Assembly (NCBI GenBank): GCA_021555105.2
Contig: CP134604.1
Location: 186,001-250,000, forward strand
DNA from: Thalassospiraceae bacterium LMO-JJ14
GTDB lineage: Bacteria; Pseudomonadota; Alphaproteobacteria; Rhodospirillales; Casp-alpha2
Length of the DNA stretch: 64,000 nucleotides
Reading direction: 5' to 3'
Below the pieces are notes generated by a model. That model had not been told where the DNA came from. It worked only from the letters and a program-made list of their open reading frames with translations, and made no database searches. Numbering within the stretch: position 1 is the first letter of the stretch; the number at the start of each line of letters is the position of its first letter. The position numbers and the translations under genes were made by a program. Positions 1-64,000 of this stretch are shown piece by piece.

Positions 1-426
1 CGCCCGCGTGAACATCCAGTTCATGGTGAAGGTATAGCTCGACCAGTCGGTTTCAACCATGCCCGACAGGGCGTAAATGCCGTCTTTCGGGCGGTTCACC
101 GGGCCTTGCGCCATCAGGCCGATGCCGGGCTCGGTACGAAACAGATAGCCGACATGAAACGTCAGGATGCCGGAGCCGAAGTGCGTCGCAGGCATCAGCC
201 CCGTGTCCTCGCTGCTGATGGTGATGTCCGATTTCGAGGCGCCGCCGTTCCAAACCGCCTCGAACGCCACCGGTGCGCAGATTTCCCAGCCGTGCGCGTT
301 GGCCATCGTCAGCGGCAGGCAGCGATAGGCATACGCTTCGGGCAAATCGTCCATCCAGCCCCGCCCGGACGGGGCCGGACGCAGTTTCGGCGGATTGGCG
401 ACGGTCGGATAGGCGACGATCTTCAC
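1..426 (-). CDS. DUF6065 family protein, 3' part outside the window
   Basis: The minus strand is open from a GTG at 426 to the left edge, giving 142 residues of an incomplete protein. It begins VKIVAYPTVANPPKLRPAPS and continues with RGWMDD, YRCLPLTMANAHGWEICAP and a later FGSGILTFHVGYLF. This pattern of a short N-terminal strand, the W-M-D segment and the NAHGWE motif is what I associate with DUF6065, a family of cytosolic proteins of unknown function. The GTG start is chosen because AGGGG lies eight bases upstream. It is divergent from coaBC. The family name comes from memory, so it is the less certain part of the call; that the frame is real is well supported by its protein-like composition. 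Confidence 0.6.
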   Translation of the reverse strand, partial: MKIVAYPTVANPPKLRPAPSGRGWMDDLPEAYAYRCLPLTMANAHGWEICAPVAFEAVWNGGASKSDITISSEDTGLMPATHFGSGILTFHVGYLFRTEPGIGLMAQGPVNRPKDGIYALSGMVETDWSSYTFTMNWMFTRA

Positions 427-499
427 GCGGGGTCCCCTTGTTACTCGCGACGATGGTAGCCCAAGCGCGCCGGGGCTTAAACATTGCTTTCACGTTGTT

Positions 500-527
500 T
501 TGATTGCGAAACGGGGATTTATACATT
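500..527 (+). promoter_or_regulatory. Candidate sigma-70 promoter upstream of coaBC
   Basis: A TTGATT -35-like hexamer at 500-505 and a TACATT -10-like hexamer at 522-527 are separated by 16 bases. They sit in an AT-rich gap between the divergent DUF6065 and coaBC genes, about 65 bases before the coaBC start. This is pattern matching only; a second TTGCTT/TTTACA combination in the same gap would also be possible. Confidence 0.35.
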
Positions 528-592
528 ATTTACAGTTCGGTTTCGTGATTTAACTTGCTTATACATCAACGCGGTCGAAAGCGGCTCTGAAC

Positions 593-1801
593 ATGCATGG
601 CAAACGGGTTTTATTGATCGTCTCGGGCGGCATCGCCGCCATCAAGATACCGGAAACGATCCGCCGCATCCGCGAGCGGGGCGGGGCGGTCCGCTGCGTG
701 CTGACAAAAGGCGGCGAGCAATTCGTCACGCCGCTCAGCCTTTCGGCGCTTTCCGAAGACAAGGTCTACGGCGATCTTTTCTCGCTCACCGACGAACACG
801 AGATGGGCCACATCAACCTGTCGCGCGACGCCGACGTCATCATGGTTGCGCCCGCCAGCGCCGATCTGCTGGCGAAAATGGCCGCGGGGCTGGCCTCGGA
901 TCTGGCCTCGACGGTGCTTTTAGCGACCGACAAGCCGGTGATCTGCGCCCCGGCCATGAATGTCCGGATGTGGGAACACGCCGCGACGCAGGCCAATATC
1001 GAAACCCTCAAGGCCCGCGGCATCATCTTTGTCGGCCCGACCGAAGGCGACATGGCGTGCGGCGAATACGGCATGGGCCGGATGTCGGAACCGGCGGAGC
1101 TTGTCGGCGCGCTTGAAAATTTTTTCGAAGGCGCGCCGCGCCCCCTTGAAGGCCGGCACGCCATCGTCACCAGCGGCCCGACCTTTGAGCCGATCGACCC
1201 GGTGCGCTATATCGCCAACCGCTCGAGCGGCAAGCAGGGCCATGCCATCGCCGCCGCGCTGGCCGCACTCGGCTGCCGCACCACGCTGGTCAGCGGGCCG
1301 ACGCACCTCGCCGACCCTGCGGGCTGCGCCGTCATCCATATCGAAAGCGCGCGCGACATGCTGGCCGCCGCCCTTGCCGCACTGCCCGCCGACATCGCCG
1401 TCTGCGCCGCCGCCGTCGCCGACTGGCGCACGGCCGAAGCCCCCGATCAAAAAATCAAGAAGCAGGCCGGCAGCGCACCGCCGGCGCTGAGCATGGTCGA
1501 AAATCCGGACATCCTGGCGCAGCTCGCATCGGCGGGGAACAAGCGCCCGGCACTGGTCGTCGGCTTCGCCGCGGAAACCGACGATGTCATCGCCAATGCC
1601 CATGCCAAGCGCACGCGCAAGGGCTGCGACTGGATCGTCGCCAACGATGTTTCACCCGCGACCGGCACCTTTGCCGGCGACCACAACACCGTGCACCTGA
1701 TTACCGGCACTGGCGAGGAAAGCTGGCCGCGGATGAGCAAATCCGCTGTCGCCGATCAGCTCGCCTTGCGGATCGCCGGACATTTCGAGGCCGCCGAATG
1801 A
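593..1801 (+). CDS. coaBC: CoaBC, bifunctional phosphopantothenoylcysteine decarboxylase / phosphopantothenate-cysteine ligase
   Basis: This cytosolic enzyme makes two consecutive steps of coenzyme A synthesis: it ligates cysteine to 4'-phosphopantothenate using CTP (CoaB half) and decarboxylates the product to 4'-phosphopantetheine with FMN (CoaC half). The 402 residues match the usual length. The N-terminal CoaC flavoprotein domain (about 1-185) shows SGGIAAIK, the active-site histidine in GHINLSR (His73), PAMN at 120-123 and the [10 protein letters not shown] substrate flap with its cysteine near 156. The CoaB half starts near 188 with [15 protein letters not shown] and NRSSGKQG. The stop codon overlaps the dut start in ATGA, so the two are translationally coupled. 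The start has no strong ribosome site, but the alignment of the [15 protein letters not shown] beginning with the family leaves little choice. Confidence 0.96.
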
Positions 1802-2253
1802 ACGAAATCCGCGTCGATGTCGTCCGCCTTGCACACGGCAAGGATTTGCCGCTACCGGCCTATGCCACGGCGGAAAGCGCCGGTATGGACCTGCTCTGCG
1901 CCGAGACCGGCAGCGTTACCCTTGAGCCCGGATCGCGCGCGATGATCGCCACCGGCATCGCCATCCAGTTGCCGCACGGGTTCGAGGCGCAGGTCCGCCC
2001 GCGTTCGGGTCTCGCCGCCAAGCACGGCGTCACGGTCCTCAACAGTCCCGGCACCATCGATGCCGATTACCGGGGCGAAATAAAAGTAATCCTGATCAAT
2101 CTGGGCGATCAGCCGGTCATGCTGTCGCGGGCCGAACGCATTGCGCAAATGGTGATCGCGCCGGTAACGCGGACCCGTTTGCACGAAGTCGAGACGCTGG
2201 AAAACAGCGCACGGGGAAGCGGCGGGTTCGGCTCGACCGGAATTAAAAGCTAA
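1798..2253 (+). CDS. dut: Deoxyuridine 5'-triphosphate nucleotidohydrolase (dUTPase)
   Basis: Dut hydrolyses dUTP to dUMP and pyrophosphate, keeping uracil out of DNA and feeding dTMP synthesis. At 151 residues it is the standard trimeric form. All five family motifs are visible: [22 protein letters not shown] (with the catalytic aspartate), RIAQMVI and the C-terminal glycine-rich arm [10 protein letters not shown]. It overlaps coaBC by four bases; coaBC-dut is a frequent pairing in proteobacteria. The next gene, an Rrf2 regulator, begins 19 bases downstream. Confidence 0.97.
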
Positions 2254-2272
2254 GCAGGGGGAATGCGCGGCG

Positions 2273-2728
2273 ATGTTACGTATCACCAAGAAAATGCTGT
2301 TCGCCATCGAGGCGGTCCTCGATATCGCCTACCACGCCGGGTCCGAACCGGTGCAGAGCCGCGAGATCACGCGCCGCCAGGGCATTCCGCAACGCTACCT
2401 TGAACAGGCGCTGCAGCATCTCGTGCGCGACGACATCCTGGTCGGCGTCAGGGGGCCGCGCGGCGGCTACCGGCTGGCCCGCGAACGCAGGCGTATCTGC
2501 CTCGGCGACATCGTCCGCTCGGTGCGCAAGATGGAAACCGCCGAAGACCCCCTGCTGAACGAAGACGGTTCCGATCTCGGCCAGAAAGTGGTGCGCCCGC
2601 TTTGGTCGCTTATACAGGACGACGTCATGAAACGCCTCGATTCGACAACCATCGACGATCTTTGTAACAGCGCGATAGACGCAGGCATTGAAAGTGAAGG
2701 CCGTAAGAACCTAGATTTCATCATATGA
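2273..2728 (+). CDS. Rrf2 family transcriptional regulator
   Basis: A 151-residue winged-helix protein of the Rrf2 family. The N-terminal domain (MLRITKKMLFAIEAVLDIAYH, then SREITRRQGIPQRYLEQALQHL and the wing VRGPRGGYRLA) binds DNA. The C-terminal half lacks the three spaced cysteines that hold the Fe-S cluster in IscR and NsrR; its only cysteines are isolated, in RRICLGD and DDLCNS. It is therefore more likely to sense a protein or small molecule. It lies 27 bases before cysK. Of the Rrf2 proteins, CymR of Gram-positive bacteria represses cysteine genes together with CysK, so a CymR-like role is a reasonable inference, not shown by the sequence. Confidence 0.88.
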   Translation: MLRITKKMLFAIEAVLDIAYHAGSEPVQSREITRRQGIPQRYLEQALQHLVRDDILVGVRGPRGGYRLARERRRICLGDIVRSVRKMETAEDPLLNEDGSDLGQKVVRPLWSLIQDDVMKRLDSTTIDDLCNSAIDAGIESEGRKNLDFII

Positions 2729-2755
2729 CAAGAAAGCTCAGAGGAACGCCGAACC

Positions 2756-3727
2756 ATGAATGACAGTACAGCGCATCCACACGAAAGCCGCGGCAAGATT
2801 TACGACAGCATCGTCGATACCATCGGCGCCACGCCGCTGGTCCGCCTGAGCCGTCTGATGAAGGACAGCAATGTCGAAGGCGTCATTCTCGGCAAATGCG
2901 AATATTTCAATCCGCTGGCCTCGGTGAAGGACCGGATCGGCCTGGCGATGATCGAGGCCGCCGAACGCGACGGCCGCATCAAGGAAGGTGCGACCCTGAT
3001 CGAACCGACATCGGGCAACACCGGCATTGCGCTGGCGTTCGTCTGTGCGGCCAAGGGCTACCGCCTGATCCTGACGATGCCGGAAAGCATGTCCGTCGAA
3101 CGCCGCAAGATGCTCTTGCTGTTCGGGGCCGAACTGGTGCTGACACCGGCGCCGCTCGGCATGCGGGGCGCCATCGAAAAGGCCGAGGAACTGGTTTCGG
3201 AAATTCCCGGCGCGCTGATGCTGCAGCAGTTCGAAAACCCCGCCAACCCTGAAATCCACCGCCGCACCACGGCCGAGGAAATCTGGGCCGATACCGCCGG
3301 CAAGGTCGACTGTATCGTTTCCGGCGTCGGCACCGGCGGCACCATCACCGGCTGCGCCGAAGTATTGAAAAAGCGCAATCCCGACCTGAAGGTGGTCGCG
3401 GTCGAACCGGAAGACAGCCCGATCCTGTCGGGCGGCGCGCCTGGGCCGCACAAGATCCAGGGCATCGGCGCCGGTTTTGTGCCGGGGATTCTGGATCGCG
3501 GGCTGATCGACGAGGTTCTGCAGATCGGCAATGAAACCGCCTTCACCATGGCCCGCAAAGCGGCCAAGCTGGAAGGTCTGGCCGTCGGCATTTCATCGGG
3601 CGCCGCCCTCGCCGCCGCCGTCGAGGTTGCCGAGCGGGCGGACATGGCCGGCAAGAACATTGTCGTGATCCTGCCGTCGTTTGCGGAACGTTACCTGTCC
3701 ACGGCCCTGTTCGAGGGCCTTGAGTAA
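2756..3727 (+). CDS. cysK: Cysteine synthase A (O-acetylserine sulfhydrylase)
   Basis: This PLP enzyme makes L-cysteine from O-acetylserine and sulfide in the cytosol. The 323-residue protein has the PLP lysine in NPLASVKDR (Lys58), the substrate loop TSGNTG (85-90), the phosphate-binding [10 protein letters not shown], and the serine-containing ISSGAALA near the end. AGAGGAA precedes the ATG at a normal distance. The gene follows an Rrf2 regulator by 27 bases and precedes the MoeB/ThiF gene by 2 bases, so the three are probably co-transcribed. The choice of CysK over CysM or cystathionine beta-synthase rests on overall length and the absence of CBS or extra domains. Confidence 0.93.
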
Positions 3728-3729
3728 AC

Positions 3730-4569
3730 ATGACCGACTTCACCGACGCCCAGGTCGAGCGCTATGCGCGGCACATCCTTTTGAAGGAAGTCGGCGGCAT
3801 AGGGCAGGCCAAACTGATGGATGCAAAAGTCCTGGTCGTCGGTGCCGGGGGACTTGGTTCGCCTGCCATTCTTTATCTGGCGGCGGCGGGCGTCGGGACC
3901 ATTGGCATCATCGACGCCGATACGGTCGATCTGTCCAACCTGCAGCGCCAGGTCGCGCACACCACGGACCGCATCGGCATGGCCAAGGTGGAAAGCGCCG
4001 CCATGACCGCCAACGCCATCAACCCGGACGTTAGAATCGTCCCGATCGAAGCCCGCCTCGACGCAACGAACGCGCTGGATATCATTTCCGACTACGACAT
4101 CGTCGCCGACGGCTCGGACAATTTCGAAACCCGCTTCCTGATCAACGATGCCTGTTATCTCGCGGGCAAGACGCTGGTGTCCGCCGCGATCCTGCGCTTC
4201 GACGGACAGATCGCCACCTACAAGGCGCACATTCATGACGAAGACGGCACACACGGCCCCTGTTATCGGTGCATTTTCCGCGAAGCCCCGCCACCGGGCC
4301 AGGTCGCGAGTTGCGCCGAAGCAGGCGTGCTGGGCGCCATGTGCGGCATGATGGGCTCGCTGCAATCGACCGAAGTGCTGAAGGAGATCATGGGGATCGG
4401 CGACAGCCTGTCGGGCTCGTTGATCGTTGTCGACGGCCTGACCTCCGATTTCCGCAAGATCAAGGTAAAGGCCGATCCGGGGTGCCCGCTATGCGGCGAC
4501 AACCCGGAAATCACCGATCTTTCGGCGCACCTGGATACGGCGCCTGCCGGATGTGCCGCCCATGGTTGA
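3730..4569 (+). CDS. moeB: HesA/MoeB/ThiF family sulfur-carrier adenylyltransferase
   Basis: Members of this family adenylate the C-terminal Gly-Gly of ubiquitin-like sulfur carriers (MoaD, ThiS, CysO) for molybdopterin, thiamine or cysteine synthesis. The 279-residue protein has the nucleotide loop GAGGLGSP (from 38), the acidic and asparagine/arginine residues of VDLSNLQRQV, and two zinc-binding pairs, CYRC and CPLC. It ends soon after the zinc site, so it lacks the C-terminal rhodanese domain found in longer MoeZ-type proteins; a separate rhodanese gene lies 0.5 kb away on the other strand. No carrier gene is visible in the window, so MoeB, ThiF and a CysO-activating role cannot be separated. 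Confidence 0.88.
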   Translation: MTDFTDAQVERYARHILLKEVGGIGQAKLMDAKVLVVGAGGLGSPAILYLAAAGVGTIGIIDADTVDLSNLQRQVAHTTDRIGMAKVESAAMTANAINPDVRIVPIEARLDATNALDIISDYDIVADGSDNFETRFLINDACYLAGKTLVSAAILRFDGQIATYKAHIHDEDGTHGPCYRCIFREAPPPGQVASCAEAGVLGAMCGMMGSLQSTEVLKEIMGIGDSLSGSLIVVDGLTSDFRKIKVKADPGCPLCGDNPEITDLSAHLDTAPAGCAAHG

Positions 4570-4993
4570 GGAAAAACCGCAAATCTCGAAATTATCCCTG
4601 GTCGTCGCATCCAACACCTATGAAAAGGTGCACTATGCGTTCGTCATGGCCGCCGGCGCGGCGGCAACCGGCATTCCCGTCACCATGTTCTTCACCATGG
4701 GCGCGTGCATTGCCGTTCTCGACGGTGCCGGCTGGCACGAGCTGGTTTCGGAAGTCACCGGCATGAGCGCCAAGCACCGCGACGAGGATTTCGCCGAAAA
4801 AGGCGTCGCCACCATGGATGAACTGATCGACGCCTGCGTCGAGCTGGGCGTTAGCTTCATGGTCTGTGAAATGGGCCTGCGCGCCGAGGGTCAGGATCAG
4901 CGCGGCGCGCGCAAGGGCCTCGACCTCGGACACAACGGCGTCGTCACGTTCCTGAACGACGCAGAACCGACCGGCTCGATCGTTTATATCTGA
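4562..4993 (+). CDS. DsrE/DsrF-like family protein
   Basis: This small cytosolic protein (143 residues from the ATG at 4562; a GTG at 4553 would add three) has the DsrE-like alpha/beta pattern. LSLVVASNTYEKVHYAF opens the fold, followed by GIPVTMFFTMGACIAVL with a cysteine where the family often carries its persulfide site. Further cysteines are in DACVELGV and MVCEMG. DsrE-type proteins relay sulfane sulfur in tRNA thiolation or sulfur oxidation. The gene overlaps the MoeB-like gene by eight bases and closes the coaBC-dut-rrf2-cysK-moeB run, supporting a sulfur-transfer role. Whether it relays sulfur or is a structural homologue only cannot be told from sequence. Confidence 0.8.
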   Translation: MVEEKPQISKLSLVVASNTYEKVHYAFVMAAGAAATGIPVTMFFTMGACIAVLDGAGWHELVSEVTGMSAKHRDEDFAEKGVATMDELIDACVELGVSFMVCEMGLRAEGQDQRGARKGLDLGHNGVVTFLNDAEPTGSIVYI

Positions 4994-5002
4994 GCTGCGT
5001 AC

Positions 5003-5100
5003 GTCATTCCGGCGCAGGCCGGAATCCAGAGCACGGGCAAAGCCTCAATCGGCAAGTCATCATCGCGCATCCCTGGTCCCCGGCCTTCGCCGGGGTGACG
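5003..5100. repeat. Paired GC-rich palindromic repeat (family A, copy 1)
   Basis: Two hairpins of about 30 bases in inverted orientation. The left one is GTCATTCC-GGCGCAGGCC-GGAATCCAG (5003-5030) and the right one CCTGGTCCCC-GGCCTTCGCC-GGGGTGACG (5072-5100). They lie between the convergent DsrE-like and rhodanese genes. Two further copies with the same paired layout are at 34222-34318 and 39400-39493. It may also fold into a terminator-like structure, but there is no T-run. Confidence 0.85.
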
Positions 5101-5112
5101 GTGACAGGAACC

Positions 5113-5538
5113 CTACCCCTGCACCCAGGGCAGGCCGCGCACCTTCCAGCCGTTGACGGTGCCGCGATGGTTATCGGCGTTCTTGTCGCCCTCGAAACCT
5201 TCAGCGATGTTGTAGCACTGCGTATAGCCGAGCGCGGTCATCGCCTTTGCCGCCGAGGCCGAGCGGACGCCTGAGCGGCACAGGAACAGGATCGGCGTTT
5301 CCTTGCCCGGCGCGGCATCGCGGACCGCGTCCTCGAAATGCGGATTGCGTTTCATGTCCGGAAACAAAACCCACGACACCTTGTGAAACGGGTTTTTGAC
5401 CGCTTTCGGATCGGGTCCGCCGACATAGGCGAACTCGGCATCGGTGCGGACATCGACCAGAACGGCGGACGGGTCGCGTTGCAAAAGCTCCCATGCATCT
5501 TCCGGTGCAAGATCGCCCGCGTATTCGCTATCGCTCAT
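5113..5538 (-). CDS. Rhodanese-like domain protein
   Basis: A single-domain rhodanese of 141 residues, which would carry or transfer sulfane sulfur through the persulfide on its active-site cysteine. The domain runs through LVDVRTDAEFAYVG and ends in the active loop CRSGVRS, followed by ALGYTQCYNIAEGFEGD. The six-residue loop fits sulfurtransferases of the GlpE/PspE class and not a phosphatase-type loop of seven. It has no signal peptide. Its ATG overlaps the fprA stop by four bases, so it is the last gene of the korA-korB-fprA operon. The role there is unknown; supplying sulfur for the Fe-S clusters of the oxidoreductase or its ferredoxin is one possibility. Confidence 0.9.
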   Translation of the reverse strand: MSDSEYAGDLAPEDAWELLQRDPSAVLVDVRTDAEFAYVGGPDPKAVKNPFHKVSWVLFPDMKRNPHFEDAVRDAAPGKETPILFLCRSGVRSASAAKAMTALGYTQCYNIAEGFEGDKNADNHRGTVNGWKVRGLPWVQG

Positions 5539-6851
5539 GAATCCCGCCCTTCCAGATGGTCGATCATATCGTCAATCGCCGTAAATTTGCGACGCGGCTG
5601 CGGCTGTTCGGCGCGCGCGATCTCTTCTTGCTCGATTCGCTGCCAGTCTTCGAAATGAACCACGCGCACTTTGCGTTCCTTCAGCAAAGCTTCGAGTTTT
5701 ACCCGCCCCGGCTTCAGCCCGCCATCGGGAAAGTCGGCGGCAATATGCTCGGCAACCTCGACGCCGTCGGGACGGCTTGAGGATATCACCCCGCTCGGTC
5801 CCCGCTTGATCCAGCCGACGGCATACAGCCCGTCGCCGATCTTGCCCCGGTCGTTGGGAATAATACCGAGCGCGTCGTCATACGGCAGCCCCGGGATCGG
5901 ATCGGCGCGATAGCCGATCGCGGCGACAACCAGCCCGCAGGGAATGTCGTACGTCTCGCCCGTGCCGCTCGCCCTGCCGTTCTCGACACGGGTTCGTTCC
6001 ATCCGGATGCCGGTCACATGCGAATCACCTAGGATCTCAACGGGCTGCGCATAAAAGCCGAAATGCGCGCGCTTCGGCATCGATTGCGGATCACGTTCGG
6101 AAAACGCGCGAAGCGTTTCGAGATTCTTTTCCGCCAGTCGCCGCGCGCGGTTTTCCATGTCATCGGGCACGCTCGCGGGCAGGTCGGCGGCGTCGACGAC
6201 TGGCGCGCATTCGCTCAAATCCAGCATCTCACGCAATTCGACATTGGTGAACTTGGCCTCCAGCGGGCCGCGCCGCCCCAACACGTATACATCCTTGATC
6301 GGCGATGCGTCGATCGCCGCGCGGGCATAGAGTGGCAGATCGGTTTTCGCGCGGCCCGATTTCGAACGCACGAGTACCCGCGCAATATCCAGGGCGACGT
6401 TGCCGTTGCCGATGACGACCGCCGTCTCGACGTTCAGGTCCAACTCCAGTTCAACGAAATCCGGGTGGCCGTTGTACCAGCCGACGAACGCCGCAGAGCC
6501 GTGTACGCCGATCTTGTCGGCGCCCGGGACCGTCAGCACCCGGTCCGCCGGCGCGCCGATTGCCAGAATGACGACGTCGTACATGTCGCGAAGTTCGCCG
6601 AGTGTGACGTCGCGGCCGACCTCGACATTGCCGAAATAGCGCATGCCGCCCAGAAGCGCGGTTTTTTCGAACTTCTTGGTGACTTTCTTGGTCGTCTGGT
6701 GATCCGGGGCGACGCCGCCACGGATCAGCCCATACGGCGTCGGCAGACGTTCGATGATGTCGATTTCAGCGTCATCGTTGCTTTTCTGGATGGCGTCCGC
6801 CGCATAAAAGCCAGCCGGGCCCGAGCCGATGATTGCGACTGTTATTGCCAT
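5535..6851 (-). CDS. fprA: Ferredoxin-NADP reductase, adrenodoxin reductase type (FprA-like)
   Basis: This 438-residue flavoprotein moves electrons between NADPH and ferredoxin. It has the FAD-binding GSGPAGFYAAD at the N-terminus, the adrenodoxin-reductase signature TPYGLIRGGVAPDHQ, the NADP-binding GNGNVALDIAR and LGRRGPLEAKF in the middle, and the late FAD contact GWIKRGPSGVI. These place it with mycobacterial FprA and mitochondrial adrenodoxin reductase and not with plant-type FNR. It lies 53 bases downstream of korB and overlaps the rhodanese gene. In this position it would connect ferredoxin reduced by KorAB to the NADP pool, or supply reduced ferredoxin to KorAB for reverse carboxylation. 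Confidence 0.93.
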   Translation of the reverse strand: MAITVAIIGSGPAGFYAADAIQKSNDDAEIDIIERLPTPYGLIRGGVAPDHQTTKKVTKKFEKTALLGGMRYFGNVEVGRDVTLGELRDMYDVVILAIGAPADRVLTVPGADKIGVHGSAAFVGWYNGHPDFVELELDLNVETAVVIGNGNVALDIARVLVRSKSGRAKTDLPLYARAAIDASPIKDVYVLGRRGPLEAKFTNVELREMLDLSECAPVVDAADLPASVPDDMENRARRLAEKNLETLRAFSERDPQSMPKRAHFGFYAQPVEILGDSHVTGIRMERTRVENGRASGTGETYDIPCGLVVAAIGYRADPIPGLPYDDALGIIPNDRGKIGDGLYAVGWIKRGPSGVISSSRPDGVEVAEHIAADFPDGGLKPGRVKLEALLKERKVRVVHFEDWQRIEQEEIARAEQPQPRRKFTAIDDMIDHLEGRDS

Positions 6852-6904
6852 CCTGCTCCCCTGCTTTTCATTGGCGTCGGCAATGTCATTTTAGCGGCAA
6901 TTTT

Positions 6905-7933
6905 TCAGTCTGAAACCGTCCAGGTATGTCCGCCATGCATGATGGATTTCAAATCCGCGTCCTTTGCCCTTTTTCTGGCTTCTTCCTTCATGTGCGCCAC
7001 CCCTTCGCCATAGCTGAGGCCCGGCTCACAGTAGATCACGCCGACGGCGACCGGCAAAGCATGGTCATCCATGGCGGCCAGCATACCGGCCAGGGTGCGG
7101 TTGGTTTCATCGTGCACCAGAACACCGGCGGCTTCCGGTCCGTCCTCGCCGACCGCGACGACGTCGAGCGACAATGTCGCCGGGTTCAGCTTCAGGCCCT
7201 TGTCCGCGTCCTTGCCGAAGACAAGCGGTTCGCCATGCCGGCACACCACCTGACGGTCGGCGGCAACGGCTTTTTCGGTGATGTCGGCAAACACACCGTC
7301 ATTGTAGACGATGCAGTTCTGCAGGATCTCGACGAAGCTGGCACCCTTGTGTTCGTGCGCACGCTTGAGGATTCCCGGCAGGTCTTTCTGCTGCGCATCG
7401 ATGCCGCGCGCGACGAATTTCGCACCGGCGCCCAGAACGAACACGCATGCCGAAACCGGATTATCGACCGATCCCAGCGGTGTCGACGGCGAGCGTGTTC
7501 CGGCGCGCGATGTCGGCGACGCCTGGCCTTTGGTCAGGCCGTAGATTTCGTTGTTGAACAGCAAGACCTGTACGTCGACGTTGCGCCGGATCACGTGCAT
7601 CAGATGATTGCCGCCGATCGACAGCATGTCGCCGTCGCCGCCGATGACCCAGACGTCCAGTTCCGGATTGGCCAGCTTGATGCCGGTCGCAAACGCCGGT
7701 GCGCGACCGTGGATCGTATGGAAACCGTACGTTTCGACATAATACGGGAAGCGCGCCGCGCAGCCGATGCCGGACACGAAAACCGTGTTCGCCGGATCGG
7801 CCTCGATATCGGCAAGCGTGTTGAGGACGGCGCGCAGGATCGCATAATCGCCGCAACCGGGGCACCAGCGAACTTCCTGATCGGTTGCGAAGTCCTTGGC
7901 GGTACGTTTCGCGGGTGGGGTCAGTTCGTTCAT
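6905..7933 (-). CDS. korB: 2-oxoacid:ferredoxin oxidoreductase, beta subunit (KorB type)
   Basis: The beta subunit binds thiamine diphosphate and one [4Fe-4S] cluster and forms the active site for CoA-dependent oxidative decarboxylation of a 2-oxoacid. In 342 residues it shows the first cysteine pair in WCPGCGDYAI, a further cysteine in SGIGCAARFPYY, and the TPP/Mg2+ motif GDGDMLSIGGNHLMH followed by LLFNNEIYGLTKGQASPTS. The last two features are typical of 2-oxoglutarate and pyruvate oxidoreductases of the two-subunit kind. Its start is three bases after the stop of korA, so the subunits are made together. Substrate (2-oxoglutarate or pyruvate) cannot be fixed from sequence alone; the family annotation favours 2-oxoglutarate. 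Confidence 0.93.
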   Translation of the reverse strand: MNELTPPAKRTAKDFATDQEVRWCPGCGDYAILRAVLNTLADIEADPANTVFVSGIGCAARFPYYVETYGFHTIHGRAPAFATGIKLANPELDVWVIGGDGDMLSIGGNHLMHVIRRNVDVQVLLFNNEIYGLTKGQASPTSRAGTRSPSTPLGSVDNPVSACVFVLGAGAKFVARGIDAQQKDLPGILKRAHEHKGASFVEILQNCIVYNDGVFADITEKAVAADRQVVCRHGEPLVFGKDADKGLKLNPATLSLDVVAVGEDGPEAAGVLVHDETNRTLAGMLAAMDDHALPVAVGVIYCEPGLSYGEGVAHMKEEARKRAKDADLKSIMHGGHTWTVSD

Positions 7934-7936
7934 CTC

Positions 7937-9814
7937 TCAACCCTCCAGAATGTCGAGGATCGCGTCCTCGATTTCGCTGATCCGGAACGGCTGGCCGGAA
8001 ATCTTGTTCAATGGTTTGGCGTCGAGCAAATACTCGGCCTTCAGAAGCGTGATCAGCTGGCCATTGTTCATCTCCGGCACCAGGACCGTGTCGTAGCCCG
8101 CAAGCAGGTCGCCGAGATTCGCCGGCAGCGGCCAGATATGCGTCAGATGCACGTGCGCGACATCCTTGCCGCGGCGGATCAAGTTGTCGACGGCGCGGTT
8201 GATCGGGCCGTATGTCGACCCCCAGCCGACGACGCAAAGCTTGCCGGATGTGTTGCCGAGTTCGACATCCTGCGCCGGAATGTCCCCCGCGATGCCGTCG
8301 ATCTTGGCGGCGCGGACCTTGGTCATCCGGTGGTGGTTGTCCGGGTCGTAGGAAATATGCCCGGTGTCGTAGCTGCGCTCGATGCCGCCGATGCGATGCA
8401 TCATGTCGGGCGTGCCGGGCTTGGCCCAGACCCGGGCCAGCGTTTCCTCGTCGCGCAGGAACGGATGGAAGCCTTCCGGCTCGGTGTGGAACGTCACCGG
8501 GAACGCTTCGTACGCATCCAGGTCCGGCAGCTTCCACGGTTCGGCGGCGTTGGCGATATAGCCGTCGGTCAACAGCATCACCGGGGTCATGTATTTGGTC
8601 GCGAGGCGGACCGCCTCGATCCCGACCTCGAAGCAATCGGACGCCGAGCGTGTCGAAAGGACGACCAGCGGCGAATCGCCGTTGCGCCCGTAGACCGCCT
8701 GATACAGATCCGACTGTTCGGTCTTGGTCGGCAGCCCCGTCGACGGGCCGCCCCGCTGCGAATTGACGATGATCATGGGAAGCTCGGCGGACAACGCCAG
8801 ACCGATGGCTTCGCCCTTCAGCGCGATGCCAGGCCCGGAACTGGATGTGATGCCGAGCGCACCGGCGTAGCTGCCGCCGATAGCGGCGCAGGCGGCGGCG
8901 ATTTCGTCCTCGGCCTGAAACGTCGTCACGCCGAGATGTTGCATCTTCGCCAGCGAATGCAGAAGCGGCGACGCCGGGGTGATCGGATAGGACGCAAAGA
9001 GGATTTCCAGCGCCGCCAGCTCGGCCCCCTTGACCAGCCCCCAGGCCAGCGCCTCGGTGCCGGTGACGGTCCGGTAAAGGCCCGGCGCGATATCGGCGGG
9101 GGCAATGTGGAAACCGTGAATGCCGTCCGGCAGTTCCGCGGTTTCGCCCATGGCGTGGCCGGCGTTCATCGCCGCGATGTTGGCATTGGCGATTTCCGGA
9201 CGCGCGGCGAACTTGCCGGTGAGCCAGTCCTGCGTCGTCTGACGCGAGCGCCCGAACAGCCAGTAAACGAAGCCGAGCGCCCACATGTTCTTGCAGCGTA
9301 GCGCGTCTTTCTTGGAAAGCCCGAATTCCTTCACCGCTTCCAGCGTCATGGCGGAAACGTCGATGGCGACGACCCGGTACGGATCGAGCGTGCCGTCGTC
9401 GAGCGGCGATGCATCGTATCCGGCCTTGGTCAGGTTTCGCTCGTTGAAGGTGCCGGTATCTAGGATCACCAGACCGCCCTTGCGCAACCGTGACAGTTCG
9501 ACCTTGAGCGCCGCCGGGTTCATGGCAACCAGCACATCGAAATCGTCGCCCGATGTCATGATCCTGCGCGCGCCGAAATTGATCTGGAACGAACTGACGC
9601 CGAACGTGGTGCCGACCGGGGCCCTGATTTCCGCCGGGAAGTCCGGGAACGTCGCAAGATCGTTGCCGGCAAGCGCCGTCGCTTCGGTGAACTGCCCGCC
9701 CGTCAACTGCATGCCGTCGCCGCTGTCGCCGGCGAAACGGACAACGGCGGCTTCCAGCTCGTCTCTGCTTGAGGCATCGGCTGGGGCGTTCATAACCTGA
9801 TCTATTTTTGTCAT
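7937..9814 (-). CDS. korA: 2-oxoacid:ferredoxin oxidoreductase, fused gamma-alpha subunit (KorA type)
   Basis: This 625-residue subunit fuses the gamma domain (about 20-220: VVRFAGDSGDGMQLTGG, FPAEIRAPVGTTFGVSSFQ) to the alpha domain (about 230-625) that begins with GTEALAWGLVKGAELAAL and contains the family signature YPITPASPLLH, then EDEIAAACAAIGGSYAGA and SQRGGPSTGLPTKTEQSDL. It pairs with KorB to form the complete enzyme. The ATG at 9814 is preferred: a longer open frame reaches 9937, but its extra 41 residues are arginine- and cysteine-rich and unlike the family, while AGAAG precedes 9814. It is the first gene of korA-korB-fprA-rhodanese and is divergent from pmbA. Such enzymes are oxygen-sensitive in many lineages, but aerobic forms are known. 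Confidence 0.93.
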   Translation of the reverse strand: MTKIDQVMNAPADASSRDELEAAVVRFAGDSGDGMQLTGGQFTEATALAGNDLATFPDFPAEIRAPVGTTFGVSSFQINFGARRIMTSGDDFDVLVAMNPAALKVELSRLRKGGLVILDTGTFNERNLTKAGYDASPLDDGTLDPYRVVAIDVSAMTLEAVKEFGLSKKDALRCKNMWALGFVYWLFGRSRQTTQDWLTGKFAARPEIANANIAAMNAGHAMGETAELPDGIHGFHIAPADIAPGLYRTVTGTEALAWGLVKGAELAALEILFASYPITPASPLLHSLAKMQHLGVTTFQAEDEIAAACAAIGGSYAGALGITSSSGPGIALKGEAIGLALSAELPMIIVNSQRGGPSTGLPTKTEQSDLYQAVYGRNGDSPLVVLSTRSASDCFEVGIEAVRLATKYMTPVMLLTDGYIANAAEPWKLPDLDAYEAFPVTFHTEPEGFHPFLRDEETLARVWAKPGTPDMMHRIGGIERSYDTGHISYDPDNHHRMTKVRAAKIDGIAGDIPAQDVELGNTSGKLCVVGWGSTYGPINRAVDNLIRRGKDVAHVHLTHIWPLPANLGDLLAGYDTVLVPEMNNGQLITLLKAEYLLDAKPLNKISGQPFRISEIEDAILDILEG

Positions 9815-10025
9815 GTGTACTTCTATCAATGGCGTCCGCACGGGGACATTCTGACGACACGTAATTTTGCGCTGCAAAACGCAAGATCGTGAAAAACAGG
9901 GGAAATATAAGCCGGAGTTGCGATGCCGACAACCCAAGGCATCTTAGGGTTTTTCGGCATGCGGGTCTGGCAAATTTCTTCGCCAACGCCGATATTAGGC
10001 GAAGCGTTTCAAAAAGGAGTCCTCG

Positions 10026-11372
10026 ATGTCATCCCTGCCCGCCGATCCCGCCGGAATTCTTGACGATTTACTTGCCCGCGCCAAGGCCAAGGGTGCCGAT
10101 GCCGCGGACGCCTTACTGGTGGAAGGCACGTCTTCGAGCCTGTCGTGCCGGCTGGGCGAGCCCGAGGATCTGGAACGTTCGGAAGGCTTCGATCTCGGGC
10201 TCCGCGTGCTGATCGGCAAGCGCCAGGCCGTCGTCTCGTCGTCGGATCTGTCGCACCAGGCCCTGGATGAATTGCTTGAGCGCGCCGTCACCATGGCCCG
10301 CGCCGTGCCCGAAGATGCCTACGCCGGACTCGCCGACCCCGATCAGCTGGCTACCGAGATCCCCGACCTCGACGAGTTCGACCCCGCCGAGCCGAGCGCC
10401 GAACAGATGATCGACATGGCCCGCGCCTGCGAGGATGCGGCGCGCGCCGTCAAAGGTATCACCAATTCCGAAGGCGCCGGCGTCAGCTTCGGCAAATCGA
10501 CGGTGTACCTCGCCGCGACCAACGGCTTCAATGGCACGCGCCAGGGCTCCAGGTTTTCCGTCAGCGTCAGCGTCGTCGCCGGCGAAGGCACGAAGATGGA
10601 ACGCGATTACGAATATTCCTCGGCGGTGTGGCTCAGCGATCTCGAAGACCCGGCCCAGGTCGGCACGAAAGCGGGCGAGAACACCATCCGCCGGCTGAAC
10701 CCGAAAAAGGCCGAAAGCGCGCAAGTGCCGATCGTTTACGATCCGCGCGTCGCCTCATCGCTGGTCGGTCACTTCTGCGGCGCTATTAACGGCCAGTCGG
10801 TGGCGCGCGGCACCACGTTTCTCGCCGGCAAGATGGGCGAGAAGATTTTCGCCGACGGCATCGTCATCGTCGACGATCCGCTCAGGAAACGCGGACTGCG
10901 CTCCAAGCCCTTCGACGGCGAAGGCGTGCAGACGAAAACCCGCAACGTCATCGACGACGGCGTGCTGACGACCTGGATTCTCGATCTCGCCACATCGCGG
11001 CAACTGGGGCTCGAAACCACCGGCCACGCGTCTCGCGGCACCGGCGGCCCGCCCAGCCCGTCCGTCACCAACGTGCATCTGGCGCCAGGCAGCGTCAGCA
11101 AAAAGGACCTGATCGGCGCCATCGACAACGGTTTCTACGTGACCGAGCTGATCGGCATGGGCGTCAATAACGTGACCGGCGATTACTCGCGGGGTGCCGG
11201 CGGCTTCTGGATCGAGAACGGCGAGATCGCCTATCCGGTCAACGAGATCACCATCGCCGGAAATCTCAAGGACATGTTCCTCAACATGAGCGCGGCGGAT
11301 GACCTGGAATTCAAGCGCGCGACGAACGCGCCGACCGTGCGCGTCGATGGCATGACCATCGCGGGACGATAA
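10026..11372 (+). CDS. pmbA: TldD/PmbA family protein (PmbA)
   Basis: PmbA (TldE) pairs with TldD to form a zinc-dependent protease that matures peptides such as microcin B17 and takes part in toxin/antitoxin turnover. The 448-residue length is normal for PmbA. Recognisable features are the early LARAKAKGADAADALLVEG, the central TNGFNGTRQGSRFSVSVSVVA, and the late NNVTGDYSRGAGGFWIENGE with EITIAGNLKDMFLNM. PmbA itself lacks the HExxxH zinc motif of TldD, and none is seen here. AAGGAG lies six bases before the ATG. No tldD gene occurs in the window, so the partner must be elsewhere. It is followed by a GC-rich repeat and the convergent dagK-like gene. Confidence 0.92.
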   Translation: MSSLPADPAGILDDLLARAKAKGADAADALLVEGTSSSLSCRLGEPEDLERSEGFDLGLRVLIGKRQAVVSSSDLSHQALDELLERAVTMARAVPEDAYAGLADPDQLATEIPDLDEFDPAEPSAEQMIDMARACEDAARAVKGITNSEGAGVSFGKSTVYLAATNGFNGTRQGSRFSVSVSVVAGEGTKMERDYEYSSAVWLSDLEDPAQVGTKAGENTIRRLNPKKAESAQVPIVYDPRVASSLVGHFCGAINGQSVARGTTFLAGKMGEKIFADGIVIVDDPLRKRGLRSKPFDGEGVQTKTRNVIDDGVLTTWILDLATSRQLGLETTGHASRGTGGPPSPSVTNVHLAPGSVSKKDLIGAIDNGFYVTELIGMGVNNVTGDYSRGAGGFWIENGEIAYPVNEITIAGNLKDMFLNMSAADDLEFKRATNAPTVRVDGMTIAGR

Positions 11373-11375
11373 ACG

Positions 11376-11474
11376 CTCCCCTCTCCCGGCGCGCAGGCGC
11401 GCCACCCTCTCCCCGGGGAGAGGGGTTTGCCGGTCACCGGGCGGAAGTTCCACCCCTCTCCCTAGGGAGAGGGG
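11376..11474. repeat. CCCCTCTCCC-type inverted repeat (family B, copy 1)
   Basis: This stretch between the convergent pmbA and dagK-like genes is built from CCCCTCTCCC blocks facing GGGAGAGGGG blocks, separated by a central part containing TCACCGGGCGG and GTTCCACCCCTCTCCC. The same central part recurs at 14401-14525, so the two are copies of one element. Further relatives are at 21450, 25863 and 27857. Confidence 0.85.
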
Positions 11475-11476
11475 AC

Positions 11477-12394
11477 TCACCCCGGCATCAAAAGCGCCAG
11501 CGCGGCGGGGGCCAGCGTGATGCGGGCCGGCAGACTGGCGAGGATATCGCCGTCGCCCTGTACCGGTTCCGCGTCGACGCGTTCGACGACGATGTCGGTC
11601 GCCGGGACGATTTTCACGTCCGGCAATTCGTGCAGCCGCCCGAGCGCCATCCATACGGCGTAGCGCATGGTCCGGAGCGCACCCGGTTTCATGAACAGCA
11701 CGACGTGCAGCGTCGGGTCCTGCAGCCGCGCATCGGGTGCGCAGACGAACGTGCCGCCGTAAAAATGACCGTTCGCAATCACCGCCGAGGCGACGTCGAA
11801 ACGCGCGCCGTCGACGATGACCCGGTATTTCGGAAACTTGAAACAGACCAGCGCCTTCAGGGTCGAGATCACGTAAGCCACCTTGCCGAACAGCTTCTTG
11901 ATCATCGGTTTGACCTCGGCAACGACATGCGCATCGAAGCCGAAACCGGCCATCATCACGAAGCGCCGCCCGTTGACGATGCCGACCGATATCGGCTGCG
12001 CGACGCCGTGGGCGATCGTCTCGGCGATCTCGCGGGGGGAACCGCCGAGGCCGATTTCATGGGCCAGCACATTGGCGGTGCCGAGCGGAATGATCGCCAG
12101 CGGCAGTTTCTTGTCACCGAGCCCGTTGACCGCCTCGTTGATCGTGCCGTCGCCGCCGGCCACCGCGATCACGTCGTGCTGCGTGGGATCGGCGGCGCGC
12201 GCGAAAGCTTCGGCGTCGCCGCGCCTTGTCGTCGGGCGCACGTCGACGTCGACACCCTCGGCGATCAGGGCGCTGAGGATCCGCTCGAAGCGGCGGCGCC
12301 GACGCCAGCCGGCGGTCGGGTTATGAATAACAAGGACGCGCCGGTGCGGGCGCCCAGCCAGCTCGCTTTCCGGCAGCTCGTCGGGACTGGTCAC
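11477..12394 (-). CDS. Diacylglycerol kinase family lipid kinase (YegS/DagK-like)
   Basis: A 305-residue cytosolic lipid kinase of the DAGK catalytic-domain family, which phosphorylates diacylglycerol or similar lipids using ATP. The nucleotide-binding motif GGDGTINEAVNG sits near residue 80, preceded by VLVIHNPTAG and followed by PLGTANVLAHEIGL and the substrate-side motif AGFGFDAHVV. The last third is the beta-sandwich of this family. It is divergent from a metallophosphoesterase/glycosyltransferase pair that may produce and consume diacylglycerol, which suggests that all three work on the same lipid pool. A YegS-type phosphatidylglycerol kinase or a sphingosine-kinase-like activity are alternatives. 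Confidence 0.9.
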   Translation of the reverse strand: MTSPDELPESELAGRPHRRVLVIHNPTAGWRRRRRFERILSALIAEGVDVDVRPTTRRGDAEAFARAADPTQHDVIAVAGGDGTINEAVNGLGDKKLPLAIIPLGTANVLAHEIGLGGSPREIAETIAHGVAQPISVGIVNGRRFVMMAGFGFDAHVVAEVKPMIKKLFGKVAYVISTLKALVCFKFPKYRVIVDGARFDVASAVIANGHFYGGTFVCAPDARLQDPTLHVVLFMKPGALRTMRYAVWMALGRLHELPDVKIVPATDIVVERVDAEPVQGDGDILASLPARITLAPAALALLMPG

Positions 12395-12454
12395 AGGAAA
12401 ATCTCCGAATTACCCGGGGGCTAATACCTAACTCATAACCAACATCAAAAATAT

Positions 12455-12483
12455 ATGTAAGTCATGTGACAAAACGGTGAAGG
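12455..12483 (-). promoter_or_regulatory. Pho-box-like array of three half-sites
   Basis: Read on the minus strand, three seven-base half-sites follow each other at an 11-base period: CCTTCAC, TTGTCAC and CTTACAT, separated by the four-base spacers CGTT and ATGA. Compared with the PhoB consensus CTGTCAT the matches are 4, 5 and 5 of 7. The array lies in the 145-base AT-rich gap between the divergent dagK-like gene and the metallophosphoesterase, where it could serve either promoter. Spacing is convincing, base identity only moderate. Confidence 0.4.
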
Positions 12484-12579
12484 TTTTTAATCGTCACAAA
12501 AGTAAAATATGCATCCGTTATTGTCCAACCACTAAATAACGTGGTTCTGGACAATAATACTGGGCAGAGATCTGAGACT

Positions 12580-13434
12580 GTGAACGAGCTCTCCAAAAAG
12601 CAACATCGTTACCGCAGCATATGGATCTCGGATGTCCATCTCGGCACGCCGGGCTGTCAGGCGGAAATGCTGCTGGACTTCCTGAAGAACACCGAAAGCA
12701 AGTACCTGTACCTGGTCGGCGACATCATCGACGGCTGGCGCATGAAGCGGTCCTGGTACTGGCGCCAGGCGCATAACGACGTGATCCAGAAAATCCTCAG
12801 AAAGGCGCGCAAGGGCACGCGGGTCATCTACATCCCCGGCAACCATGACGAAAGCTTCCGCGACTTCACCAACCATCGCTTCGGCCGCGTCGCCGTGCTG
12901 TACGAGACCGTGCACACCATGGCCGGCGGCAAGCGGTATCTGGTGCTGCACGGCGACCGCTTCGACGGCGTCATCAAGTACGCCAAATGGCTGGCATTCC
13001 TGGGTGACCATGCCTACGCCGCGGCGATCGCCGTGAACCTGTGGTTCAATCTTGTTCGCCGCAAGTTCGGCCTGCCGTACTGGTCGCTGTCGGCGTTTCT
13101 CAAGCACAAGGTCAAGAACGCCGTCGAATACATTTCCAAGTTCGAGGACGCCGTCGTCGAGGAAGCGCACCGGCGCGGCACCGACGGGGTCATCTGCGGG
13201 CACATCCATTCCGCCGAAATCCGCGACATCGACGGCATCAGATACTGCAACGACGGCGACTGGGTCGAAAGCTGCACGGCGCTGGTCGAGCACGAAGACG
13301 GCCGGCTTGAAATTCTCCACTGGGCCGAGATGCAAGGGCTCTCGCTGTTAGGGAAAGACACATGCGACTCCTCATCGTCAGCGACGCCTGGCTTCCTCAG
13401 GTCAATGGCGTTGTCCGTTCGCTCGATACTGTAA
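12580..13434 (+). CDS. Calcineurin-like metallophosphoesterase, PlcP / UDP-2,3-diacylglucosamine diphosphatase-like
   Basis: A 284-residue two-metal phosphoesterase with the complete motif set: ISDVHLG, GDIIDGW, GNHDE, a late LHGDRFD and GHIHSAEI. Automatic pipelines usually call this group UDP-2,3-diacylglucosamine diphosphatase (LpxH-like). The same group includes PlcP, the PhoB-controlled phospholipase C of marine and soil alphaproteobacteria that cuts phospholipids to diacylglycerol, and PlcP is typically followed by the Agt glycosyltransferase, as here. The neighbouring lipid A genes keep an LpxH role possible. Two GTG starts are possible, 12541 and 12580; neither has a good ribosome site, and the second is closer to the conserved RYRSIWISDVHLG. 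The last 24 codons overlap the next gene in another frame. Confidence 0.85.
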   Translation: MNELSKKQHRYRSIWISDVHLGTPGCQAEMLLDFLKNTESKYLYLVGDIIDGWRMKRSWYWRQAHNDVIQKILRKARKGTRVIYIPGNHDESFRDFTNHRFGRVAVLYETVHTMAGGKRYLVLHGDRFDGVIKYAKWLAFLGDHAYAAAIAVNLWFNLVRRKFGLPYWSLSAFLKHKVKNAVEYISKFEDAVVEEAHRRGTDGVICGHIHSAEIRDIDGIRYCNDGDWVESCTALVEHEDGRLEILHWAEMQGLSLLGKDTCDSSSSATPGFLRSMALSVRSIL

Positions 13435-14390
13435 GGCAGGGCCTGTGCGAGCGCGGCCATACGCTTGAGATGGTCACGCCGGATCGCTTCAACACCATTC
13501 CGTGTCCGACCTATCCGGAAATCCGCCTCGCCGTTCTGCCGGGCGCCAAGACCGCGTCCCTGATCGAAAACTTCCGCCCCGACGCCATCCACATCGCCAC
13601 CGAAGGCCCGCTCGGCCAGGCCGCACGCAAGCACTGCCTGGCGCGCGGTTATCCGTTCACCACCGCGTATCACACGCGCTTTCCGGAATACATTCATGCC
13701 CGCTGCCGGTTTCCGCTGAGCTGGAGCTATGCGCATCTCAGGAAATTTCACAATGCCGGCAAGCGGATCATGGTGGCGACGCAGACCATCGAGGACGATC
13801 TGGCGGCGCGCGGCTTCAACAACATCGTGCGCTGGACACGCGGCGTCGACACCGAGCTGTTTCACCCCCGCAGCGAACCGTTTCTGGATTTTCCACGCCC
13901 GATCAGTGTCTACGTCGGCCGTGTCGCCGTCGAAAAGAACATCGAGGCGTTTCTGAAGCTCGACATCCCCGGCACCAAGATGATCGTCGGCGACGGCCCG
14001 GCCCGCCGCGAACTCGAAACCCGATACCCCGACGCCAAATTCGTCGGTGCGCGCGAAGGTACGGATCTGGCGCGGCATTTCGCGGCCAGCGATGTGTTCG
14101 TGTTCCCGAGCCGCACCGATACCTTCGGCCTTGTGCTTCTGGAGGCACTGGCGTCGGGCCTGCCGGTCGCGGCCTATCCCGTCCCCGGGCCGCTCGACGT
14201 CATCGGCACGGCCCCGGTCGGCGTGCTCAGCGAAAACCTCGAAGCTGCCGTCAAAAAGGCGCTGGTCATCGATCCCGTGCTGTGCCGCCAACATGCGGAA
14301 GGGTTTTCATGGGATAAGTCCATCGACCAGTTTTTCACCAATCTCTATCCGTTCCGGGGTGAAGGCGCGTTCGGCAACGCCGCCGCCTGA
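13362..14390 (+). CDS. Glycosyltransferase family 4 (Agt-like)
   Basis: A 342-residue GT-B enzyme. The N-terminal domain starts with the acceptor-side motif SDAWLPQVNGVVRSLDT and carries HIATEGPLG and AYHTRFPEY. The C-terminal domain has VYVGRVAVEKN and the sugar-nucleotide motif VFPSRTDTFGLVLLEALASG with its spaced glutamates. This profile matches the diacylglycerol glycosyltransferases (Agt) found next to PlcP in alphaproteobacteria, which build mono- and diglycosyl lipids when phosphate is short. The ATG at 13362 overlaps the end of the metallophosphoesterase gene by 73 bases, indicating tight coupling. Assignment as a lipid glycosyltransferase is by context; lipopolysaccharide or phosphatidylinositol mannosyltransferases share the same fold. 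Confidence 0.88.
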   Translation: MRLLIVSDAWLPQVNGVVRSLDTVRQGLCERGHTLEMVTPDRFNTIPCPTYPEIRLAVLPGAKTASLIENFRPDAIHIATEGPLGQAARKHCLARGYPFTTAYHTRFPEYIHARCRFPLSWSYAHLRKFHNAGKRIMVATQTIEDDLAARGFNNIVRWTRGVDTELFHPRSEPFLDFPRPISVYVGRVAVEKNIEAFLKLDIPGTKMIVGDGPARRELETRYPDAKFVGAREGTDLARHFAASDVFVFPSRTDTFGLVLLEALASGLPVAAYPVPGPLDVIGTAPVGVLSENLEAAVKKALVIDPVLCRQHAEGFSWDKSIDQFFTNLYPFRGEGAFGNAAA

Positions 14391-14400
14391 TCTCCGCAAA

Positions 14401-14525
14401 CCCCCTCTCCCGGCGCTTCGCGCCACCCTCTCCCAAGGGAGAGGGGTTTGTCTATCACCGGGCGGTCGTTCCACCCCTCTCCCTTGGGAGAGGGTGGCGA
14501 ACGAAGTGAGCCGGGAGAGGGGGCT
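14401..14525. repeat. CCCCTCTCCC-type inverted repeat (family B, copy 2)
   Basis: The copy is of the same subtype as 11376-11474, sharing the TCACCGGGCGG and GTTCCACCCCTCTCCC core. It is longer, with outer arms CCCCCTCTCCCGGC and GCCGGGAGAGGGGG that can pair over the full element. It lies between the glycosyltransferase and msbA genes, so any msbA promoter would lie in the 100 bases after it. Confidence 0.88.
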
Positions 14526-14624
14526 CAGCAGGAACATAATCCTCATTCAGAAAGGCCCATTCGCATTGGCCACCGCGTTTCCGCGTGGTAATGTCCGGGC
14601 GTTCGCAACAACGGTCGCCAAGCC

Positions 14625-16430
14625 TTGGAAAATACAGACAAAAATAAACCCGGTGCGCATCTGTCGACGAGTGTTCTCGTGCGCCGTCTGGCACGCGAGA
14701 ACCTGCGCCATTACATCAAGCAGCTGATCCTGGCGGTTCTGTGCATGGCGGTTTTCGCCGCCATGACGACGTTGTCTGCATATCTTATGAAGCCCATCGT
14801 CAACGAGGTTTTCATCGATAAAAACGAGGCCAGGCTGTGGTGGGTGGCGGGCGCGGTGGTTACGGCGTTCCTCGTCAAGGGGTTGGCCAACTACGGGCAG
14901 TCGATGCTGATGTCCTTCATCGGTTTGCGCATCATCGCCGACAACCAGACCCGGCTGTACCGCCATCTGATCGGCATGGATATCGGCTTCTTCAATTCCA
15001 TGCCGACCGGGCGTCTGGTCTCGCGCTTCCTGATCGATATCAACCACATGCGGGTCGCCGTCTCGAACGCGATCACCGGCTTCGGCAAGGATCTGCTGTC
15101 CCTGATCGGGCTGGTCGGGCTGATGTTCTATAACGACTGGCAGCTCGCCTCGCTTGCCTTTTTCGTGTTCCCGGCCGCCGTTTATCCGATTTCCCGGCTT
15201 GGCCGGCGCATGCGCAAGGTCACCGCCAACACCCAGAACGAAATGGGACTGTTCACCGCCATCCTGGACCAGAGCTTCGCCGGCATCCGCGTCGTCAAGG
15301 CCTATGGGATGGAGAAGTACGAGACCTCGCGCGTTTCGGGGCTGGTCGAACGAATCTTCAAGCTGAACCTGAAATCGGCGAGTACCCGCGCCCTGTCGAG
15401 CCCGATCATGGAAACCCTCGGCGGCTTCGCCGTCGCCATCGTGATTGTTTACGGGGGCTACCGGGTGATCCATCAGAATCTCGATCCGGGCTCGTTCTTT
15501 TCGTTCATCACGGCGCTGATCATGGCCTATGAGCCGATGAAGCGGCTCGCCAACCTGAATGCCAGCCTTCAGGAAGGCCTGGCCGGCGCGCAACGCCTGT
15601 TCGATCTTCTCGACACCGCACCCGGTATCACCGACCGCGCGGACGCCAAACCGCTCGGCATGCCGGTCATCGGCGAGATCGCACTTTCGGATGTCAATTT
15701 TTCGTACGGCAGCAACCAGCCCGCGCTGAAAGACGTCAACATGTCGATCCCGGCCGGCAAGACGGTGGCGCTGGTCGGCCCGTCGGGCGCCGGCAAATCG
15801 ACGATCCTCAATCTCATTCCGCGTTTCTATGACATCAACGAAGGCACCATCACCATCGACGGCATGGACGTGCGCGACGCCACGCTGGAAAGCCTGTACG
15901 CCAACATCTCGCTGGTCAGCCAGGAAGTGACCCTGTTCGACGACACGGTCCGCGCCAACATCGCTTACGGGCGGCCCGGTGCCACGGAAGCGGAAATCGA
16001 GGACGCGGCCCGGCATGCCGCGGCGCTCGAGTTTATCCGCGAACTCCCCGAAGGCTTCGAGACCCAGGTCGGCGAACGCGGCGTGAAGCTTTCCGGCGGG
16101 CAGCGTCAGCGCCTCGCCATTGCCCGCGCCATTTTGAAGAACGCGCCGATCCTGTTGCTCGACGAAGCGACGTCGTCGCTGGATACGGAAAGCGAACGGC
16201 ACGTGCAAAAAGCCCTCGACCATCTGATGCAGGGCCGCACCACGCTGGTCATCGCACACCGGCTGTCGACCATCGTCGACGCCGACCTGATCTATGTGAT
16301 CCAGAACGGCCGCATCGTCGAGACCGGCGCGCACAATGAGCTGGTCGCCAAGGGCGGTGCTTACGAAAAGCTCTATGCCCTGCAATTTGCCTCGGAAGCG
16401 GAACAGCTCGCCCGCGCCGGGCAAAGCTGA
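14625..16430 (+). CDS. msbA: Lipid A export ABC transporter, permease/ATP-binding protein (MsbA-like)
   Basis: A 601-residue half-transporter that should flip lipid A-core across the inner membrane as a homodimer. Residues 1-320 hold about six membrane segments (for example LILAVLCMAVFAAMTTLSAY and LLSLIGLVGLMFY), with the family motif FFNSMPTGRLVSRFLIDI. The ATPase domain has Walker A GPSGAGKST, the Q-loop VSQEVTLFDD, the signature LSGGQRQRLAIARA and Walker B ILLLDEATSSLD. The frame begins at TTG 14625; an in-frame GTG lies downstream but would cut into the first helix region. It heads the block msbA, DUF374, waaA, lpxK and lpxL-like, which fits lipid A work over drug export. Confidence 0.9.
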   Translation: MENTDKNKPGAHLSTSVLVRRLARENLRHYIKQLILAVLCMAVFAAMTTLSAYLMKPIVNEVFIDKNEARLWWVAGAVVTAFLVKGLANYGQSMLMSFIGLRIIADNQTRLYRHLIGMDIGFFNSMPTGRLVSRFLIDINHMRVAVSNAITGFGKDLLSLIGLVGLMFYNDWQLASLAFFVFPAAVYPISRLGRRMRKVTANTQNEMGLFTAILDQSFAGIRVVKAYGMEKYETSRVSGLVERIFKLNLKSASTRALSSPIMETLGGFAVAIVIVYGGYRVIHQNLDPGSFFSFITALIMAYEPMKRLANLNASLQEGLAGAQRLFDLLDTAPGITDRADAKPLGMPVIGEIALSDVNFSYGSNQPALKDVNMSIPAGKTVALVGPSGAGKSTILNLIPRFYDINEGTITIDGMDVRDATLESLYANISLVSQEVTLFDDTVRANIAYGRPGATEAEIEDAARHAAALEFIRELPEGFETQVGERGVKLSGGQRQRLAIARAILKNAPILLLDEATSSLDTESERHVQKALDHLMQGRTTLVIAHRLSTIVDADLIYVIQNGRIVETGAHNELVAKGGAYEKLYALQFASEAEQLARAGQS

Positions 16431-16442
16431 GTTGGCATTGTC

Positions 16443-17165
16443 GTGCTGAAGACGCTTTCCAAGAAAATCGTCAAGAGCACGCCGGTGCGCATGGCCGTGT
16501 GCTGGCTTACCGCGCAATACATCCGAATAGTCTGGATGACGAGCCGGTGGGAGCGGATCGGCACCGAGCATTTCGACGCGCTGTATGACAGCGGCCAGCC
16601 GGCGATCCTGTGTTTCTGGCACGGCCGTCTGCTGATGGCGCCCTATACCTGGCGGAAACCGCACCCTTTCAAGATGCTGATCAGTGCGCACCGCGACGGA
16701 GAACTGATCGCCAACACGGTGGCGCATTTCGGCATCGACTGGGTCAAGGGGTCGTCGTCAAAGGGCGGCGCCGGGGCCTTGCGCGCCATGGTCAAGGCGC
16801 TCAGGGCCGGCGAGTGGGTCGGCATCACGCCGGACGGGCCGCGCGGGCCGCGGATGCGGGTGTCCGACGGCATCATCAATCTGGCCAAGCTGTCCGGTGT
16901 GCCGATCCTGCCCGTGACCTACGGCATCAAGCGCGGCATAAACCTCGGCTCGTGGGACCGCTTTCTGGCCGCGCTGCCGTTTTCAAGCGGGGTCCTGATC
17001 TGGGGCGAGGCGCTTTCGGTGCCGCGTGATGCCGATGATGCGGCCCTCGCCGGGTTGCGCCGGGAACTTGAACAGCGGCTGAATACAATCACCGAGCAGG
17101 CCGACCGGCTGACACACAGAACGCCCGTTGAACCGGCCCAGGCGACGGACGGACTCGCGGCATGA
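16443..17165 (+). CDS. DUF374 lysophospholipid-acyltransferase-like protein
   Basis: A 240-residue member of DUF374, a family related to PlsC/LpxL acyltransferases and common in alphaproteobacterial lipid A clusters. Visible motifs are LCFWHGRLLMAPY (taking the place of the HxxxxD centre of classical acyltransferases), SAHRDGELIANTVAHFGI, RGSSSKGG-like [18 protein letters not shown], and TPDGPRGPRMRVSDGI. A hydrophobic N-terminus suggests membrane association. The GTG start follows the msbA stop by 12 bases, and its end overlaps waaA by four. Its substrate is unknown; addition of a secondary acyl chain to Kdo-lipid A or to a precursor is the usual suggestion for the family. Confidence 0.86.
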   Translation: MLKTLSKKIVKSTPVRMAVCWLTAQYIRIVWMTSRWERIGTEHFDALYDSGQPAILCFWHGRLLMAPYTWRKPHPFKMLISAHRDGELIANTVAHFGIDWVKGSSSKGGAGALRAMVKALRAGEWVGITPDGPRGPRMRVSDGIINLAKLSGVPILPVTYGIKRGINLGSWDRFLAALPFSSGVLIWGEALSVPRDADDAALAGLRRELEQRLNTITEQADRLTHRTPVEPAQATDGLAA

Positions 17166-18451
17166 TTCTGACCCTTTACCGTGTAGTGACATCCATCGGC
17201 GCACCGTTGATTTCCGCTTATCTGAAGAAACGCCTGCGCCGCGGCAAGGAAGACCCGCAGCGTTTCAACGAGCGTCTGGGCCGACCCGACGTCCCGCGCC
17301 CGCAAGGACAGCTGATCTGGATGCATGGCGCCAGCGTCGGTGAATCCCTGTCGATGCTGCCGGTGATCGAGGAAATCGTGGCGCGCGCCAATGCGCCGAC
17401 GGTCCTGATCACGACCGGCACCGTGACCTCGGCGCGGCTGATGAGCGAACGCCTGCCGGAAGGGGCGATCCATCAGTTCGTCCCGGTCGACAGGCTGCCG
17501 TACGTCAACGGCTTCCTGGATCACTGGAAACCCGATATCGCGTTGTGGTGGGAATCCGAACTGTGGCCGAACCTGATCGCGGAAACGCATTACCGCCGCA
17601 TCCCGATGGTCCTCGTCAACGCCCGCATGTCGCCGCCGTCGTTCCTGCGCTGGCAGCGCTGGAAAAGCCTCGCCCGCTCGCTGCTCGGCTGCTTCGATCT
17701 GGTGCTCGCACAATCCGGGACCGACGCCGAGAGATTCCGCACACTGGGCGCGAAAAAGGTTCTGCGCATGGGCAACATGAAGTTTGCCGTCCCTGCGCTG
17801 CCGTGTGACGAAGGTACACTGGCGGAAATCCGCGCCCGTACGGGCCTGCGCCCGATGTGGCTGGCGGCGAGCACGCATGACGGCGAGGAAGAAGCCGCCT
17901 GGCACGTGCACCAAAAAGTCCGCGCCAAACACCCTGACCTGCTGACGATCATCGTTCCCCGCCATCCCGAACGCGGCGGCGACATCGCCCGCATGCTGCG
18001 CGACAGCGGCGCCGTTGTCGCCGTCCGCTCGAACAGCGAACCGGTCACGGCGGAAACCGATATCTATCTCGCCGACACGCTCGGTGAACTGGGACTGATT
18101 TTCCGTCTCGCGCCGATCGTCTTCATGGGCAAATCGCTGGTGCCGGCCGGCGGGCAGAACAGCATCGAGCCGGCACGCCTCGGCGCGGCGGTCATCACCG
18201 GTCCGCATTATTGGAACTTCGATGAAATCACCCGGGCGATGAATGCGGCCGGCGGGCTGAAGATCGTACAGGATGCCGACGAACTTGCGGCCGTCGTCGA
18301 ACGGGACCTGAGCGAACCGGCCCAGGCACAGGCCCGCGCCAAGGCGGCGTACGACTATGTCGAACGTGAATCCCGGGTGCTCGAAGTTTTCATGGATCAT
18401 GTGTCGCCGTTGCTGGACAGCACCGCGGAGAAAAGCCGTGCGCGCGCCTGA
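17162..18451 (+). CDS. waaA: 3-deoxy-D-manno-octulosonic acid transferase (Kdo transferase)
   Basis: WaaA (KdtA) adds Kdo from CMP-Kdo to the lipid A precursor at the inner membrane. The 429-residue protein has an N-terminal hydrophobic anchor, the motif IWMHGASVGESLSMLPVI with the catalytic glutamate, WWESELWPNLI, and VPRHPERG with FMGKSLVPAGGQNSIEPA in the CMP-Kdo-binding domain. It overlaps the DUF374 gene (ATGA) and lpxK (14 bases), giving a compact translation-coupled set. Kdo synthesis genes (kdsA, kdsB) are not in the window. Whether it transfers one or two Kdo units is not visible from sequence. Confidence 0.95.
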   Translation: MILTLYRVVTSIGAPLISAYLKKRLRRGKEDPQRFNERLGRPDVPRPQGQLIWMHGASVGESLSMLPVIEEIVARANAPTVLITTGTVTSARLMSERLPEGAIHQFVPVDRLPYVNGFLDHWKPDIALWWESELWPNLIAETHYRRIPMVLVNARMSPPSFLRWQRWKSLARSLLGCFDLVLAQSGTDAERFRTLGAKKVLRMGNMKFAVPALPCDEGTLAEIRARTGLRPMWLAASTHDGEEEAAWHVHQKVRAKHPDLLTIIVPRHPERGGDIARMLRDSGAVVAVRSNSEPVTAETDIYLADTLGELGLIFRLAPIVFMGKSLVPAGGQNSIEPARLGAAVITGPHYWNFDEITRAMNAAGGLKIVQDADELAAVVERDLSEPAQAQARAKAAYDYVERESRVLEVFMDHVSPLLDSTAEKSRARA

Positions 18452-19427
18452 TTTCTGGGCCGCCGCACCGGACGCCGCGCTGGATAAGTTTCTGGCCGCC
18501 GCCCTTTCTCCGCTCGGCAACATATATGGCGCCGTCACCACCGCCAGAGCAAACCGCAAGCCGTTGTGGCAGGCGCCGGTACCGGTCATCTGCGTCGGCA
18601 ACGCGGTCATGGGCGGCGCCGGCAAGACCCAGGTCTGTCTCGATCTGGCCCGCCGACTATCAGACGGCAACCGCGCCGTTCATGTCCTGTCGCGGGGATA
18701 CGGCGGGCGGCTCGCCGGTCCGGTTCGTGTCGATGCGGCATTTCACCGCGCCGGGGATGTCGGCGACGAAGCCCTTGTCCTGGCCCGCCATGCACCGACC
18801 TGGGTCGGCGCCGAGCGGACCCAAACCGCCCGCGCGGCAACGGATGCCGGCGCCGGTCTGCTGATCATGGATGACGGGTTTCAGAATCCGGCACTGCACA
18901 AGGACCTGAACCTTCTGGTCATCGACGGCGGATACGGCTTCGGCAACGGCCGTGTATGCCCGGCCGGGCCGCTCCGCGAACGCGCCGAAAGCGCCTTTGC
19001 GCGCAGCGACGCGGTCTGCATCATCGGCACCCCCGGTCCCGCCGTGCCGGCAATCCCCGAAGACCTGCCGGTGTTTCAGGCCCGCATCATGCCCGATCCC
19101 CGCATGGCGTCCGTGAAGGGCAAAAAGGTCATCGCTTTCGCCGGGATCGGCCGGCCGGAAAAATTCTTCGATACCCTGCTCGAGGCCGGTGCCGAGATCC
19201 GAAAGACGCTCGGCTATCCCGATCACTATCAGTTTCTTGACCGCGAACTGGATTTCCTGTTGCAGAGCGCCGAAGACAGCGGGGCTGAGGTCGTTACCAC
19301 GGAAAAGGACCATGCGCGGCTCAGCGATGCCTACAAGTCCCGCATCGTCCCGTTTCCGGTGCAGCTTGAATGGGAAGACGCGCCCGCGCTGGAAAACTTT
19401 CTTCTCGAGCGCATCGGCCTAAACTGA
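18438..19427 (+). CDS. lpxK: Tetraacyldisaccharide 4'-kinase
   Basis: LpxK phosphorylates the 4' position of the lipid A disaccharide at the inner membrane surface. The 329-residue protein begins VRAPDFWAAAPDAAL, as LpxK proteins usually do, so the GTG at 18438 is chosen over an upstream ATG at 18357 whose extra residues are the shadow of waaA. The P-loop is VGNAVMGGAGKT near residues 54-64, followed by LSRGYGGR, GDEALVLARHAPTWVG, LIMDDGFQNPAL and a late TTEKDHARL. It overlaps waaA by 14 bases and precedes the lpxL-like gene by four. Confidence 0.94.
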   Translation: MRAPDFWAAAPDAALDKFLAAALSPLGNIYGAVTTARANRKPLWQAPVPVICVGNAVMGGAGKTQVCLDLARRLSDGNRAVHVLSRGYGGRLAGPVRVDAAFHRAGDVGDEALVLARHAPTWVGAERTQTARAATDAGAGLLIMDDGFQNPALHKDLNLLVIDGGYGFGNGRVCPAGPLRERAESAFARSDAVCIIGTPGPAVPAIPEDLPVFQARIMPDPRMASVKGKKVIAFAGIGRPEKFFDTLLEAGAEIRKTLGYPDHYQFLDRELDFLLQSAEDSGAEVVTTEKDHARLSDAYKSRIVPFPVQLEWEDAPALENFLLERIGLN

Positions 19428-19431
19428 CGCC

Positions 19432-20349
19432 ATGCTCAGGCCAGAGACCCCGTTCGAAAAATACCTCCGCCATCCGCTGGAAGCCCTGGCGGCAACCGTC
19501 GTCTGGGGCATCTTCCGCATCCTCCCCGTCGACGCGGCATCGGCCGTGGGCGGCTGGCTGGCAAGAACCATCGGCCCGTCATTGAAGCTGTCGCAGCGCG
19601 CCCGCGCCAATATCCGGCGCGCCTTTCCGGACATCGAGGACGCCGCCTGCGAACGTATCGTCATCGACATGTGGGACAATCTGGGCCGCACCGTCGCAGA
19701 GTTTCCGCACATCGGTGCGTTTCGCTTCGACGGCGACAACCCCCGCGTGCGCATCAACGGCCTGCAGCATCTGATCGATTTCCGCGACGACGGGCAGCCA
19801 GGCTTTTATCTCAGCGCGCATCTCGGCAACTGGGAACTGGCGCCGATGACCGCGCACGTGCACGGCGTGCCGTCGGCCTTCGTTTACCGCGAAGCGAATA
19901 ACCGGCTGGTCGAGGGGCTCTATATGAGCGGGCGCCGGCAATACCGCGACATGATGATCCCGAAGGGTGCCGAAGGGGCGAAGCAGATGATCAAGGCGCT
20001 TCGTGAAGGCAGGCATGTCGGCATCATGGCCGATCAGAAAATGAACGACGGCATTCCGGTCGCGTTCTTCGGCACCGACGCCATGACCGCGCCGGCGCTG
20101 GCGCAACTGGCGCTCAGGTTCAACTGTCCGGTGATCCCGGCCCGGGTGATCCGCGACAAGGTCAGCAATAACCGGGGCTGCCGCTTCACCGTCGAGATAT
20201 CGGCGCCGATTTATGCCGAAGACACCGGCGACAAGACACAAGATGTCGCCGCGTTCATGGCGCGGGCAAATGCGATCATCGAGGACTGGGTGAAAGAAAA
20301 CCCCGGCCAGTGGTTATGGCTACACAACCGATGGCCGGGGGATTCCTGA
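19432..20349 (+). CDS. Lipid A biosynthesis lauroyl acyltransferase-like protein (LpxL family)
   Basis: A 305-residue member of the LpxL/HtrB family, which adds a secondary acyl chain from acyl-ACP to Kdo2-lipid IVA. The catalytic H-x4-E is visible in SAHLGNWE, followed by YREANNRLVEGLY, GIMADQKMNDGIPVAFFG and a late ENPGQWLWLHNRWP. A hydrophobic stretch near residues 18-32 should anchor it in the inner membrane. It is the last gene of the msbA-to-lpxL run and starts four bases after lpxK. Which acyl chain and position it uses cannot be read from the sequence. Confidence 0.92.
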   Translation: MLRPETPFEKYLRHPLEALAATVVWGIFRILPVDAASAVGGWLARTIGPSLKLSQRARANIRRAFPDIEDAACERIVIDMWDNLGRTVAEFPHIGAFRFDGDNPRVRINGLQHLIDFRDDGQPGFYLSAHLGNWELAPMTAHVHGVPSAFVYREANNRLVEGLYMSGRRQYRDMMIPKGAEGAKQMIKALREGRHVGIMADQKMNDGIPVAFFGTDAMTAPALAQLALRFNCPVIPARVIRDKVSNNRGCRFTVEISAPIYAEDTGDKTQDVAAFMARANAIIEDWVKENPGQWLWLHNRWPGDS

Positions 20350-20371
20350 GCGTCACGGTAACAGACGGATA

Positions 20372-20533
20372 TCAGCTACCGGACGGTTTGGATTGTTTAA
20401 GCGTGCCGTCGGCAATTTTCGTCTGCGACGGGACCGAAGCCGTTTTTGCGTGACCGGCACATTCGGCGAGTACGGGCGACGCCGCAAACGCAACAAACGC
20501 CGTCAGGGCAAGAGCCAAAAGTCCATATTTCAT
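20372..20533 (-). CDS. Small secreted protein of unknown function
   Basis: A 53-residue protein whose first 23 residues are a clear signal peptide: MKYGLLALALTAFVAFAASP followed by VLA, with cleavage expected before ECAGH. The mature part is only about 30 residues, ending TLKQSKPSGS, with one cysteine and one histidine close together at its start. AAAGGAG lies at the right distance before the ATG, which argues for a real gene; an upstream in-frame ATG at 20593 is ignored because it precedes this ribosome site. It is convergent with the lpxL-like gene. I do not recognise a family. Confidence 0.68.
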   Translation of the reverse strand: MKYGLLALALTAFVAFAASPVLAECAGHAKTASVPSQTKIADGTLKQSKPSGS

Positions 20534-20645
20534 GGTGGTCTCCTTTTTCAAACTGCGGAGATAATAGCACGCTTTGATATTCGGATGTATCACATTTTCA
20601 CGATCGCCCGGTATGCCGCGTCTCGAAGGATGCGGCCCGGCGAGA

Positions 20646-21572
20646 TCATTCCGGCATTTGGCCCAGAACCAGCTCCGGGTCGATGGGTGTGCGGTCCAGT
20701 GTCAGACCGAAATGCAGGTGCGGTCCCGTCGCCCGGCCGGTCGCGCCGATGGCGCCGATCTTCTGTCCGGCCGCGACCGTATCGCCGGGCTTAACCGATG
20801 TCGCCGACAAATGGATATAGACGGAGCGCAATCCCAGTCCGTGATCGACCAGCACGGTCTTGCCGTTAAAGAACATCCCCGAATGCACGAACGCAACCTT
20901 GCCCGCCGCCATCGCCGCGACGGGGGTGCCTTCGGGCGCCGCGATGTCGGTACCGTAATGCGGCCTGCGCGGTTTGCCGTTGAGGATACGCTGCGCGCCG
21001 TAAACGCCGGAGATGCGCCCCCTCGCCGGCCAGTGAAATCCCGAAAGAAAATACGCTAACGGGTCGCTTTGCCGCTTTGCCTTTTCCATCTCGGCCTTCT
21101 CGCGGGTGATTCTTTGCAGCGACTTCGGGTCCGGCGTCACCTTCTTGCCGGGCAGCCCGTTGATCTTTTCGATCTTGAAATCGCGGTCGGTGACGGCGAT
21201 GTCGCGGGTGGTTTTCTCCGTCCCCCGCGAAACCGTCAGGCGTTTCGTCCCGGCATCGTCGCGGCCGAACCCGAGCAGGAAATCGCCGTCCGCTGACGTT
21301 TTTACGGGATTGCCGTCGAGCGTCACCACCGCCCCCGGCACCGTCTTGCCGATCAGCAAGCCGCCTTCGGCCGCCTGACCGCTAAGCTGCAGCGCGATAT
21401 CGGCGCGCGCCGCGCATGGCAGCACCGCCAGCAACGCACAAAGCAATAGCCCCCTCTCCCAACCTCTCCCCCACAAATGGGGGAGAGGGGTACGGGTGTC
21501 ATCCGAACCGAGAGTCCCTCTCCCCCCCTCAGGGGGAGAGGACAGGTGAGGGGGTGAAAGCGCGTATTTCAA
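20646..21572 (-). CDS. M23 family metallopeptidase (murein endopeptidase-like), N-terminus built on a repeat
   Basis: A periplasmic LytM-type peptidase. The catalytic domain occupies the last 140 residues, with zinc-ligand motifs HYGTDIAAP (H and D) and GPHLHFGLTLD, plus GKTVLVDHGLGLRSVYIHLS. Before it lie a beta-rich region and the basic linker KAKRQSDPLAYF; the N-terminus has GLLLCALLAVLPCAARA, a signal peptide. The open frame reaches a TTG at 21572 that overlaps the xseA stop (TTGA), but its residues 5-40 are encoded by a family B palindromic repeat, so the true start may be an internal TTG close to the signal peptide (near 21444 or 21474). The end and the domain are secure, the start is not. 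Confidence 0.85.
   Translation of the reverse strand: MKYALSPPHLSSPPEGGRGTLGSDDTRTPLPHLWGRGWERGLLLCALLAVLPCAARADIALQLSGQAAEGGLLIGKTVPGAVVTLDGNPVKTSADGDFLLGFGRDDAGTKRLTVSRGTEKTTRDIAVTDRDFKIEKINGLPGKKVTPDPKSLQRITREKAEMEKAKRQSDPLAYFLSGFHWPARGRISGVYGAQRILNGKPRRPHYGTDIAAPEGTPVAAMAAGKVAFVHSGMFFNGKTVLVDHGLGLRSVYIHLSATSVKPGDTVAAGQKIGAIGATGRATGPHLHFGLTLDRTPIDPELVLGQMPE
21450..21555. repeat. CCCCTCTCCC-type inverted repeat (family B, copy 3)
   Basis: Arms of CCCCCTCTCCC and of AGGGGGAGAGG repeat across the element, with the outer end CAGGTGAGGGGG. Its reverse complement matches 25863-25971 in order (CCCCCTCACCTGTCCTCTCC at one end, GGGGGAGAGGTT at the other), so these two form a subtype. It lies between xseA and the M23 peptidase body and is read through in the peptidase frame. 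Confidence 0.87.
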
Positions 21573-23017
21573 AGCAAGGACCCCTGCGGATCGTCTTCAC
21601 CGGGCGCCGGTTTGCGGGGCTTCGGTTTTTTCTGCGCCGCGCCGCCGCCTGCGACCCGGGCCGCCGCGACCCCGTCCTTGAGGCGGATATTCACGTCATC
21701 GCCCGGCGAAAGCGCGCCGACGGATGTGATCGCCTTGCCCGCCGGCGTGGTTATCAGAGAGAACCCCCGCTCGAGCACGCGTTCGTAGGAATAGCTTTCC
21801 AGCAGTTGCCCGAGATGCGCCAGCGAGCGGCCATGCCCGGAAAGCGCGTCGGTGTAGGCGCGCCGCAGGTTGCGCGCCGATCCGTCGAAGCGTTGCGTCG
21901 CCTGTGCGAGCGCGCGCCTTGGCGGTGTCAGGCGTACCGGCAGACGCTGGCGGCGGTGCCTGATCCCGGCCTTCAAGGCATTGCCCAGTCGTTCCGACCA
22001 GTCATCCAGCCGTTGCGCCGCCGTCTCAACCGTTCTGCGCAAATTGGGCAGGCCGCGCGCCAGTGCCGCGACCTCGCGCGCCTTGGCGTCGGTCTTGCGG
22101 CGCACGGCGCGAATCAGACGGCCCTCGCAATCGGCGACCTGCGCCATCACGTCATAGCGCACGGGGACCGCCATTTCCGCCGCCGCCGTCGGTGTCGGGG
22201 CGCGCTGATCGGACGCCAGATCGATCAATGTCCAGTCGGTTTCATGCCCGACGGCGGAAATCAGCGGAATGTCGCTTTCGGCGGCGGCCCGGACCACCGC
22301 TTCCTCGTTGAACGCCCACAGGTCTTCCAGCGATCCGCCGCCGCGCGCAACGATCAGCAAATCCGGCCTCGGCACGGTGCCTGCGCCGCCGAGCGCATTA
22401 AAGCCCCGGATCGCGGCGGCCACCTGTTCGGCCGCGCCCTCGCCCTGCACCAGCACCGGCCAGACCAGCACGTGCCGCGGAAAGCGGTCGGCCAGCCGGT
22501 GCAGGATGTCTCGGATGACGGCGCCGGTCGGCGAGGTGACGACACCGATAACGTCGGGCAAAAACGGCAGGGCCTGTTTGCGGTCTTCGTCGAAAAGCCC
22601 TTCGGCGGCGAGCTTGCGCTTGCGATCCTCGAGCAACTTGAGCAGCGCGCCCTCGCCGGCCAGTTCCATGTGTTCGATGACGATCTGGTATTTCGAGCGC
22701 CCGGGATACGTCGTGATCCGTCCGGTCGCGATAATCTCCATCCCGTCTTCCGGATTGAGGCCGAGCCGGCCCGCCGTGGTGCGCCAGCAAACGCCGTCGA
22801 TAACGGCGCTTTCGTCTTTCAGGGTCAAATACATGTGCCCCGACGCGGCCCGCTTGAATCCGGAGATCTCGCCACGGATGCGGACATGACTGAAGGCGCC
22901 TTCGACCGTCGATTTCACCAGACCGGACACTTCGGTCACGGAAAAGACGGGGACGTTATCTCCGCTATCGTGGCCATTATTTTGACCACGATTATGGCTA
23001 GACGGCGCGTCGCTCAT
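21569..23017 (-). CDS. xseA: Exodeoxyribonuclease VII large subunit
   Basis: XseA forms, with several copies of the small XseB subunit, a single-strand-specific exonuclease used in repair. The 482-residue protein has the N-terminal OB-fold (VFSVTEVSGLVKSTVEGAF, VRIRGEISGFKRAASGHMY), then the catalytic domain with GVVTSPTGAVIRDILHR, RGGGSLEDLWAFNEE and SAVGHETDWTL, a long helical arm rich in arginine, and a C-terminal segment VLERGFSLI. No xseB gene is present in the window. It is divergent from purD, and its TGA overlaps the first possible start of the M23 peptidase frame. Confidence 0.95.
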   Translation of the reverse strand: MSDAPSSHNRGQNNGHDSGDNVPVFSVTEVSGLVKSTVEGAFSHVRIRGEISGFKRAASGHMYLTLKDESAVIDGVCWRTTAGRLGLNPEDGMEIIATGRITTYPGRSKYQIVIEHMELAGEGALLKLLEDRKRKLAAEGLFDEDRKQALPFLPDVIGVVTSPTGAVIRDILHRLADRFPRHVLVWPVLVQGEGAAEQVAAAIRGFNALGGAGTVPRPDLLIVARGGGSLEDLWAFNEEAVVRAAAESDIPLISAVGHETDWTLIDLASDQRAPTPTAAAEMAVPVRYDVMAQVADCEGRLIRAVRRKTDAKAREVAALARGLPNLRRTVETAAQRLDDWSERLGNALKAGIRHRRQRLPVRLTPPRRALAQATQRFDGSARNLRRAYTDALSGHGRSLAHLGQLLESYSYERVLERGFSLITTPAGKAITSVGALSPGDDVNIRLKDGVAAARVAGGGAAQKKPKPRKPAPGEDDPQGSLL

Positions 23018-23099
23018 AACTAGACTGTATGTCTCAAGCAGGCGGGGATGACAACCGCCGATTGCCGGGCCATGTCCCGGCGGCGATCAGGGGAGTGAC

Positions 23100-24377
23100 T
23101 TGATGAAGGTTTTACTTGTTGGTGGCGGCGGACGCGAACACGCCCTTGCATGGGCCATGTCGAAATCGCCCAAACTGACGAAGCTATATGCCGCACCCGG
23201 CAATGCCGGCATCGCCGATTGTGCCGAGTGTCTGGCGATCGGCGCCGAAGACCTGAACGCCATATGCGCCGCTGTTCAAGAGCTTGAAATCGAATTCGTC
23301 GTGGTCGGCCCGGAAGCCCCCCTGGTTGCAGGCCTTGCCGACAGGATCGAAGCGATGGGCGTCCCCGTGTTCGGGCCGTCCGCGGCGGCGGCCGAGATCG
23401 AAGGCTCGAAGGGGATGATGAAGGACCTGCTCGCCAAGTACGGCATCCCGACCGCCGATTACCAGCGTTTCGACGAACCGGACGCCGCCAAGGAATATAT
23501 CCGCATCAAGAATCATCCGGTCGTCGTCAAAGCCGACGGACTGGCCGCCGGCAAGGGCGTGATCCTCAGCCACACGATTAACGAGGCCTATGCCGCCGTC
23601 GATCAGATCATGATCGAGGAAGCGTTCGGCGATGCCGGGACCGAAATCGTCATCGAGGAATTCCTGGTCGGCGAGGAAGCGAGTTTCTTCGCGCTTTGCG
23701 ACGGCACCCGCGCCATTGCGCTCGCCGGCGCACAGGACCACAAACAGGTCCACGACGGCGACCACGGCCCCAACACCGGGGGCATGGGCGCCTATACCCC
23801 GGCGCCGGTTCTCGACGACGCCATGCAAAAGCGCATCATGGACGAAATTATCACGCCGACCGTCGAAGCCATGGCCAAGGAAGGCAAACCCTACAAGGGC
23901 GTATTGTTCGCCGGGCTGATGATCGGCGCCGACGGACCCAAGGTCATCGAGTTCAACGCCCGCTTCGGCGACCCGGAATGCCAGCCGATCATGGCGCGGC
24001 TCAAATCCGATGCGCTGGAGATGCTGCTCGCCGCCGCCAGGGGGGAGCTGGATAAAATTAAACTCGACTGGGACCCGCGCGCGGCGCTGACCGTGGTGAT
24101 GGCGGCGGAGGGATATCCCGGCCAATACACCAAGGGGAGCGAAATCAAGGGCGTCGCGGATGCCGATGCGCTTGACGGCGTCACCGTGTTTCATGCCGGC
24201 ACGGTGCTGGGCGACGACGGTGCCCTGCTGGCCAACGGCGGGCGCGTGCTCGGTGTCACGGCGCTCGGCAAGACGGTCGAGGACGCGCAGAAACTTGCCT
24301 ATCGGGCGGTCGACGCCATCGACTGGCCGAAGGGGTTCTGCAGGCGGGATATCGGCTGGCGGGCCGTGGGACGATAA
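23100..24377 (+). CDS. purD: Phosphoribosylamine-glycine ligase (GARS)
   Basis: PurD catalyses the second step of purine synthesis, joining glycine to phosphoribosylamine with ATP. The 425-residue protein has the N-terminal KVLLVGGGGREHALAWA, the ATP-grasp core NHPVVVKADGLAAGKGVI and EEFLVGEEASFFALCDG, the signature PNTGGMGAYTPAP, and EFNARFGDPECQ for metal binding. GGGGAG lies eight bases before the ATG. The C-terminus DIGWRAVGR is normal for the family, and a tandem copy of the last 24 bases, including the stop codon, follows at once. Confidence 0.97.
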   Translation: MMKVLLVGGGGREHALAWAMSKSPKLTKLYAAPGNAGIADCAECLAIGAEDLNAICAAVQELEIEFVVVGPEAPLVAGLADRIEAMGVPVFGPSAAAAEIEGSKGMMKDLLAKYGIPTADYQRFDEPDAAKEYIRIKNHPVVVKADGLAAGKGVILSHTINEAYAAVDQIMIEEAFGDAGTEIVIEEFLVGEEASFFALCDGTRAIALAGAQDHKQVHDGDHGPNTGGMGAYTPAPVLDDAMQKRIMDEIITPTVEAMAKEGKPYKGVLFAGLMIGADGPKVIEFNARFGDPECQPIMARLKSDALEMLLAAARGELDKIKLDWDPRAALTVVMAAEGYPGQYTKGSEIKGVADADALDGVTVFHAGTVLGDDGALLANGGRVLGVTALGKTVEDAQKLAYRAVDAIDWPKGFCRRDIGWRAVGR

Positions 24378-24401
24378 GGCTGGCGGGCCGTGGGACGATA
24401 A
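24354..24401. repeat. 24-bp perfect tandem duplication across the purD stop codon
   Basis: The 24 bases that end purD (starting GGCTGGCGGGCC and ending GACGATAA) occur twice in direct succession, 24354-24377 and 24378-24401. The first copy supplies the last residues and the TAA; the second is untranslated. It looks like a recent slippage or unequal-exchange event. Confidence 0.95.
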
Positions 24402-24476
24402 CTTTCGGAAGCTGGCAAACAACCGGCCCGGTCCCCATATCGATATCAAGACAAACAAACTTTCGAGGAAATGGTC

Positions 24477-24794
24477 ATGGACGAAAAGACGCTTACTGAA
24501 ATTCAGGCGGATGCGTTTCGCGGGCTGATCAAGCACCTACAGAAACGCACCGACGCACAGAACATCGACATCATGAACACGGCCGGGTTCTGCCGGAACT
24601 GCCTGTCGAAATGGCTGGTCGCCGCCGCCGAAGCGCGCGGTGTGGACATGTCATCGGACGAAGCGCGTGAAATGGTCTATGGCATGCCCTACGACGTCTA
24701 TAAGGACAAATATCAAGAGCCCGCAACCGACGAACAGAAAGCCAGGTTCGAAGAAACCAGGCCGCTGCACGCCGAAATTTCCGGCCACAACTGA
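24477..24794 (+). CDS. DUF1244 domain protein
   Basis: A 105-residue cytosolic protein matching DUF1244, small helical proteins seen in alpha- and gammaproteobacteria. The central segment NTAGFCRNCLSKWLVAAAE holds a CxxC pair, followed by EAREMVYGMPYDVYKDKYQ and a C-terminal PLHAEISGHN. An upstream ATG at 24471 is in frame, but GAGGAA lies eight bases before 24477 and only two before 24471, so the second is chosen. It follows purD by about 100 bases and precedes the DUF6352 gene by 13, suggesting co-transcription. The function is not known; the CxxC could bind a metal. Confidence 0.88.
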   Translation: MDEKTLTEIQADAFRGLIKHLQKRTDAQNIDIMNTAGFCRNCLSKWLVAAAEARGVDMSSDEAREMVYGMPYDVYKDKYQEPATDEQKARFEETRPLHAEISGHN

Positions 24795-24807
24795 GTCTGT
24801 GCCGGGT

Positions 24808-25854
24808 ATGCAAAACCTTCCCCCGCCGATGGCGGCGCGCCAGCCGAACTTCTGGCAGAACAGCGGTTTTTCGCTTTTGAAGCGCGATGCGCACGGCCAC
24901 CTGACGGTCACCGACGATTTCCTGCGCGCCTATCTGGCGCGTCCCGAAATCGCCCCGGTCGAGGAATCCTGCGACAAGGAACGCGCACTTCACGCCGAAC
25001 TTCTGGACAACCCGAAACGCCCGGTCAGCGAAGGCGACATTGCCGCGCTCGAAGACCCGGACGGGCGCGACAATTACCGTGTGCTGATCGATTTCCGCGA
25101 CCGGCTGATCGATGCGGGGACCGTCGAAGGCTGCTATCTCAATTTGTTCAGGGACGGCGATGTGCGGACCGCGCCGCTGTTTCTCGATCAGATGGCGCAG
25201 GTCATCACCCGCGCCGTCCTGCAGGGCACCGACGATCCGTTCCGCGCGCGCGCCGGGGAGCTTCTGTTCCGCGAGCAGACCGTCACCGTCCACGACGGTG
25301 CGATCCTTGCCGGCGATCTTCAGACCGTCGAAATGCTGGCGCAGACCGGCGGCATGGGCGCCATCGGCGAACTTCTGGTCGAAGGCGGCATCAAGACCCG
25401 CCAGGTCGAGCTTGACGTGATGGTGGAAGAAAACGCCCACAAATACTGGCAGCGCGACGAACGCCACGACATGGTCATTGATCTTTCCTTCACGCGCCCG
25501 GGCCTGGACGCGCTTTGCCGCGTGATGGAAGGGTGGATTTCGCACTTCACCGGCGCCGAAGTGTCGATCCAGCCGGTGCAGAAAATCACCGACGAGAAAT
25601 GGGTTTGGCATATCGGCCTGGATACGGATTCCAGCGCCATCCTCAACGATCTTTATGACGGCAACGATGTCGACGAGGAGCGCATGGAGCGGCTGCTGAC
25701 CCTGTTCCGCATGGACTTCAAGGACCCGAGCCTGATGGCCCCGGACATCGCCGGGCGGCCCGTCTACATGGGCCTCGCCATGAACGAGAAGAAACGCCTG
25801 CGCCTGAAACCGCAGAACCTGCTGGTCAATCTTCCTTTAGCGCCGGAATCCTGA
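24808..25854 (+). CDS. DUF6352 family protein
   Basis: A 348-residue soluble protein of unknown function. It begins MQNLPPPMAARQPNFWQNSG, then FSLLKRDAHGHLTVTDDFLRAYL, which I recall as the signature of DUF6352. Other conserved-looking parts are REQTVTVHDGAILAGDLQTV, EENAHKYWQRDERHDMVIDL and HIGLDTDSSAILNDLYDG. There is no signal peptide or membrane segment. The ATG at 24808 is used; the open frame extends further up, but only as a shadow of the DUF1244 gene. The family is confined to alphaproteobacteria and relatives as far as I know. Confidence 0.82.
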   Translation: MQNLPPPMAARQPNFWQNSGFSLLKRDAHGHLTVTDDFLRAYLARPEIAPVEESCDKERALHAELLDNPKRPVSEGDIAALEDPDGRDNYRVLIDFRDRLIDAGTVEGCYLNLFRDGDVRTAPLFLDQMAQVITRAVLQGTDDPFRARAGELLFREQTVTVHDGAILAGDLQTVEMLAQTGGMGAIGELLVEGGIKTRQVELDVMVEENAHKYWQRDERHDMVIDLSFTRPGLDALCRVMEGWISHFTGAEVSIQPVQKITDEKWVWHIGLDTDSSAILNDLYDGNDVDEERMERLLTLFRMDFKDPSLMAPDIAGRPVYMGLAMNEKKRLRLKPQNLLVNLPLAPES

Positions 25855-25862
25855 GATAAGCG

Positions 25863-25971
25863 CCCCCTCACCTGTCCTCTCCCCCGTTCCGGGGGAGAGG
25901 GACCCTGTCGCGACAGATCCCGTTCTCATCCCTCTCCCCCACCTGTGGGGGAGAGGTTAGGTGAGGGGGCT
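25863..25971. repeat. CCCCTCTCCC-type inverted repeat (family B, copy 4)
   Basis: The element starts CCCCCTCACCTGTCCTCTCC, ends GGGGGAGAGGTTAGGTGAGG, and can fold along its whole length. It sits between the convergent DUF6352 and tadA genes and is of the same subtype as 21450-21555 in the opposite orientation. A stray GAGGGGGCTT after it (25981) looks like a small duplication of its right end. Confidence 0.88.
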
Positions 25972-25988
25972 AAAAAAGTTGAGGGGGC

Positions 25989-26444
25989 TTACCGCCGTTC
26001 CCTGAAAAAATCCTTCAGCATCGCCGACGCATCGCTTTCCATCAGGCCGCCGACAACCTCCGGGCTGTGATGGCAGGTCGGATGCGAAAAGACGCGCGCG
26101 CCGTGCTCGACGCCGCCGCCTTTCGGATCGTACGCCGCGAACACGAGCCGGCGGATACGCGCCAGCGACATCGCCTGCGCGCACATGGCGCAGGGCTCAA
26201 GCGTGACGAACAGATCGCAATCGCCGAGGCGCGGCGAGCCTGTGGCGCGGGCGGCTTCGCGGATCACCAGCATTTCCGCGTGCGCGGTCGGGTCCGCGTC
26301 CGCCTCGACCCGGTTCCCGGCCTGTGCCAGGACCCGGCCGTCGGCCGACACCAGCACGGCGCCGACCGGCACCTCGCCCCGCCCGGCGGCCTTGTTCGCC
26401 TCGTCCATGGCGATGGCCATCATTTCGCTGTCCGTTCCACTCAT
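25989..26444 (-). CDS. tadA: tRNA-specific adenosine deaminase (TadA-like nucleoside deaminase)
   Basis: TadA converts A34 of tRNA-Arg(ACG) to inosine. The 151-residue protein has both zinc motifs of the cytidine-deaminase fold: HAEMLVIREAA (histidine ligand and catalytic glutamate) and TLEPCAMCAQAM (cysteine ligands). The N-terminal DEANKAAGRGEVPVGAVLV and the late SHPTCHHSPEVVGGL are as expected for TadA. It is the standard length. It is divergent from rluB. A guanine deaminase is the main alternative, less likely given the VPVGAV and C-terminal segments. Confidence 0.93.
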   Translation of the reverse strand: MSGTDSEMMAIAMDEANKAAGRGEVPVGAVLVSADGRVLAQAGNRVEADADPTAHAEMLVIREAARATGSPRLGDCDLFVTLEPCAMCAQAMSLARIRRLVFAAYDPKGGGVEHGARVFSHPTCHHSPEVVGGLMESDASAMLKDFFRERR

Positions 26445-26521
26445 GCCTCATTGGTGACGCCCGATCCCGCCCTGGTCAAGCACGCTTGACTTTCCGCCCG
26501 CAGCACAGCACGACAGGCATT

Positions 26522-27268
26522 ATGGCAAAGAAACAACAAACCGCTTCCACCGGCGAACGCATCGCCAAGGTCATGGCCCGTGCCGGGTTGTGTTCCAGGC
26601 GCGAGGCCGAACGCTGGATCGAGGAAGGCCGGGTCGAGGTCAACGGTCAGAAACTGACGACCCCGGCCTGCGTCGTCGGCGAAACCGATACCATCGTCGT
26701 CGACGGCAAGACGCTGCCCACCAAGGAACCGACGCGGCTGTGGCGCTACAACAAGCCCGCCGGTCTCGTCACCTCGCACAAGGACCCGCAGGGCCGCCCC
26801 ACCGTCTTCGCCGCGCTGCCTGCGCATCTGCCCAGGGTGATTTCCGTCGGCCGGCTCGATTTCAACTCGGAAGGGCTTTTGCTTTTGACCAACGACGGCG
26901 AGCTGGCGCGCAAGCTCGAGCTGCCGGAAACCGGCTGGACGCGGCGTTATCGCATTCGCGTGCACGGCAATGCCGACACCAAGCAACTGCTGTCGCTGGG
27001 TCACGGGGTCACCGTCGACGGCGTCAAGTACGGGCCGGTAACCGCCAATTTCGATTCCCGCACCGGCGCCAACGCATGGATGACGGTGACGCTCAAGGAA
27101 GGCAAGAACCGTGAAGTGCGCAAGGTCATGGAGCACATCGGGCTGACCGTGAACCGGCTGATCCGCACCGCCTATGGTCCGTTCCAGATCGGCCATCTGC
27201 CACAGGGCGAGGTCGAGGAAATCCGGCCCAAGGCGCTGCGTGAACAGGTCGGCATGCTGCTGAAATGA
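26522..27268 (+). CDS. rluB: rRNA pseudouridine synthase, RsuA/RluB family
   Basis: This 248-residue enzyme makes pseudouridine in rRNA, by analogy U2605 of 23S rRNA for RluB. It has an N-terminal S4 RNA-binding domain (ERIAKVMARAGLCSRREAERW, VEVNGQKL) and the catalytic domain with the aspartate in SVGRLDFNSEGLLLLTNDG, then KEGKNREVRKVMEHIGLTV. An upstream in-frame ATG at 26324 is rejected since its extra part is arginine/proline-rich shadow sequence of tadA. It is followed 24 bases later by rsmD. RluB is preferred over RsuA or RluE from the S4 domain and length, but target specificity is not provable here. Confidence 0.92.
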   Translation: MAKKQQTASTGERIAKVMARAGLCSRREAERWIEEGRVEVNGQKLTTPACVVGETDTIVVDGKTLPTKEPTRLWRYNKPAGLVTSHKDPQGRPTVFAALPAHLPRVISVGRLDFNSEGLLLLTNDGELARKLELPETGWTRRYRIRVHGNADTKQLLSLGHGVTVDGVKYGPVTANFDSRTGANAWMTVTLKEGKNREVRKVMEHIGLTVNRLIRTAYGPFQIGHLPQGEVEEIRPKALREQVGMLLK

Positions 27269-27292
27269 GGATCGCCCGGTGAGGACCGCCAA

Positions 27293-27856
27293 ATGAGAAT
27301 AGTCGGGGGAAAGTTCAAGGGCCGCCGTCTGCTCGCGCCGGAAGGCCGCGATATCCGCCCGACGTCCGACCGGGCGCGCGAAAGCATCTTCAACATCATC
27401 GAACACGCCGCGTTCGCGCCGGACATCGAAGGCGGCTCGGCGATCGACGTCTTCGCCGGCACCGGTGCCATGGGCCTTGAAGCCATGAGCCGGGGCGCCG
27501 AGCCGGTCACCTTCGTCGACATCGACGACATGGCCAGGGCATGCGTGCTGAAGAACGCCGGCACCATGGGACAGGGCCGCAACGTCACCGTGCTGCGCCT
27601 CGATGCCACGAAAATGCCGCCGCCGCCCCGCATCGCGGCGTGCCCGGCGCGTTTCGCGTTTCTGGATGCGCCGTACGATCAGGATATTTCGGGGCCGACG
27701 CTGCTGTCGTTGCTGGCGCGCGGTTGGGTCGGCGCAGGCAGCCTGTGCGTCGTCGAAACGCCGTCCGACACCGCATTCGAAGCGCCGCGCGGCTACGCTC
27801 TGGAAGATCAGCGCAAATACGGCCGCGCCATGGTCAGTTTTCTGTCCGTCGACTAG
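27293..27856 (+). CDS. rsmD: 16S rRNA (guanine(966)-N2)-methyltransferase
   Basis: RsmD methylates G966 of 16S rRNA using S-adenosylmethionine. The 187-residue protein has the typical start MRIVGGKFKGRRLLAP, RPTSDRARESIFNII, the SAM loop DVFAGTGAMGLEAMSRGA, and the catalytic motif in the form FLDAPYD; the usual motif is DPPY, so alanine replaces the first proline. It lies 24 bases after rluB and is convergent with mutL, separated by a partial family B repeat. Confidence 0.94.
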   Translation: MRIVGGKFKGRRLLAPEGRDIRPTSDRARESIFNIIEHAAFAPDIEGGSAIDVFAGTGAMGLEAMSRGAEPVTFVDIDDMARACVLKNAGTMGQGRNVTVLRLDATKMPPPPRIAACPARFAFLDAPYDQDISGPTLLSLLARGWVGAGSLCVVETPSDTAFEAPRGYALEDQRKYGRAMVSFLSVD

Positions 27857-27890
27857 CCCCCTCACCTGTCCTCTCCCCAGGGAGAGCGGC
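27857..27890. repeat. Partial family B repeat (copy 5)
   Basis: A fragment GCCCCCTCACCTGTCCTCTC followed by CCAGGGAGAGCGGC corresponds to the left end of copies 3 and 4 with the centre and right part missing. It fills the gap between the convergent rsmD and mutL genes and may act as a bidirectional stem. Confidence 0.7.
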
Positions 27891-29704
27891 TTAGCGCCTG
27901 CCGAACAGTTTTTCGATGTCGGCGAGCTTCAGCTCGACATAGGTCGGGCGGCCGTGGCTGCACTGGCCGGAATGGGGCGTCGCTTCCATCTCGCGGAGCA
28001 ACGCATTCATTTCTTCCGCCGTCAGCCGCCGGCCGGCGCGGATCGAGCCGTGGCAGGCCATCGTGGCGCAGACCTCGTCGATGCTTTTTTCGAGCGCGAT
28101 GGCGCCGTCGAATTCGGCCAGATCGTCGGCGAGATCGCGGATCAGCCCCTGCACGTTGGTTTCGCCAAGAATGGCCGGCACTTCACGGACGGCAACGGCG
28201 CCGGTGCCGAACGGCTCGATGGCGAGCCCCATCTCGGCCAGCTCATCGGCCCTGGCCAGCACCCGTTCGCAGGCACTTTCGTCCATTTCCACCACTTCCG
28301 GGATCAACAGCATCTGCCGCGGCACCTCGCCCCCGGCCATGGCCGTCTTGATCTTTTCCTGGGTCAGGCGTTCGTGCGCCGCGTGCTGATCGACGACGAC
28401 GATGCCGTCCGCCGTCTGCGCGACGATGTAGGTCTGGTGAAGCTGCGCGCGCGCGACCCCAAGCGGGTGATCGCCCGGCACGTCTTGAGCGCTATCCGTT
28501 TCCGCTTCCATGCGCGCCGACGGGGCGGCATCCAGACCGTCGAGCGGGCGATAAAAATCCCGGGTCCTGTCCGCAAGCCCGGCGGACGGGGTGTCGGGCC
28601 GGTAGGCATAGCTGCCACCGCTGCCGCCAGGGCTTCCCCGGCCCGGCGGCAATCCGCCCGGCTTGAACGCGCCCAGCGCACTGTCCGCGACCGTCGTCGA
28701 CGCGCGGTGACCGGCTTCCGCCAGACCGTGACGAAGTGCACCGACGATCAGGCCCCGGACCATACCGGCATCGCGAAACCGGACCTCGGTCTTCGCCGGG
28801 TGCACGTTGACGTCGACGTGCCTGGGCGGGATTTCCAGAAACAGCGCCAGCAACGGATGCCGGTCGGACGCCAGAAATTCCCGGTACGCCCCCCTGACCG
28901 CGCCGAGCAGAAGCTTGTCGCGGACCGGGCGGCCGTTGACGAACAGAAACTGCATCTGCGCATTGCCCCGGTTCAGCGTCGGCACGCCGGCATACCCGGT
29001 GAGCCGGTAGCCTTCCCGTTCGGCATCGATGGCGAAGGCGTTCTCGCGGAAATCCCGGCCCATGATCGCGCCCAGCCGCTCAAGGCGGGCATCGAACAGA
29101 TCGCCGGTTTCCGGCAGCAGCTTCATCACGTCGCGGTTGCCGTCGTTCAGCGTAAAGCCGATTTCCGGATGCGCCATGGCAAGGCGCTGCATGACCTCAT
29201 TGATACGCGACTGTTCGGTACGCGGTGTTTTCAGGAACTTGAGCCGCGCCGGGGTCGCATAAAACAGATCGCGGACATCGATCCGCGTGCCCTGCGACAG
29301 CGCCGCGGGTTCCGGCGGGCGGATGCGGCCGCCTTCGATGGCCAGCGACCACGCCCCGTCCGCGTCCGCGGTGCGGCTGGTAATCGTCAAGCGGCTGACG
29401 GCGCCGATCGACGGCAGCGCTTCGCCGCGAAAACCCAGCGTCGAGATCATCGTCAGATCTTCATCGGGCAGCTTCGAGGTGGCATGCCGTTCGACCGCCA
29501 ACAGCAGTTCATCCGATGTCATGCCGCGCCCGTCGTCGCTCACCGTAATCGACGTCTGCCCCCCGTCGCGGGCCGCAACGTCGATGCGCGTGGCCCCGGC
29601 ATCGATGGCGTTTTCCACCAGTTCCTTGACCGCCGAGGCCGGCCGTTCCACCACCTCGCCGGCGGCGATCTGGTTGACCAGCGTCTCGGGCAGCCGGCGG
29701 ATCG

Positions 29705-29708
<4 letters not shown>
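27891..29708 (-). CDS. mutL: DNA mismatch repair protein MutL
   Basis: MutL links MutS mismatch recognition to strand incision. The 605-residue protein has the GHKL ATPase motifs [37 protein letters not shown] and [10 protein letters not shown], a glycine/proline-rich linker around 350-410, and the C-terminal dimerisation domain. That domain has the endonuclease motif [12 protein letters not shown] (DQHA-x2-E-x4-E), so this MutL should nick DNA itself, as expected in an organism without MutH, and a late [11 protein letters not shown] where other families have CPHGRP. The ATG at 29708 is preferred over 53 extra residues upstream; it overlaps the pgi stop in ATGA. Confidence 0.96.
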
Positions 29709-31264
<1,556 letters not shown>

Positions 31265-31339
31265 GGGCACTTGTATCAAAAGCCTGCGCCGGGTGCCACC
31301 TTGGAAATGCGCATCGGGGCCGGAGACAATCACCCACCT

Positions 31340-31401
31340 CCATCCTTCGAGACGCGCGTTTCACGCGCTCCTCAGGATGCGGGCGGTACGCCCAGGATGA
31401 A
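31340..31401. repeat. CTTCGAGACG-type palindromic repeat (family C, copy 1)
   Basis: The sequence CATCCTTCGAGACGCGCG, TTTC, then CGCGCTCCTCAGGATG forms an imperfect hairpin between pgi and the downstream M16 gene, followed by GGGCGGTACGCCC, a second small hairpin. A related copy is at 44949-44989 and a half copy near 20615-20636. This corresponds to a repeat widespread in alphaproteobacterial genomes. Confidence 0.75.
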
Positions 31402-31412
31402 ATGAACGCAGT

Positions 31413-32750
31413 TCAGTTGACGGAGGAAATACCTTCCGGTTTCCCGGCGATCGCGAAGGTCAGTTTATCCGGCTGATACAGGCGCTGTGCCACCCGCCTG
31501 GCGTCTTCCAGCGTCACCGCTTCGATATAGCCGTTGCGCTTGTCGATATAATCGATGCCGAGGCCCTCTTCCTGCATCCCCACAAGCATCCCGGCAATCG
31601 CCGACGACGAGGTAAAGCGCATCGGGAAGGCCCCGGTGAGATACGTTTTGGCGTCTTTCAGCTCTGCCGCCGTCGGCCCTTCGGCGGCAAACCGTTTCCA
31701 GACCTCGCGCACCGTCGCGACCGTCTCGGCAACGCGGGCATTGGCGGTCCCGGCCCCGCCCATGACGGCGCCGGCCGCATCGAGCGGCATCAGATAGGTA
31801 TAAACGGAGTAGGCAAGACCGCGCTTTTCACGGACTTCCTCGTATAACCGCGACACGAACCCGCCACCGCCAATGACGTAGTTCAGCACATAGGCGGTGT
31901 AAAAATCCGGATCGTTCCTGAGAATGCCGGGCTGCGCGAACTGGATCGAGCTTTGCGGCACATCGACATCGATCACCTTGACGCTGCCGCTCAGCTTGGG
32001 GGTTATTTTTTCAACCTGCCAGGGCGATGCTTTTTCCGGCAGCGATCCGAATGCACGGTCCAGATAGCCCTTCAGCGTCTCCGCATCGATGTCGCCGACG
32101 ACGCCGATCAAAAGATTGTTTTTTGCCAGACGCTGGCGAACGAAGCGGCGCATGTCTTCGGGCGTAATGGCGCTGACGCTTTCGGCGGTGCCGTCATTGT
32201 CGCGCGCATAGGGATGGCCCTCGAAGGCGGTCTCGAAAATCGCCCGGCTCGCCAGATTTCCGGGATCTTCATTCTGCTGCTTGATGCCGGACAGGATCTG
32301 CGCACGCATCCGCGTCAGCGGCTCGGCATCGAAACGCGGCTCGTTGAGGGCCAGGCGCAGATATTCGAACGCATCGTCGCGGTATTTGTTCAAGGTCTTG
32401 AGCGAGCCGCGAAAGGTATCGCGCCCGGCACTGAAGCGGAGCGAGATCGACCGTTCGTCGAGCGCCTCTTGAAAGGCTGCGCTGTCCATATCGCCCGCGC
32501 CCTCGTCCAGCGTCGATGCGACGAAATTGGCAAGCCCGCCCTTGCCGTCCGGATCAAGCGCGGTGCCGCCCCTGAACGACAGTTTCATGGTCGTGATCGG
32601 GTTGGAGGGATCGCGGATCAGCCAGGCCTCGATGCCGCCCGCGGAGACCACCCGCTCGACCTCGACCGCCCGGGCCGGTGCAGACGCCAGCAGAACAACA
32701 ACGCAGGCGGTGGCGATCAGGGCGGAGAAGCGGGTGAATATCCGTTTCAT
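31413..32750 (-). CDS. M16 family peptidase homologue lacking the zinc motif (non-catalytic partner)
   Basis: A 445-residue periplasmic M16 (pitrilysin) protein. The signal peptide is the hydrophobic LIATACVVVLLASAPARA after MKRIFTRFSA. Where the active gene upstream has HLLEH, this one reads NFVAS within GGLANFVASTLDEG, so no HxxEH zinc site exists. It retains the later M16 features: the glycine-rich loop IGGGGFVSRLYEEVREKRGL and the C-terminal domain. It starts 4 bases after the catalytic partner. Such catalytic/non-catalytic pairs are known in bacterial M16 peptidases and in mitochondrial processing peptidase, so the two products probably act as one heterodimer. Confidence 0.9.
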   Translation of the reverse strand: MKRIFTRFSALIATACVVVLLASAPARAVEVERVVSAGGIEAWLIRDPSNPITTMKLSFRGGTALDPDGKGGLANFVASTLDEGAGDMDSAAFQEALDERSISLRFSAGRDTFRGSLKTLNKYRDDAFEYLRLALNEPRFDAEPLTRMRAQILSGIKQQNEDPGNLASRAIFETAFEGHPYARDNDGTAESVSAITPEDMRRFVRQRLAKNNLLIGVVGDIDAETLKGYLDRAFGSLPEKASPWQVEKITPKLSGSVKVIDVDVPQSSIQFAQPGILRNDPDFYTAYVLNYVIGGGGFVSRLYEEVREKRGLAYSVYTYLMPLDAAGAVMGGAGTANARVAETVATVREVWKRFAAEGPTAAELKDAKTYLTGAFPMRFTSSSAIAGMLVGMQEEGLGIDYIDKRNGYIEAVTLEDARRVAQRLYQPDKLTFAIAGKPEGISSVN

Positions 32751-32754
32751 CGGT

Positions 32755-34104
32755 TCAGCTTTGCGGTTTCGAAAGCAGTTCCGCGGTCACGGAATGCTTG
32801 CCCTGCAGGACATAGCGGGCCGCCGCCGCGACATCCTCGGCCGTGACGTTGCCGATGCGCTGCAACCAGTCTTCGACTTCCTCGACACTGCCACCGCTGG
32901 TCAGCGCCGCGCCGAAGATCCGCGCCGCGGTGCCGAAATCGTCTTTCGCGAAAACGGCATTGTTGCGCATCCGCTCGAGCGCGCCGTCGACTTCGGGCTT
33001 GGTGACGCCGGTTTGTAAAACCCGCTCGACTTCCATCATCACGGCGCTGTCGATCTTTGCCATGTCGACGCCCGGTTTCGGCTGGGCATAGAACCCGAAC
33101 GCAGCCGGCCCCAGGTCGTCCGCGTCATAAAACGCCCCGGCGGAAAGCGCGATGGCGTCTTCCATGACCAGTTTCCTGTGCAGCCGGCTCGACGGGCCGC
33201 CGCCGATAATTTCCGCCAGCACCTGCAGGGCATAGGCGTGCTCGGACGCGCCATAGCGGTAGCTCGGCGCCAGATAACGCCTGGACCAGCTTGGCTGCGT
33301 GACCCGTTCGCTGGCCAGGGTGACCTGACGGTCGGCACGCGCCGGCGGTTCCGTGGTCCGCTCGCGGACGATGTCCGGGCCGCGCGGAATGGCGCCGTAA
33401 TACTTTTCCGCCAAGGGTTTCAGTTCCTGGGCGGTGACATCGCCCTCGACGACGAGGACGGCGTTATTGGGTGCGTAGTAACGTTTATAGAAAGCGAGGA
33501 TGCGATCGACATCCAGGGCGCGGATTTCGTGTTCCCAACCGATGATCGGCCGGCGGTACGGATAATTCAGATACAGCGCCGCGCTGACCTGTTCGCGCAA
33601 CTGCGCGCTCGGGTTGTTGTCGGTTCTGGAGCGGCGCTCTTCGAGCACCACGTTCCGTTCCGGCGCGACCTGCGCCTCGCTGATCAACAGATTGGTCATG
33701 CGGTCGGCTTCCATGCGCATCACCATCTCCAGCCGGTCGCGGGCGATGGTCTGGAAATAGGCCGTGTAGTCATAGGATGTGAAGGCGTTTTCCTGGCCGC
33801 CGTTGCGGGCCACCTGCGCCGAGAACACACCCGGGCCGAAGTTCTTGGTTCCCTTGAACATCAGGTGTTCCAGCAAGTGTGCGATGCCGGTTTCACCCGG
33901 GGCTTCGTCGGCGGCGCCGACCTTGTACCAGACCATGTGGCGGACAACGGGCGCGCGGTGATTGGAGATCACCACGACCTGCATGCCGTTCTTGAGGGTG
34001 AATGTGTCGGGATCGAAAATCTGCGACCAGCCGCGCGTCGGCAGGAAAACGCAGAGAACCGCCACTGCGACGAAAACGCCCGTATATGACCGTAAAATCC
34101 GCAT
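32755..34104 (-). CDS. M16 family zinc metallopeptidase (catalytic)
   Basis: A 449-residue exported zinc peptidase. The signal peptide is MRILRSYTGVFVAVAVLCVF and cleavage is likely after GWS. The inverted zinc motif HLLEH is at 76-80, within ETGIAHLLEHLMFKG, and the third ligand glutamate should be in LEERRSRTDN about 80 residues later. The C-terminal half has the GGGPSSRLHRKLV loop. It is the first gene of the pair and the likely site of substrate cleavage; the second lacks the zinc site. Substrate unknown; peptides in the periplasm are expected. Confidence 0.93.
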   Translation of the reverse strand: MRILRSYTGVFVAVAVLCVFLPTRGWSQIFDPDTFTLKNGMQVVVISNHRAPVVRHMVWYKVGAADEAPGETGIAHLLEHLMFKGTKNFGPGVFSAQVARNGGQENAFTSYDYTAYFQTIARDRLEMVMRMEADRMTNLLISEAQVAPERNVVLEERRSRTDNNPSAQLREQVSAALYLNYPYRRPIIGWEHEIRALDVDRILAFYKRYYAPNNAVLVVEGDVTAQELKPLAEKYYGAIPRGPDIVRERTTEPPARADRQVTLASERVTQPSWSRRYLAPSYRYGASEHAYALQVLAEIIGGGPSSRLHRKLVMEDAIALSAGAFYDADDLGPAAFGFYAQPKPGVDMAKIDSAVMMEVERVLQTGVTKPEVDGALERMRNNAVFAKDDFGTAARIFGAALTSGGSVEEVEDWLQRIGNVTAEDVAAAARYVLQGKHSVTAELLSKPQS

Positions 34105-34221
34105 AGCACGGATATGGACGGGTTCCGCGATCAGATCAATGGAAATCGGGCCTGATCACCGAAAGGTTACAAAGATTTAAAGAAGCGGGGGTGTGACGAA
34201 CTTGCGTGTTGATCCGAAATC

Positions 34222-34318
34222 GTCACCCCGGCGCAGGCCGGGGTCCAGGGATACGCGCCCGATTTTTCGTGACAAGACGCCACACCGCTCTGGATTCCGG
34301 CCTGCGCCGGAATGACGG
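34222..34318. repeat. Paired GC-rich palindromic repeat (family A, copy 2)
   Basis: Left hairpin GTCACCCCGGCGCAGGCCGG (34222 on) and right hairpin CTGGATTCCGGCCTGCGCCG (34290 on, ending GGAATGACG), with a 40-base gap. The arms are of CCCC/GGGG type on the left and TTCC/GGAA type on the right, the reverse of the order in copy 1. Confidence 0.88.
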
Positions 34319-34349
34319 GCGGGGCAGCCGTCACTGAACAACCAAGACC

Positions 34350-34412
34350 GTCATCCCAAACTTGATTTGGGATCCATAGCTTGTGGGTCCTGAACCAAGT
34401 TCAGGACAATGG
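34350..34412. repeat. AT-richer paired hairpin repeat related to family A
   Basis: Two hairpins follow copy 2 of family A: GTCATCCCAAACTTGATTTG continuing GGATCCA, and CCTGAACCAAGTTCAGG. The GTCATCCC end resembles the family A end, so it is probably a divergent relative. Together with copy 2 it fills the 353-base gap between the M16 gene and the DUF3035 gene; the 115 bases next to the M16 start are repeat-free and would hold its promoter. Confidence 0.75.
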
Positions 34413-34457
34413 TGATGAAATTCGAGTGAACGGGCGGGACGCCTCGGATGAGTAATG

Positions 34458-35051
34458 TTAGAACTCCAGCAGGCCCTTGGTGCCGCGCGCTTTCTTCACC
34501 TGCGGCGTTACGCCTTCGGTGATCGGTTTGCCGAGCGCCTGATTTTCACGGATGCGCTGCTGTTCCTTTTCGGCATCGACGACGGTCCCCTGATAGGGCT
34601 TGTCATCGACCCAGAAGATCATCTTGTCGGCGAGGCGCTTGTCTTCCTTGGCCAGCAGCGTGGTTTCCGCATTGACGACCTCGCGGATCGCCGGATCGGC
34701 ATTGCTGGCGCCGGTCTTGGCCATGATCGCATTCAGACCGTCGGACAGGTTCGGGTCTTTTTGCTGCTGGCCCCGGATCTGCGGCTTTTGCTGCAACAGC
34801 GCGGCGCGCGCCTGATCGCTCGGCGTGATCGCCTGCGGACCGTTCTCGCCGCTGCCGGGCGGGCGCAGGGAAAATTCAGGCGGCAGGCTGAGCGGCGGGC
34901 GCTGATAGACGACGAATTCGTCCGGCGCATCCTTGGGATTGCTCAGCACTTTCTTCGCCGACTCGCACGCGCTGAGCGTGATTGCCAGGGAAGCCATCAT
35001 TGCGATGCCAAGCGTGCGTCGAAACATGCCGAACTGTCCGTTTCCAGTCAT
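34458..35051 (-). CDS. DUF3035 family lipoprotein
   Basis: A 197-residue lipoprotein with a signal sequence ending in the lipobox LSAC (MMASLAITLSAC), so it should be lipidated and anchored in a membrane. The rest is hydrophilic, with RPPLSLPPEFSLRPPG, a motif typical of DUF3035, and FWVDDKPYQGTVVDAEKEQQRIRENQALG near the end. A second ATG at 35027 would remove eight residues and is equally possible. The gene is immediately downstream of lspA, the signal peptidase that would process it. Function unknown. Confidence 0.85.
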   Translation of the reverse strand: MTGNGQFGMFRRTLGIAMMASLAITLSACESAKKVLSNPKDAPDEFVVYQRPPLSLPPEFSLRPPGSGENGPQAITPSDQARAALLQQKPQIRGQQQKDPNLSDGLNAIMAKTGASNADPAIREVVNAETTLLAKEDKRLADKMIFWVDDKPYQGTVVDAEKEQQRIRENQALGKPITEGVTPQVKKARGTKGLLEF

Positions 35052-35071
35052 TGATCACCGATCTTGCGAGT

Positions 35072-35563
35072 CTATGACGTTTCGCCTCGGGTAAACAAGG
35101 ATTCCAATACTAAAATCACCGCGCCGACGCAAACCGCACTGTCGGCAATGTTGAAAGCCGGCCAGTGATAGCCGGCGACATGAAAATCGAGAAAATCAAT
35201 GACCGCGCCGTACTGAACGCGGTCGACGACATTGCCGATGGCGCCGCCGATAATCAGGCCGAGCGCGAGGACGGACGAACGTGTCGTCGCGCGCCACAGC
35301 CAGACCGCGAGCCCGATGATGATCGCCACCGCCAGGCCGGTCAGCAGATAAGGGCCATAGTCGCTCTGCTGGTTGAACATGCCGAAGCTGACGCCGCGGT
35401 TCCAGGCCAGAACGATGTTGAAGAACGGCGTGATCTCGATCACGCGCGGCGGCTGCATCACGCTTTCGAGTATCCACAGTTTCGACGCCTGGTCGAAAAC
35501 CAGCGCCAGGACGGCAACCGCCGCACCGGACTTTCGGCTGAGCGCGGCGCCGCTTTTGCTCAC
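35072..35563 (-). CDS. lspA: Lipoprotein signal peptidase (signal peptidase II)
   Basis: LspA is an inner-membrane aspartyl protease that removes signal peptides from lipidated prolipoproteins. The 163-residue protein has four hydrophobic segments, beginning with AAVAVLALVFDQASKLWI, and both catalytic aspartates in conserved motifs: GNVVDRVQYGAVIDF and FNIADSAVCVG. The GTG start at 35563 overlaps the ileS stop (GTGA); the longer frame to 35671 is a shadow of ileS. ileS-lspA is a widely conserved neighbour pair. Confidence 0.95.
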   Translation of the reverse strand: MSKSGAALSRKSGAAVAVLALVFDQASKLWILESVMQPPRVIEITPFFNIVLAWNRGVSFGMFNQQSDYGPYLLTGLAVAIIIGLAVWLWRATTRSSVLALGLIIGGAIGNVVDRVQYGAVIDFLDFHVAGYHWPAFNIADSAVCVGAVILVLESLFTRGETS

Positions 35564-38394
35564 GCCGCCGCCGGTTTGAAGTTGCGCACCGCATCGGCGC
35601 AGCGGCCGCACACGGTCGGGTGCTCGGGATCGCTGCCGACCTCTTCCAGCACCTTCCAGCAACGCTCGCACTTTTCACCGTCGGCCTTTTCAACGACGAC
35701 GGCGATGTCGGCGATATCCTCGAGCCGGTGCGCATCGGCCGGCGCGTCGCCGTCTGCGAACGTAAAGCCGGACGTGATGCAGAGTTCCGCCGGATCGAGA
35801 CCGTCACAGGCGGCGCGGTATGCGTCGGCGGCATAGACCCTGGGATGCGCCTGCAGGCTGGCGCCGATGATCTTGTTCGCACGCGCCACTTCAAGCGCAC
35901 CGGTGACGGCCCGGCGCAGCGTGCGCAGCCGGCCCCATTTCTCGGCCAGCGCCGGATCGGACCAGCTTGCCGGGACGTCCGGGAAGGTGCGCAGGTGCAC
36001 GGAATTGCCCGCGGTCTGATCGGGGTTGCGGGTCAGCCAGGCTTCTTCCGCCGTGAAACACAGCACCGGGGCCAGCCATGCCGTCAGATGATCGAACAGG
36101 GTATCGAGCACGGTGCGCACGGCACGGCGCAGGTCGCCGTCCGGCCGGTCGCAGTAAAGCGCATCCTTGCGGATGTCGAAATAGAACGCCGAAAGATCGA
36201 CGGCGCAGAACGTGTGCAGCTCGGCAAAGAACGGCTGGAAATCGAAATCATGGCAGGCCTTTCTGAGCGCCGCATCCATCTCATGGATACGGTGCAGCAC
36301 CCAGCGTTCCAGTTCCGGCAGCTCGGCGGTGTTTTCGATGCGCTCGGACTCAGAGAAATCCGCCAGGTTGCCGAGCATGAAGCGGAGCGTGTTCCTGAGC
36401 CGGCGATAGATATCGGCCTGCTGCTTGATGATTTCCGGGCCGATGCGCAGGTCTTCGGAGTAATCCGAGTTGACGACCCAGATGCGCAGAATGTCGGCGC
36501 CGTACTGGTCCATCACGTCCTGCGGCGCGACGATGTTACCCAGCGACTTCGACATCTTCTGGCCGTCCTCGGCCATCACGAAGCCATGCGTCAGCACCGC
36601 TTCATAAGGGGCACGGCCGCGTGTGCCGCAGCTTTCCAGAAGCGACGAATGGAACCAGCCGCGATGCTGATCGGAGCCTTCGAGGTACAGTGATGCCGGC
36701 CACTTGAGCCCTTCCCACGGCCCGTCTTCGAGCACGAAGGCATGGGTCGAGCCGCTATCGAACCAGACATCGAGAATATCGGTGACTTGTTCAAAGTCGT
36801 CGGCGTTATAGTCGTTGCCGAGGAAGCGCGACGGATCGGATGCAAACCAGGCGTCCGCGCCCTCTTCCCTGAAGGCCGCGGTGATGCGGTCGAGCACAGC
36901 CTGATCGCGGAGCGGCTCGCCGGTCTCTTTATTCACGAACACCGTGATCGGCACGCCCCACGCGCGCTGGCGCGACACCACCCAGTCCGGGCGTTCGGCG
37001 ATCATGCCGCGCAAGCGGTTCTGTCCCGATGCCGGGACGAAGCGGGTCTCGTCGATGGCCTTGAGGGCCTTGTCGCGGAGCCCGGTGGTCTCCATCGAGA
37101 TGAACCACTGCGGCGTGTTGCGGAAGATCAGCGGTTTCTTGGAGCGCCACGAATGCGGATAGCGGTGTTGGAGCTTGCCCTTGCCCAACAGTCCGCCGGC
37201 GTCCTTCAGAACCTCGGCGACGTGATCGTTGCATTTATAGACATGCTCGCCGGCAAAAATCGGCACATGGTCGAAGTACGTGCCGCCCTCGCCGACCGTC
37301 TGCGGCACTTCGATGCCGTTCGACATGCCGAGCACCCAGTCGTCGGCGCCGTGACCGGGCGCGATATGGACGATGCCGGTGCCTTCCTCGGTGGTGGCGA
37401 AGTCGGCGGCCAGCGCCGGGACGTCGAATTCGTAGCCCTGCCCCCTGAGCGGGTGCGCGCAGACGGTGCCTTTCAGATCGGCGCCCTTGAACTCGGCCTG
37501 AATAACGCTCTCGGTGATGCCGCACTGTTCGGAGAACGCATCGAGCCGCGCCTTGGCGACGATCAGACGTTCGCCGACGCGCGCCAGGCTTTCGTCCGCG
37601 ACCGCCTTAACCTCGATCACCACGTAATCGATCTTGTCGCCGTACGCCACGGCGCGGTTGCCGGGCATGGTCCACGGCGTCGTCGTCCAGATGACGATGG
37701 CGGCACCCTCGATGTCGGGCACCGACGCGGTAACGACCGGGAACTTGACGAAGATCGTCGTCGAGGTGTGGTCGTAATATTCGACCTCGGCCTCGGCCAG
37801 CGCGGTCTTTTCGACCGGCGACCACATCACGGGTTTCGAGCCCCGGTACAGCGATCCGTCCATCAGGAACTTGCCGATCTCGCCGGCGATGGTGGCTTCG
37901 GCGGCGAAACTCATGGTGGTGTAGGGATGATCCCAGTCGCCCATCACGCCCAGGCGCTTGAACTCTTCGCGCTGCACGTCGATCCAGTGCGTCGCGAACT
38001 CGCGGCATTCCTTGCGGAACTCGACGATCGGCACGGCGTCCTTGTCGAGCTTCTGTTCGCGGTACTTTTCCTCGATCTTCCATTCGATCGGCAGGCCGTG
38101 GCAGTCCCAGCCCGGCACGTAATAGGCATCCTTGCCGAGCATCTGCTGGGTGCGGTTGATGACGTCCTTGAGGATCTTGTTCAGCGCGTGGCCGATATGC
38201 AGGTGACCGTTGGCGTACGGCGGGCCGTCATGCAGGATGAACTTCTCGCGGCCTTTGGAAATCTCGGCGCGCTTGGCTTCGAAACCGGTCTCGGCCCAGT
38301 GCTGGAGGAGTTGCGGCTCACGCGCCGGCAAACCGGCTTTCATCGGAAAATCGGTTTTCGGCAGGAAAATCGTGGATTTGTAATCAACAGTCAT
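35560..38394 (-). CDS. ileS: Isoleucine-tRNA ligase
   Basis: IleS charges tRNA-Ile with isoleucine and edits valine. The protein is 944 residues from the ATG at 38394; a GTG at 38409 would add five. The class I signatures are PYANGHLHIGHAL and KMSKSLGN, the editing domain contains TTPWTMPGNRAVAYG and a GIVHIAPGHGADD loop, and the C-terminal zinc site is made of CERCW and CGRCADAV. The downstream lspA overlaps its stop and ribF lies directly upstream, the classic ribF-ileS-lspA order. Confidence 0.97.
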   Translation of the reverse strand: MTVDYKSTIFLPKTDFPMKAGLPAREPQLLQHWAETGFEAKRAEISKGREKFILHDGPPYANGHLHIGHALNKILKDVINRTQQMLGKDAYYVPGWDCHGLPIEWKIEEKYREQKLDKDAVPIVEFRKECREFATHWIDVQREEFKRLGVMGDWDHPYTTMSFAAEATIAGEIGKFLMDGSLYRGSKPVMWSPVEKTALAEAEVEYYDHTSTTIFVKFPVVTASVPDIEGAAIVIWTTTPWTMPGNRAVAYGDKIDYVVIEVKAVADESLARVGERLIVAKARLDAFSEQCGITESVIQAEFKGADLKGTVCAHPLRGQGYEFDVPALAADFATTEEGTGIVHIAPGHGADDWVLGMSNGIEVPQTVGEGGTYFDHVPIFAGEHVYKCNDHVAEVLKDAGGLLGKGKLQHRYPHSWRSKKPLIFRNTPQWFISMETTGLRDKALKAIDETRFVPASGQNRLRGMIAERPDWVVSRQRAWGVPITVFVNKETGEPLRDQAVLDRITAAFREEGADAWFASDPSRFLGNDYNADDFEQVTDILDVWFDSGSTHAFVLEDGPWEGLKWPASLYLEGSDQHRGWFHSSLLESCGTRGRAPYEAVLTHGFVMAEDGQKMSKSLGNIVAPQDVMDQYGADILRIWVVNSDYSEDLRIGPEIIKQQADIYRRLRNTLRFMLGNLADFSESERIENTAELPELERWVLHRIHEMDAALRKACHDFDFQPFFAELHTFCAVDLSAFYFDIRKDALYCDRPDGDLRRAVRTVLDTLFDHLTAWLAPVLCFTAEEAWLTRNPDQTAGNSVHLRTFPDVPASWSDPALAEKWGRLRTLRRAVTGALEVARANKIIGASLQAHPRVYAADAYRAACDGLDPAELCITSGFTFADGDAPADAHRLEDIADIAVVVEKADGEKCERCWKVLEEVGSDPEHPTVCGRCADAVRNFKPAAA

Positions 38395-38410
38395 CGGCTC
38401 AGGCTTCACT

Positions 38411-39337
38411 TTATTTGAGAATGTCGCGCGCTTTAACGCAATCGCGGGCGATTTGTGCCTTTAAAGCATCCAATCCGTCAAATTTCTTTTCCGGGCGGAT
38501 CATTTCAAGCAACGCCACATCGATACGCGTATCGTATATATCTGCATCGAAATCGAATAAATGCACTTCCAGTCTCGGTGCGGTGCCGTCGAAGGTCGGG
38601 CGCATCCCGAGATTGGCGACTCCGTCGACGACATCGCCGCCGGGCAATGTCGCGCGCACCGCATAAACCCCGAATGCCGGGCGTATATAGTCGCCCAGCA
38701 ACAGGTTCGCCGTCGGAAATCCGATGGTGCGACCCCGTTTGTCACCACCGCTGACCCGCCCGCAGATGCTGAAGGGCCGGCCCAGCACCGCCGCCGCGGC
38801 CGGCATGTCTCCGGCGCCGACCAGGTCGCGGGTGCGGCTGGATGAATACAGCCCGCCGCCGTCGTCCGATGCCGCGGCGACGACCGTGAAACCGAAGCCG
38901 AGCTTCTGGCCTTCGGCCAAAAGCGTTTCGCAGCTGCCCTGGCGTTTGTGGCCGAATTTGAAATCATACCCGGCAACCACGTGATGCACGTTCAGCGTCC
39001 CGACCAGATAGGTCTCGACGAAATCGGCGGCGGGCTGTTTCGAGAAATCCAGATCGAATTTCTGCGCGATCAGGAAATCCACGCCCAACTCGGCGATCCG
39101 CTCGGCCTTGGCGCGAAACGGCGTCAGGCGGAACGGCTCTACGCCGGGCTGAAAAACCTTGCGCGGATGCGGTTCCAGCGTCAGCACGCCCCACGGCAGC
39201 GATGCGGACGCGGCGATGCGCCCGGCCTCGGCAATGACCGTGCGGTGGCCCTGATGCACACCGTCGAAATTACCGACGGCAATGACCGCGCCCCGATGCT
39301 GCCGCTGCAGCGATTTCGCTTGTCTGTATATATGCAT
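38411..39337 (-). CDS. ribF: Bifunctional riboflavin kinase / FAD synthetase
   Basis: RibF phosphorylates riboflavin to FMN and adenylates FMN to FAD. The 308-residue protein from the ATG at 39337 starts MHIYRQAKSL; a GTG at 39364 would add nine residues. The FAD synthetase half has AVGNFDGVHQGH and the YSSSRTRDLVGAGD motif, and the C-terminal riboflavin kinase half has GRTIGFPTANL, GVYAVRA and GMRPTFDG with the catalytic glutamate in LEVHLFDFD. It is the first gene of the ribF-ileS-lspA-DUF3035 run. Confidence 0.95.
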   Translation of the reverse strand: MHIYRQAKSLQRQHRGAVIAVGNFDGVHQGHRTVIAEAGRIAASASLPWGVLTLEPHPRKVFQPGVEPFRLTPFRAKAERIAELGVDFLIAQKFDLDFSKQPAADFVETYLVGTLNVHHVVAGYDFKFGHKRQGSCETLLAEGQKLGFGFTVVAAASDDGGGLYSSSRTRDLVGAGDMPAAAAVLGRPFSICGRVSGGDKRGRTIGFPTANLLLGDYIRPAFGVYAVRATLPGGDVVDGVANLGMRPTFDGTAPRLEVHLFDFDADIYDTRIDVALLEMIRPEKKFDGLDALKAQIARDCVKARDILK

Positions 39338-39399
39338 TGCGTTGGAAAGTGTCGTAAGGCTCACCGAGGGTCAAGACTGTTGCTGTGTAGCCCGCTACT

Positions 39400-39493
39400 G
39401 TCACCCCGGCGCAGGCCGGGGTCCAGGGCGACGGCCACCTGCTTCGATGAAGCTATCGCTAATACACTGGATTCCGGCTTTCGCCGGAATGAC
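39400..39493. repeat. Paired GC-rich palindromic repeat (family A, copy 3)
   Basis: Left hairpin GTCACCCCGGCGCAGGCCGG (39400 on) and right hairpin CTGGATTCCGGCTTTCGCCG (39467 on, ending GGAATGACG). Layout and spacing match copy 2. It separates ribF from the end of the maoC gene. Confidence 0.88.
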
Positions 39494-39506
39494 GTTGAAT
39501 AGCCCT

Positions 39507-39542
39507 AAAAAGAAAAAGGGCGCAGGTCATGCCCACGCCCTT
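39507..39542 (-). terminator. Rho-independent terminator of the maoC gene
   Basis: On the minus strand the sequence reads AAGGGCG, a 13-base loop, CGCCCTT, then TTTCTTTTT. A seven-base-pair stem followed by a T-rich tract is a standard intrinsic terminator and lies about 25 bases beyond the maoC stop codon. Confidence 0.8.
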
Positions 39543-39565
39543 CTCCGGAATTATCGGCGCGGCGT

Positions 39566-40018
39566 TCAGGCCAGGCGGGACGGCACCATGATCGTCGCTT
39601 CGCCATCGACGACAACGTTGCCGGCGACCTTGCACTGGGTCAGAAGCGTGATGAATTTCTTTTCCGGGACCAGCTCGGTAATCGTGCAGTGCGCCTTGAC
39701 CGTGTCACCGGCCTTGACCGGCGCCTTGAATTTCAGGCTCTGCTTGACGTAGATGCACCCCGGACCGGGCAGCTTGGTGCCGATCACGGTGGAAATAAAG
39801 CTGGACGTCAACATGCCGTGCGCGATACGACCCTTGAACATGGTGCCCATGGCGAATTCCTCGTTCAGGTGCACCGGGTTGGTGTCGCCCGACAAACCGG
39901 CGAAAATGACGATGTCCGACTCGGTGATGGTTTTCGAAAAGACGTCGGTCATGCCGACTTCAAGATCCTCGAAATAATAACCATGAAGATCGTCGGAGTG
40001 ATTGGTCACTTGGTCCAT
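39566..40018 (-). CDS. MaoC family (R)-specific enoyl-CoA hydratase-like protein
   Basis: A 150-residue hot-dog-fold protein. The MaoC hydratase signature is visible in DIVIFAGLSGDTNPVHLNEEFA (catalytic aspartate and histidine) and RIAHGMLTSSFIS. It should hydrate trans-2-enoyl-CoA thioesters to (R)-3-hydroxyacyl-CoA. The start at 40018 is chosen because AAAAGGAA precedes it; upstream residues are basic and shadow-like. It stands alone between ribF and a divergent M23 peptidase gene, with its own terminator. Substrate chain length is not visible; some MaoC proteins serve polyhydroxyalkanoate synthesis. Confidence 0.9.
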   Translation of the reverse strand: MDQVTNHSDDLHGYYFEDLEVGMTDVFSKTITESDIVIFAGLSGDTNPVHLNEEFAMGTMFKGRIAHGMLTSSFISTVIGTKLPGPGCIYVKQSLKFKAPVKAGDTVKAHCTITELVPEKKFITLLTQCKVAGNVVVDGEATIMVPSRLA

Positions 40019-40123
40019 AAGGAATTTCCTTTTACCATTCTTGGGCGTTTCGCGTCTGCAAAATCTATTGCAACGCAATATATAGTTCTTTGAGAGCTAC
40101 AGCAAGCAAGGCTTTAGGTCCAT

Positions 40124-41176
40124 ATGCAAAGCAGCAATTCCCTCCATACAGGTATGAAAAAGCGGGCTTTTTCGCCACTGCAAAAAAATCTGTTGGCGCT
40201 CATACTCGGCCTTTTCATGCATTTTCCGGCCTGGGCGGGCGCCGAGGCACCGGTGTTTTCGCTGCCGGCGGACTGTGTGCCGGGCACGTCGTGCTGGGTG
40301 GTCAATTTCGTCGATCACGATCCCGGCCCCGGTGCGCGGGATTACCGTTGCGGCAGGCTCAGCTATGACACCCACAAGGGGACCGATATCGCCATCGCCA
40401 ACGATGCCGTCATGCAAAAGGGCGTCGATGTCCTGGCCGCGGCGCCGGGCCGCGTGCTCAGGGTGCGCGACGGCGTTGCCAATTCAACGAAAGCCGATCT
40501 TGAGAGCGCCACGGCGCTGCGCGGGCGGGAATGCGGCAATGGTCTGATCATCGACCATGGCGATGATTGGTCGACGCAGTATTGCCATATGAAAGCAGGG
40601 TCTATCCGCGTGCAGCCGGGCGAGCGGGTCGAACGCGGCGCCGTCCTGGGCCGGATCGGCCGTTCCGGGCGTTCGGAATTTCCGCATATCCATCTTGCCG
40701 TCCGGCAGGGAACGCGCATCATCGATCCGTTTACCGGGGAAAGCAATATCAGCGCCTGCGCCGCCGGCGCCGCGCCGGCCGGCCTATGGGCCGCGGAAAT
40801 CCACGATGCGCTCGCCTATCCGGGGCCGCAGCCGTTTCACCTTGGGTTTGCCACCGAAGCACCGAACAAAGCCGATATCGAGGCCGGACGGCTTTCAGAG
40901 ACACGGTTTGCGGCCCAGGTCCCGGCGCTGGTGTTCTGGAGCGAAATCTTCAGCCTTGAAAAAGGCGACCGGATCACCCTGACGCTCACCGCACCCGACG
41001 GAAAACCCGTGGCCCATAACCGGGTGACGATCGACCGACCGCTGGCCAAATGGCACGGCTTCGCCGGGCGCAAGAAGCGCGGCGCGGCATGGGACAGCGG
41101 CACCTATACGGGCCACGTGATGATTGAACGCGGCGCGGTGCGTGTCGGAAAATCGACGGTGGCGGTGGTCGAGTAA
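40124..41176 (+). CDS. M23 family metallopeptidase (secreted)
   Basis: A 350-residue exported peptidase of the LytM type. The signal peptide is KNLLALILGLFMHFPAWAGA after a basic start; a second ATG at 40154 (MKKRAFSP) is an equally good start. The zinc-binding domain (about 80-205) has THKGTDIAIAND, IDHGDDWSTQYCHM and FPHIHLAVRQG. The C-terminal 130 residues form an extra beta-rich domain (FHLGFATEAPNKADI, FWSEIFSLEKGDRITLTLTA) not found in short M23 proteins. Four cysteines in mature positions could form disulfides. It lies next to the lower-GC accessory region and has no obvious operon partner. Confidence 0.9.
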   Translation: MQSSNSLHTGMKKRAFSPLQKNLLALILGLFMHFPAWAGAEAPVFSLPADCVPGTSCWVVNFVDHDPGPGARDYRCGRLSYDTHKGTDIAIANDAVMQKGVDVLAAAPGRVLRVRDGVANSTKADLESATALRGRECGNGLIIDHGDDWSTQYCHMKAGSIRVQPGERVERGAVLGRIGRSGRSEFPHIHLAVRQGTRIIDPFTGESNISACAAGAAPAGLWAAEIHDALAYPGPQPFHLGFATEAPNKADIEAGRLSETRFAAQVPALVFWSEIFSLEKGDRITLTLTAPDGKPVAHNRVTIDRPLAKWHGFAGRKKRGAAWDSGTYTGHVMIERGAVRVGKSTVAVVE

Positions 41177-41559
41177 GACCCAAGTCCGCTCTCAACCCAC
41201 AAACGCCGAGGATAGATACGCGGCAAAGTTTCTGAAAATAGCCAAAACCGGACTTAAGCGGCTTATCAATCAATTGGCTATTCATCGTGATTGCCGCCAT
41301 GAATTATGCGAGTATTACGCTAGGCGTGCTTGACCGCATACATCATGTCATCGGCATTAGTCGGAAACGGAATGAAAATATCCGCTTCTATTAACAGTGA
41401 AAACCAGGAACTGCTTTAGGGCAGAGTTTTCGGCAGCCTCAGCCATAACCGGACTTCCAGTTCGATTATCGCCGGGAATGCATGGTTCCCCCGTGAATAA
41501 ATGGGCGCATAGTCTCACAAGGGGCATTTGATAAATTAAACTTTTGATGAAGTGTAATA
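41177..41559. other. 383-bp gene-poor stretch with lower GC
   Basis: There is no complete gene here. It is AT-richer than the surroundings, especially just before the histidine kinase start, where several -10-like TATAAT/AAATTAA tracts occur. On the minus strand at 41320-41400 a short frame reads like the end of a GGDEF domain (listed separately). Confidence 0.6.
41320..41400 (-). pseudogene. Possible remnant of a GGDEF domain gene (3' end)
   Basis: Read on the minus strand, this short frame ends NADDMMYAVKHA before a TAG. That resembles the last helix of diguanylate cyclases (pattern ADExMYxxKxxG). It is only 26 residues between an upstream stop and the TAG, with no start or upstream GGDEF region, so it would be the leftover 3' end of a deleted gene. 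Resemblance over about 12 residues is suggestive, not proof. Confidence 0.3.
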
Positions 41560-43680
41560 ATGAATTTACACGCGACCGATAAAATCAAAATTCCGGTTTA
41601 TTTGCTTGAAAGTTGGCAAGTAACACTTGATCTGTTGGCCGAAACTTGTGCGGTCCCGGCCGCCCTGCTCAAGCAGGTCCACGCCAATGAAATTGAAGTC
41701 CTCGTCACAAGCCAATCTCCCGGCAATGTATATGAACAAGGCGAAAGGACAGAGCTAAATACCGGGCTCTATTGCGAAACCGTCATGGCGGCCGGCAAAG
41801 AACTTCTCGTTACGAATGCCCTGACTTCCCCCGGGTGGGAGCAAAACCCCGATATTGAATTTGGCATGATTTCTTATTGCGGATTGCCGATCCGTTGGCC
41901 CAACGGGAAAATCTTCGGAACAATCTGCGTTCTCGACAAAAAAGAGAACCACTATTCAGAACTACACAGGAAGCTCTTGAAAGAGTTTCGCAATTCGATC
42001 CAGTCCGGATTGCAAATTGCCCACGACAATCATGCCTTAAAACAAACTCAGGCAGAACTGCGTCCACTCAACAAGCATATGGACCAAAAGGTTGCGGAAC
42101 GCACCGCCGGTCTGGAACGTGAAATTATCGAGCAAAAAAAGGCAAACGATACCCTTAGGGAAAGCGTCGAGCAATTCCACGCACTTTACCAATCGACAAA
42201 CATGTCAGCGATTATTTCCGTCGACGACAAGGGATGCCTCACTTCGTGGAACCTTGGTGCGGAAAAGACGTTCGGCTACAGTGCAGATGACATCGTCGGT
42301 CAGCCTATAATTACTTTGATCCCGGAACGCTACCGCAAAGCCCATCAAGCCGGGTTCAAGCGCGCCTTGAAGACGAAGGCCTACCGGATAATCGGTAAGT
42401 CCGTCGAATTGCACGGGCTGCACAAGGATGGCCACGAATTCCCTGTCGAACTCTCACTCGGTGTGTGGCGTTCCGAGAATCGAACATACTTCTCGGCCAT
42501 CATGAACGACATTTCCGAGCGCGATCAGGCCAAAGCGGCATCGCAGAGGAACCAGGCTTTTCTGCAAGCCGTGCTCAACACCGTGCCGGGCATGATCAGC
42601 GCCAAAGACCTGACCTCGCGTTATGTATTCATGAACAACTATCAGGCAACTCTCTACGGCACCCGCCCTGAACTGGTCTCGGGCAAGAAGGCAGGGCAAC
42701 TGCTTAACCTGGAATACGGCGGAAAAACCGAAGGGTTTGACAAAGAGGTTATCAGGACGGGGGAAACCCTGGGGCCATATGAAGAAACCTATGCCGATAC
42801 TAAGGGGGTCGAACATACCTGGTTAACAACCAAGTCACCTGTAAAAAATGAACATGGTCAGGTTACATATATTGTGTCTTCCGCCATCGACATCACGAGT
42901 CTCAAACAGGCGGAGGAGGCACTTAAATCTGCGCTGGAGGATGCCGAGAAAGCCAGTCGGTCCAAGTCGGCCTTTTTGGCCTCAATGAGCCATGATCTGA
43001 GGACCCCGCTCAATTCAATCCTTGGGTTCATACAGCTAATGGAGGAAGAAATTCACGGCCCGGTCGGGAACGAGAAGTACCGCGAATATCATGAAATAAT
43101 TCATGGCAGCGCCACGCATTTGTTGTGGCTGGTTAATGAAATTCTCGATCTGAGCCAGCTTGAGGCAAACAAGTTCGAAGTGAACCTGGAAATCTATGAT
43201 CCACTTGAGCATACGGCGAGTTTGATCAAGACGTTCGATCCGATCGTTCGGGAAAACGACATTTCAATTGAATTTTCTTATTCTGAAAACATGCCCTCGG
43301 TTATTCGAGCGGATAAGAAAGTGGCAATGCAAATCCAAAGCAATCTGATTTCCAACGCAATACGCTTTTCCCCCGAAGGAACTGTCATAAAGGTCCGGTG
43401 GTCGCTTACAGATGAGGATCGTTTTGTTTTTGAGGTGAGGGATTGTGGCGAAGGTTTTTCCGATTCCATTCTCGAAAATTATGGACAACCCTTTCTCGTT
43501 TCAGACCCTGTGCATTCATCAGGCGCCAAGAAAAGCTTTGGTCTCGGGTTATACATTTGCAAGCGCTACATCGAGGCCAGAGGCGGCACCTTAACCCTGA
43601 CGAACATTCCGGGGGGCGGGGCTTCGGTTGTTGCTTCATGGCCGGCAGATCTCTTGAGAGCACCGGCCGTCGATCTCTGA
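41560..43680 (+). CDS. GAF-PAS-PAS sensor histidine kinase (orphan)
   Basis: A 706-residue soluble histidine kinase without membrane segments. The order is a GAF-like domain (about 25-165, YCGLPIRWPNGKIFGTICVLD), a helical linker (165-205), PAS 1 (205-325, SVDDKGCLTSWNLGAEKTFGYS, HKDGHEFPVELSL), PAS 2 (330-455, PGMISAKDLTSRYVFMNN), HisKA with the phospho-acceptor in SMSHDLRTPLNSILGF (His near 477) and HATPase (570-695) with NLISNAIRFSPEG, DCGEGFS and GLGLYICKRY. It should autophosphorylate in response to a cytoplasmic signal. No response regulator is adjacent. Base composition is lower in GC than its neighbours, so recent acquisition is possible. Confidence 0.93.
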   Translation: MNLHATDKIKIPVYLLESWQVTLDLLAETCAVPAALLKQVHANEIEVLVTSQSPGNVYEQGERTELNTGLYCETVMAAGKELLVTNALTSPGWEQNPDIEFGMISYCGLPIRWPNGKIFGTICVLDKKENHYSELHRKLLKEFRNSIQSGLQIAHDNHALKQTQAELRPLNKHMDQKVAERTAGLEREIIEQKKANDTLRESVEQFHALYQSTNMSAIISVDDKGCLTSWNLGAEKTFGYSADDIVGQPIITLIPERYRKAHQAGFKRALKTKAYRIIGKSVELHGLHKDGHEFPVELSLGVWRSENRTYFSAIMNDISERDQAKAASQRNQAFLQAVLNTVPGMISAKDLTSRYVFMNNYQATLYGTRPELVSGKKAGQLLNLEYGGKTEGFDKEVIRTGETLGPYEETYADTKGVEHTWLTTKSPVKNEHGQVTYIVSSAIDITSLKQAEEALKSALEDAEKASRSKSAFLASMSHDLRTPLNSILGFIQLMEEEIHGPVGNEKYREYHEIIHGSATHLLWLVNEILDLSQLEANKFEVNLEIYDPLEHTASLIKTFDPIVRENDISIEFSYSENMPSVIRADKKVAMQIQSNLISNAIRFSPEGTVIKVRWSLTDEDRFVFEVRDCGEGFSDSILENYGQPFLVSDPVHSSGAKKSFGLGLYICKRYIEARGGTLTLTNIPGGGASVVASWPADLLRAPAVDL

Positions 43681-43843
43681 TTTCACCGGCATGCCGGCTT
43701 GCGTCAAACGGAGACGAATTTCCAACACGTCAAACACGGCTGCTGTCAGCCAAAGTGGACGCGGCAGTATCCAAAAAGTGAAGTACGACACATAACATTT
43801 GGCGGTTAGTTTTCTAAGCTAAGGTATTTGGAGGCTAATAAAC

Positions 43844-44236
43844 ATGAAGCGGCAACTTGTGTTGAACGGCAACCCTATGGAAGAAATTGTCGGATTTGCG
43901 AGAGCTGTTCGGGTTGGTCCCTATATTACAATTGGTGGAACGGCACCTGTTGATCACGAGGGCAAAACAGTCGGTATCGGTGATGCCGGACGCCAGGCGG
44001 AGCGAATATTCGAAATCATCGGGGATGCTTTGGAACGCGCTGGGTCAAGTTGGAAGGATGTTGTACGGACACGCATTATCCTTACGGATATTGACGACTG
44101 GAAATCCGTGATTGATGTTCGAGCAAAGTTTTGCCGTGAACCAAAACCAGTCGATACAATCATGCAAATAACCCGGTTCGTGAACCCGGAATGGCTGGTG
44201 GAAGTTGAAGCCGACGCCGTCGTAGCGGACGATTGA
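43844..44236 (+). CDS. Rid family (YjgF/YER057c/UK114) protein
   Basis: A 130-residue protein with the chorismate-mutase-like fold of the Rid superfamily, expected to be a cytosolic trimer. Visible features are GPYITIGGTAPVDHEGK, a helix QAERIFEIIGDALERAGSSWKD and VVRTRIILTDIDDW. The RidA-defining arginine, in the PARS motif of true imine deaminases, falls in a segment reading KPVDTIMQI, with aspartate at the arginine position. It is therefore probably one of the non-RidA subfamilies with another activity. GGAGG lies nine bases before the ATG. It follows the histidine kinase gene by about 160 bases. Confidence 0.9.
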   Translation: MKRQLVLNGNPMEEIVGFARAVRVGPYITIGGTAPVDHEGKTVGIGDAGRQAERIFEIIGDALERAGSSWKDVVRTRIILTDIDDWKSVIDVRAKFCREPKPVDTIMQITRFVNPEWLVEVEADAVVADD

Positions 44237-44297
44237 GTGGTCTCAGTTAGCCCCGATGAAATCGATTTCCTCTCGTCACCGATTGAGCAACTCAGTT

Positions 44298-44780
44298 TTA
44301 AACCAGATGTGCCGATGTATGAATTATCGGTTCAATCGGGGTTCCGTCGTTCTCGGCAGCATGGCGATTGAAGGTCTTAAAATCAGGAGGAAGGATCGTT
44401 CCAGGACGCGCTTCGGAGACAAAGATGTGTTTACTGTTTTCGGGCGTAGCCGAAATTGATGTCGGATCATTAAGAGTGCCGATATAAATGCCAAGGCGAT
44501 CCGGCCAACGTTCGAAAGTCAAAGCGAGCTTGGTTCCACATCTAGAACAAAAATGAACGTGTACGTCTTTTCCACTTCCTTCCGAGGGCGTTGTGAACTT
44601 AGCTGGATCGCCCTGGGTGAACGTAAAGGTCTCGCTTTCGAATATGGGCTCTATCATTCGATCCGAACCGGTAGCTCGCTGGCAGAACCGGCAGTAACAC
44701 ACCGTCACCCAAAGTGGTTCGCTCCCAGTATCGTACTCGACGTCTCCGCATAGACAGCGGCCTTTATGCCCAACTGACAT
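44298..44780 (-). CDS. GFA family protein (glutathione-dependent formaldehyde-activating enzyme-like)
   Basis: A 160-residue zinc-binding protein of the GFA family. The cysteine pattern is GRCLCGDVEY, CYCRFCQRATG and HFCSRCGTKLALTFE, which fits the two-zinc Mss4-like fold. The founding member, Gfa of Paracoccus, binds glutathione and formaldehyde, but most family members have no proven activity. It is convergent with the Rid-family gene and divergent from the next small frame, and has AT-richer composition than the core genes. No formaldehyde-oxidation genes lie nearby. Confidence 0.88.
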   Translation of the reverse strand: MSVGHKGRCLCGDVEYDTGSEPLWVTVCYCRFCQRATGSDRMIEPIFESETFTFTQGDPAKFTTPSEGSGKDVHVHFCSRCGTKLALTFERWPDRLGIYIGTLNDPTSISATPENSKHIFVSEARPGTILPPDFKTFNRHAAENDGTPIEPIIHTSAHLV

Positions 44781-44818
44781 AAACTATTTCCCATCTTAAT
44801 TGTTACGAGAAGCCTAGC

Positions 44819-44959
44819 ATGGTCCAACTTAACTTTTGGATCAATGAGAATGGCGACAACGACGAAGAGATGATTTACGCCTGTCTTGTGTCATATGCGG
44901 ACGGCCGCAGGGCCCGAAGCGGACGTCTGCTTCCGGTTGAATGGCAATCCTCATGCTGA
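44819..44959 (+). CDS. Possible small protein of 46 residues ending in a repeat
   Basis: An open frame from an ATG preceded by GAGAAG encodes MVQLNFWINENGDNDEEMIY and continues ACLVSYADGRRARSG to a stop. The first 30 residues look protein-like (acidic, mixed), while the last few are coded by a family C palindromic repeat. It could be a short gene or a gene truncated by insertion of the repeat. No family recognised. Confidence 0.3.
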   Translation: MVQLNFWINENGDNDEEMIYACLVSYADGRRARSGRLLPVEWQSSC

Positions 44960-44989
44960 GGAGGCCGCAAGGCCGTCTCGAAGCATCGG
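44949..44989. repeat. CTTCGAGACG-type palindromic repeat (family C, copy 2)
   Basis: The hairpin CCTCATGCTGAGGAGGCC, GCAA, then GGCCGTCTCGAAGCATCGG is the same type as 31340-31401 in reverse orientation. It lies just before the convergent end of the 148-residue hypothetical gene. Confidence 0.75.
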
Positions 44990-45000
44990 ACCGGATAAAC

Positions 45001-45447
45001 CTAAACCCGTTTCCGCCTGACCAGTTTCGGCGTCACCCGCAACGCGCGGCTTTTCGCTTTGGTTTTGCCGGTCGCCCGGGTGCGGGGTTTTTTCGGCGGT
45101 TTGTCGTCGAGGAAATCTTCCGCCTGGAACAGCGGCGGCACGGGCGGCTTTTTCTTAGCCTTTTCCTGGGCGCGTTTTTTCGCCTCGGCGCGGCGGCGAA
45201 CGGCATCGAGCATGCGCTGTACCGAGGGTTCGCGGTCGGGCCGCGTGCGGCGCTTTTCGAAATGCATCTGGCCGATCTGATCGATGTGACGCTTGAGCGC
45301 GTCGAACCGCATCGAGCCTTCGAGCACGCGGATGTAAGCGGCCAGCGTCCACGGGTTGGCGGGCGCGGATGTCAGGCCGCGGTCGTCACACCACGCGCTG
45401 AAGGCTTCCCAGCTTCGGATTTTGCCCAGTGCGGCCACGTAATCCAC
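45001..45447 (-). CDS. Hypothetical protein with an integrase-like N-terminal (SAM-like) domain and basic tail
   Basis: A 148-residue soluble protein. Residues 10-70 (WEAFSAWCDDRGLTSAPANP, then WTLAAYIRVL and FDALKRHIDQIGQMHFEK) have the helical pattern of the core-binding SAM-like domain of tyrosine recombinases, but there is no catalytic domain (no R-H-R-Y set). The remainder is extremely basic: AKKRAQEKAKKKPPVPP, then PPKKPRTRATGKTKAKSRA and a KLVRRKRV end. It could be a DNA-binding protein derived from a recombinase. It is divergent from the tartrate/malate dehydrogenase gene. The resemblance is by eye and moderate. Confidence 0.75.
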   Translation of the reverse strand: MDYVAALGKIRSWEAFSAWCDDRGLTSAPANPWTLAAYIRVLEGSMRFDALKRHIDQIGQMHFEKRRTRPDREPSVQRMLDAVRRRAEAKKRAQEKAKKKPPVPPLFQAEDFLDDKPPKKPRTRATGKTKAKSRALRVTPKLVRRKRV

Positions 45448-45527
45448 CCTTTCAAAGCGGCGCCCGGCCCCATATTAAAGAGGTCCGTATTTGCACAACC
45501 GCCGTCACGACAAGGAACGAGAATACC

Positions 45528-46610
45528 ATGAGCAAGCGCGTCATCAACATCGCCGCCATTCCGGGTGACGGCATCGGCCCCGAAGTCATCGATGCCGGGA
45601 TGGAAGTCCTGCATGCCGTCGCCAAGCGTGACGGCGGTTTCGAGATCAAATCCGAACGCTTTGACTGGGGGTCCGAACGCTACCTGAAAAAAGGCGATTT
45701 CATGCCCGACAACGGGCTTGAGACGCTGCGCGCCTTCGACGCCATTCTGTTCGGCTCGGCCGGCGACCCGCGCGTGCCCGACCACATCACGCTGTGGGGG
45801 CTGCGCCTGAAAATCTGCCAGACGCTGGACCAGTACGCCAACGTGCGGCCGTCCAGGCTTTTGCCCGGCATCGAAGGGCCGCTCAAGGGCGTCACCGCCA
45901 AGGAGCTGGACTGGGTCATCGTCCGCGAAAATTCCGAGGGCGAGTACGCCGGGGTCGGCGGCCGCGTGCACCAGAGCCTGGCGGAAGAAGTCGGCATGGA
46001 CGTTGCCGTGTTCACCCGCACCGGCGTCGAGCGCATCCAGCGCTTCGCCTTCGAGTTGGCCCGCTCGCGCCCGCGCAAGCTGTTGACGCTGGTCACGAAA
46101 TCGAATGCGCAACGTCACGGCATGGTGTTCTGGGATGCGGTGTTCGAAGAGATCAAGGGCGATTATCCCGACGTTACCACCGACAAGATGCTGGTCGATG
46201 CCATGACGACGCGCATGGTCCTGAAACCTGAAACCATCGACACCGTGGTCGCCACCAACCTGCACGCCGACGTGCTGTCCGATCTGGCGGCCGCGCTTTC
46301 CGGTTCGCTCGGCATCGCACCGACCGGCAACCTGCGCCCCGAAGGCGATGCGCCGTCGATGTTCGAGCCGATCCACGGCTCGGCCTTCGACATCATGGGC
46401 AAGGGCATCGCCAACCCGCTCGGCACGTTCTGGTCCGGCGCCATGTTGCTTGAACAGCAGGGCGAGGTCGCCGCCGCACAGCGTCTGATGAAAGCCATCG
46501 AACGGGTCACCGGCGAAGGCACCCACCTGCCCCGCGATCTCGGCGGCACGGCAACGTCGCGCGAGGTCACCGATGCGATCCTTGAAGCGATCAAACAGGA
46601 CAACGCGTGA
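45528..46610 (+). CDS. Tartrate dehydrogenase / D-malate dehydrogenase family (isocitrate/isopropylmalate dehydrogenase superfamily)
   Basis: A 360-residue NAD-dependent decarboxylating dehydrogenase. AIPGDGIGPEVIDAG opens the fold, and FGSAGDPRVPDHITLWGLRL with RENSEGEYAGVGGRVHQ is the version of the substrate loop typical of TtuC/DmlA and distinguishes it from LeuB, which has another loop. Metal-binding aspartates are in VDAMTTRMVL and ATNLHADVLSDLAAAL, and the NAD site in EPIHGSAFDI. AAGGA precedes the ATG at 45528. D-malate, tartrate or a 3-alkylmalate as substrate cannot be separated. No regulator or transporter for these acids lies next to it. Confidence 0.88.
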   Translation: MSKRVINIAAIPGDGIGPEVIDAGMEVLHAVAKRDGGFEIKSERFDWGSERYLKKGDFMPDNGLETLRAFDAILFGSAGDPRVPDHITLWGLRLKICQTLDQYANVRPSRLLPGIEGPLKGVTAKELDWVIVRENSEGEYAGVGGRVHQSLAEEVGMDVAVFTRTGVERIQRFAFELARSRPRKLLTLVTKSNAQRHGMVFWDAVFEEIKGDYPDVTTDKMLVDAMTTRMVLKPETIDTVVATNLHADVLSDLAAALSGSLGIAPTGNLRPEGDAPSMFEPIHGSAFDIMGKGIANPLGTFWSGAMLLEQQGEVAAAQRLMKAIERVTGEGTHLPRDLGGTATSREVTDAILEAIKQDNA

Positions 46611-46623
46611 TCCTCACCGGCGT

Positions 46624-46875
46624 GTGATTTGCGCCGGCAACGAAAACCGATCTCACAAAACCGACGGCGACGACCGTACCCTGTCGATCTACGTCGCCTT
46701 CCCGGACGGCTCTATGGCGTCGCACCTCAAGGCCATGGTGTCGACGCTGGCCGCCGATTGCCGCCGCGCCTTCGGCACCGCGCCGCCGGGCGTGGCCTAT
46801 ATCGGCCTGTCCGGTGACTCGGATGATCTGGGGATGACGTCCAGAGGATTGATCCGGAACATCGTTCTGCGGTAA
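46624..46875 (+). pseudogene. Possible truncated DUF3047-like gene (C-terminal remnant)
   Basis: A frame of 83 codons from a GTG encodes DDRTLSIYVAFPDGSM, a join, then DCRRAFGTAPPGVAYIGLSG and DSDDLGMTSRG before the stop. The two parts resemble, in order, the middle and the end of DUF3047 proteins as I recall them, with the intervening section missing. It has no signal peptide, which complete members normally have. It is therefore read as the decayed end of a gene. It starts 14 bases after the dehydrogenase gene and converges with DUF547. A small intact gene is the alternative. Confidence 0.4.
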
Positions 46876-46884
46876 CGGCCGGCG

Positions 46885-47715
46885 TCATTTATGCGCGACG
46901 CCGTTCAGCGACCAGTCGTAATCGTAATCATCAATGTACGTCGCCGATTCCAGCGCCGCTTTTCTGTCCCCCGTCACGTACTGCATCAGATGTGCGATGA
47001 CGCCTTCTTCGCTGCCGCCGAAGTCTTCTTGAAACCAGTCATAGATTTTCGAAACCGTGATGCCGCCGTCGGCGATCTTCACGCCGCGCGGACTGTTCAC
47101 ATAGGTGACGGCGTTCGCGCTCAAAAGCCTGTCCATGTCGGCCGCCGTATAGGCGCGCGCGATCAGATCGGGACACCCGACCGAGGCGCAGTTGACGGCA
47201 TAGTGCAGACGCGGGTCGTTCCAGATCGGTCGCAGGATGCGGTGTTCGATGTCATCCAGACTGACCTCTTCGCCCTCGATCTTTATCAGCTTCTTCGCCC
47301 ATGGCCCGTCGCTGAACAGCCCCGGCGAGATGTCGATGTCGCGGATCGATTTGACCGGATAATGATCGACGATCACCTGCACCGTCAGCGCATTGTAGAG
47401 GTTGATCCAGTAGGCCTGCTGCTCGCCCCGGTTCAGGGTGGAGACCGGCGTCGCAGCCAGCCCGTCCAGATACGATGACAGGGCCCGTTTGTCCTCAGCC
47501 GTCACCCCCGCATAGTCGACCCTGTTCAGTCCCGCCGGATCGTCTTTGACGTACGTCTTTAAAAACCGCTGCCAGATGCCGTGATCCAGCGAAATCGCGG
47601 AATCGGGGTTGTTTTGCCTCCATTTCGGCCAAAGTTCCTTAACGGGCGCGGCGGAAACCGGAAATGCTGCACACAGAAACAGAAAAATGCAGACCCGGAC
47701 GTATAGACGATTCAA
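46885..47715 (-). CDS. DUF547 domain protein, exported
   Basis: A 276-residue exported protein. The signal peptide is VRVCIFLFLCAAFPVSAAP after a short basic start from a TTG codon. The DUF547 core has AYWINLYNALTVQVIVDHYP, SIRDIDISPGLFSDGPWAKK and a conserved LHYAVNCASVGCPDL, with cysteine and histidine that might bind metal, followed by the YIDDYDYDWSLNG end. The family's function is not established. The gene is 12 bases downstream of the Lrp/AsnC regulator on the same strand, which suggests joint transcription. Confidence 0.9.
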   Translation of the reverse strand: MNRLYVRVCIFLFLCAAFPVSAAPVKELWPKWRQNNPDSAISLDHGIWQRFLKTYVKDDPAGLNRVDYAGVTAEDKRALSSYLDGLAATPVSTLNRGEQQAYWINLYNALTVQVIVDHYPVKSIRDIDISPGLFSDGPWAKKLIKIEGEEVSLDDIEHRILRPIWNDPRLHYAVNCASVGCPDLIARAYTAADMDRLLSANAVTYVNSPRGVKIADGGITVSKIYDWFQEDFGGSEEGVIAHLMQYVTGDRKAALESATYIDDYDYDWSLNGVAHK

Positions 47716-47727
47716 GCGGGCAATCCT

Positions 47728-48216
47728 TCACAAGGGCTTCACCGGGCCGGCGATCGGCAACGCGGTACGATACACGACCTGCTTCAGCGCAAAGCTCGAC
47801 TTGATGGAACTGACCCCCGGAAACTTGGTCAGCTGATGCATCAGAAACCGCTCATACGCTTGCAGGTCGCGGGTTACGACGCGCAGTAAATAGTCGCTGT
47901 CGCCGGTCATCAAATAACACTCCATCACTTCCGGGAGAGCGCGCACCCGCTCTTCGAATATCTCCAGCGCTTGTTCCACCTGACGCTCCAGACTGACCAT
48001 GACGAAGACACTGACCGGCAAGCCCACCGCCTCCTGATCGACCAGCGCCGCGTATCCCTTGATGACGCCCTCGTCTTCCAGCGCCCTTACCCGGCGGAGG
48101 CATGGCGATGGCGACAATCCGGCACTGTTCGCCAGCTCGACATTACTCAGCCGGGCGTTTGCCTGCAGTGCGGCGAGTATTTTCTGATCAATCTCATCCA
48201 AGGCATTTTGTGGCAT
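47728..48216 (-). CDS. Lrp/AsnC family transcriptional regulator
   Basis: A 162-residue regulator with the N-terminal helix-turn-helix ([20 protein letters not shown], then [21 protein letters not shown]) and the C-terminal RAM effector domain ([36 protein letters not shown]). It should bind an amino acid or related ligand. The ATG at 48216 starts [10 protein letters not shown]; the longer frame adds 22 unlikely residues. It is divergent from the AceE/MdeB-type E1 gene, the same arrangement as mdeR and mdeB in Pseudomonas putida, so it probably controls that gene and responds to an amino acid. Confidence 0.92.
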
Positions 48217-48335
48217 ATTCTGTCCTGTTATGGTGGTTATATTCCCGAATATTGCTAAAAATACCGTAAAACAGCTACACATCGCAATGACCTGTTTTCA
48301 CGTTTGAGCTATATTGCCGTCATAGGAGAACATCA

Positions 48336-50642
48336 ATGGCACCCTTTGACGAACCGGCAATAGACGACCCTGCACACAAATTGCAGTGCATGGAGGATCT
48401 GGCGCAGAAAATCCTCTGGCTTTCGACATGGACCATTCACCATGCGAATGCCATCCGCGAGAAAAAGGACGGCTTGAAGGTCGGTGGTCATCAGGCATCG
48501 TGCGCCTCGTCGGTGGCGATTTTGAGTGCGCTGTATCTGTCGGCGTTGCGGCCCGAGGACAGGGTTGCCGTCAAGCCGCATGCCAGCCCGGTATTCCATG
48601 CCATCCAGTATCTGCTGGGGCATCAGACGCGCGAGAATCTGGAAAATTTCCGCGCCTACGGCGGCGCGCAGAGCTATCCGTCGCGCACCAAGGACGCCGA
48701 CGATGTCGATATCTCGACCGGGTCCGTCGGCATGGGTCCCGCCATGACGTCATTTCTGTCGATGACGCAGGACTATGTGCGGCGCCATTTCGACAGCGTC
48801 GCCGAGAAAGAGCCCGGCCGCATGGTGGCGCTGGTCGGCGACGCCGAAATGGACGAAGGCAACATGTACGAGGCGCTGTGGGAGGGCTGGAAACACGGCC
48901 TTCGCAATTGCTGGTGGGTTGTCGATTACAATCGTCAAAGCCTTGACGGCGTCGTCCCCGATCAGATGTTCCGCCTGATCGACCGCGTTTTCCGCACCAC
49001 GGGCTGGAACGTCATCACCATCAAATACGGAAAACGCATGATGGAAGCGTTCGAGCGCCCGGGCGGCAAAACGCTCAGGCGCTGGATCAACGACTGTCCC
49101 AACGATCTTTATGCGGCCCTCACCTTCCGGGGCGGCGCCGCGTGGCGCGTTCAGCTGAATAAGGACTTCAACGGCAATAACGATGCGCTCAGGCTGATCG
49201 AAAGCTATGACGACGACGCGCTGCAGAACCTGATGACCAACCTGGGCGGTCATTGCCTGGAAACCCTGATGGAAGCATTTGACGAAGCCTCCAAAGATGA
49301 GACGCCGACCTGCTTCATCGCCTATACCATCAAGGGCTGGGGACTGCCGCTGGCGGGCCACAAGGATAACCATGCCGGAATCCTGAACGCCGAACAGGTC
49401 GAGGGATTCCGTGCCAAGCTTGGCATCAAAGAAGGCGATGAGTGGGAACCGTTCGCCGGTATCGAGGACCGCGCCGATGATTTACAGGATTTCCTGGGCC
49501 AGGTGCCGTTCAACCGTGACGGACGCCGGCGCTTCGAGGCCGACAGGATCGCGGTGCCGAAAACCCTCGCCTGCCCGGTAAAGGATACCGCTTCGACCCA
49601 GGAAGCCTTCGGCAAGATCCTCTACGAACTGGCCGGCGACAAGAACTCGAAGCTGGCGTCCAGGATCGTCACCACCTCGCCCGATGTCACGCAATCCACC
49701 AACCTCGGCGGCTGGGTTAACCGGCGCGGTTTGTTTGCACGTGAGGACCGGGCCGATACCTTCCGCGCCCAGCAGGTGCCTTCGGCGCAAAAATGGGAAT
49801 TCAATTCGGCGGGCCAGCATATCGAACTCGGCATCGCCGAAAACAACCTGTTCGTGATGCTGGCCGCCCTCGGTCTGTCGCATTCGATTTTCGGCGAGCG
49901 GCTTCTGCCCATCGGCACGCTCTATGATCCGTTCATCGCACGCGGTCTCGATGCGCTGAATTACGCCTGCTATCAGGATGCCCGCTTCATGGTCGTGGCA
50001 ACCCCGGCCGGGATCACGCTGGCCCCCGAGGGCGGCGCGCACCAGAGCATCTCAACACCGCTGATCGGCATGGGCCAGCCGGGCCTGACATCGTTCGAGC
50101 CGGCCTATGCCGACGAGTTGGCCGAGATCATGGCCTGGGGTTTCGAGCACATGCAGGCCGACGATGGCGGATCGGTGTATCTGCGGCTATCGACCCGGCC
50201 TTTGGGCCAGCCGAAACGCAAGATGACACCGGATCTGAGCGCAGCGATCCGCAAAGGCGCCTATTGGCGGCAAAAACCGGCGGGCAAAAACGCCCCCGTG
50301 ATCGTCTATGCCGGCGCCATCGCCCCCGAAGCGGAAACCGCGGCTGCGGCCATCAAGGGCGCCGGGCTGCTTGCCATCACGTCGGCCGATCGCCTGTTCG
50401 CTGACTGGCGCACGCACGGGGACAAGGCGTGGATTGCCGAGCTTCTGGCCGATGCGCCGAAGGGCGAGCCGTTGGTCACGGTGCTGGACGGACACCCCGC
50501 CACGCTGGCTTGGCTGGGCTCGGTCGACGGCCGCCGTGTCGAGCCGCTCGGTGTCGACGCGTTCGGGCAATGCGGCGATCTGCCGGCACTTTACGAACGC
50601 TATGGCATCGATGCGAAAACCATTTCACAAGCGGCAAAATAA
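48336..50642 (+). CDS. 2-oxoacid dehydrogenase E1 component, homodimeric AceE/MdeB type (transketolase-like)
   Basis: A 768-residue thiamine diphosphate enzyme. The TPP/Mg2+ motif is VGDAEMDEGNMYEALWEGWK, the N-terminal domain has GGHQASCASSVAILSALYLS and STGSVGMGPA, and the pyrimidine-domain half includes EFNSAGQHIELGIAENNLF and TPAGITLAPEGGAHQS. It is shorter than E. coli AceE (about 890) and closer to the E1 called MdeB, which acts on 2-oxobutyrate. No E2 or E3 gene is next to it, so either it uses those of another complex or it works as a stand-alone decarboxylase or transketolase-like enzyme. AGGAG stands eight bases before the ATG. It ends one base before the convergent AlaX-like gene. 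Confidence 0.85.
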   Translation: MAPFDEPAIDDPAHKLQCMEDLAQKILWLSTWTIHHANAIREKKDGLKVGGHQASCASSVAILSALYLSALRPEDRVAVKPHASPVFHAIQYLLGHQTRENLENFRAYGGAQSYPSRTKDADDVDISTGSVGMGPAMTSFLSMTQDYVRRHFDSVAEKEPGRMVALVGDAEMDEGNMYEALWEGWKHGLRNCWWVVDYNRQSLDGVVPDQMFRLIDRVFRTTGWNVITIKYGKRMMEAFERPGGKTLRRWINDCPNDLYAALTFRGGAAWRVQLNKDFNGNNDALRLIESYDDDALQNLMTNLGGHCLETLMEAFDEASKDETPTCFIAYTIKGWGLPLAGHKDNHAGILNAEQVEGFRAKLGIKEGDEWEPFAGIEDRADDLQDFLGQVPFNRDGRRRFEADRIAVPKTLACPVKDTASTQEAFGKILYELAGDKNSKLASRIVTTSPDVTQSTNLGGWVNRRGLFAREDRADTFRAQQVPSAQKWEFNSAGQHIELGIAENNLFVMLAALGLSHSIFGERLLPIGTLYDPFIARGLDALNYACYQDARFMVVATPAGITLAPEGGAHQSISTPLIGMGQPGLTSFEPAYADELAEIMAWGFEHMQADDGGSVYLRLSTRPLGQPKRKMTPDLSAAIRKGAYWRQKPAGKNAPVIVYAGAIAPEAETAAAAIKGAGLLAITSADRLFADWRTHGDKAWIAELLADAPKGEPLVTVLDGHPATLAWLGSVDGRRVEPLGVDAFGQCGDLPALYERYGIDAKTISQAAK

Positions 50643-50643
50643 C

Positions 50644-51291
50644 CTACGGCGGCGGTACGGCGGTCACTTCGATCCGCTCTTTACCGCCGCCGATGTTCTT
50701 GCGCTTCAGTGATATCGTGCCGATCTCGCCGGTGCGCTTCAGGTGTGTGCCGCCGCACGGCACCTCGCCAAAACCTGGAATTTTCCAGTACCGGCGTCCG
50801 GAATCCTTATCGCTGAAGGCGCTTTCAATGGGCAAGTCTGCGCAAACAATCGCATTGGCTTCGCGGGTAAGAACATCGAAGTGCGTCGAGATATTCTCAT
50901 CGAGGGCAAAATCGATGCGGGCTTTGTCCTCGGCGATGTGCGCACCGATCCGCTCGATTTGACCCAAATTTTTGTAGACCAGCTCGAGCACGACTTCGGC
51001 CGCAAAGTGCAGCCGCATCAAACGGTAGCGGCGAGGCCAGTCAATTTCGACATGCACACCTTGCCCCGCTTGAAGGCCATGTCCATGCGCCAAGGTATAG
51101 ACGATATCGGCGTCACGGACCGATGCATCGACAACCGCGCACCCGCCGATACGCCCGGTGTCGCTTTCCTGACCGCCGGAGAATGCGAAAAAAATTGTTT
51201 CTGAAAGGGTGACGCAATCACCATCAACGCCGGCAATGTGCGTATCCAGTTCCGTCAGATATGGGTCGTCCCAGAAAACCTTACGGAGCAT
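50644..51291 (-). CDS. AlaX-like alanyl-tRNA editing protein
   Basis: A 215-residue free-standing homologue of the AlaRS editing domain, which would deacylate mischarged tRNA-Ala (serine or glycine). It has the early FFAFSGGQESDTGRIGG, the metal-binding helix RLHFAAEVVLELVY and the late VPCGGTHLKRTGEIG. The second metal motif, C179-x3-H183, is present, but the first reads H95-F-A-A-E99 where the usual motif is HxxxH, so one histidine ligand is a glutamate. Zinc binding is still possible with Glu. The gene is the last of a minus-strand run after an unknown 123-residue protein and hutG-like gene. Confidence 0.87.
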   Translation of the reverse strand: MLRKVFWDDPYLTELDTHIAGVDGDCVTLSETIFFAFSGGQESDTGRIGGCAVVDASVRDADIVYTLAHGHGLQAGQGVHVEIDWPRRYRLMRLHFAAEVVLELVYKNLGQIERIGAHIAEDKARIDFALDENISTHFDVLTREANAIVCADLPIESAFSDKDSGRRYWKIPGFGEVPCGGTHLKRTGEIGTISLKRKNIGGGKERIEVTAVPPP

Positions 51292-51307
51292 CGCACCTCC
51301 GATGCGC

Positions 51308-51679
51308 TCAGCCGTCCCAGTCGAGCGACGTTTCGAGCCGTGCGTGCAGCGTCTGCCAGATTTCGACTTCGTCAGGATCGGCGTCAGGGTCGTTGTCTTC
51401 GATCAGCCCCTGTTCGTGGGCGATATGATCGCTGACGAGGACGAGAACTTCCTGAATGTGTTCTTTCGGCACATCCTCGATCTTTACCTTGCCGTCAAAA
51501 AGCATGTCGGCGCGGTCCATCATGTCGAGCTTTTCCAGTTCCTTATCCAGGTCCTGGTAACGCTTCTTCCACTTGTGCCAGACCGAGGTATCGGGCACGC
51601 CGTCACCGTCGCGGACGCGCTCGTTCAAAATCCCCATCAGGGTGACGAATTCGTGGACGGTAAACTGAATGGTATCCAT
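51308..51679 (-). CDS. Hypothetical acidic protein, 123 residues
   Basis: A small cytosolic protein, strongly acidic toward the C-terminus (LIEDNDPDADPDEVEIWQT). It begins MDTIQFTVHEFVTLMGILNE and is mostly helical, with KKRYQDLDKELEKLDMMDRAD likely to form a coiled coil. There is no signal peptide, membrane segment or cysteine. It lies 16 bases before the AlaX-like gene and 57 bases after the hutG-like gene, so it is probably in the same transcript. I do not recognise a family. Confidence 0.72.
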   Translation of the reverse strand: MDTIQFTVHEFVTLMGILNERVRDGDGVPDTSVWHKWKKRYQDLDKELEKLDMMDRADMLFDGKVKIEDVPKEHIQEVLVLVSDHIAHEQGLIEDNDPDADPDEVEIWQTLHARLETSLDWDG

Positions 51680-51736
51680 GATCGCGCTCGCTCTCGGTTC
51701 GAATTGCCGCCCTTATAAAAGAATAGTCCGGCCGGA

Positions 51737-52591
51737 TCAAACGCTGGCGCGGTCACGGACATAAGCGGCAATGACGTCATCCAGATCCGCGACAACCGCC
51801 GCTGTTTCCGGATAAAGACCATTTTTGGTGATCGCCTTTTCATCCATATATAGACGCCGGTTGATTTCGATCTGCAAACTGTGCCGGTTTTCCGCAGGGC
51901 GGCCGTGCTTGCGTACCAGTTCAACCCCCTTCATGGGCCAGTTGACGGCAACACTATAACCGCGCCCGGCCAGGAAATCGCGAACGATCTCGGTATAGGC
52001 AGCTTCGCAAGTCGTACCGTCACGATCCCCCAGCACGAAATCCGCACGGACTTCTGGGCCGTCTTCGGTATGCACGTTGCCGCGCTCGGGCATGGAATGG
52101 CAGTTGATATGCCAGACGCCGCCGAAGTCGCCATGCAACCGGTCCAGTTCGATCCGCAGCGTATCGTGATACGGCCGCCAATAGTCCTCAATGCGCGTGC
52201 GTACTTCGGCAACAGTCAGCTTGCGGTCATAGATGCTCTCTTCACCGTGGACCTTGGTGTAAATCAGGCCCGCGCCACGTTTGGTCTTGATCGAATTGTT
52301 GACCGGGTCAGGCCACTCGCCGTCGATCGCTGCGGTTTCGACATCCTCGGTCGAGCGGTTCGGGTCGATGTATGTACGCGGGAATGTCGCCTTGATCAGG
52401 ACTGCGCCCAACACCGTCACATGCCCGAACAGGGCATCGACGAATGCATCTTCGTTCTGGCGCAGGATATCGAGCGAGATCGCCGGCTTCATGTCGGCGG
52501 GGAATTCATACCCGCTGTGCGGGCTGTCGAAGACCAGCGGCAGGGGCGTCGTGCCGACTGCAGGCCGGGCGACGATAACAGGTTCGCTCAT
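51737..52591 (-). CDS. N-formylglutamate amidohydrolase family protein
   Basis: A 284-residue hydrolase of the HutG/DUF N-formylglutamate amidohydrolase type, which releases formate from N-formyl-L-glutamate. Signs are LVFDSPHSGYEFPAD near the N-terminus, PRTYIDPNRSTEDV, WHINCHSMPERG (histidine ligands and catalytic residues) and the C-terminal RHSLQIEINRRLYMDEK. No other histidine-degradation gene is nearby; it starts two bases before the end of the dppF-like gene and so belongs to the transporter operon. This suggests that it acts on an imported N-acyl amino acid or peptide, not in the histidine pathway. Confidence 0.9.
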   Translation of the reverse strand: MSEPVIVARPAVGTTPLPLVFDSPHSGYEFPADMKPAISLDILRQNEDAFVDALFGHVTVLGAVLIKATFPRTYIDPNRSTEDVETAAIDGEWPDPVNNSIKTKRGAGLIYTKVHGEESIYDRKLTVAEVRTRIEDYWRPYHDTLRIELDRLHGDFGGVWHINCHSMPERGNVHTEDGPEVRADFVLGDRDGTTCEAAYTEIVRDFLAGRGYSVAVNWPMKGVELVRKHGRPAENRHSLQIEINRRLYMDEKAITKNGLYPETAAVVADLDDVIAAYVRDRASV

Positions 52592-52593
52592 TC

Positions 52594-53592
52594 TCAGGTT
52601 CCGTCGTTAAGGTGGCAGGCCGACCAGCGTTTCGGCGCAATCTCGCGCAGCACGGGCCGTTCCTGCATGCAACGATCCGTCGCATGCGGACAACGCGGAT
52701 GAAAATGACATCCGCCGGGCGGATCGAGCGGCGAGGGAATCTCACCCTCGACCGGTTTGTAATCCAGTCCGCGCTGATCGACGCGCGGGACTTCGTTCAA
52801 CAGCGCAAATGTATAGGGGTGGTTCGGCGCATCGAACAATTCGTCGGTTTCGGCAATTTCGACGATCCGGCCCAGATACATGATCACGACGCGATCAGAA
52901 ATATGCTCAACCACCGACAAGTCGTGACTGATGAACAGATACGTCAGGTCCAGATCTTCACGCAGGTCCATGAACAGATTGATCACCTGCGCCTGAATGG
53001 AAACATCGAGCGCGGCAATCGCCTCGTCGCATACAAGAAACTCCGGCTTTACAGCGAGCGCGCGGGCGATGCCGATACGTTGCCGCTGACCGCCGGAAAA
53101 CTGATGCGGGAAGCGGCGGCGGTATTCCGGGTCCAGCCCGACCCGCTGCATCACGTCCGAGACGTATTCTTGGATTTCGGAAGCCTTGCAGAACCCGTGC
53201 GCGACCGGCGCCTCGCCGATGATGTCGACAACGCGCATGCGCGGGTTGAGGCTGGCGAACGGATCCTGAAAGATCATCTGGATTTCCAGCGCCGCGCGCT
53301 TCGCTTCGGCGATGTTCATATCGGTGAGCGCTACATCCTTGTAAACGATCCGCCCCGACGTCGGCGGCAGGATACCGGCAATCATCCGGCCCAGCGTCGA
53401 CTTCCCGCATCCCGACTCGCCGACGAGACCGACCACACCGCCCTTTTCGATGGAGAACGTCACCCCGTCAACGGCATGCACGACTTCCTCGCGAATATCT
53501 GCGCCGAGCTTTTGCGCCAACCGTCCGGCGAGATCGAGCTTCTTGACGAAGTTCCGCGTCAGGTTGTCGATTTGAAGCATGCTGCCGCTCAT
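52594..53592 (-). CDS. Dipeptide/oligopeptide ABC transporter, ATP-binding protein (DppF-like)
   Basis: A 332-residue ATPase of the peptide/opine/nickel uptake family. Walker A is GESGCGKST, the signature is FSGGQRQRIGIARAL, and Walker B is FLVCDEAIAALD (alanine after the aspartate pair, slightly unusual for the DEP motif). The C-terminal oligopeptide/dipeptide extension includes NHPYTFALLNEVPRVD and the cysteine-rich FHPRCPHATDRCMQERP. The ATG at 53592 overlaps the dppD-like stop in ATGA. It should work with the DppD-like ATPase on the membrane. Confidence 0.93.
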   Translation of the reverse strand: MSGSMLQIDNLTRNFVKKLDLAGRLAQKLGADIREEVVHAVDGVTFSIEKGGVVGLVGESGCGKSTLGRMIAGILPPTSGRIVYKDVALTDMNIAEAKRAALEIQMIFQDPFASLNPRMRVVDIIGEAPVAHGFCKASEIQEYVSDVMQRVGLDPEYRRRFPHQFSGGQRQRIGIARALAVKPEFLVCDEAIAALDVSIQAQVINLFMDLREDLDLTYLFISHDLSVVEHISDRVVIMYLGRIVEIAETDELFDAPNHPYTFALLNEVPRVDQRGLDYKPVEGEIPSPLDPPGGCHFHPRCPHATDRCMQERPVLREIAPKRWSACHLNDGT

Positions 53593-54587
53593 GCGCCGAT
53601 TTCCTCGCCCTGTTGGAGATGCGGATGGAAACAACGTACGGCACGATTTGGCACCGGCGCCGTTATTTCGGGCTCAACATGGCAGGCTTCATCGGCGCGC
53701 GGACAACGGCTCTGGAAAGCACAGCCTTTGGGCAGACTGAGCAGCGACGGCGCCATACCAGGAATCTGATACAATCGGTGGCCGCGCGTGTTATGCCCGG
53801 GCACGGACCCCAGAAGCCCGCGAGTGTAAGGGTGCACGGGATGATCAAGAACATCGTCGATAGTCCCCTGCTCGACGATGCGCCCGCCGTACATGACGCA
53901 GATTTTATCGGCCAGTCCGGCAACAACCGCCAGATCGTGGGTGATCCAGATCATCGACGTGCCGGTTTCACGGCAGAGCTTTTGTGCTTCATAGAGGATC
54001 TGTCCCTGGATCGTCACGTCCAACGCCGTCGTCGGCTCGTCGGCGATAATCAGGTCCGGCTTGTTCAAAAGCGCGATGGCAATCGCGACGCGCTGGCGCA
54101 TCCCCCCGGAAAACTGGTGCGGATAGGACCGCAGCCGTTCGTCCGGCGCCGGGATACCGACCTGACCCAAGGCATCGCGCGCACGGGCCAGGGCATCACG
54201 TTTGCTGACCGATGCGTCATGCGCCCGGATGGTCTCAACCATTTGCGTATCGACGCGCAACACGGGATTGAGCGTCATCATCGGGTCCTGGAAGATCATC
54301 GCGATGCGGTTTCCGCGCAATTTACGCATTTCCTCCGCATCAAGGCCGATCAGGTTCTGCCCCTTGAACATCACCTCGCCCGACACCACCCGGCCCGGCG
54401 GATCGACCAGACCGATAATTGAAAATCCGGTCACCGACTTGCCCGATCCGGATTCCCCGACTAGGCCCACGACCTCGCCCTTGCCGACGGTGAAATCGAC
54501 GCCATCCACCGCGCGCGCCACACCGGCCTTGGTGAAGAAGTGCGTCTTCAGCCCACGCACATCGAGCGTTGGTGTGCCGCCGGTCAT
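53589..54587 (-). CDS. Dipeptide/oligopeptide ABC transporter, ATP-binding protein (DppD-like)
   Basis: A 332-residue ATPase. Walker A is GESGSGKSV, the signature [15 protein letters not shown], and Walker [13 protein letters not shown]. The C-terminal extension again has [14 protein letters not shown] and the [17 protein letters not shown] cysteine set typical of oligopeptide transporters. It overlaps both neighbours by four bases, as in Dpp operons. Substrate class (dipeptide, opine, N-acyl amino acid) cannot be read from the ATPases. Confidence 0.93.
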
Positions 54588-55498
54588 TTCTGCAACCTCG
54601 GATTCAGGACATCGCGAAGCTGATCGCCGACAAGGTTGATCGAGACAATGGTGATCAGCAGCGCAATCCCGGGGAAGAAACTGACCCAGTACAAACCGCT
54701 CAGCATGACCTCGAATCCGTTGGCAATCAGGAGCCCCAGGGACGGCTCGGTGATCGGCAGCCCGACACCGAGAAAGCTCAGGGTCGCTTCAAGTGAAATC
54801 GCGTGCGCCGTCTGCACGGTGCCGACGACGATCAGCGGCGGCAGACAGTTCGGCAAAAGATGGCGGAAGACGATCCGGTTGTTGCTCAAGGCAAGGCAAC
54901 TTGCGGCTTCGATGTATTCCTTGTTGCGCTCGACAAGGGCCGAGCCGCGCACGGTGCGTGCGTAATACGCCCACTGCACGAGAACCAGGGCGATGATGAC
55001 CTTGTCGACGCCCTTGCCCAGAACCGAAATCAAGATCAAGGCCACCAGGATCGCCGGAAAGGAGAGTTGGATGTCGACGATCCTCATGATCAGCGTGTCG
55101 ACCTTGCCCCCGTAGAAAGCCGCGGTCAGACCAATGGCGCTACCGATGCACAGCGCGATGACGCCGGACATGACGCCGACACCGAGACTGATGCGCAGCC
55201 CATAGAAGATCGAGCTGAGCAGATCGCGGCCGGCGCTGTCCGTGCCGAGCCAAAAGGTCACGCCGTCCAGGCTTTTGGTGCCGGGTTCGAGGCGGCTGTC
55301 GAAAATACTGACCTTGGCGAGATCGTAGGGATTCGTCGGTGAGATCCAGTGCGCGAAAACCGCGATGAAAATGATGGCGACCAGCATCACGAAGGCGCCG
55401 ACAGCGATCTTGTTCTCGCAATAATCGGAGATAAAGCGCTGTAGCGGCGTTTCGACCTTCAGCGGCGCATCTGTGATTTGTTCCATGGCTTCGCTCAT
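54584..55498 (-). CDS. Dipeptide-type ABC transporter permease (DppC-like)
   Basis: A 304-residue inner-membrane permease with about six hydrophobic segments (for example AVGAFVMLVAIIFIAVFAHW and ILVALILISVLGKGV). The EAA motif is in YIEAASCLALSNNRIVFRHLLPN. The N-terminal FWLGTDSAGRDLLSSIFYGLR is the DppC-type signature. It overlaps the DppB-like gene by four bases and the DppD-like gene by four. Confidence 0.93.
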   Translation of the reverse strand: MSEAMEQITDAPLKVETPLQRFISDYCENKIAVGAFVMLVAIIFIAVFAHWISPTNPYDLAKVSIFDSRLEPGTKSLDGVTFWLGTDSAGRDLLSSIFYGLRISLGVGVMSGVIALCIGSAIGLTAAFYGGKVDTLIMRIVDIQLSFPAILVALILISVLGKGVDKVIIALVLVQWAYYARTVRGSALVERNKEYIEAASCLALSNNRIVFRHLLPNCLPPLIVVGTVQTAHAISLEATLSFLGVGLPITEPSLGLLIANGFEVMLSGLYWVSFFPGIALLITIVSINLVGDQLRDVLNPRLQK

Positions 55499-56472
55499 TG
55501 TCCGGCATCCTTGAGACGCACCCGGGGATCGAGCACGGAATAGAGAACATCGACGAGAAGATTGATGATCACGAAGACCAGCACGATGATCATCAGGTAG
55601 GCGACGATAATCGGCCGGTCGAGATTATGCAGCGAGTCGATCAAAAGCTTGCCCATGCCGGGCCAGGCAAAAACCGTCTCGGTGACCACCGAAAACGCGA
55701 TCAGGCTGCCGAACTCCAGACCGAGAACCGTGACCACCGGAATCATGATATTCTTCAAAACATGCACCATGATCACGCGCGTTTCGGTCAAGCCTTTGGC
55801 GCGGGCGAATTTGACATAATCCTGATGCATGGCTTCGCGCGTGCCGGCGCGCGCCAAACGGATGACCAGTGAAATTTTAAGCAGCGCCAGATTGAGTGCC
55901 GGCATCAGCAGGTGCGACAGGCCGTCGGCGGTCAGGAAACTGAGTTCGACACCGAAGACCGCAACCGTATCGCCTCGCCCGGTGGACGGCAGCCAGCCGA
56001 GCATCACGGCGAAGACCATGATCATCATCAAGCCGACCCAGAACGTCGGCAGCGAGAAGCCGAGGATCGACCCGGCCATGATGGTTCTGGACGAAAGCGC
56101 GTTCGGCCGCATACCGGCATACACACCAAAAGGCACACCGATAAAAACCGCCATAACAAGCGCTGTCAATGCCAGCTCGAAGGTCGCCGGAATGCGCTGG
56201 ACAATCAGTTTCAGCGCCGATTCCCCGAAAATAAACGACTTTCCGAGGTCGCCCTGAAAGGCATTTTTGACAAAAAACAGATATTGCTCGTGCAACGGAC
56301 GATCGAGACCCAGATCGCGGATGACACGGGCGATTTCCGCCTGGTCCGCTTCCGGGTTGATCAGCATGTCAACGGGATCGCCGACCACGTTGACACCGAC
56401 GAAAACAATCAACGACATGACCGCAACCACGATCACGCTCTGAAGCAAGCGCCGAATGATGAATACGGACAC
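55495..56472 (-). CDS. Dipeptide-type ABC transporter permease (DppB-like)
   Basis: A 325-residue inner-membrane permease with an N-terminal FIIRRLLQSVIVVAVMSLIV and the conserved GLDRPLHEQYLFFVKNAFQGD loop. The cytoplasmic EAA loop is AMHQDYVKFARAKGLTETRV. Six transmembrane segments are expected. It lies 70 bases downstream of the substrate-binding protein gene and overlaps the DppC-like gene. Confidence 0.93.
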   Translation of the reverse strand: MSVFIIRRLLQSVIVVAVMSLIVFVGVNVVGDPVDMLINPEADQAEIARVIRDLGLDRPLHEQYLFFVKNAFQGDLGKSFIFGESALKLIVQRIPATFELALTALVMAVFIGVPFGVYAGMRPNALSSRTIMAGSILGFSLPTFWVGLMMIMVFAVMLGWLPSTGRGDTVAVFGVELSFLTADGLSHLLMPALNLALLKISLVIRLARAGTREAMHQDYVKFARAKGLTETRVIMVHVLKNIMIPVVTVLGLEFGSLIAFSVVTETVFAWPGMGKLLIDSLHNLDRPIIVAYLMIIVLVFVIINLLVDVLYSVLDPRVRLKDAGQ

Positions 56473-56542
56473 TGCGGTCCTCCTACACGTCAGAGATACT
56501 GCCGGGACGGTGTTGCCGCCCCGGCAGCTTCATGAACAGACG

Positions 56543-58126
56543 TTATCTGGAGACAATGCCCATTGCGTAGGTGCGTTCATCCGTACGGGCGTTGTACTTA
56601 AGCCCTTTTTTCGCCGCCCAGGTGTTGACCTGGTAATGCAGCGGGATGATGCCCTGGTCCTGGCCGATGCCGATATCGGTCGCTTTGGCGAGCAAAGCGG
56701 CACGCTTTTCGTCATCGACGGTCGCCAGCGCTTCATCCAAGACCTTGTCCATTTCCGGGTTGGAATGGCGGCCACGGTTGGATGCGCCCATACCCCTGTC
56801 CTTGTTGTAGGTTGCAAGCAGGGATTTGAGCGGCGAAGACGCTTCACCGGTCCCCGAGCCCCAACCGACCAGCACGAAGCTGAATTCCGGGGACTTGTCC
56901 GGACCGCCGCGCGATGCGCGTTTGAAGAACACGGACTTGGTCATGGTCTCAACGGAGGTTTCGATCCCGATACGCGAGAACATCTGCGCCACGGCTTCGA
57001 GGATCTTGGCGTCGTTGATGTAGCGGTCGTTCGGGCCGTGAACCTTCATCTTGAAGCCATCCGGATAGCCGGCGTCGGCGAGCATCTTCTTGGCGCCTTC
57101 GGGGTCGTATGCTTCCGGCTTCAGGTTCGGGCTGACGCCGAAGAAACCTTCGGGCAGCAACTGACCGGCGGGGATCGCAACGCCTTCCATCACACGTTCG
57201 ACGATCAGATCGCGGCTGATCGCTTTCGACAACGCCTTGCGGACGTTCGCATCAAGAAGCGGGTTTTTGATTTTCGAGCCATCCTTTGCGGTGATGTCCG
57301 GGCTGTCTTCGCGGAACTGATCCATGTGCAGATAAATCACGCGGTTGGAAATACCCTGGCTGAGCGACAGGTTGGGTTCTTTCTCAAGACGCTTGATGTC
57401 GATCGTCGGCACGTTATCGATAAAGTCGACGTCACCCGCCAACAGCGCCGCGACGCGAGACGGACCGGACTTGATCGGCTTGTAGATCACTTTGTCCCAT
57501 TCCGGCTTGGCACCGTAAAATGCTTCGTTCCGTTCCAACACCAGGCGGTCGCCCGGCACCCACTCAACGAACTTGTACGGCCCCGTACCGGCCGTTGCCT
57601 TGCCGGAATTGAACTCTTCGGTCGTCGCGTCGACGGCTTTGTCCGAGATGATGTGAATGGTCGACACGTCAACCGGCATCAGCGGATAGGGATTCTCGGT
57701 TTTGATGTGAATTGTGTAGTCGTCGATTTTTTCGAACGTCTTGCCCTTGATATAGAGTGCGAAGCTCGACGGTGAGTTCGGCACGTTCGGCGCCCGCTTG
57801 ACACTGGCCATGACATCATCGGCGTTGAAATCGGAACCGTCATGGAACTTCACGCCCTTGCGGAGCTTGAATTCCCACGTCAGATCGTCGATCGCTTTCC
57901 AGGACGTCGCCAGCCCCGGAGTCAGGCGCTGCTTTTCATCCTGTTCGATCAGACGTGAAAAGATGTGCGCAGCCAGCGAGTTGTTCGGCGTCAAATTGTG
58001 ATAGTGCGGGTCAATGGCCGACGGCTCCGAACCGGAACCGATGGTCAACGATTCAGCATGCGCCGCCAAGGGCATGCTGAGCAGGGCAGAAACCGCGCCT
58101 GCGACAAGTGCTTTTCTAAAATGCAT
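56543..58126 (-). CDS. Peptide/N-acyl-type ABC transporter substrate-binding protein (SBP family 5)
   Basis: A 527-residue periplasmic binding protein. The signal peptide is MHFRKALVAGAVSALLSMP with cleavage after AHA. Family 5 features follow: GSEPSAIDPHYHN, PGLATSWKAIDDLTWEFKLR with GVKFHDGSDFNADDVM, and later a GAKPEWDKVIYKPI region. The start at 58126 is preferred because AGGGAG precedes it. It heads the operon of permeases, ATPases and hutG-like gene and is divergent from a LysR regulator. Ligands of this family include di- and oligopeptides, opines, nickel and N-acyl amino acids; the sequence does not decide. Confidence 0.93.
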   Translation of the reverse strand: MHFRKALVAGAVSALLSMPLAAHAESLTIGSGSEPSAIDPHYHNLTPNNSLAAHIFSRLIEQDEKQRLTPGLATSWKAIDDLTWEFKLRKGVKFHDGSDFNADDVMASVKRAPNVPNSPSSFALYIKGKTFEKIDDYTIHIKTENPYPLMPVDVSTIHIISDKAVDATTEEFNSGKATAGTGPYKFVEWVPGDRLVLERNEAFYGAKPEWDKVIYKPIKSGPSRVAALLAGDVDFIDNVPTIDIKRLEKEPNLSLSQGISNRVIYLHMDQFREDSPDITAKDGSKIKNPLLDANVRKALSKAISRDLIVERVMEGVAIPAGQLLPEGFFGVSPNLKPEAYDPEGAKKMLADAGYPDGFKMKVHGPNDRYINDAKILEAVAQMFSRIGIETSVETMTKSVFFKRASRGGPDKSPEFSFVLVGWGSGTGEASSPLKSLLATYNKDRGMGASNRGRHSNPEMDKVLDEALATVDDEKRAALLAKATDIGIGQDQGIIPLHYQVNTWAAKKGLKYNARTDERTYAMGIVSR

Positions 58127-58274
58127 AATTTGTAGCTCCCTGAATTGATGTCGTGAGGGCATGCGGACCTATCCAGCGCACCCCCGGTATCCCGTCTCGG
58201 CTTGTTGCCGATTTCACCGGGGATGATGACACGTTCATCAAAGATGACAAATAGTGATCCGCATGCACAATTAG

Positions 58275-58295
58275 TATAATAGTATACGTATTATA
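58275..58295. promoter_or_regulatory. AT-rich operator-like palindrome between the LysR gene and the ABC operon
   Basis: Inverted arms TATAATA (58275-58281) and TATTATA (58289-58295) with a seven-base centre GTATACG. It is the typical size of a LysR-type binding site, and the left arm also contains a perfect TATAAT -10 hexamer for the LysR gene 30 bases downstream. Its position in the divergent promoter fits autoregulation plus control of the transporter operon. Confidence 0.45.
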
Positions 58296-58310
58296 AATAT
58301 TGAGACCAGC

Positions 58311-59216
58311 ATGCTTGAACTACCATCTTTACGAGAGCTTGAAGTTTTCCGCGCAACGATATCCGCCGGGTCCGCGACGTCGGCCGCGCAAAGGCTCGGT
58401 ATCTCGCAGCCCTCCGTCAGCCGTGCCCTGGCACAAATCGAGCAGCGCATGGGCATGATATTGTTTTTGCGCCAGAACGGGCGTCTGGTCCCGACCGCGG
58501 AAGCGCTCGCCCTCAATAACGAGTTGGAGGACGTCTTTGAAAGCCTGGACCGGGTCCGGCATTTTGCCGACGAGGCCGATGCCTTGCGTGGCGGCCGGCT
58601 GCGTGTGCTGGCGCCGCCGAGCTTCTGCAGTTATTTCGTCACACCGACAATCGTTGAATTCAAGCGCGCGCATCCGCAGGTCCTGATTGAGTTCCGCGTC
58701 GTCTCCAGTCAGGAAGCGGTGAACAAAATCACCTCGTTCGAAGCCGACATTGCCGTAACGACCAACCGCATCGCACAACCCGGTGTGCGTATGGAGGCCA
58801 TCCTTCAAACCCAATCCGTATGCGTCATGCCCGTCGGTCACCGTCTGGCGTCGCAGCAAACCGTCTATGCAAAGGACCTGGAAGGTGAGGCGTTCATCGC
58901 CTTGACGAGCAATCTCAAGGCCCGGCGCGGTGTCGACCGTATTTTCGAAAAGGGCGGCATTTCCAGAGATATTATAGTCGAGACCACGACCAATCACGCC
59001 GCCTGTGAATGCGTCGCTTCCGGCCTTGGGGTCACGGTTATCAATCCGTTCCCGGTGATATCGAACTTCAAGGGACAGGTCGTTGTACGCCCGTTCCTGC
59101 CGAAGTTCGAGCATAGTGTATATGCGGTTTTCCCGTCAGAAACTGCACCCAACTGGCTTGGCCGTGCCTTTATGTCTTATCTGAAACGAAATGCCGCCAC
59201 ATGGCGCGCCGAATGA
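58311..59216 (+). CDS. LysR family transcriptional regulator
   Basis: A 301-residue LysR-type regulator. The winged HTH is RELEVFRATISAGSATSAAQ, then RLGISQPSVSRALAQIEQRMG, with FLRQNGRLVPTAEAL ending the domain. The C-terminal effector domain is of the periplasmic-binding-protein fold (GGRLRVLAPPSFCSYFVTPT, SVCVMPVGHRLA). Its HTH resembles regulators of opine and amino-acid catabolism. It is divergent from the ABC transporter operon and followed by the AstE-like deacylase gene, so it is the obvious candidate regulator of both. Confidence 0.94.
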   Translation: MLELPSLRELEVFRATISAGSATSAAQRLGISQPSVSRALAQIEQRMGMILFLRQNGRLVPTAEALALNNELEDVFESLDRVRHFADEADALRGGRLRVLAPPSFCSYFVTPTIVEFKRAHPQVLIEFRVVSSQEAVNKITSFEADIAVTTNRIAQPGVRMEAILQTQSVCVMPVGHRLASQQTVYAKDLEGEAFIALTSNLKARRGVDRIFEKGGISRDIIVETTTNHAACECVASGLGVTVINPFPVISNFKGQVVVRPFLPKFEHSVYAVFPSETAPNWLGRAFMSYLKRNAATWRAE

Positions 59217-59315
59217 GCGTCGAGGCGTCGTCATATGTAACGGGAGGAAGTGACGTGCTTGACTTGCCGCAATGCAGAGTCAAATTTCCCTGTCATTATT
59301 TTTTAGGAGTGCGCC

Positions 59316-60278
59316 GTGACCGAACGCGTTGAGAACGAATATCCGATCGAGCTATCTGCCCCCGATATTTCTGCCTACAAGGCAGGAAACACGGGACTCG
59401 ACTACGTTACGACTTTCGATTCCGGCGCGCCCGGGCCGCATGCGATGGTCACAGCCGTTGTGCACGGCAACGAAATCTGCGGCGCCCTGGCGCTGGATTA
59501 CTTTTTCAAGACCGACCTGCGCCCCAGAGCCGGCAAGCTGACGCTGGCATTCTGCAACGTCGAAGCCTATCTGAGCTTCGATCCGGCCGATCCGACCGTG
59601 TCCAGGTTTATCGACGAGGATTTCAACCGCGTATGGTCCGAGGACGTTCTGGACGGCCCGCGTCAGTCACGGGAATTGACGCGTGCACGCGCTTTCCGTC
59701 CGTTCGTCGCCGCCGCCGACTTCCTGCTCGACATTCACTCGATGCAAAAGAAAACCGAAGCCCTCGTCCTGTCCGGGCCACTCGCCAAAGGCCGCGTTCT
59801 CGCCCGCGGCACCGGCGTTCCCAAGATCGTGGTTTCGGATCACGGTCACGCGGCGGGGAAACGCATGCGCGACTATGGCGATTTCATCAACCCGGACAGT
59901 CCGAAAAACTCATTGCTGGTGGAATGCGGCCAGCACTGGGAAAAGGCTAGCGAAACCGTCGCCCGGGAATCGCTTTTCCGGTTCCTGCTGCATACCGGCA
60001 CACTCAGCGCCGACGATGTCGCTGCGCACATCGGCCCGGACCCCGAACCGCAACAGTTTATCGAAGTCTCCGGACCGGTCACCATCAAGACCGACAATTT
60101 CCGCTTCGTTGAGGAATTTCAGGGCTTTGAGGTCATCGAGAAAGCCGGCTCCGTGCTTGGCTATGACGGCGACGAAGCGGTCGTCACGCCTTATGACAAC
60201 TGTGTTCTGATCATGCCGTCGAAACGCCTCGGCCCCGGCGGCTCGGCGGTCCGGCTGGGACGCTTCATCGATGGCTGA
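59316..60278 (+). CDS. Succinylglutamate desuccinylase / aspartoacylase family protein
   Basis: A 320-residue zinc hydrolase of the AstE/AspA family, which removes acyl groups from N-acyl amino acids. Zinc ligands are visible in VVHGNEICG (His50, Glu53) and LLDIHSMQ (His141). The catalytic glutamate is likely in NSLLVECGQHWEK. The C-terminal domain (about 215-320) is the beta-barrel extension seen in bacterial homologues. The GTG start is supported by AGGAG six bases upstream. It follows the LysR gene and faces an uptake operon containing an N-formylglutamate amidohydrolase, which points to an N-acyl amino acid substrate; which one is unknown. Confidence 0.9.
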   Translation: MTERVENEYPIELSAPDISAYKAGNTGLDYVTTFDSGAPGPHAMVTAVVHGNEICGALALDYFFKTDLRPRAGKLTLAFCNVEAYLSFDPADPTVSRFIDEDFNRVWSEDVLDGPRQSRELTRARAFRPFVAAADFLLDIHSMQKKTEALVLSGPLAKGRVLARGTGVPKIVVSDHGHAAGKRMRDYGDFINPDSPKNSLLVECGQHWEKASETVARESLFRFLLHTGTLSADDVAAHIGPDPEPQQFIEVSGPVTIKTDNFRFVEEFQGFEVIEKAGSVLGYDGDEAVVTPYDNCVLIMPSKRLGPGGSAVRLGRFIDG

Positions 60279-60384
60279 TCGGGTCCCGCCGGCCCGCAAA
60301 AGACCGCTTATTGGCATTGGCATCGATTGGCGCGGCCCTGTATGATGCCCGGCAAATCGCAGGGCATCGCAGACGGAGTACACG

Positions 60385-60564
60385 ATGGACGACGAAACAA
60401 TCGAAGTTGAGGCCATGACGGTGGCATGTGACGGCGGCAACGGACCGCTCGGACATCCGAACGTCTATCTCCATCTCGACGAGGATACGCTCGATGTGGT
60501 CTGCCCGTATTGCTCGAAGCGTTTCGTTCTGAAAGAAGGCGCCGATGTCGCCGCCGGCCATTGA
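60385..60564 (+). CDS. zf-CHCC domain protein (NDUFS6-like zinc finger)
   Basis: A 59-residue protein starting MDDETIEVEAMTVACDGGNG. It has the Cys-His-Cys-Cys ligand set: C15, H24 in GHPNVYLHL, and C40/C43 in VVCPYCSKRFVL. This is the zf-CHCC domain of the alphaproteobacterial proteins related to NDUFS6, the zinc subunit of mitochondrial complex I. GGAG lies seven bases before the ATG. It is too short to be found by a 60-residue cutoff and lies 15 bases before polA. Its association with complex I is family knowledge, not visible here. Confidence 0.88.
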   Translation: MDDETIEVEAMTVACDGGNGPLGHPNVYLHLDEDTLDVVCPYCSKRFVLKEGADVAAGH

Positions 60565-60579
60565 TCGGTAACGGCTGAC

Positions 60580-63369
60580 GTGGCGGAACCTGATCGCGAG
60601 CACGTATTCCTGATCGATGGATCCGGCTTTATCTTCCGCGCCTATTTTGCCGGGATGGCGAACCGCCGCGGACAGATGACCCGTTCCGACGGCACCCCGA
60701 CCAATGCCGTCTACATCTACACCCGCATGATGCTGAAACTCATCGACGATACCGAGGCTGATTACGTCGCGGTCATTTTCGACAAGGCCCGCAAGACGTT
60801 CCGCAACGATATCTATCCCGAATACAAGGCGCACCGCCCCGACCCGCCGGAGGACCTGATCCCGCAATTCGCGCTGGTCCGCGAAGCCACGGAAGCGATG
60901 AACGTGCCCGCCGTGCAGATGGAAAACTACGAAGCCGACGACCTGATCGCGACCTATGCCGAACAGGCCGCCGAACAGGGCATGGACGTTACCATCGTTT
61001 CTTCCGACAAAGACCTGATGCAGTTGGTCAATGACCGGGTCACGCTGTGGGACGGCATGAAGGACAAGTCCATCGGCGCCGCCGAGGTGGTCGAGAAATT
61101 CGGCGTCGGGCCAGACAAGGTGATCGAGGTTCAGGCGCTGGCCGGCGACAGCACCGACAACGTGCCCGGCGTGCAGGGCATCGGCATCAAGACCGCAGCC
61201 GAACTGATCAACCAGTACGGCGATCTGGAAACGCTGCTGGCGAAAGCCGACGAAATCAAACAGCCGAAACGCCGCGAAAAACTGATCGAACAGGCCGATC
61301 TGGCACGCATTTCGAAACAGCTTGTGACGCTTAAAACCGATGTCCCCATCGACATTACCCTTGCCGACTTCAGAAAGCGCCAGCCCGATCCGGAAAAGCT
61401 GCTGGCGTTCCTGAAGGAACAGGAATTCAAGACCCTTGTCTCCTCGATCTCCGCCAAGCACGGAATCTCCGCCGACGACCCGGGGGTGCTGGAAGAGGAA
61501 AAACAGGCGCAGGACACCGAATACACGCTGGTCCAGAAGATCGATGACCTGAAGCCGTGGATAACCGCCGCCATGAAGGCCGGGATCGTCGCCGTCGACA
61601 CTGAAACGGACGCGCTATCCAGCATGCAGGCGGGGCTGGTCGGTGTCTCGCTCAGTATCGAGCCGGGCAAGGCCTGTTATATCCCGCTGGCACATGTCGG
61701 TGCCGGCGCGCAGGGCGCTTTCGATCTTGGCGACAGCGACGGCACGCACGAGGCCGATGCGCCGGAACAGATTCCCATGCGCGAAGCTCTCGACGCGCTG
61801 AAACCGCTCCTCGAAGACCCGTCTATCCTGAAAGTCGGCCAGAACATCAAGTACGACATGCAGGTGCTGGCGCGATACGGCATCGATGTCGGCCCGGTCG
61901 ACGACACGATGCTGCTGTCCTATGTGCTCGAAGGCGGCCTGCACGGTCACGGCATGGACGAACTTGCACTGCGGTTCCTGGAGATCGAAACCATCAAGTT
62001 CAAGGACGTGGCGGGCTCGGGCAAAAGCGCCATCAGCTTCGATAAGGTGCCACTGGATACCGCCGGCCCCTATGCCGCCGAGGATGCCGACGTGACGCTC
62101 AGGCTGCACCGGATGATGAAGCCGCGCCTGACCCGCGAACACATGGTCGGCGTCTATGAGCGCCTTGAGCGTCCGTTGATATACATTCTCGAGCGCATGG
62201 AGCGGACCGGCATCAAGGTCGATGCCCAGAAACTCAAGGCATTCTCCGCCGACTTCGAGAAACGCATGGGCGAGCTTGAAATCCATGCGCACAAGCTGGC
62301 AGGGCGCGAATTCAACGTCGGCTCGCCGAAGCAGGTCGGCGAAATCCTGTTCGATGAAATGTCGCTGGAAGGCGGCAAGAAGGGCAAGACCGGCGCCTAT
62401 TCGACCAGCGCCGATGTCCTTGAGGACCTCGTCATTCAGGGTCATGAACTGCCCAGGACGATCCTCGACTGGCGGCAACTGCAGAAGCTGAAAAGCACCT
62501 ACACCGACGCACTTGTCGAAACCATCAACCCCGATACGGGGCGCGTGCATACCTCGTTCAGCCAGGCCGTGACATCGACCGGGCGGTTGTCGTCGAACGA
62601 TCCGAACCTGCAGAACATTCCGATCCGGTCCGATGAAGGCCGGAAAATCCGCCAGGCCTTCATCGCCGACAAGGGCCATGTGCTGATGTCGGCCGACTAT
62701 TCGCAGATCGAACTCAGGCTGCTGGCCCACGTCGCCGATATCGATGTCCTGAAACAGGCCTTCGCGGACGGGCAGGATATCCATGCCATTACCGCGTCCC
62801 AGGTCTTCGGCGTGCCGATCGACGGCATGGACCCGATGGTCCGCCGCCAGGCCAAGGCCATCAACTTCGGCATCATCTACGGCATTTCCGGGTTCGGCCT
62901 GGCGCGCCAGCTCGGCATTCCCAGGGGCGAGGCGCAGCGCTACATCGATGCCTATTTCGAGCGTTATCCGGGCATCAAGGACTACATGGATAAGACCAAG
63001 CAACTGGCGCACGATCAGGGTTATGTCGAAACGCCGTTCGGGCGCAAATGCCATATGCGGGGCATCAATGAAAAGAACCAGGCACTCAGGGGCAACGCTG
63101 AACGCGCCGCCATCAACGCCCCGATTCAGGGCGGGGCGGCCGATATCATCAAGCTCGCCATGACCCGCGTACCGGCCGCTCTTGAAGACGCAAAGCTAAG
63201 CGCGCGCATGCTTTTGCAGGTGCACGATGAACTGATCTTCGAAGTGCCGGAAGGCGAAGTCGAAAAAACCCGCGCGCTGGTCAAGGACGTGATGGAAAGC
63301 GCCGCGCAACTCAACGTGCCGCTGGAAGTCGACATCGGCACCGGCGACAACTGGGACGAGGCGCACTAG
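60580..63369 (+). CDS. polA: DNA polymerase I
   Basis: PolA fills gaps and removes RNA primers during replication and repair. The 929-residue protein has all three domains. The 5'-3' nuclease (1-300) has LIDGSGFIFRAYFA, DYVAVIFD and LAGDSTDNVPGVQGIG. The 3'-5' proofreading domain (about 320-520) keeps DTETDALSSM and DDTMLLSYVL, so it is probably active. The polymerase domain (540-929) has motif A ADYSQIELR, motif B RRQAKAINFGIIYG and motif C QVHDELIFEV. It begins with a GTG and its TAG overlaps the stop codon of the convergent msrQ gene in CTAG. Confidence 0.97.
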   Translation: MAEPDREHVFLIDGSGFIFRAYFAGMANRRGQMTRSDGTPTNAVYIYTRMMLKLIDDTEADYVAVIFDKARKTFRNDIYPEYKAHRPDPPEDLIPQFALVREATEAMNVPAVQMENYEADDLIATYAEQAAEQGMDVTIVSSDKDLMQLVNDRVTLWDGMKDKSIGAAEVVEKFGVGPDKVIEVQALAGDSTDNVPGVQGIGIKTAAELINQYGDLETLLAKADEIKQPKRREKLIEQADLARISKQLVTLKTDVPIDITLADFRKRQPDPEKLLAFLKEQEFKTLVSSISAKHGISADDPGVLEEEKQAQDTEYTLVQKIDDLKPWITAAMKAGIVAVDTETDALSSMQAGLVGVSLSIEPGKACYIPLAHVGAGAQGAFDLGDSDGTHEADAPEQIPMREALDALKPLLEDPSILKVGQNIKYDMQVLARYGIDVGPVDDTMLLSYVLEGGLHGHGMDELALRFLEIETIKFKDVAGSGKSAISFDKVPLDTAGPYAAEDADVTLRLHRMMKPRLTREHMVGVYERLERPLIYILERMERTGIKVDAQKLKAFSADFEKRMGELEIHAHKLAGREFNVGSPKQVGEILFDEMSLEGGKKGKTGAYSTSADVLEDLVIQGHELPRTILDWRQLQKLKSTYTDALVETINPDTGRVHTSFSQAVTSTGRLSSNDPNLQNIPIRSDEGRKIRQAFIADKGHVLMSADYSQIELRLLAHVADIDVLKQAFADGQDIHAITASQVFGVPIDGMDPMVRRQAKAINFGIIYGISGFGLARQLGIPRGEAQRYIDAYFERYPGIKDYMDKTKQLAHDQGYVETPFGRKCHMRGINEKNQALRGNAERAAINAPIQGGAADIIKLAMTRVPAALEDAKLSARMLLQVHDELIFEVPEGEVEKTRALVKDVMESAAQLNVPLEVDIGTGDNWDEAH

Positions 63370-63974
63370 GCCGCGCGGAGCTTCCGCTTCAACGGCTCTA
63401 CGGCGCGCATCATCATCAGCGAAGCGAAGATCGCACCATAGACCAGCGGTTCATACTGCAAGCCCTTGCGCATCATGAAGAAATGCAGGCACGCCGCCGC
63501 ACCGGCGACATAGACGGCCTTGTGCAGTTTGTTCCAGTTCCTGCCGCCGATCCGCTTGATCCAGCCCTTGGTCGAGGTAACGGCAAGCGGGATCAGGCAC
63601 ACAAGCGCCAGCATGCCGACCGTGATGTACCAGCGCTTGACGATATCTTCCCAGATCGCCGTCCAATTGAAGAACTGGTCAAGCACGACATAGTTGGATA
63701 CATGCAGCACCACATAAAAGAACGCGAACAGACCTAGAAGCCGGCGCAGACGCACGACCTGCTTCCAGCCGCTGAGAATGCGCAGCGGCGTCACCGCAAG
63801 CCCGATCAGCAAGAAGCGGAGCGCCCAGTCACCGAGATAGCGGTTGATGAATTCGACCGGGTTCGCCGTCAGGCCACGGCCGCCGAGAAGGACCGCGTCG
63901 GCGACCAGCCAGCCGAGCCACGCCAGCGGTGCCAGACACAAAACCCAGACCGCAGGCTTGATGACCCAGACCAT
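63366..63974 (-). CDS. msrQ: Protein-methionine-sulfoxide reductase heme-binding subunit MsrQ
   Basis: MsrQ is the membrane heme protein that passes electrons from the quinone pool or a flavin to MsrP, repairing oxidised methionines in periplasmic proteins. The 202-residue protein has about six hydrophobic segments. Heme-ligand histidines are in VVLHVSNYVVLD, NWNKLHKAVYV and ACLHFFMM, with the family's YITVGMLALVCLIPLAVTS and RNWNKLHK. The ATG at 63974 is the last in frame within the window, but the frame remains open to the edge, so the true start may be further up. msrP is normally the upstream gene and would lie beyond 64,000. Confidence 0.9.
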   Translation of the reverse strand: MVWVIKPAVWVLCLAPLAWLGWLVADAVLLGGRGLTANPVEFINRYLGDWALRFLLIGLAVTPLRILSGWKQVVRLRRLLGLFAFFYVVLHVSNYVVLDQFFNWTAIWEDIVKRWYITVGMLALVCLIPLAVTSTKGWIKRIGGRNWNKLHKAVYVAGAAACLHFFMMRKGLQYEPLVYGAIFASLMMMRAVEPLKRKLRAA

Positions 63975-64000
63975 CGGATCGCGGCGCTTTGCATGTGCGC

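Follow-up and report, generated by a model that had tools for sequence, protein, structure and literature searches.

The window analysed here, the whole stretch of 64,000 nucleotides, carries a compact module of three genes predicted to act on membrane lipids. dagK, encoding a YegS/DgkB-type lipid kinase of 305 amino acids, lies on the minus strand at 11477-12394. It is divergent from plcP, which encodes a calcineurin-like intracellular phospholipase C of 284 amino acids (12580-13434, plus strand), and from agt, which follows plcP and encodes a GT4 glycosyltransferase (13362-14390, plus strand). Domain matches bear out the positions and the divergent layout that an earlier note had assigned to these genes. 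The 3' end of plcP is overlapped by agt over 73 bases, and we place the start of plcP at the GTG at 12580, an alternative in-frame GTG at 12541 being less likely; the divergent gap between dagK and plcP is then 12395-12579. Upstream the module is flanked by pmbA, downstream of plcP-agt lie msbA-kdtA-lpxK-lpxL, and a pst-pho operon is found in the genome. By repeat comparison, the module is bracketed exactly by a palindrome-rich direct repeat of 76 nucleotides on the plus strand, with one copy at the dagK edge (11398-11473) and a second, 89% identical, at the agt edge (14419-14494). The core of the repeat occurs twice genome-wide at up to three mismatches, both times flanking the module. Such repeats could allow deletion of the module by recombination, and in the congener G002 different elements of similar look flank it on both sides.

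The phosphoesterase matches the Metallophos domain (1.7e-10) and is the sole match of its kind in the 3.89 Mb genome. Its identity to the PlcP of S. meliloti, whose gene lies next to the sin quorum-sensing genes, is 53%, and to the PA3219-type PlcP of P. aeruginosa, whose gene precedes Agt1, 54%; we take both reference genes to be plcP from their neighbours and the known layout of the two loci. The calcineurin-type metal motifs DxH, GDxxD, GNHD and GHxH are all present, and D18/H20, G47, D48 and D51, G87, N88, H89 and D90, and G207, H208 and H210 are invariant in the alignment (A1). In a tree of 38 sequences, four of them LpxH, the PlcP group including this protein splits from LpxH at 100/100, which for LpxH answers the question of grouping that the earlier note had raised. 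The curated LpxH models, whose cut-offs are 134 and 190 bits, give this protein only 42 and 36, close to the 38-55 bits of the two reference PlcPs and far from the 364-389 bits of E. coli LpxH. No meaningful alignment was obtained between the phosphoesterase and E. coli LpxH, and PDB structures of LpxH are no more than distant relatives. LpxI, which performs LpxH's task in many Alphaproteobacteria, is encoded here, and a search of 41 genomes found it in 38, whether or not they carry plcP. By equivalog cut-off, grouping and genome need alike, the protein falls outside LpxH, and it groups with PlcPs that have been studied experimentally (PMC8528852 and papers cited there) and is adjoined by a putative glycolipid synthase gene, the overlapping agt. 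On these grounds the phosphoesterase is a PlcP, as first proposed, predicted to hydrolyse phospholipids to diacylglycerol under low phosphate. The alternative offered at the time, an LpxH- or LpxG-type lipid A enzyme belonging with the downstream msbA-kdtA-lpxK, could appeal to the gene's place upstream of msbA-kdtA-lpxK-lpxL and to the public naming of its relatives as UDP-2,3-diacylglucosamine diphosphatase, but we regard it as extremely improbable given the identities, the model scores, the tree (built with LpxH but not LpxG sequences), the presence of LpxI and the many relatives that have msbA with no phosphoesterase gene. PlcP is systematically misnamed in this way (as LpxH) in public records, for example in L283, L284, L285 and on other plasmids. 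The plcP-agt1 pair is carried by three plasmid records, and on the P. aeruginosa plasmid pHPA0698-2 (L284) it is accompanied, as on the chromosome, by the adjoining adenylate cyclase gene.

The assignment of the glycosyltransferase to Agt, also made in the earlier note, is upheld by its Glyco_transf_4 match (2.5e-20) and by 52% identity to P. aeruginosa Agt1 (PA3218), so that both GT4 family membership and homology to a characterised Agt are in place. Its gene order agrees: agt follows plcP in 20 of the 22 named dagK-plcP loci. The agt product is likely to be a diacylglycerol glucosyl or glucuronosyl transferase, which would make MGDG or GADG.

The kinase contains both DAGK_cat (2.8e-30) and YegS_C (2.7e-24) domains, scores 158 bits with TIGR00147 (cut-off 118.65) and has DgkB and BmrU as PDB relatives, which places it in the YegS/DgkB family. 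A YegS_C search of the 3.89 Mb genome returned this protein as its one match, and E. coli-type DgkA (PF01219) was found neither here nor in 40 of the 41 genomes searched; the kinase is therefore the genome's only recognisable diacylglycerol kinase. The GTxND motif of DgkB is not conserved in it, GTVND of DgkB being replaced by GTANV. All module kinases from which the motif could be extracted have GTANV or GTANC, while 35 of the 60 class members gave no regex match. Because the domain-level definition of the family is satisfied, we read GTANV as a subfamily difference. GTANV or GTANC may nevertheless mark a subfamily with another substrate, in which case diacylglycerol would perhaps not be what the enzyme phosphorylates; diacylglycerol as its substrate, like the regulation discussed below, is thus put forward here as a prediction.

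The gap shared by dagK and plcP contains a Pho-box-like array of three half-sites, CCTTCAC-N4-TTGTCAC-N4-CTTACAT (12455-12483, minus strand). The half-sites described in the earlier note were recovered exactly on the minus strand, CCTTCAC at 12477-12483, TTGTCAC at 12466-12472 and CTTACAT at 12455-12461, with the 11-base period and 7-base direct repeat of a PhoB-type promoter. The array points at dagK and lies about 60 bases from its start. Scored strictly against the E. coli 18-mer consensus, the best half-site pair agrees with CTGTCATNNNNCTGTCAT at 10 of 14 positions, a match that falls short of significance when this gap is taken by itself (P = 0.146 compared with shuffles), and this scoring was therefore replaced by a 7-base half-site matrix derived from nine sites in the pstS promoters of this genome and related ones, independent of the tested gap; the genome's own pstS promoter has three half-sites. 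With this PhoB-type matrix, the scan that had been suggested for the gap ranks the three-unit array 3rd among the 127,944 positions of the window, both strands counted, with p = 0.035 within the gap. Best scores in the 68 genomes that have the divergent gap average 11.0, compared with 0.7 in dinucleotide shuffles, and 46 of the 68 reach p<0.05; the adjoining divergent gap between ofrA and pmbA scores 0.49 against -0.21 in shuffles. Additionally, four congeners show almost no change in the block holding the array, and the flanks of the gap diverge among them. The same four congeners nearly invariantly keep a plus-strand stretch directed toward plcP, TCGTCAC-AAAA-GTAAAAT (12491-12508), which is weak by the matrix and which, compared with the pstS TTGTCATAAAA, we list as a tentative half-site region. 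Taken together, matrix, congener conservation and class-wide enrichment support a Pho-type promoter in the shared gap, to which PhoB would bind in this strain.

The divergent arrangement turned out to be widespread. Among 385 genomes sampled evenly across the class, 63 of 141 plcP genes adjoin dagK (about 45%), and in all 63 cases the two genes are divergent and separated by a short gap. The arrangement, which the earlier note suggested would be new, is therefore not peculiar to this genome. In several families of the order dagK, plcP and agt lie together between pmbA and msbA. About a dozen relatives, among them the congener G006, have none of the three in that slot, msbA coming straight after pmbA. 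Co-occurrence of plcP and dagK has an odds ratio of 15.7 (p 1e-25, uncorrected for phylogeny), and named carriers of the pair include Azospirillum brasilense, Novispirillum itersonii, Caenispirillum bisanense and a Reyranella MAG. Some genomes, such as G010 and G015, keep dagK without plcP, and G031 and G014 have plcP elsewhere. In G010 (L051) dagK occupies the slot between pmbA and msbA, and about 1.4 kb with a different reading frame, apparently a hydrolase, replaces plcP-agt. Judged by this distribution, the arrangement of dagK divergent from plcP-agt is old and common in Alphaproteobacteria.

Whether the Pho signal belongs to plcP or to dagK can be read from loci where the two genes are apart. 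Arrays were found in 23 of 40 class plcP promoters lacking dagK and in 42 of 57 named plcP loci lacking it, and a search beside the control plcP genes for a hidden, weak divergent dagK found none. By comparison, only 1 of 20 dagK genes away from plcP has an array, and we rejected isolated dagK genes as independent Pho targets. The named plcP set, mostly betaproteobacterial, in which 7 of 42 arrays are on the minus strand, had suggested that minus-strand arrays are specific to dagK; this was dropped when matched class controls gave 13 of 23 on the minus strand. Since arrays accompany plcP genes that lack dagK, are missing from nearly all isolated dagK genes and are of mixed orientation in class plcP promoters with or without dagK, the Pho signal is, on this evidence, a property of plcP promoters, and dagK would reach it by position. 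Of the proposal that one promoter couples DagK to PlcP/Agt, the Pho-type gap stands; the Pho response of dagK itself is an expectation only, the arrays tracking plcP and facing both ways.

The reading we favour, with a probability of roughly 70%, is that the locus combines PhoB-type lipid remodelling by PlcP and Agt with a kinase that converts surplus diacylglycerol back into phosphatidate. Under phosphate shortage, binding of PhoB to the array in the shared gap (12395-12579) would lead to expression of plcP-agt. From membrane phospholipids PlcP would release diacylglycerol and a phosphoalcohol, and Agt would add sugar to the diacylglycerol, giving a glycolipid free of phosphorus. Part of the released diacylglycerol would be phosphorylated by the divergent kinase to phosphatidic acid, a step that may keep diacylglycerol from accumulating in starvation or allow phospholipid synthesis to resume once phosphate returns. 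The PlcP and Agt steps are predicted from close homology to studied systems, and the return step through the kinase is our own extension of them. The sequence supports the PlcP and Agt identities, the kinase family, the Pho-type array, the conserved divergent layout and the pattern in which the three genes are present together or missing together in one slot; glycolipid production, the sign and timing of dagK control, the diacylglycerol substrate and PhoB binding are what the model would predict. The orientation of the array toward dagK, the genomes with dagK only, the isolated dagK genes without arrays and the GTANV motif all count against remodelling with a kinase arm.

Two other accounts of the kinase deserve weighing. 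In the first, dagK is counter-regulated: PhoB bound in the gap would activate plcP-agt and block dagK, so that diacylglycerol goes to glycolipid in starvation and to phosphatidate on recovery. Re-phosphorylating diacylglycerol during starvation would waste phosphate, and the array does lie close to dagK, yet it faces dagK in the activating orientation seen at pstS, and in P. putida DagK is enriched, not depleted, at low phosphate (PMC5082522). We consider this account unlikely. In the second, which we judge rather improbable, dagK, though conserved as a neighbour, has a separate function and the phosphate response is that of plcP-agt alone. It would explain why Pho arrays accompany plcP rather than isolated dagK genes, why more than half of the class plcP genes have no dagK and why plcP of Pseudomonas and Sinorhizobium adjoins other genes; it sits poorly with the joint presence or absence of all three genes in one slot, with 63 of 63 adjacencies being divergent across a short gap, and with a kinase that is the genome's only diacylglycerol kinase and matches the product of PlcP. 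Going beyond the favoured reading of kinase-assisted remodelling at this locus, the notion of a widespread alphaproteobacterial three-enzyme unit, whose dedicated kinase is the cell's only diacylglycerol kinase and is tied into the phosphate response by way of the shared gap, stands in our estimate at even odds. If it is true, lipid remodelling would have a third arm, the regulated return of diacylglycerol.

Lipid remodelling is a major bacterial answer to phosphate scarcity in ocean and soil, and models of it describe a one-way flow of diacylglycerol from phospholipid to glycolipid. That a kinase is tied to plcP in nearly half of the alphaproteobacterial plcP loci sampled suggests that a return path is built in. 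The locus also illustrates how routinely PlcP is wrongly annotated under the name of a lipid A enzyme, UDP-2,3-diacylglucosamine diphosphatase. We found no description of the divergent unit of dagK and plcP-agt in the literature searched, the scope of which did not extend to two key papers of the field.

The plcP-agt pair itself belongs to a known pathway that replaces phospholipids with glycolipids under phosphate scarcity (PMC4796936, PMC9239053, PMC8528852). In Pelagibacter, Agrobacterium, Methylosinus OB3b and P. aeruginosa (PA3219-PA3218) plcP is likewise followed by agt under a Pho-type array, and the P. aeruginosa PlcP and Agt1 are 52-54% identical to the proteins here; the difference is the divergent lipid kinase sharing the promoter gap, a gene order not described in those three papers. 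Involvement of a kinase has a parallel in P. putida BIRD-1, where the phosphate-limitation proteome (PlcP, DagK, OlsAB) counts both PlcP and DagK among the Pi-depletion proteins (PMC5082522), placing a diacylglycerol kinase with PlcP in the low-phosphate lipid response, although that paper gives no gene arrangement and its DagK may be of either the YegS/DgkB or the DgkA type. In SAR11, a diacylglycerol kinase catalytic domain protein, a metallophosphoesterase and a group 1 glycosyltransferase found only in HTCC7211 are over-represented at BATS (Sargasso Sea) together with phosphonate and phosphorus genes (PMC3686209); the same three kinds of protein are thus co-enriched there, but they are listed separately and not described as a module. 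With the soluble lipid kinases DgkB and YegS, the kinase here shares the two-domain family and the GGDGT motif, and differs in having GTANV where they have GTxND. The locus is thus a recurrent form of a known pathway, with the adjoining kinase as the added part.
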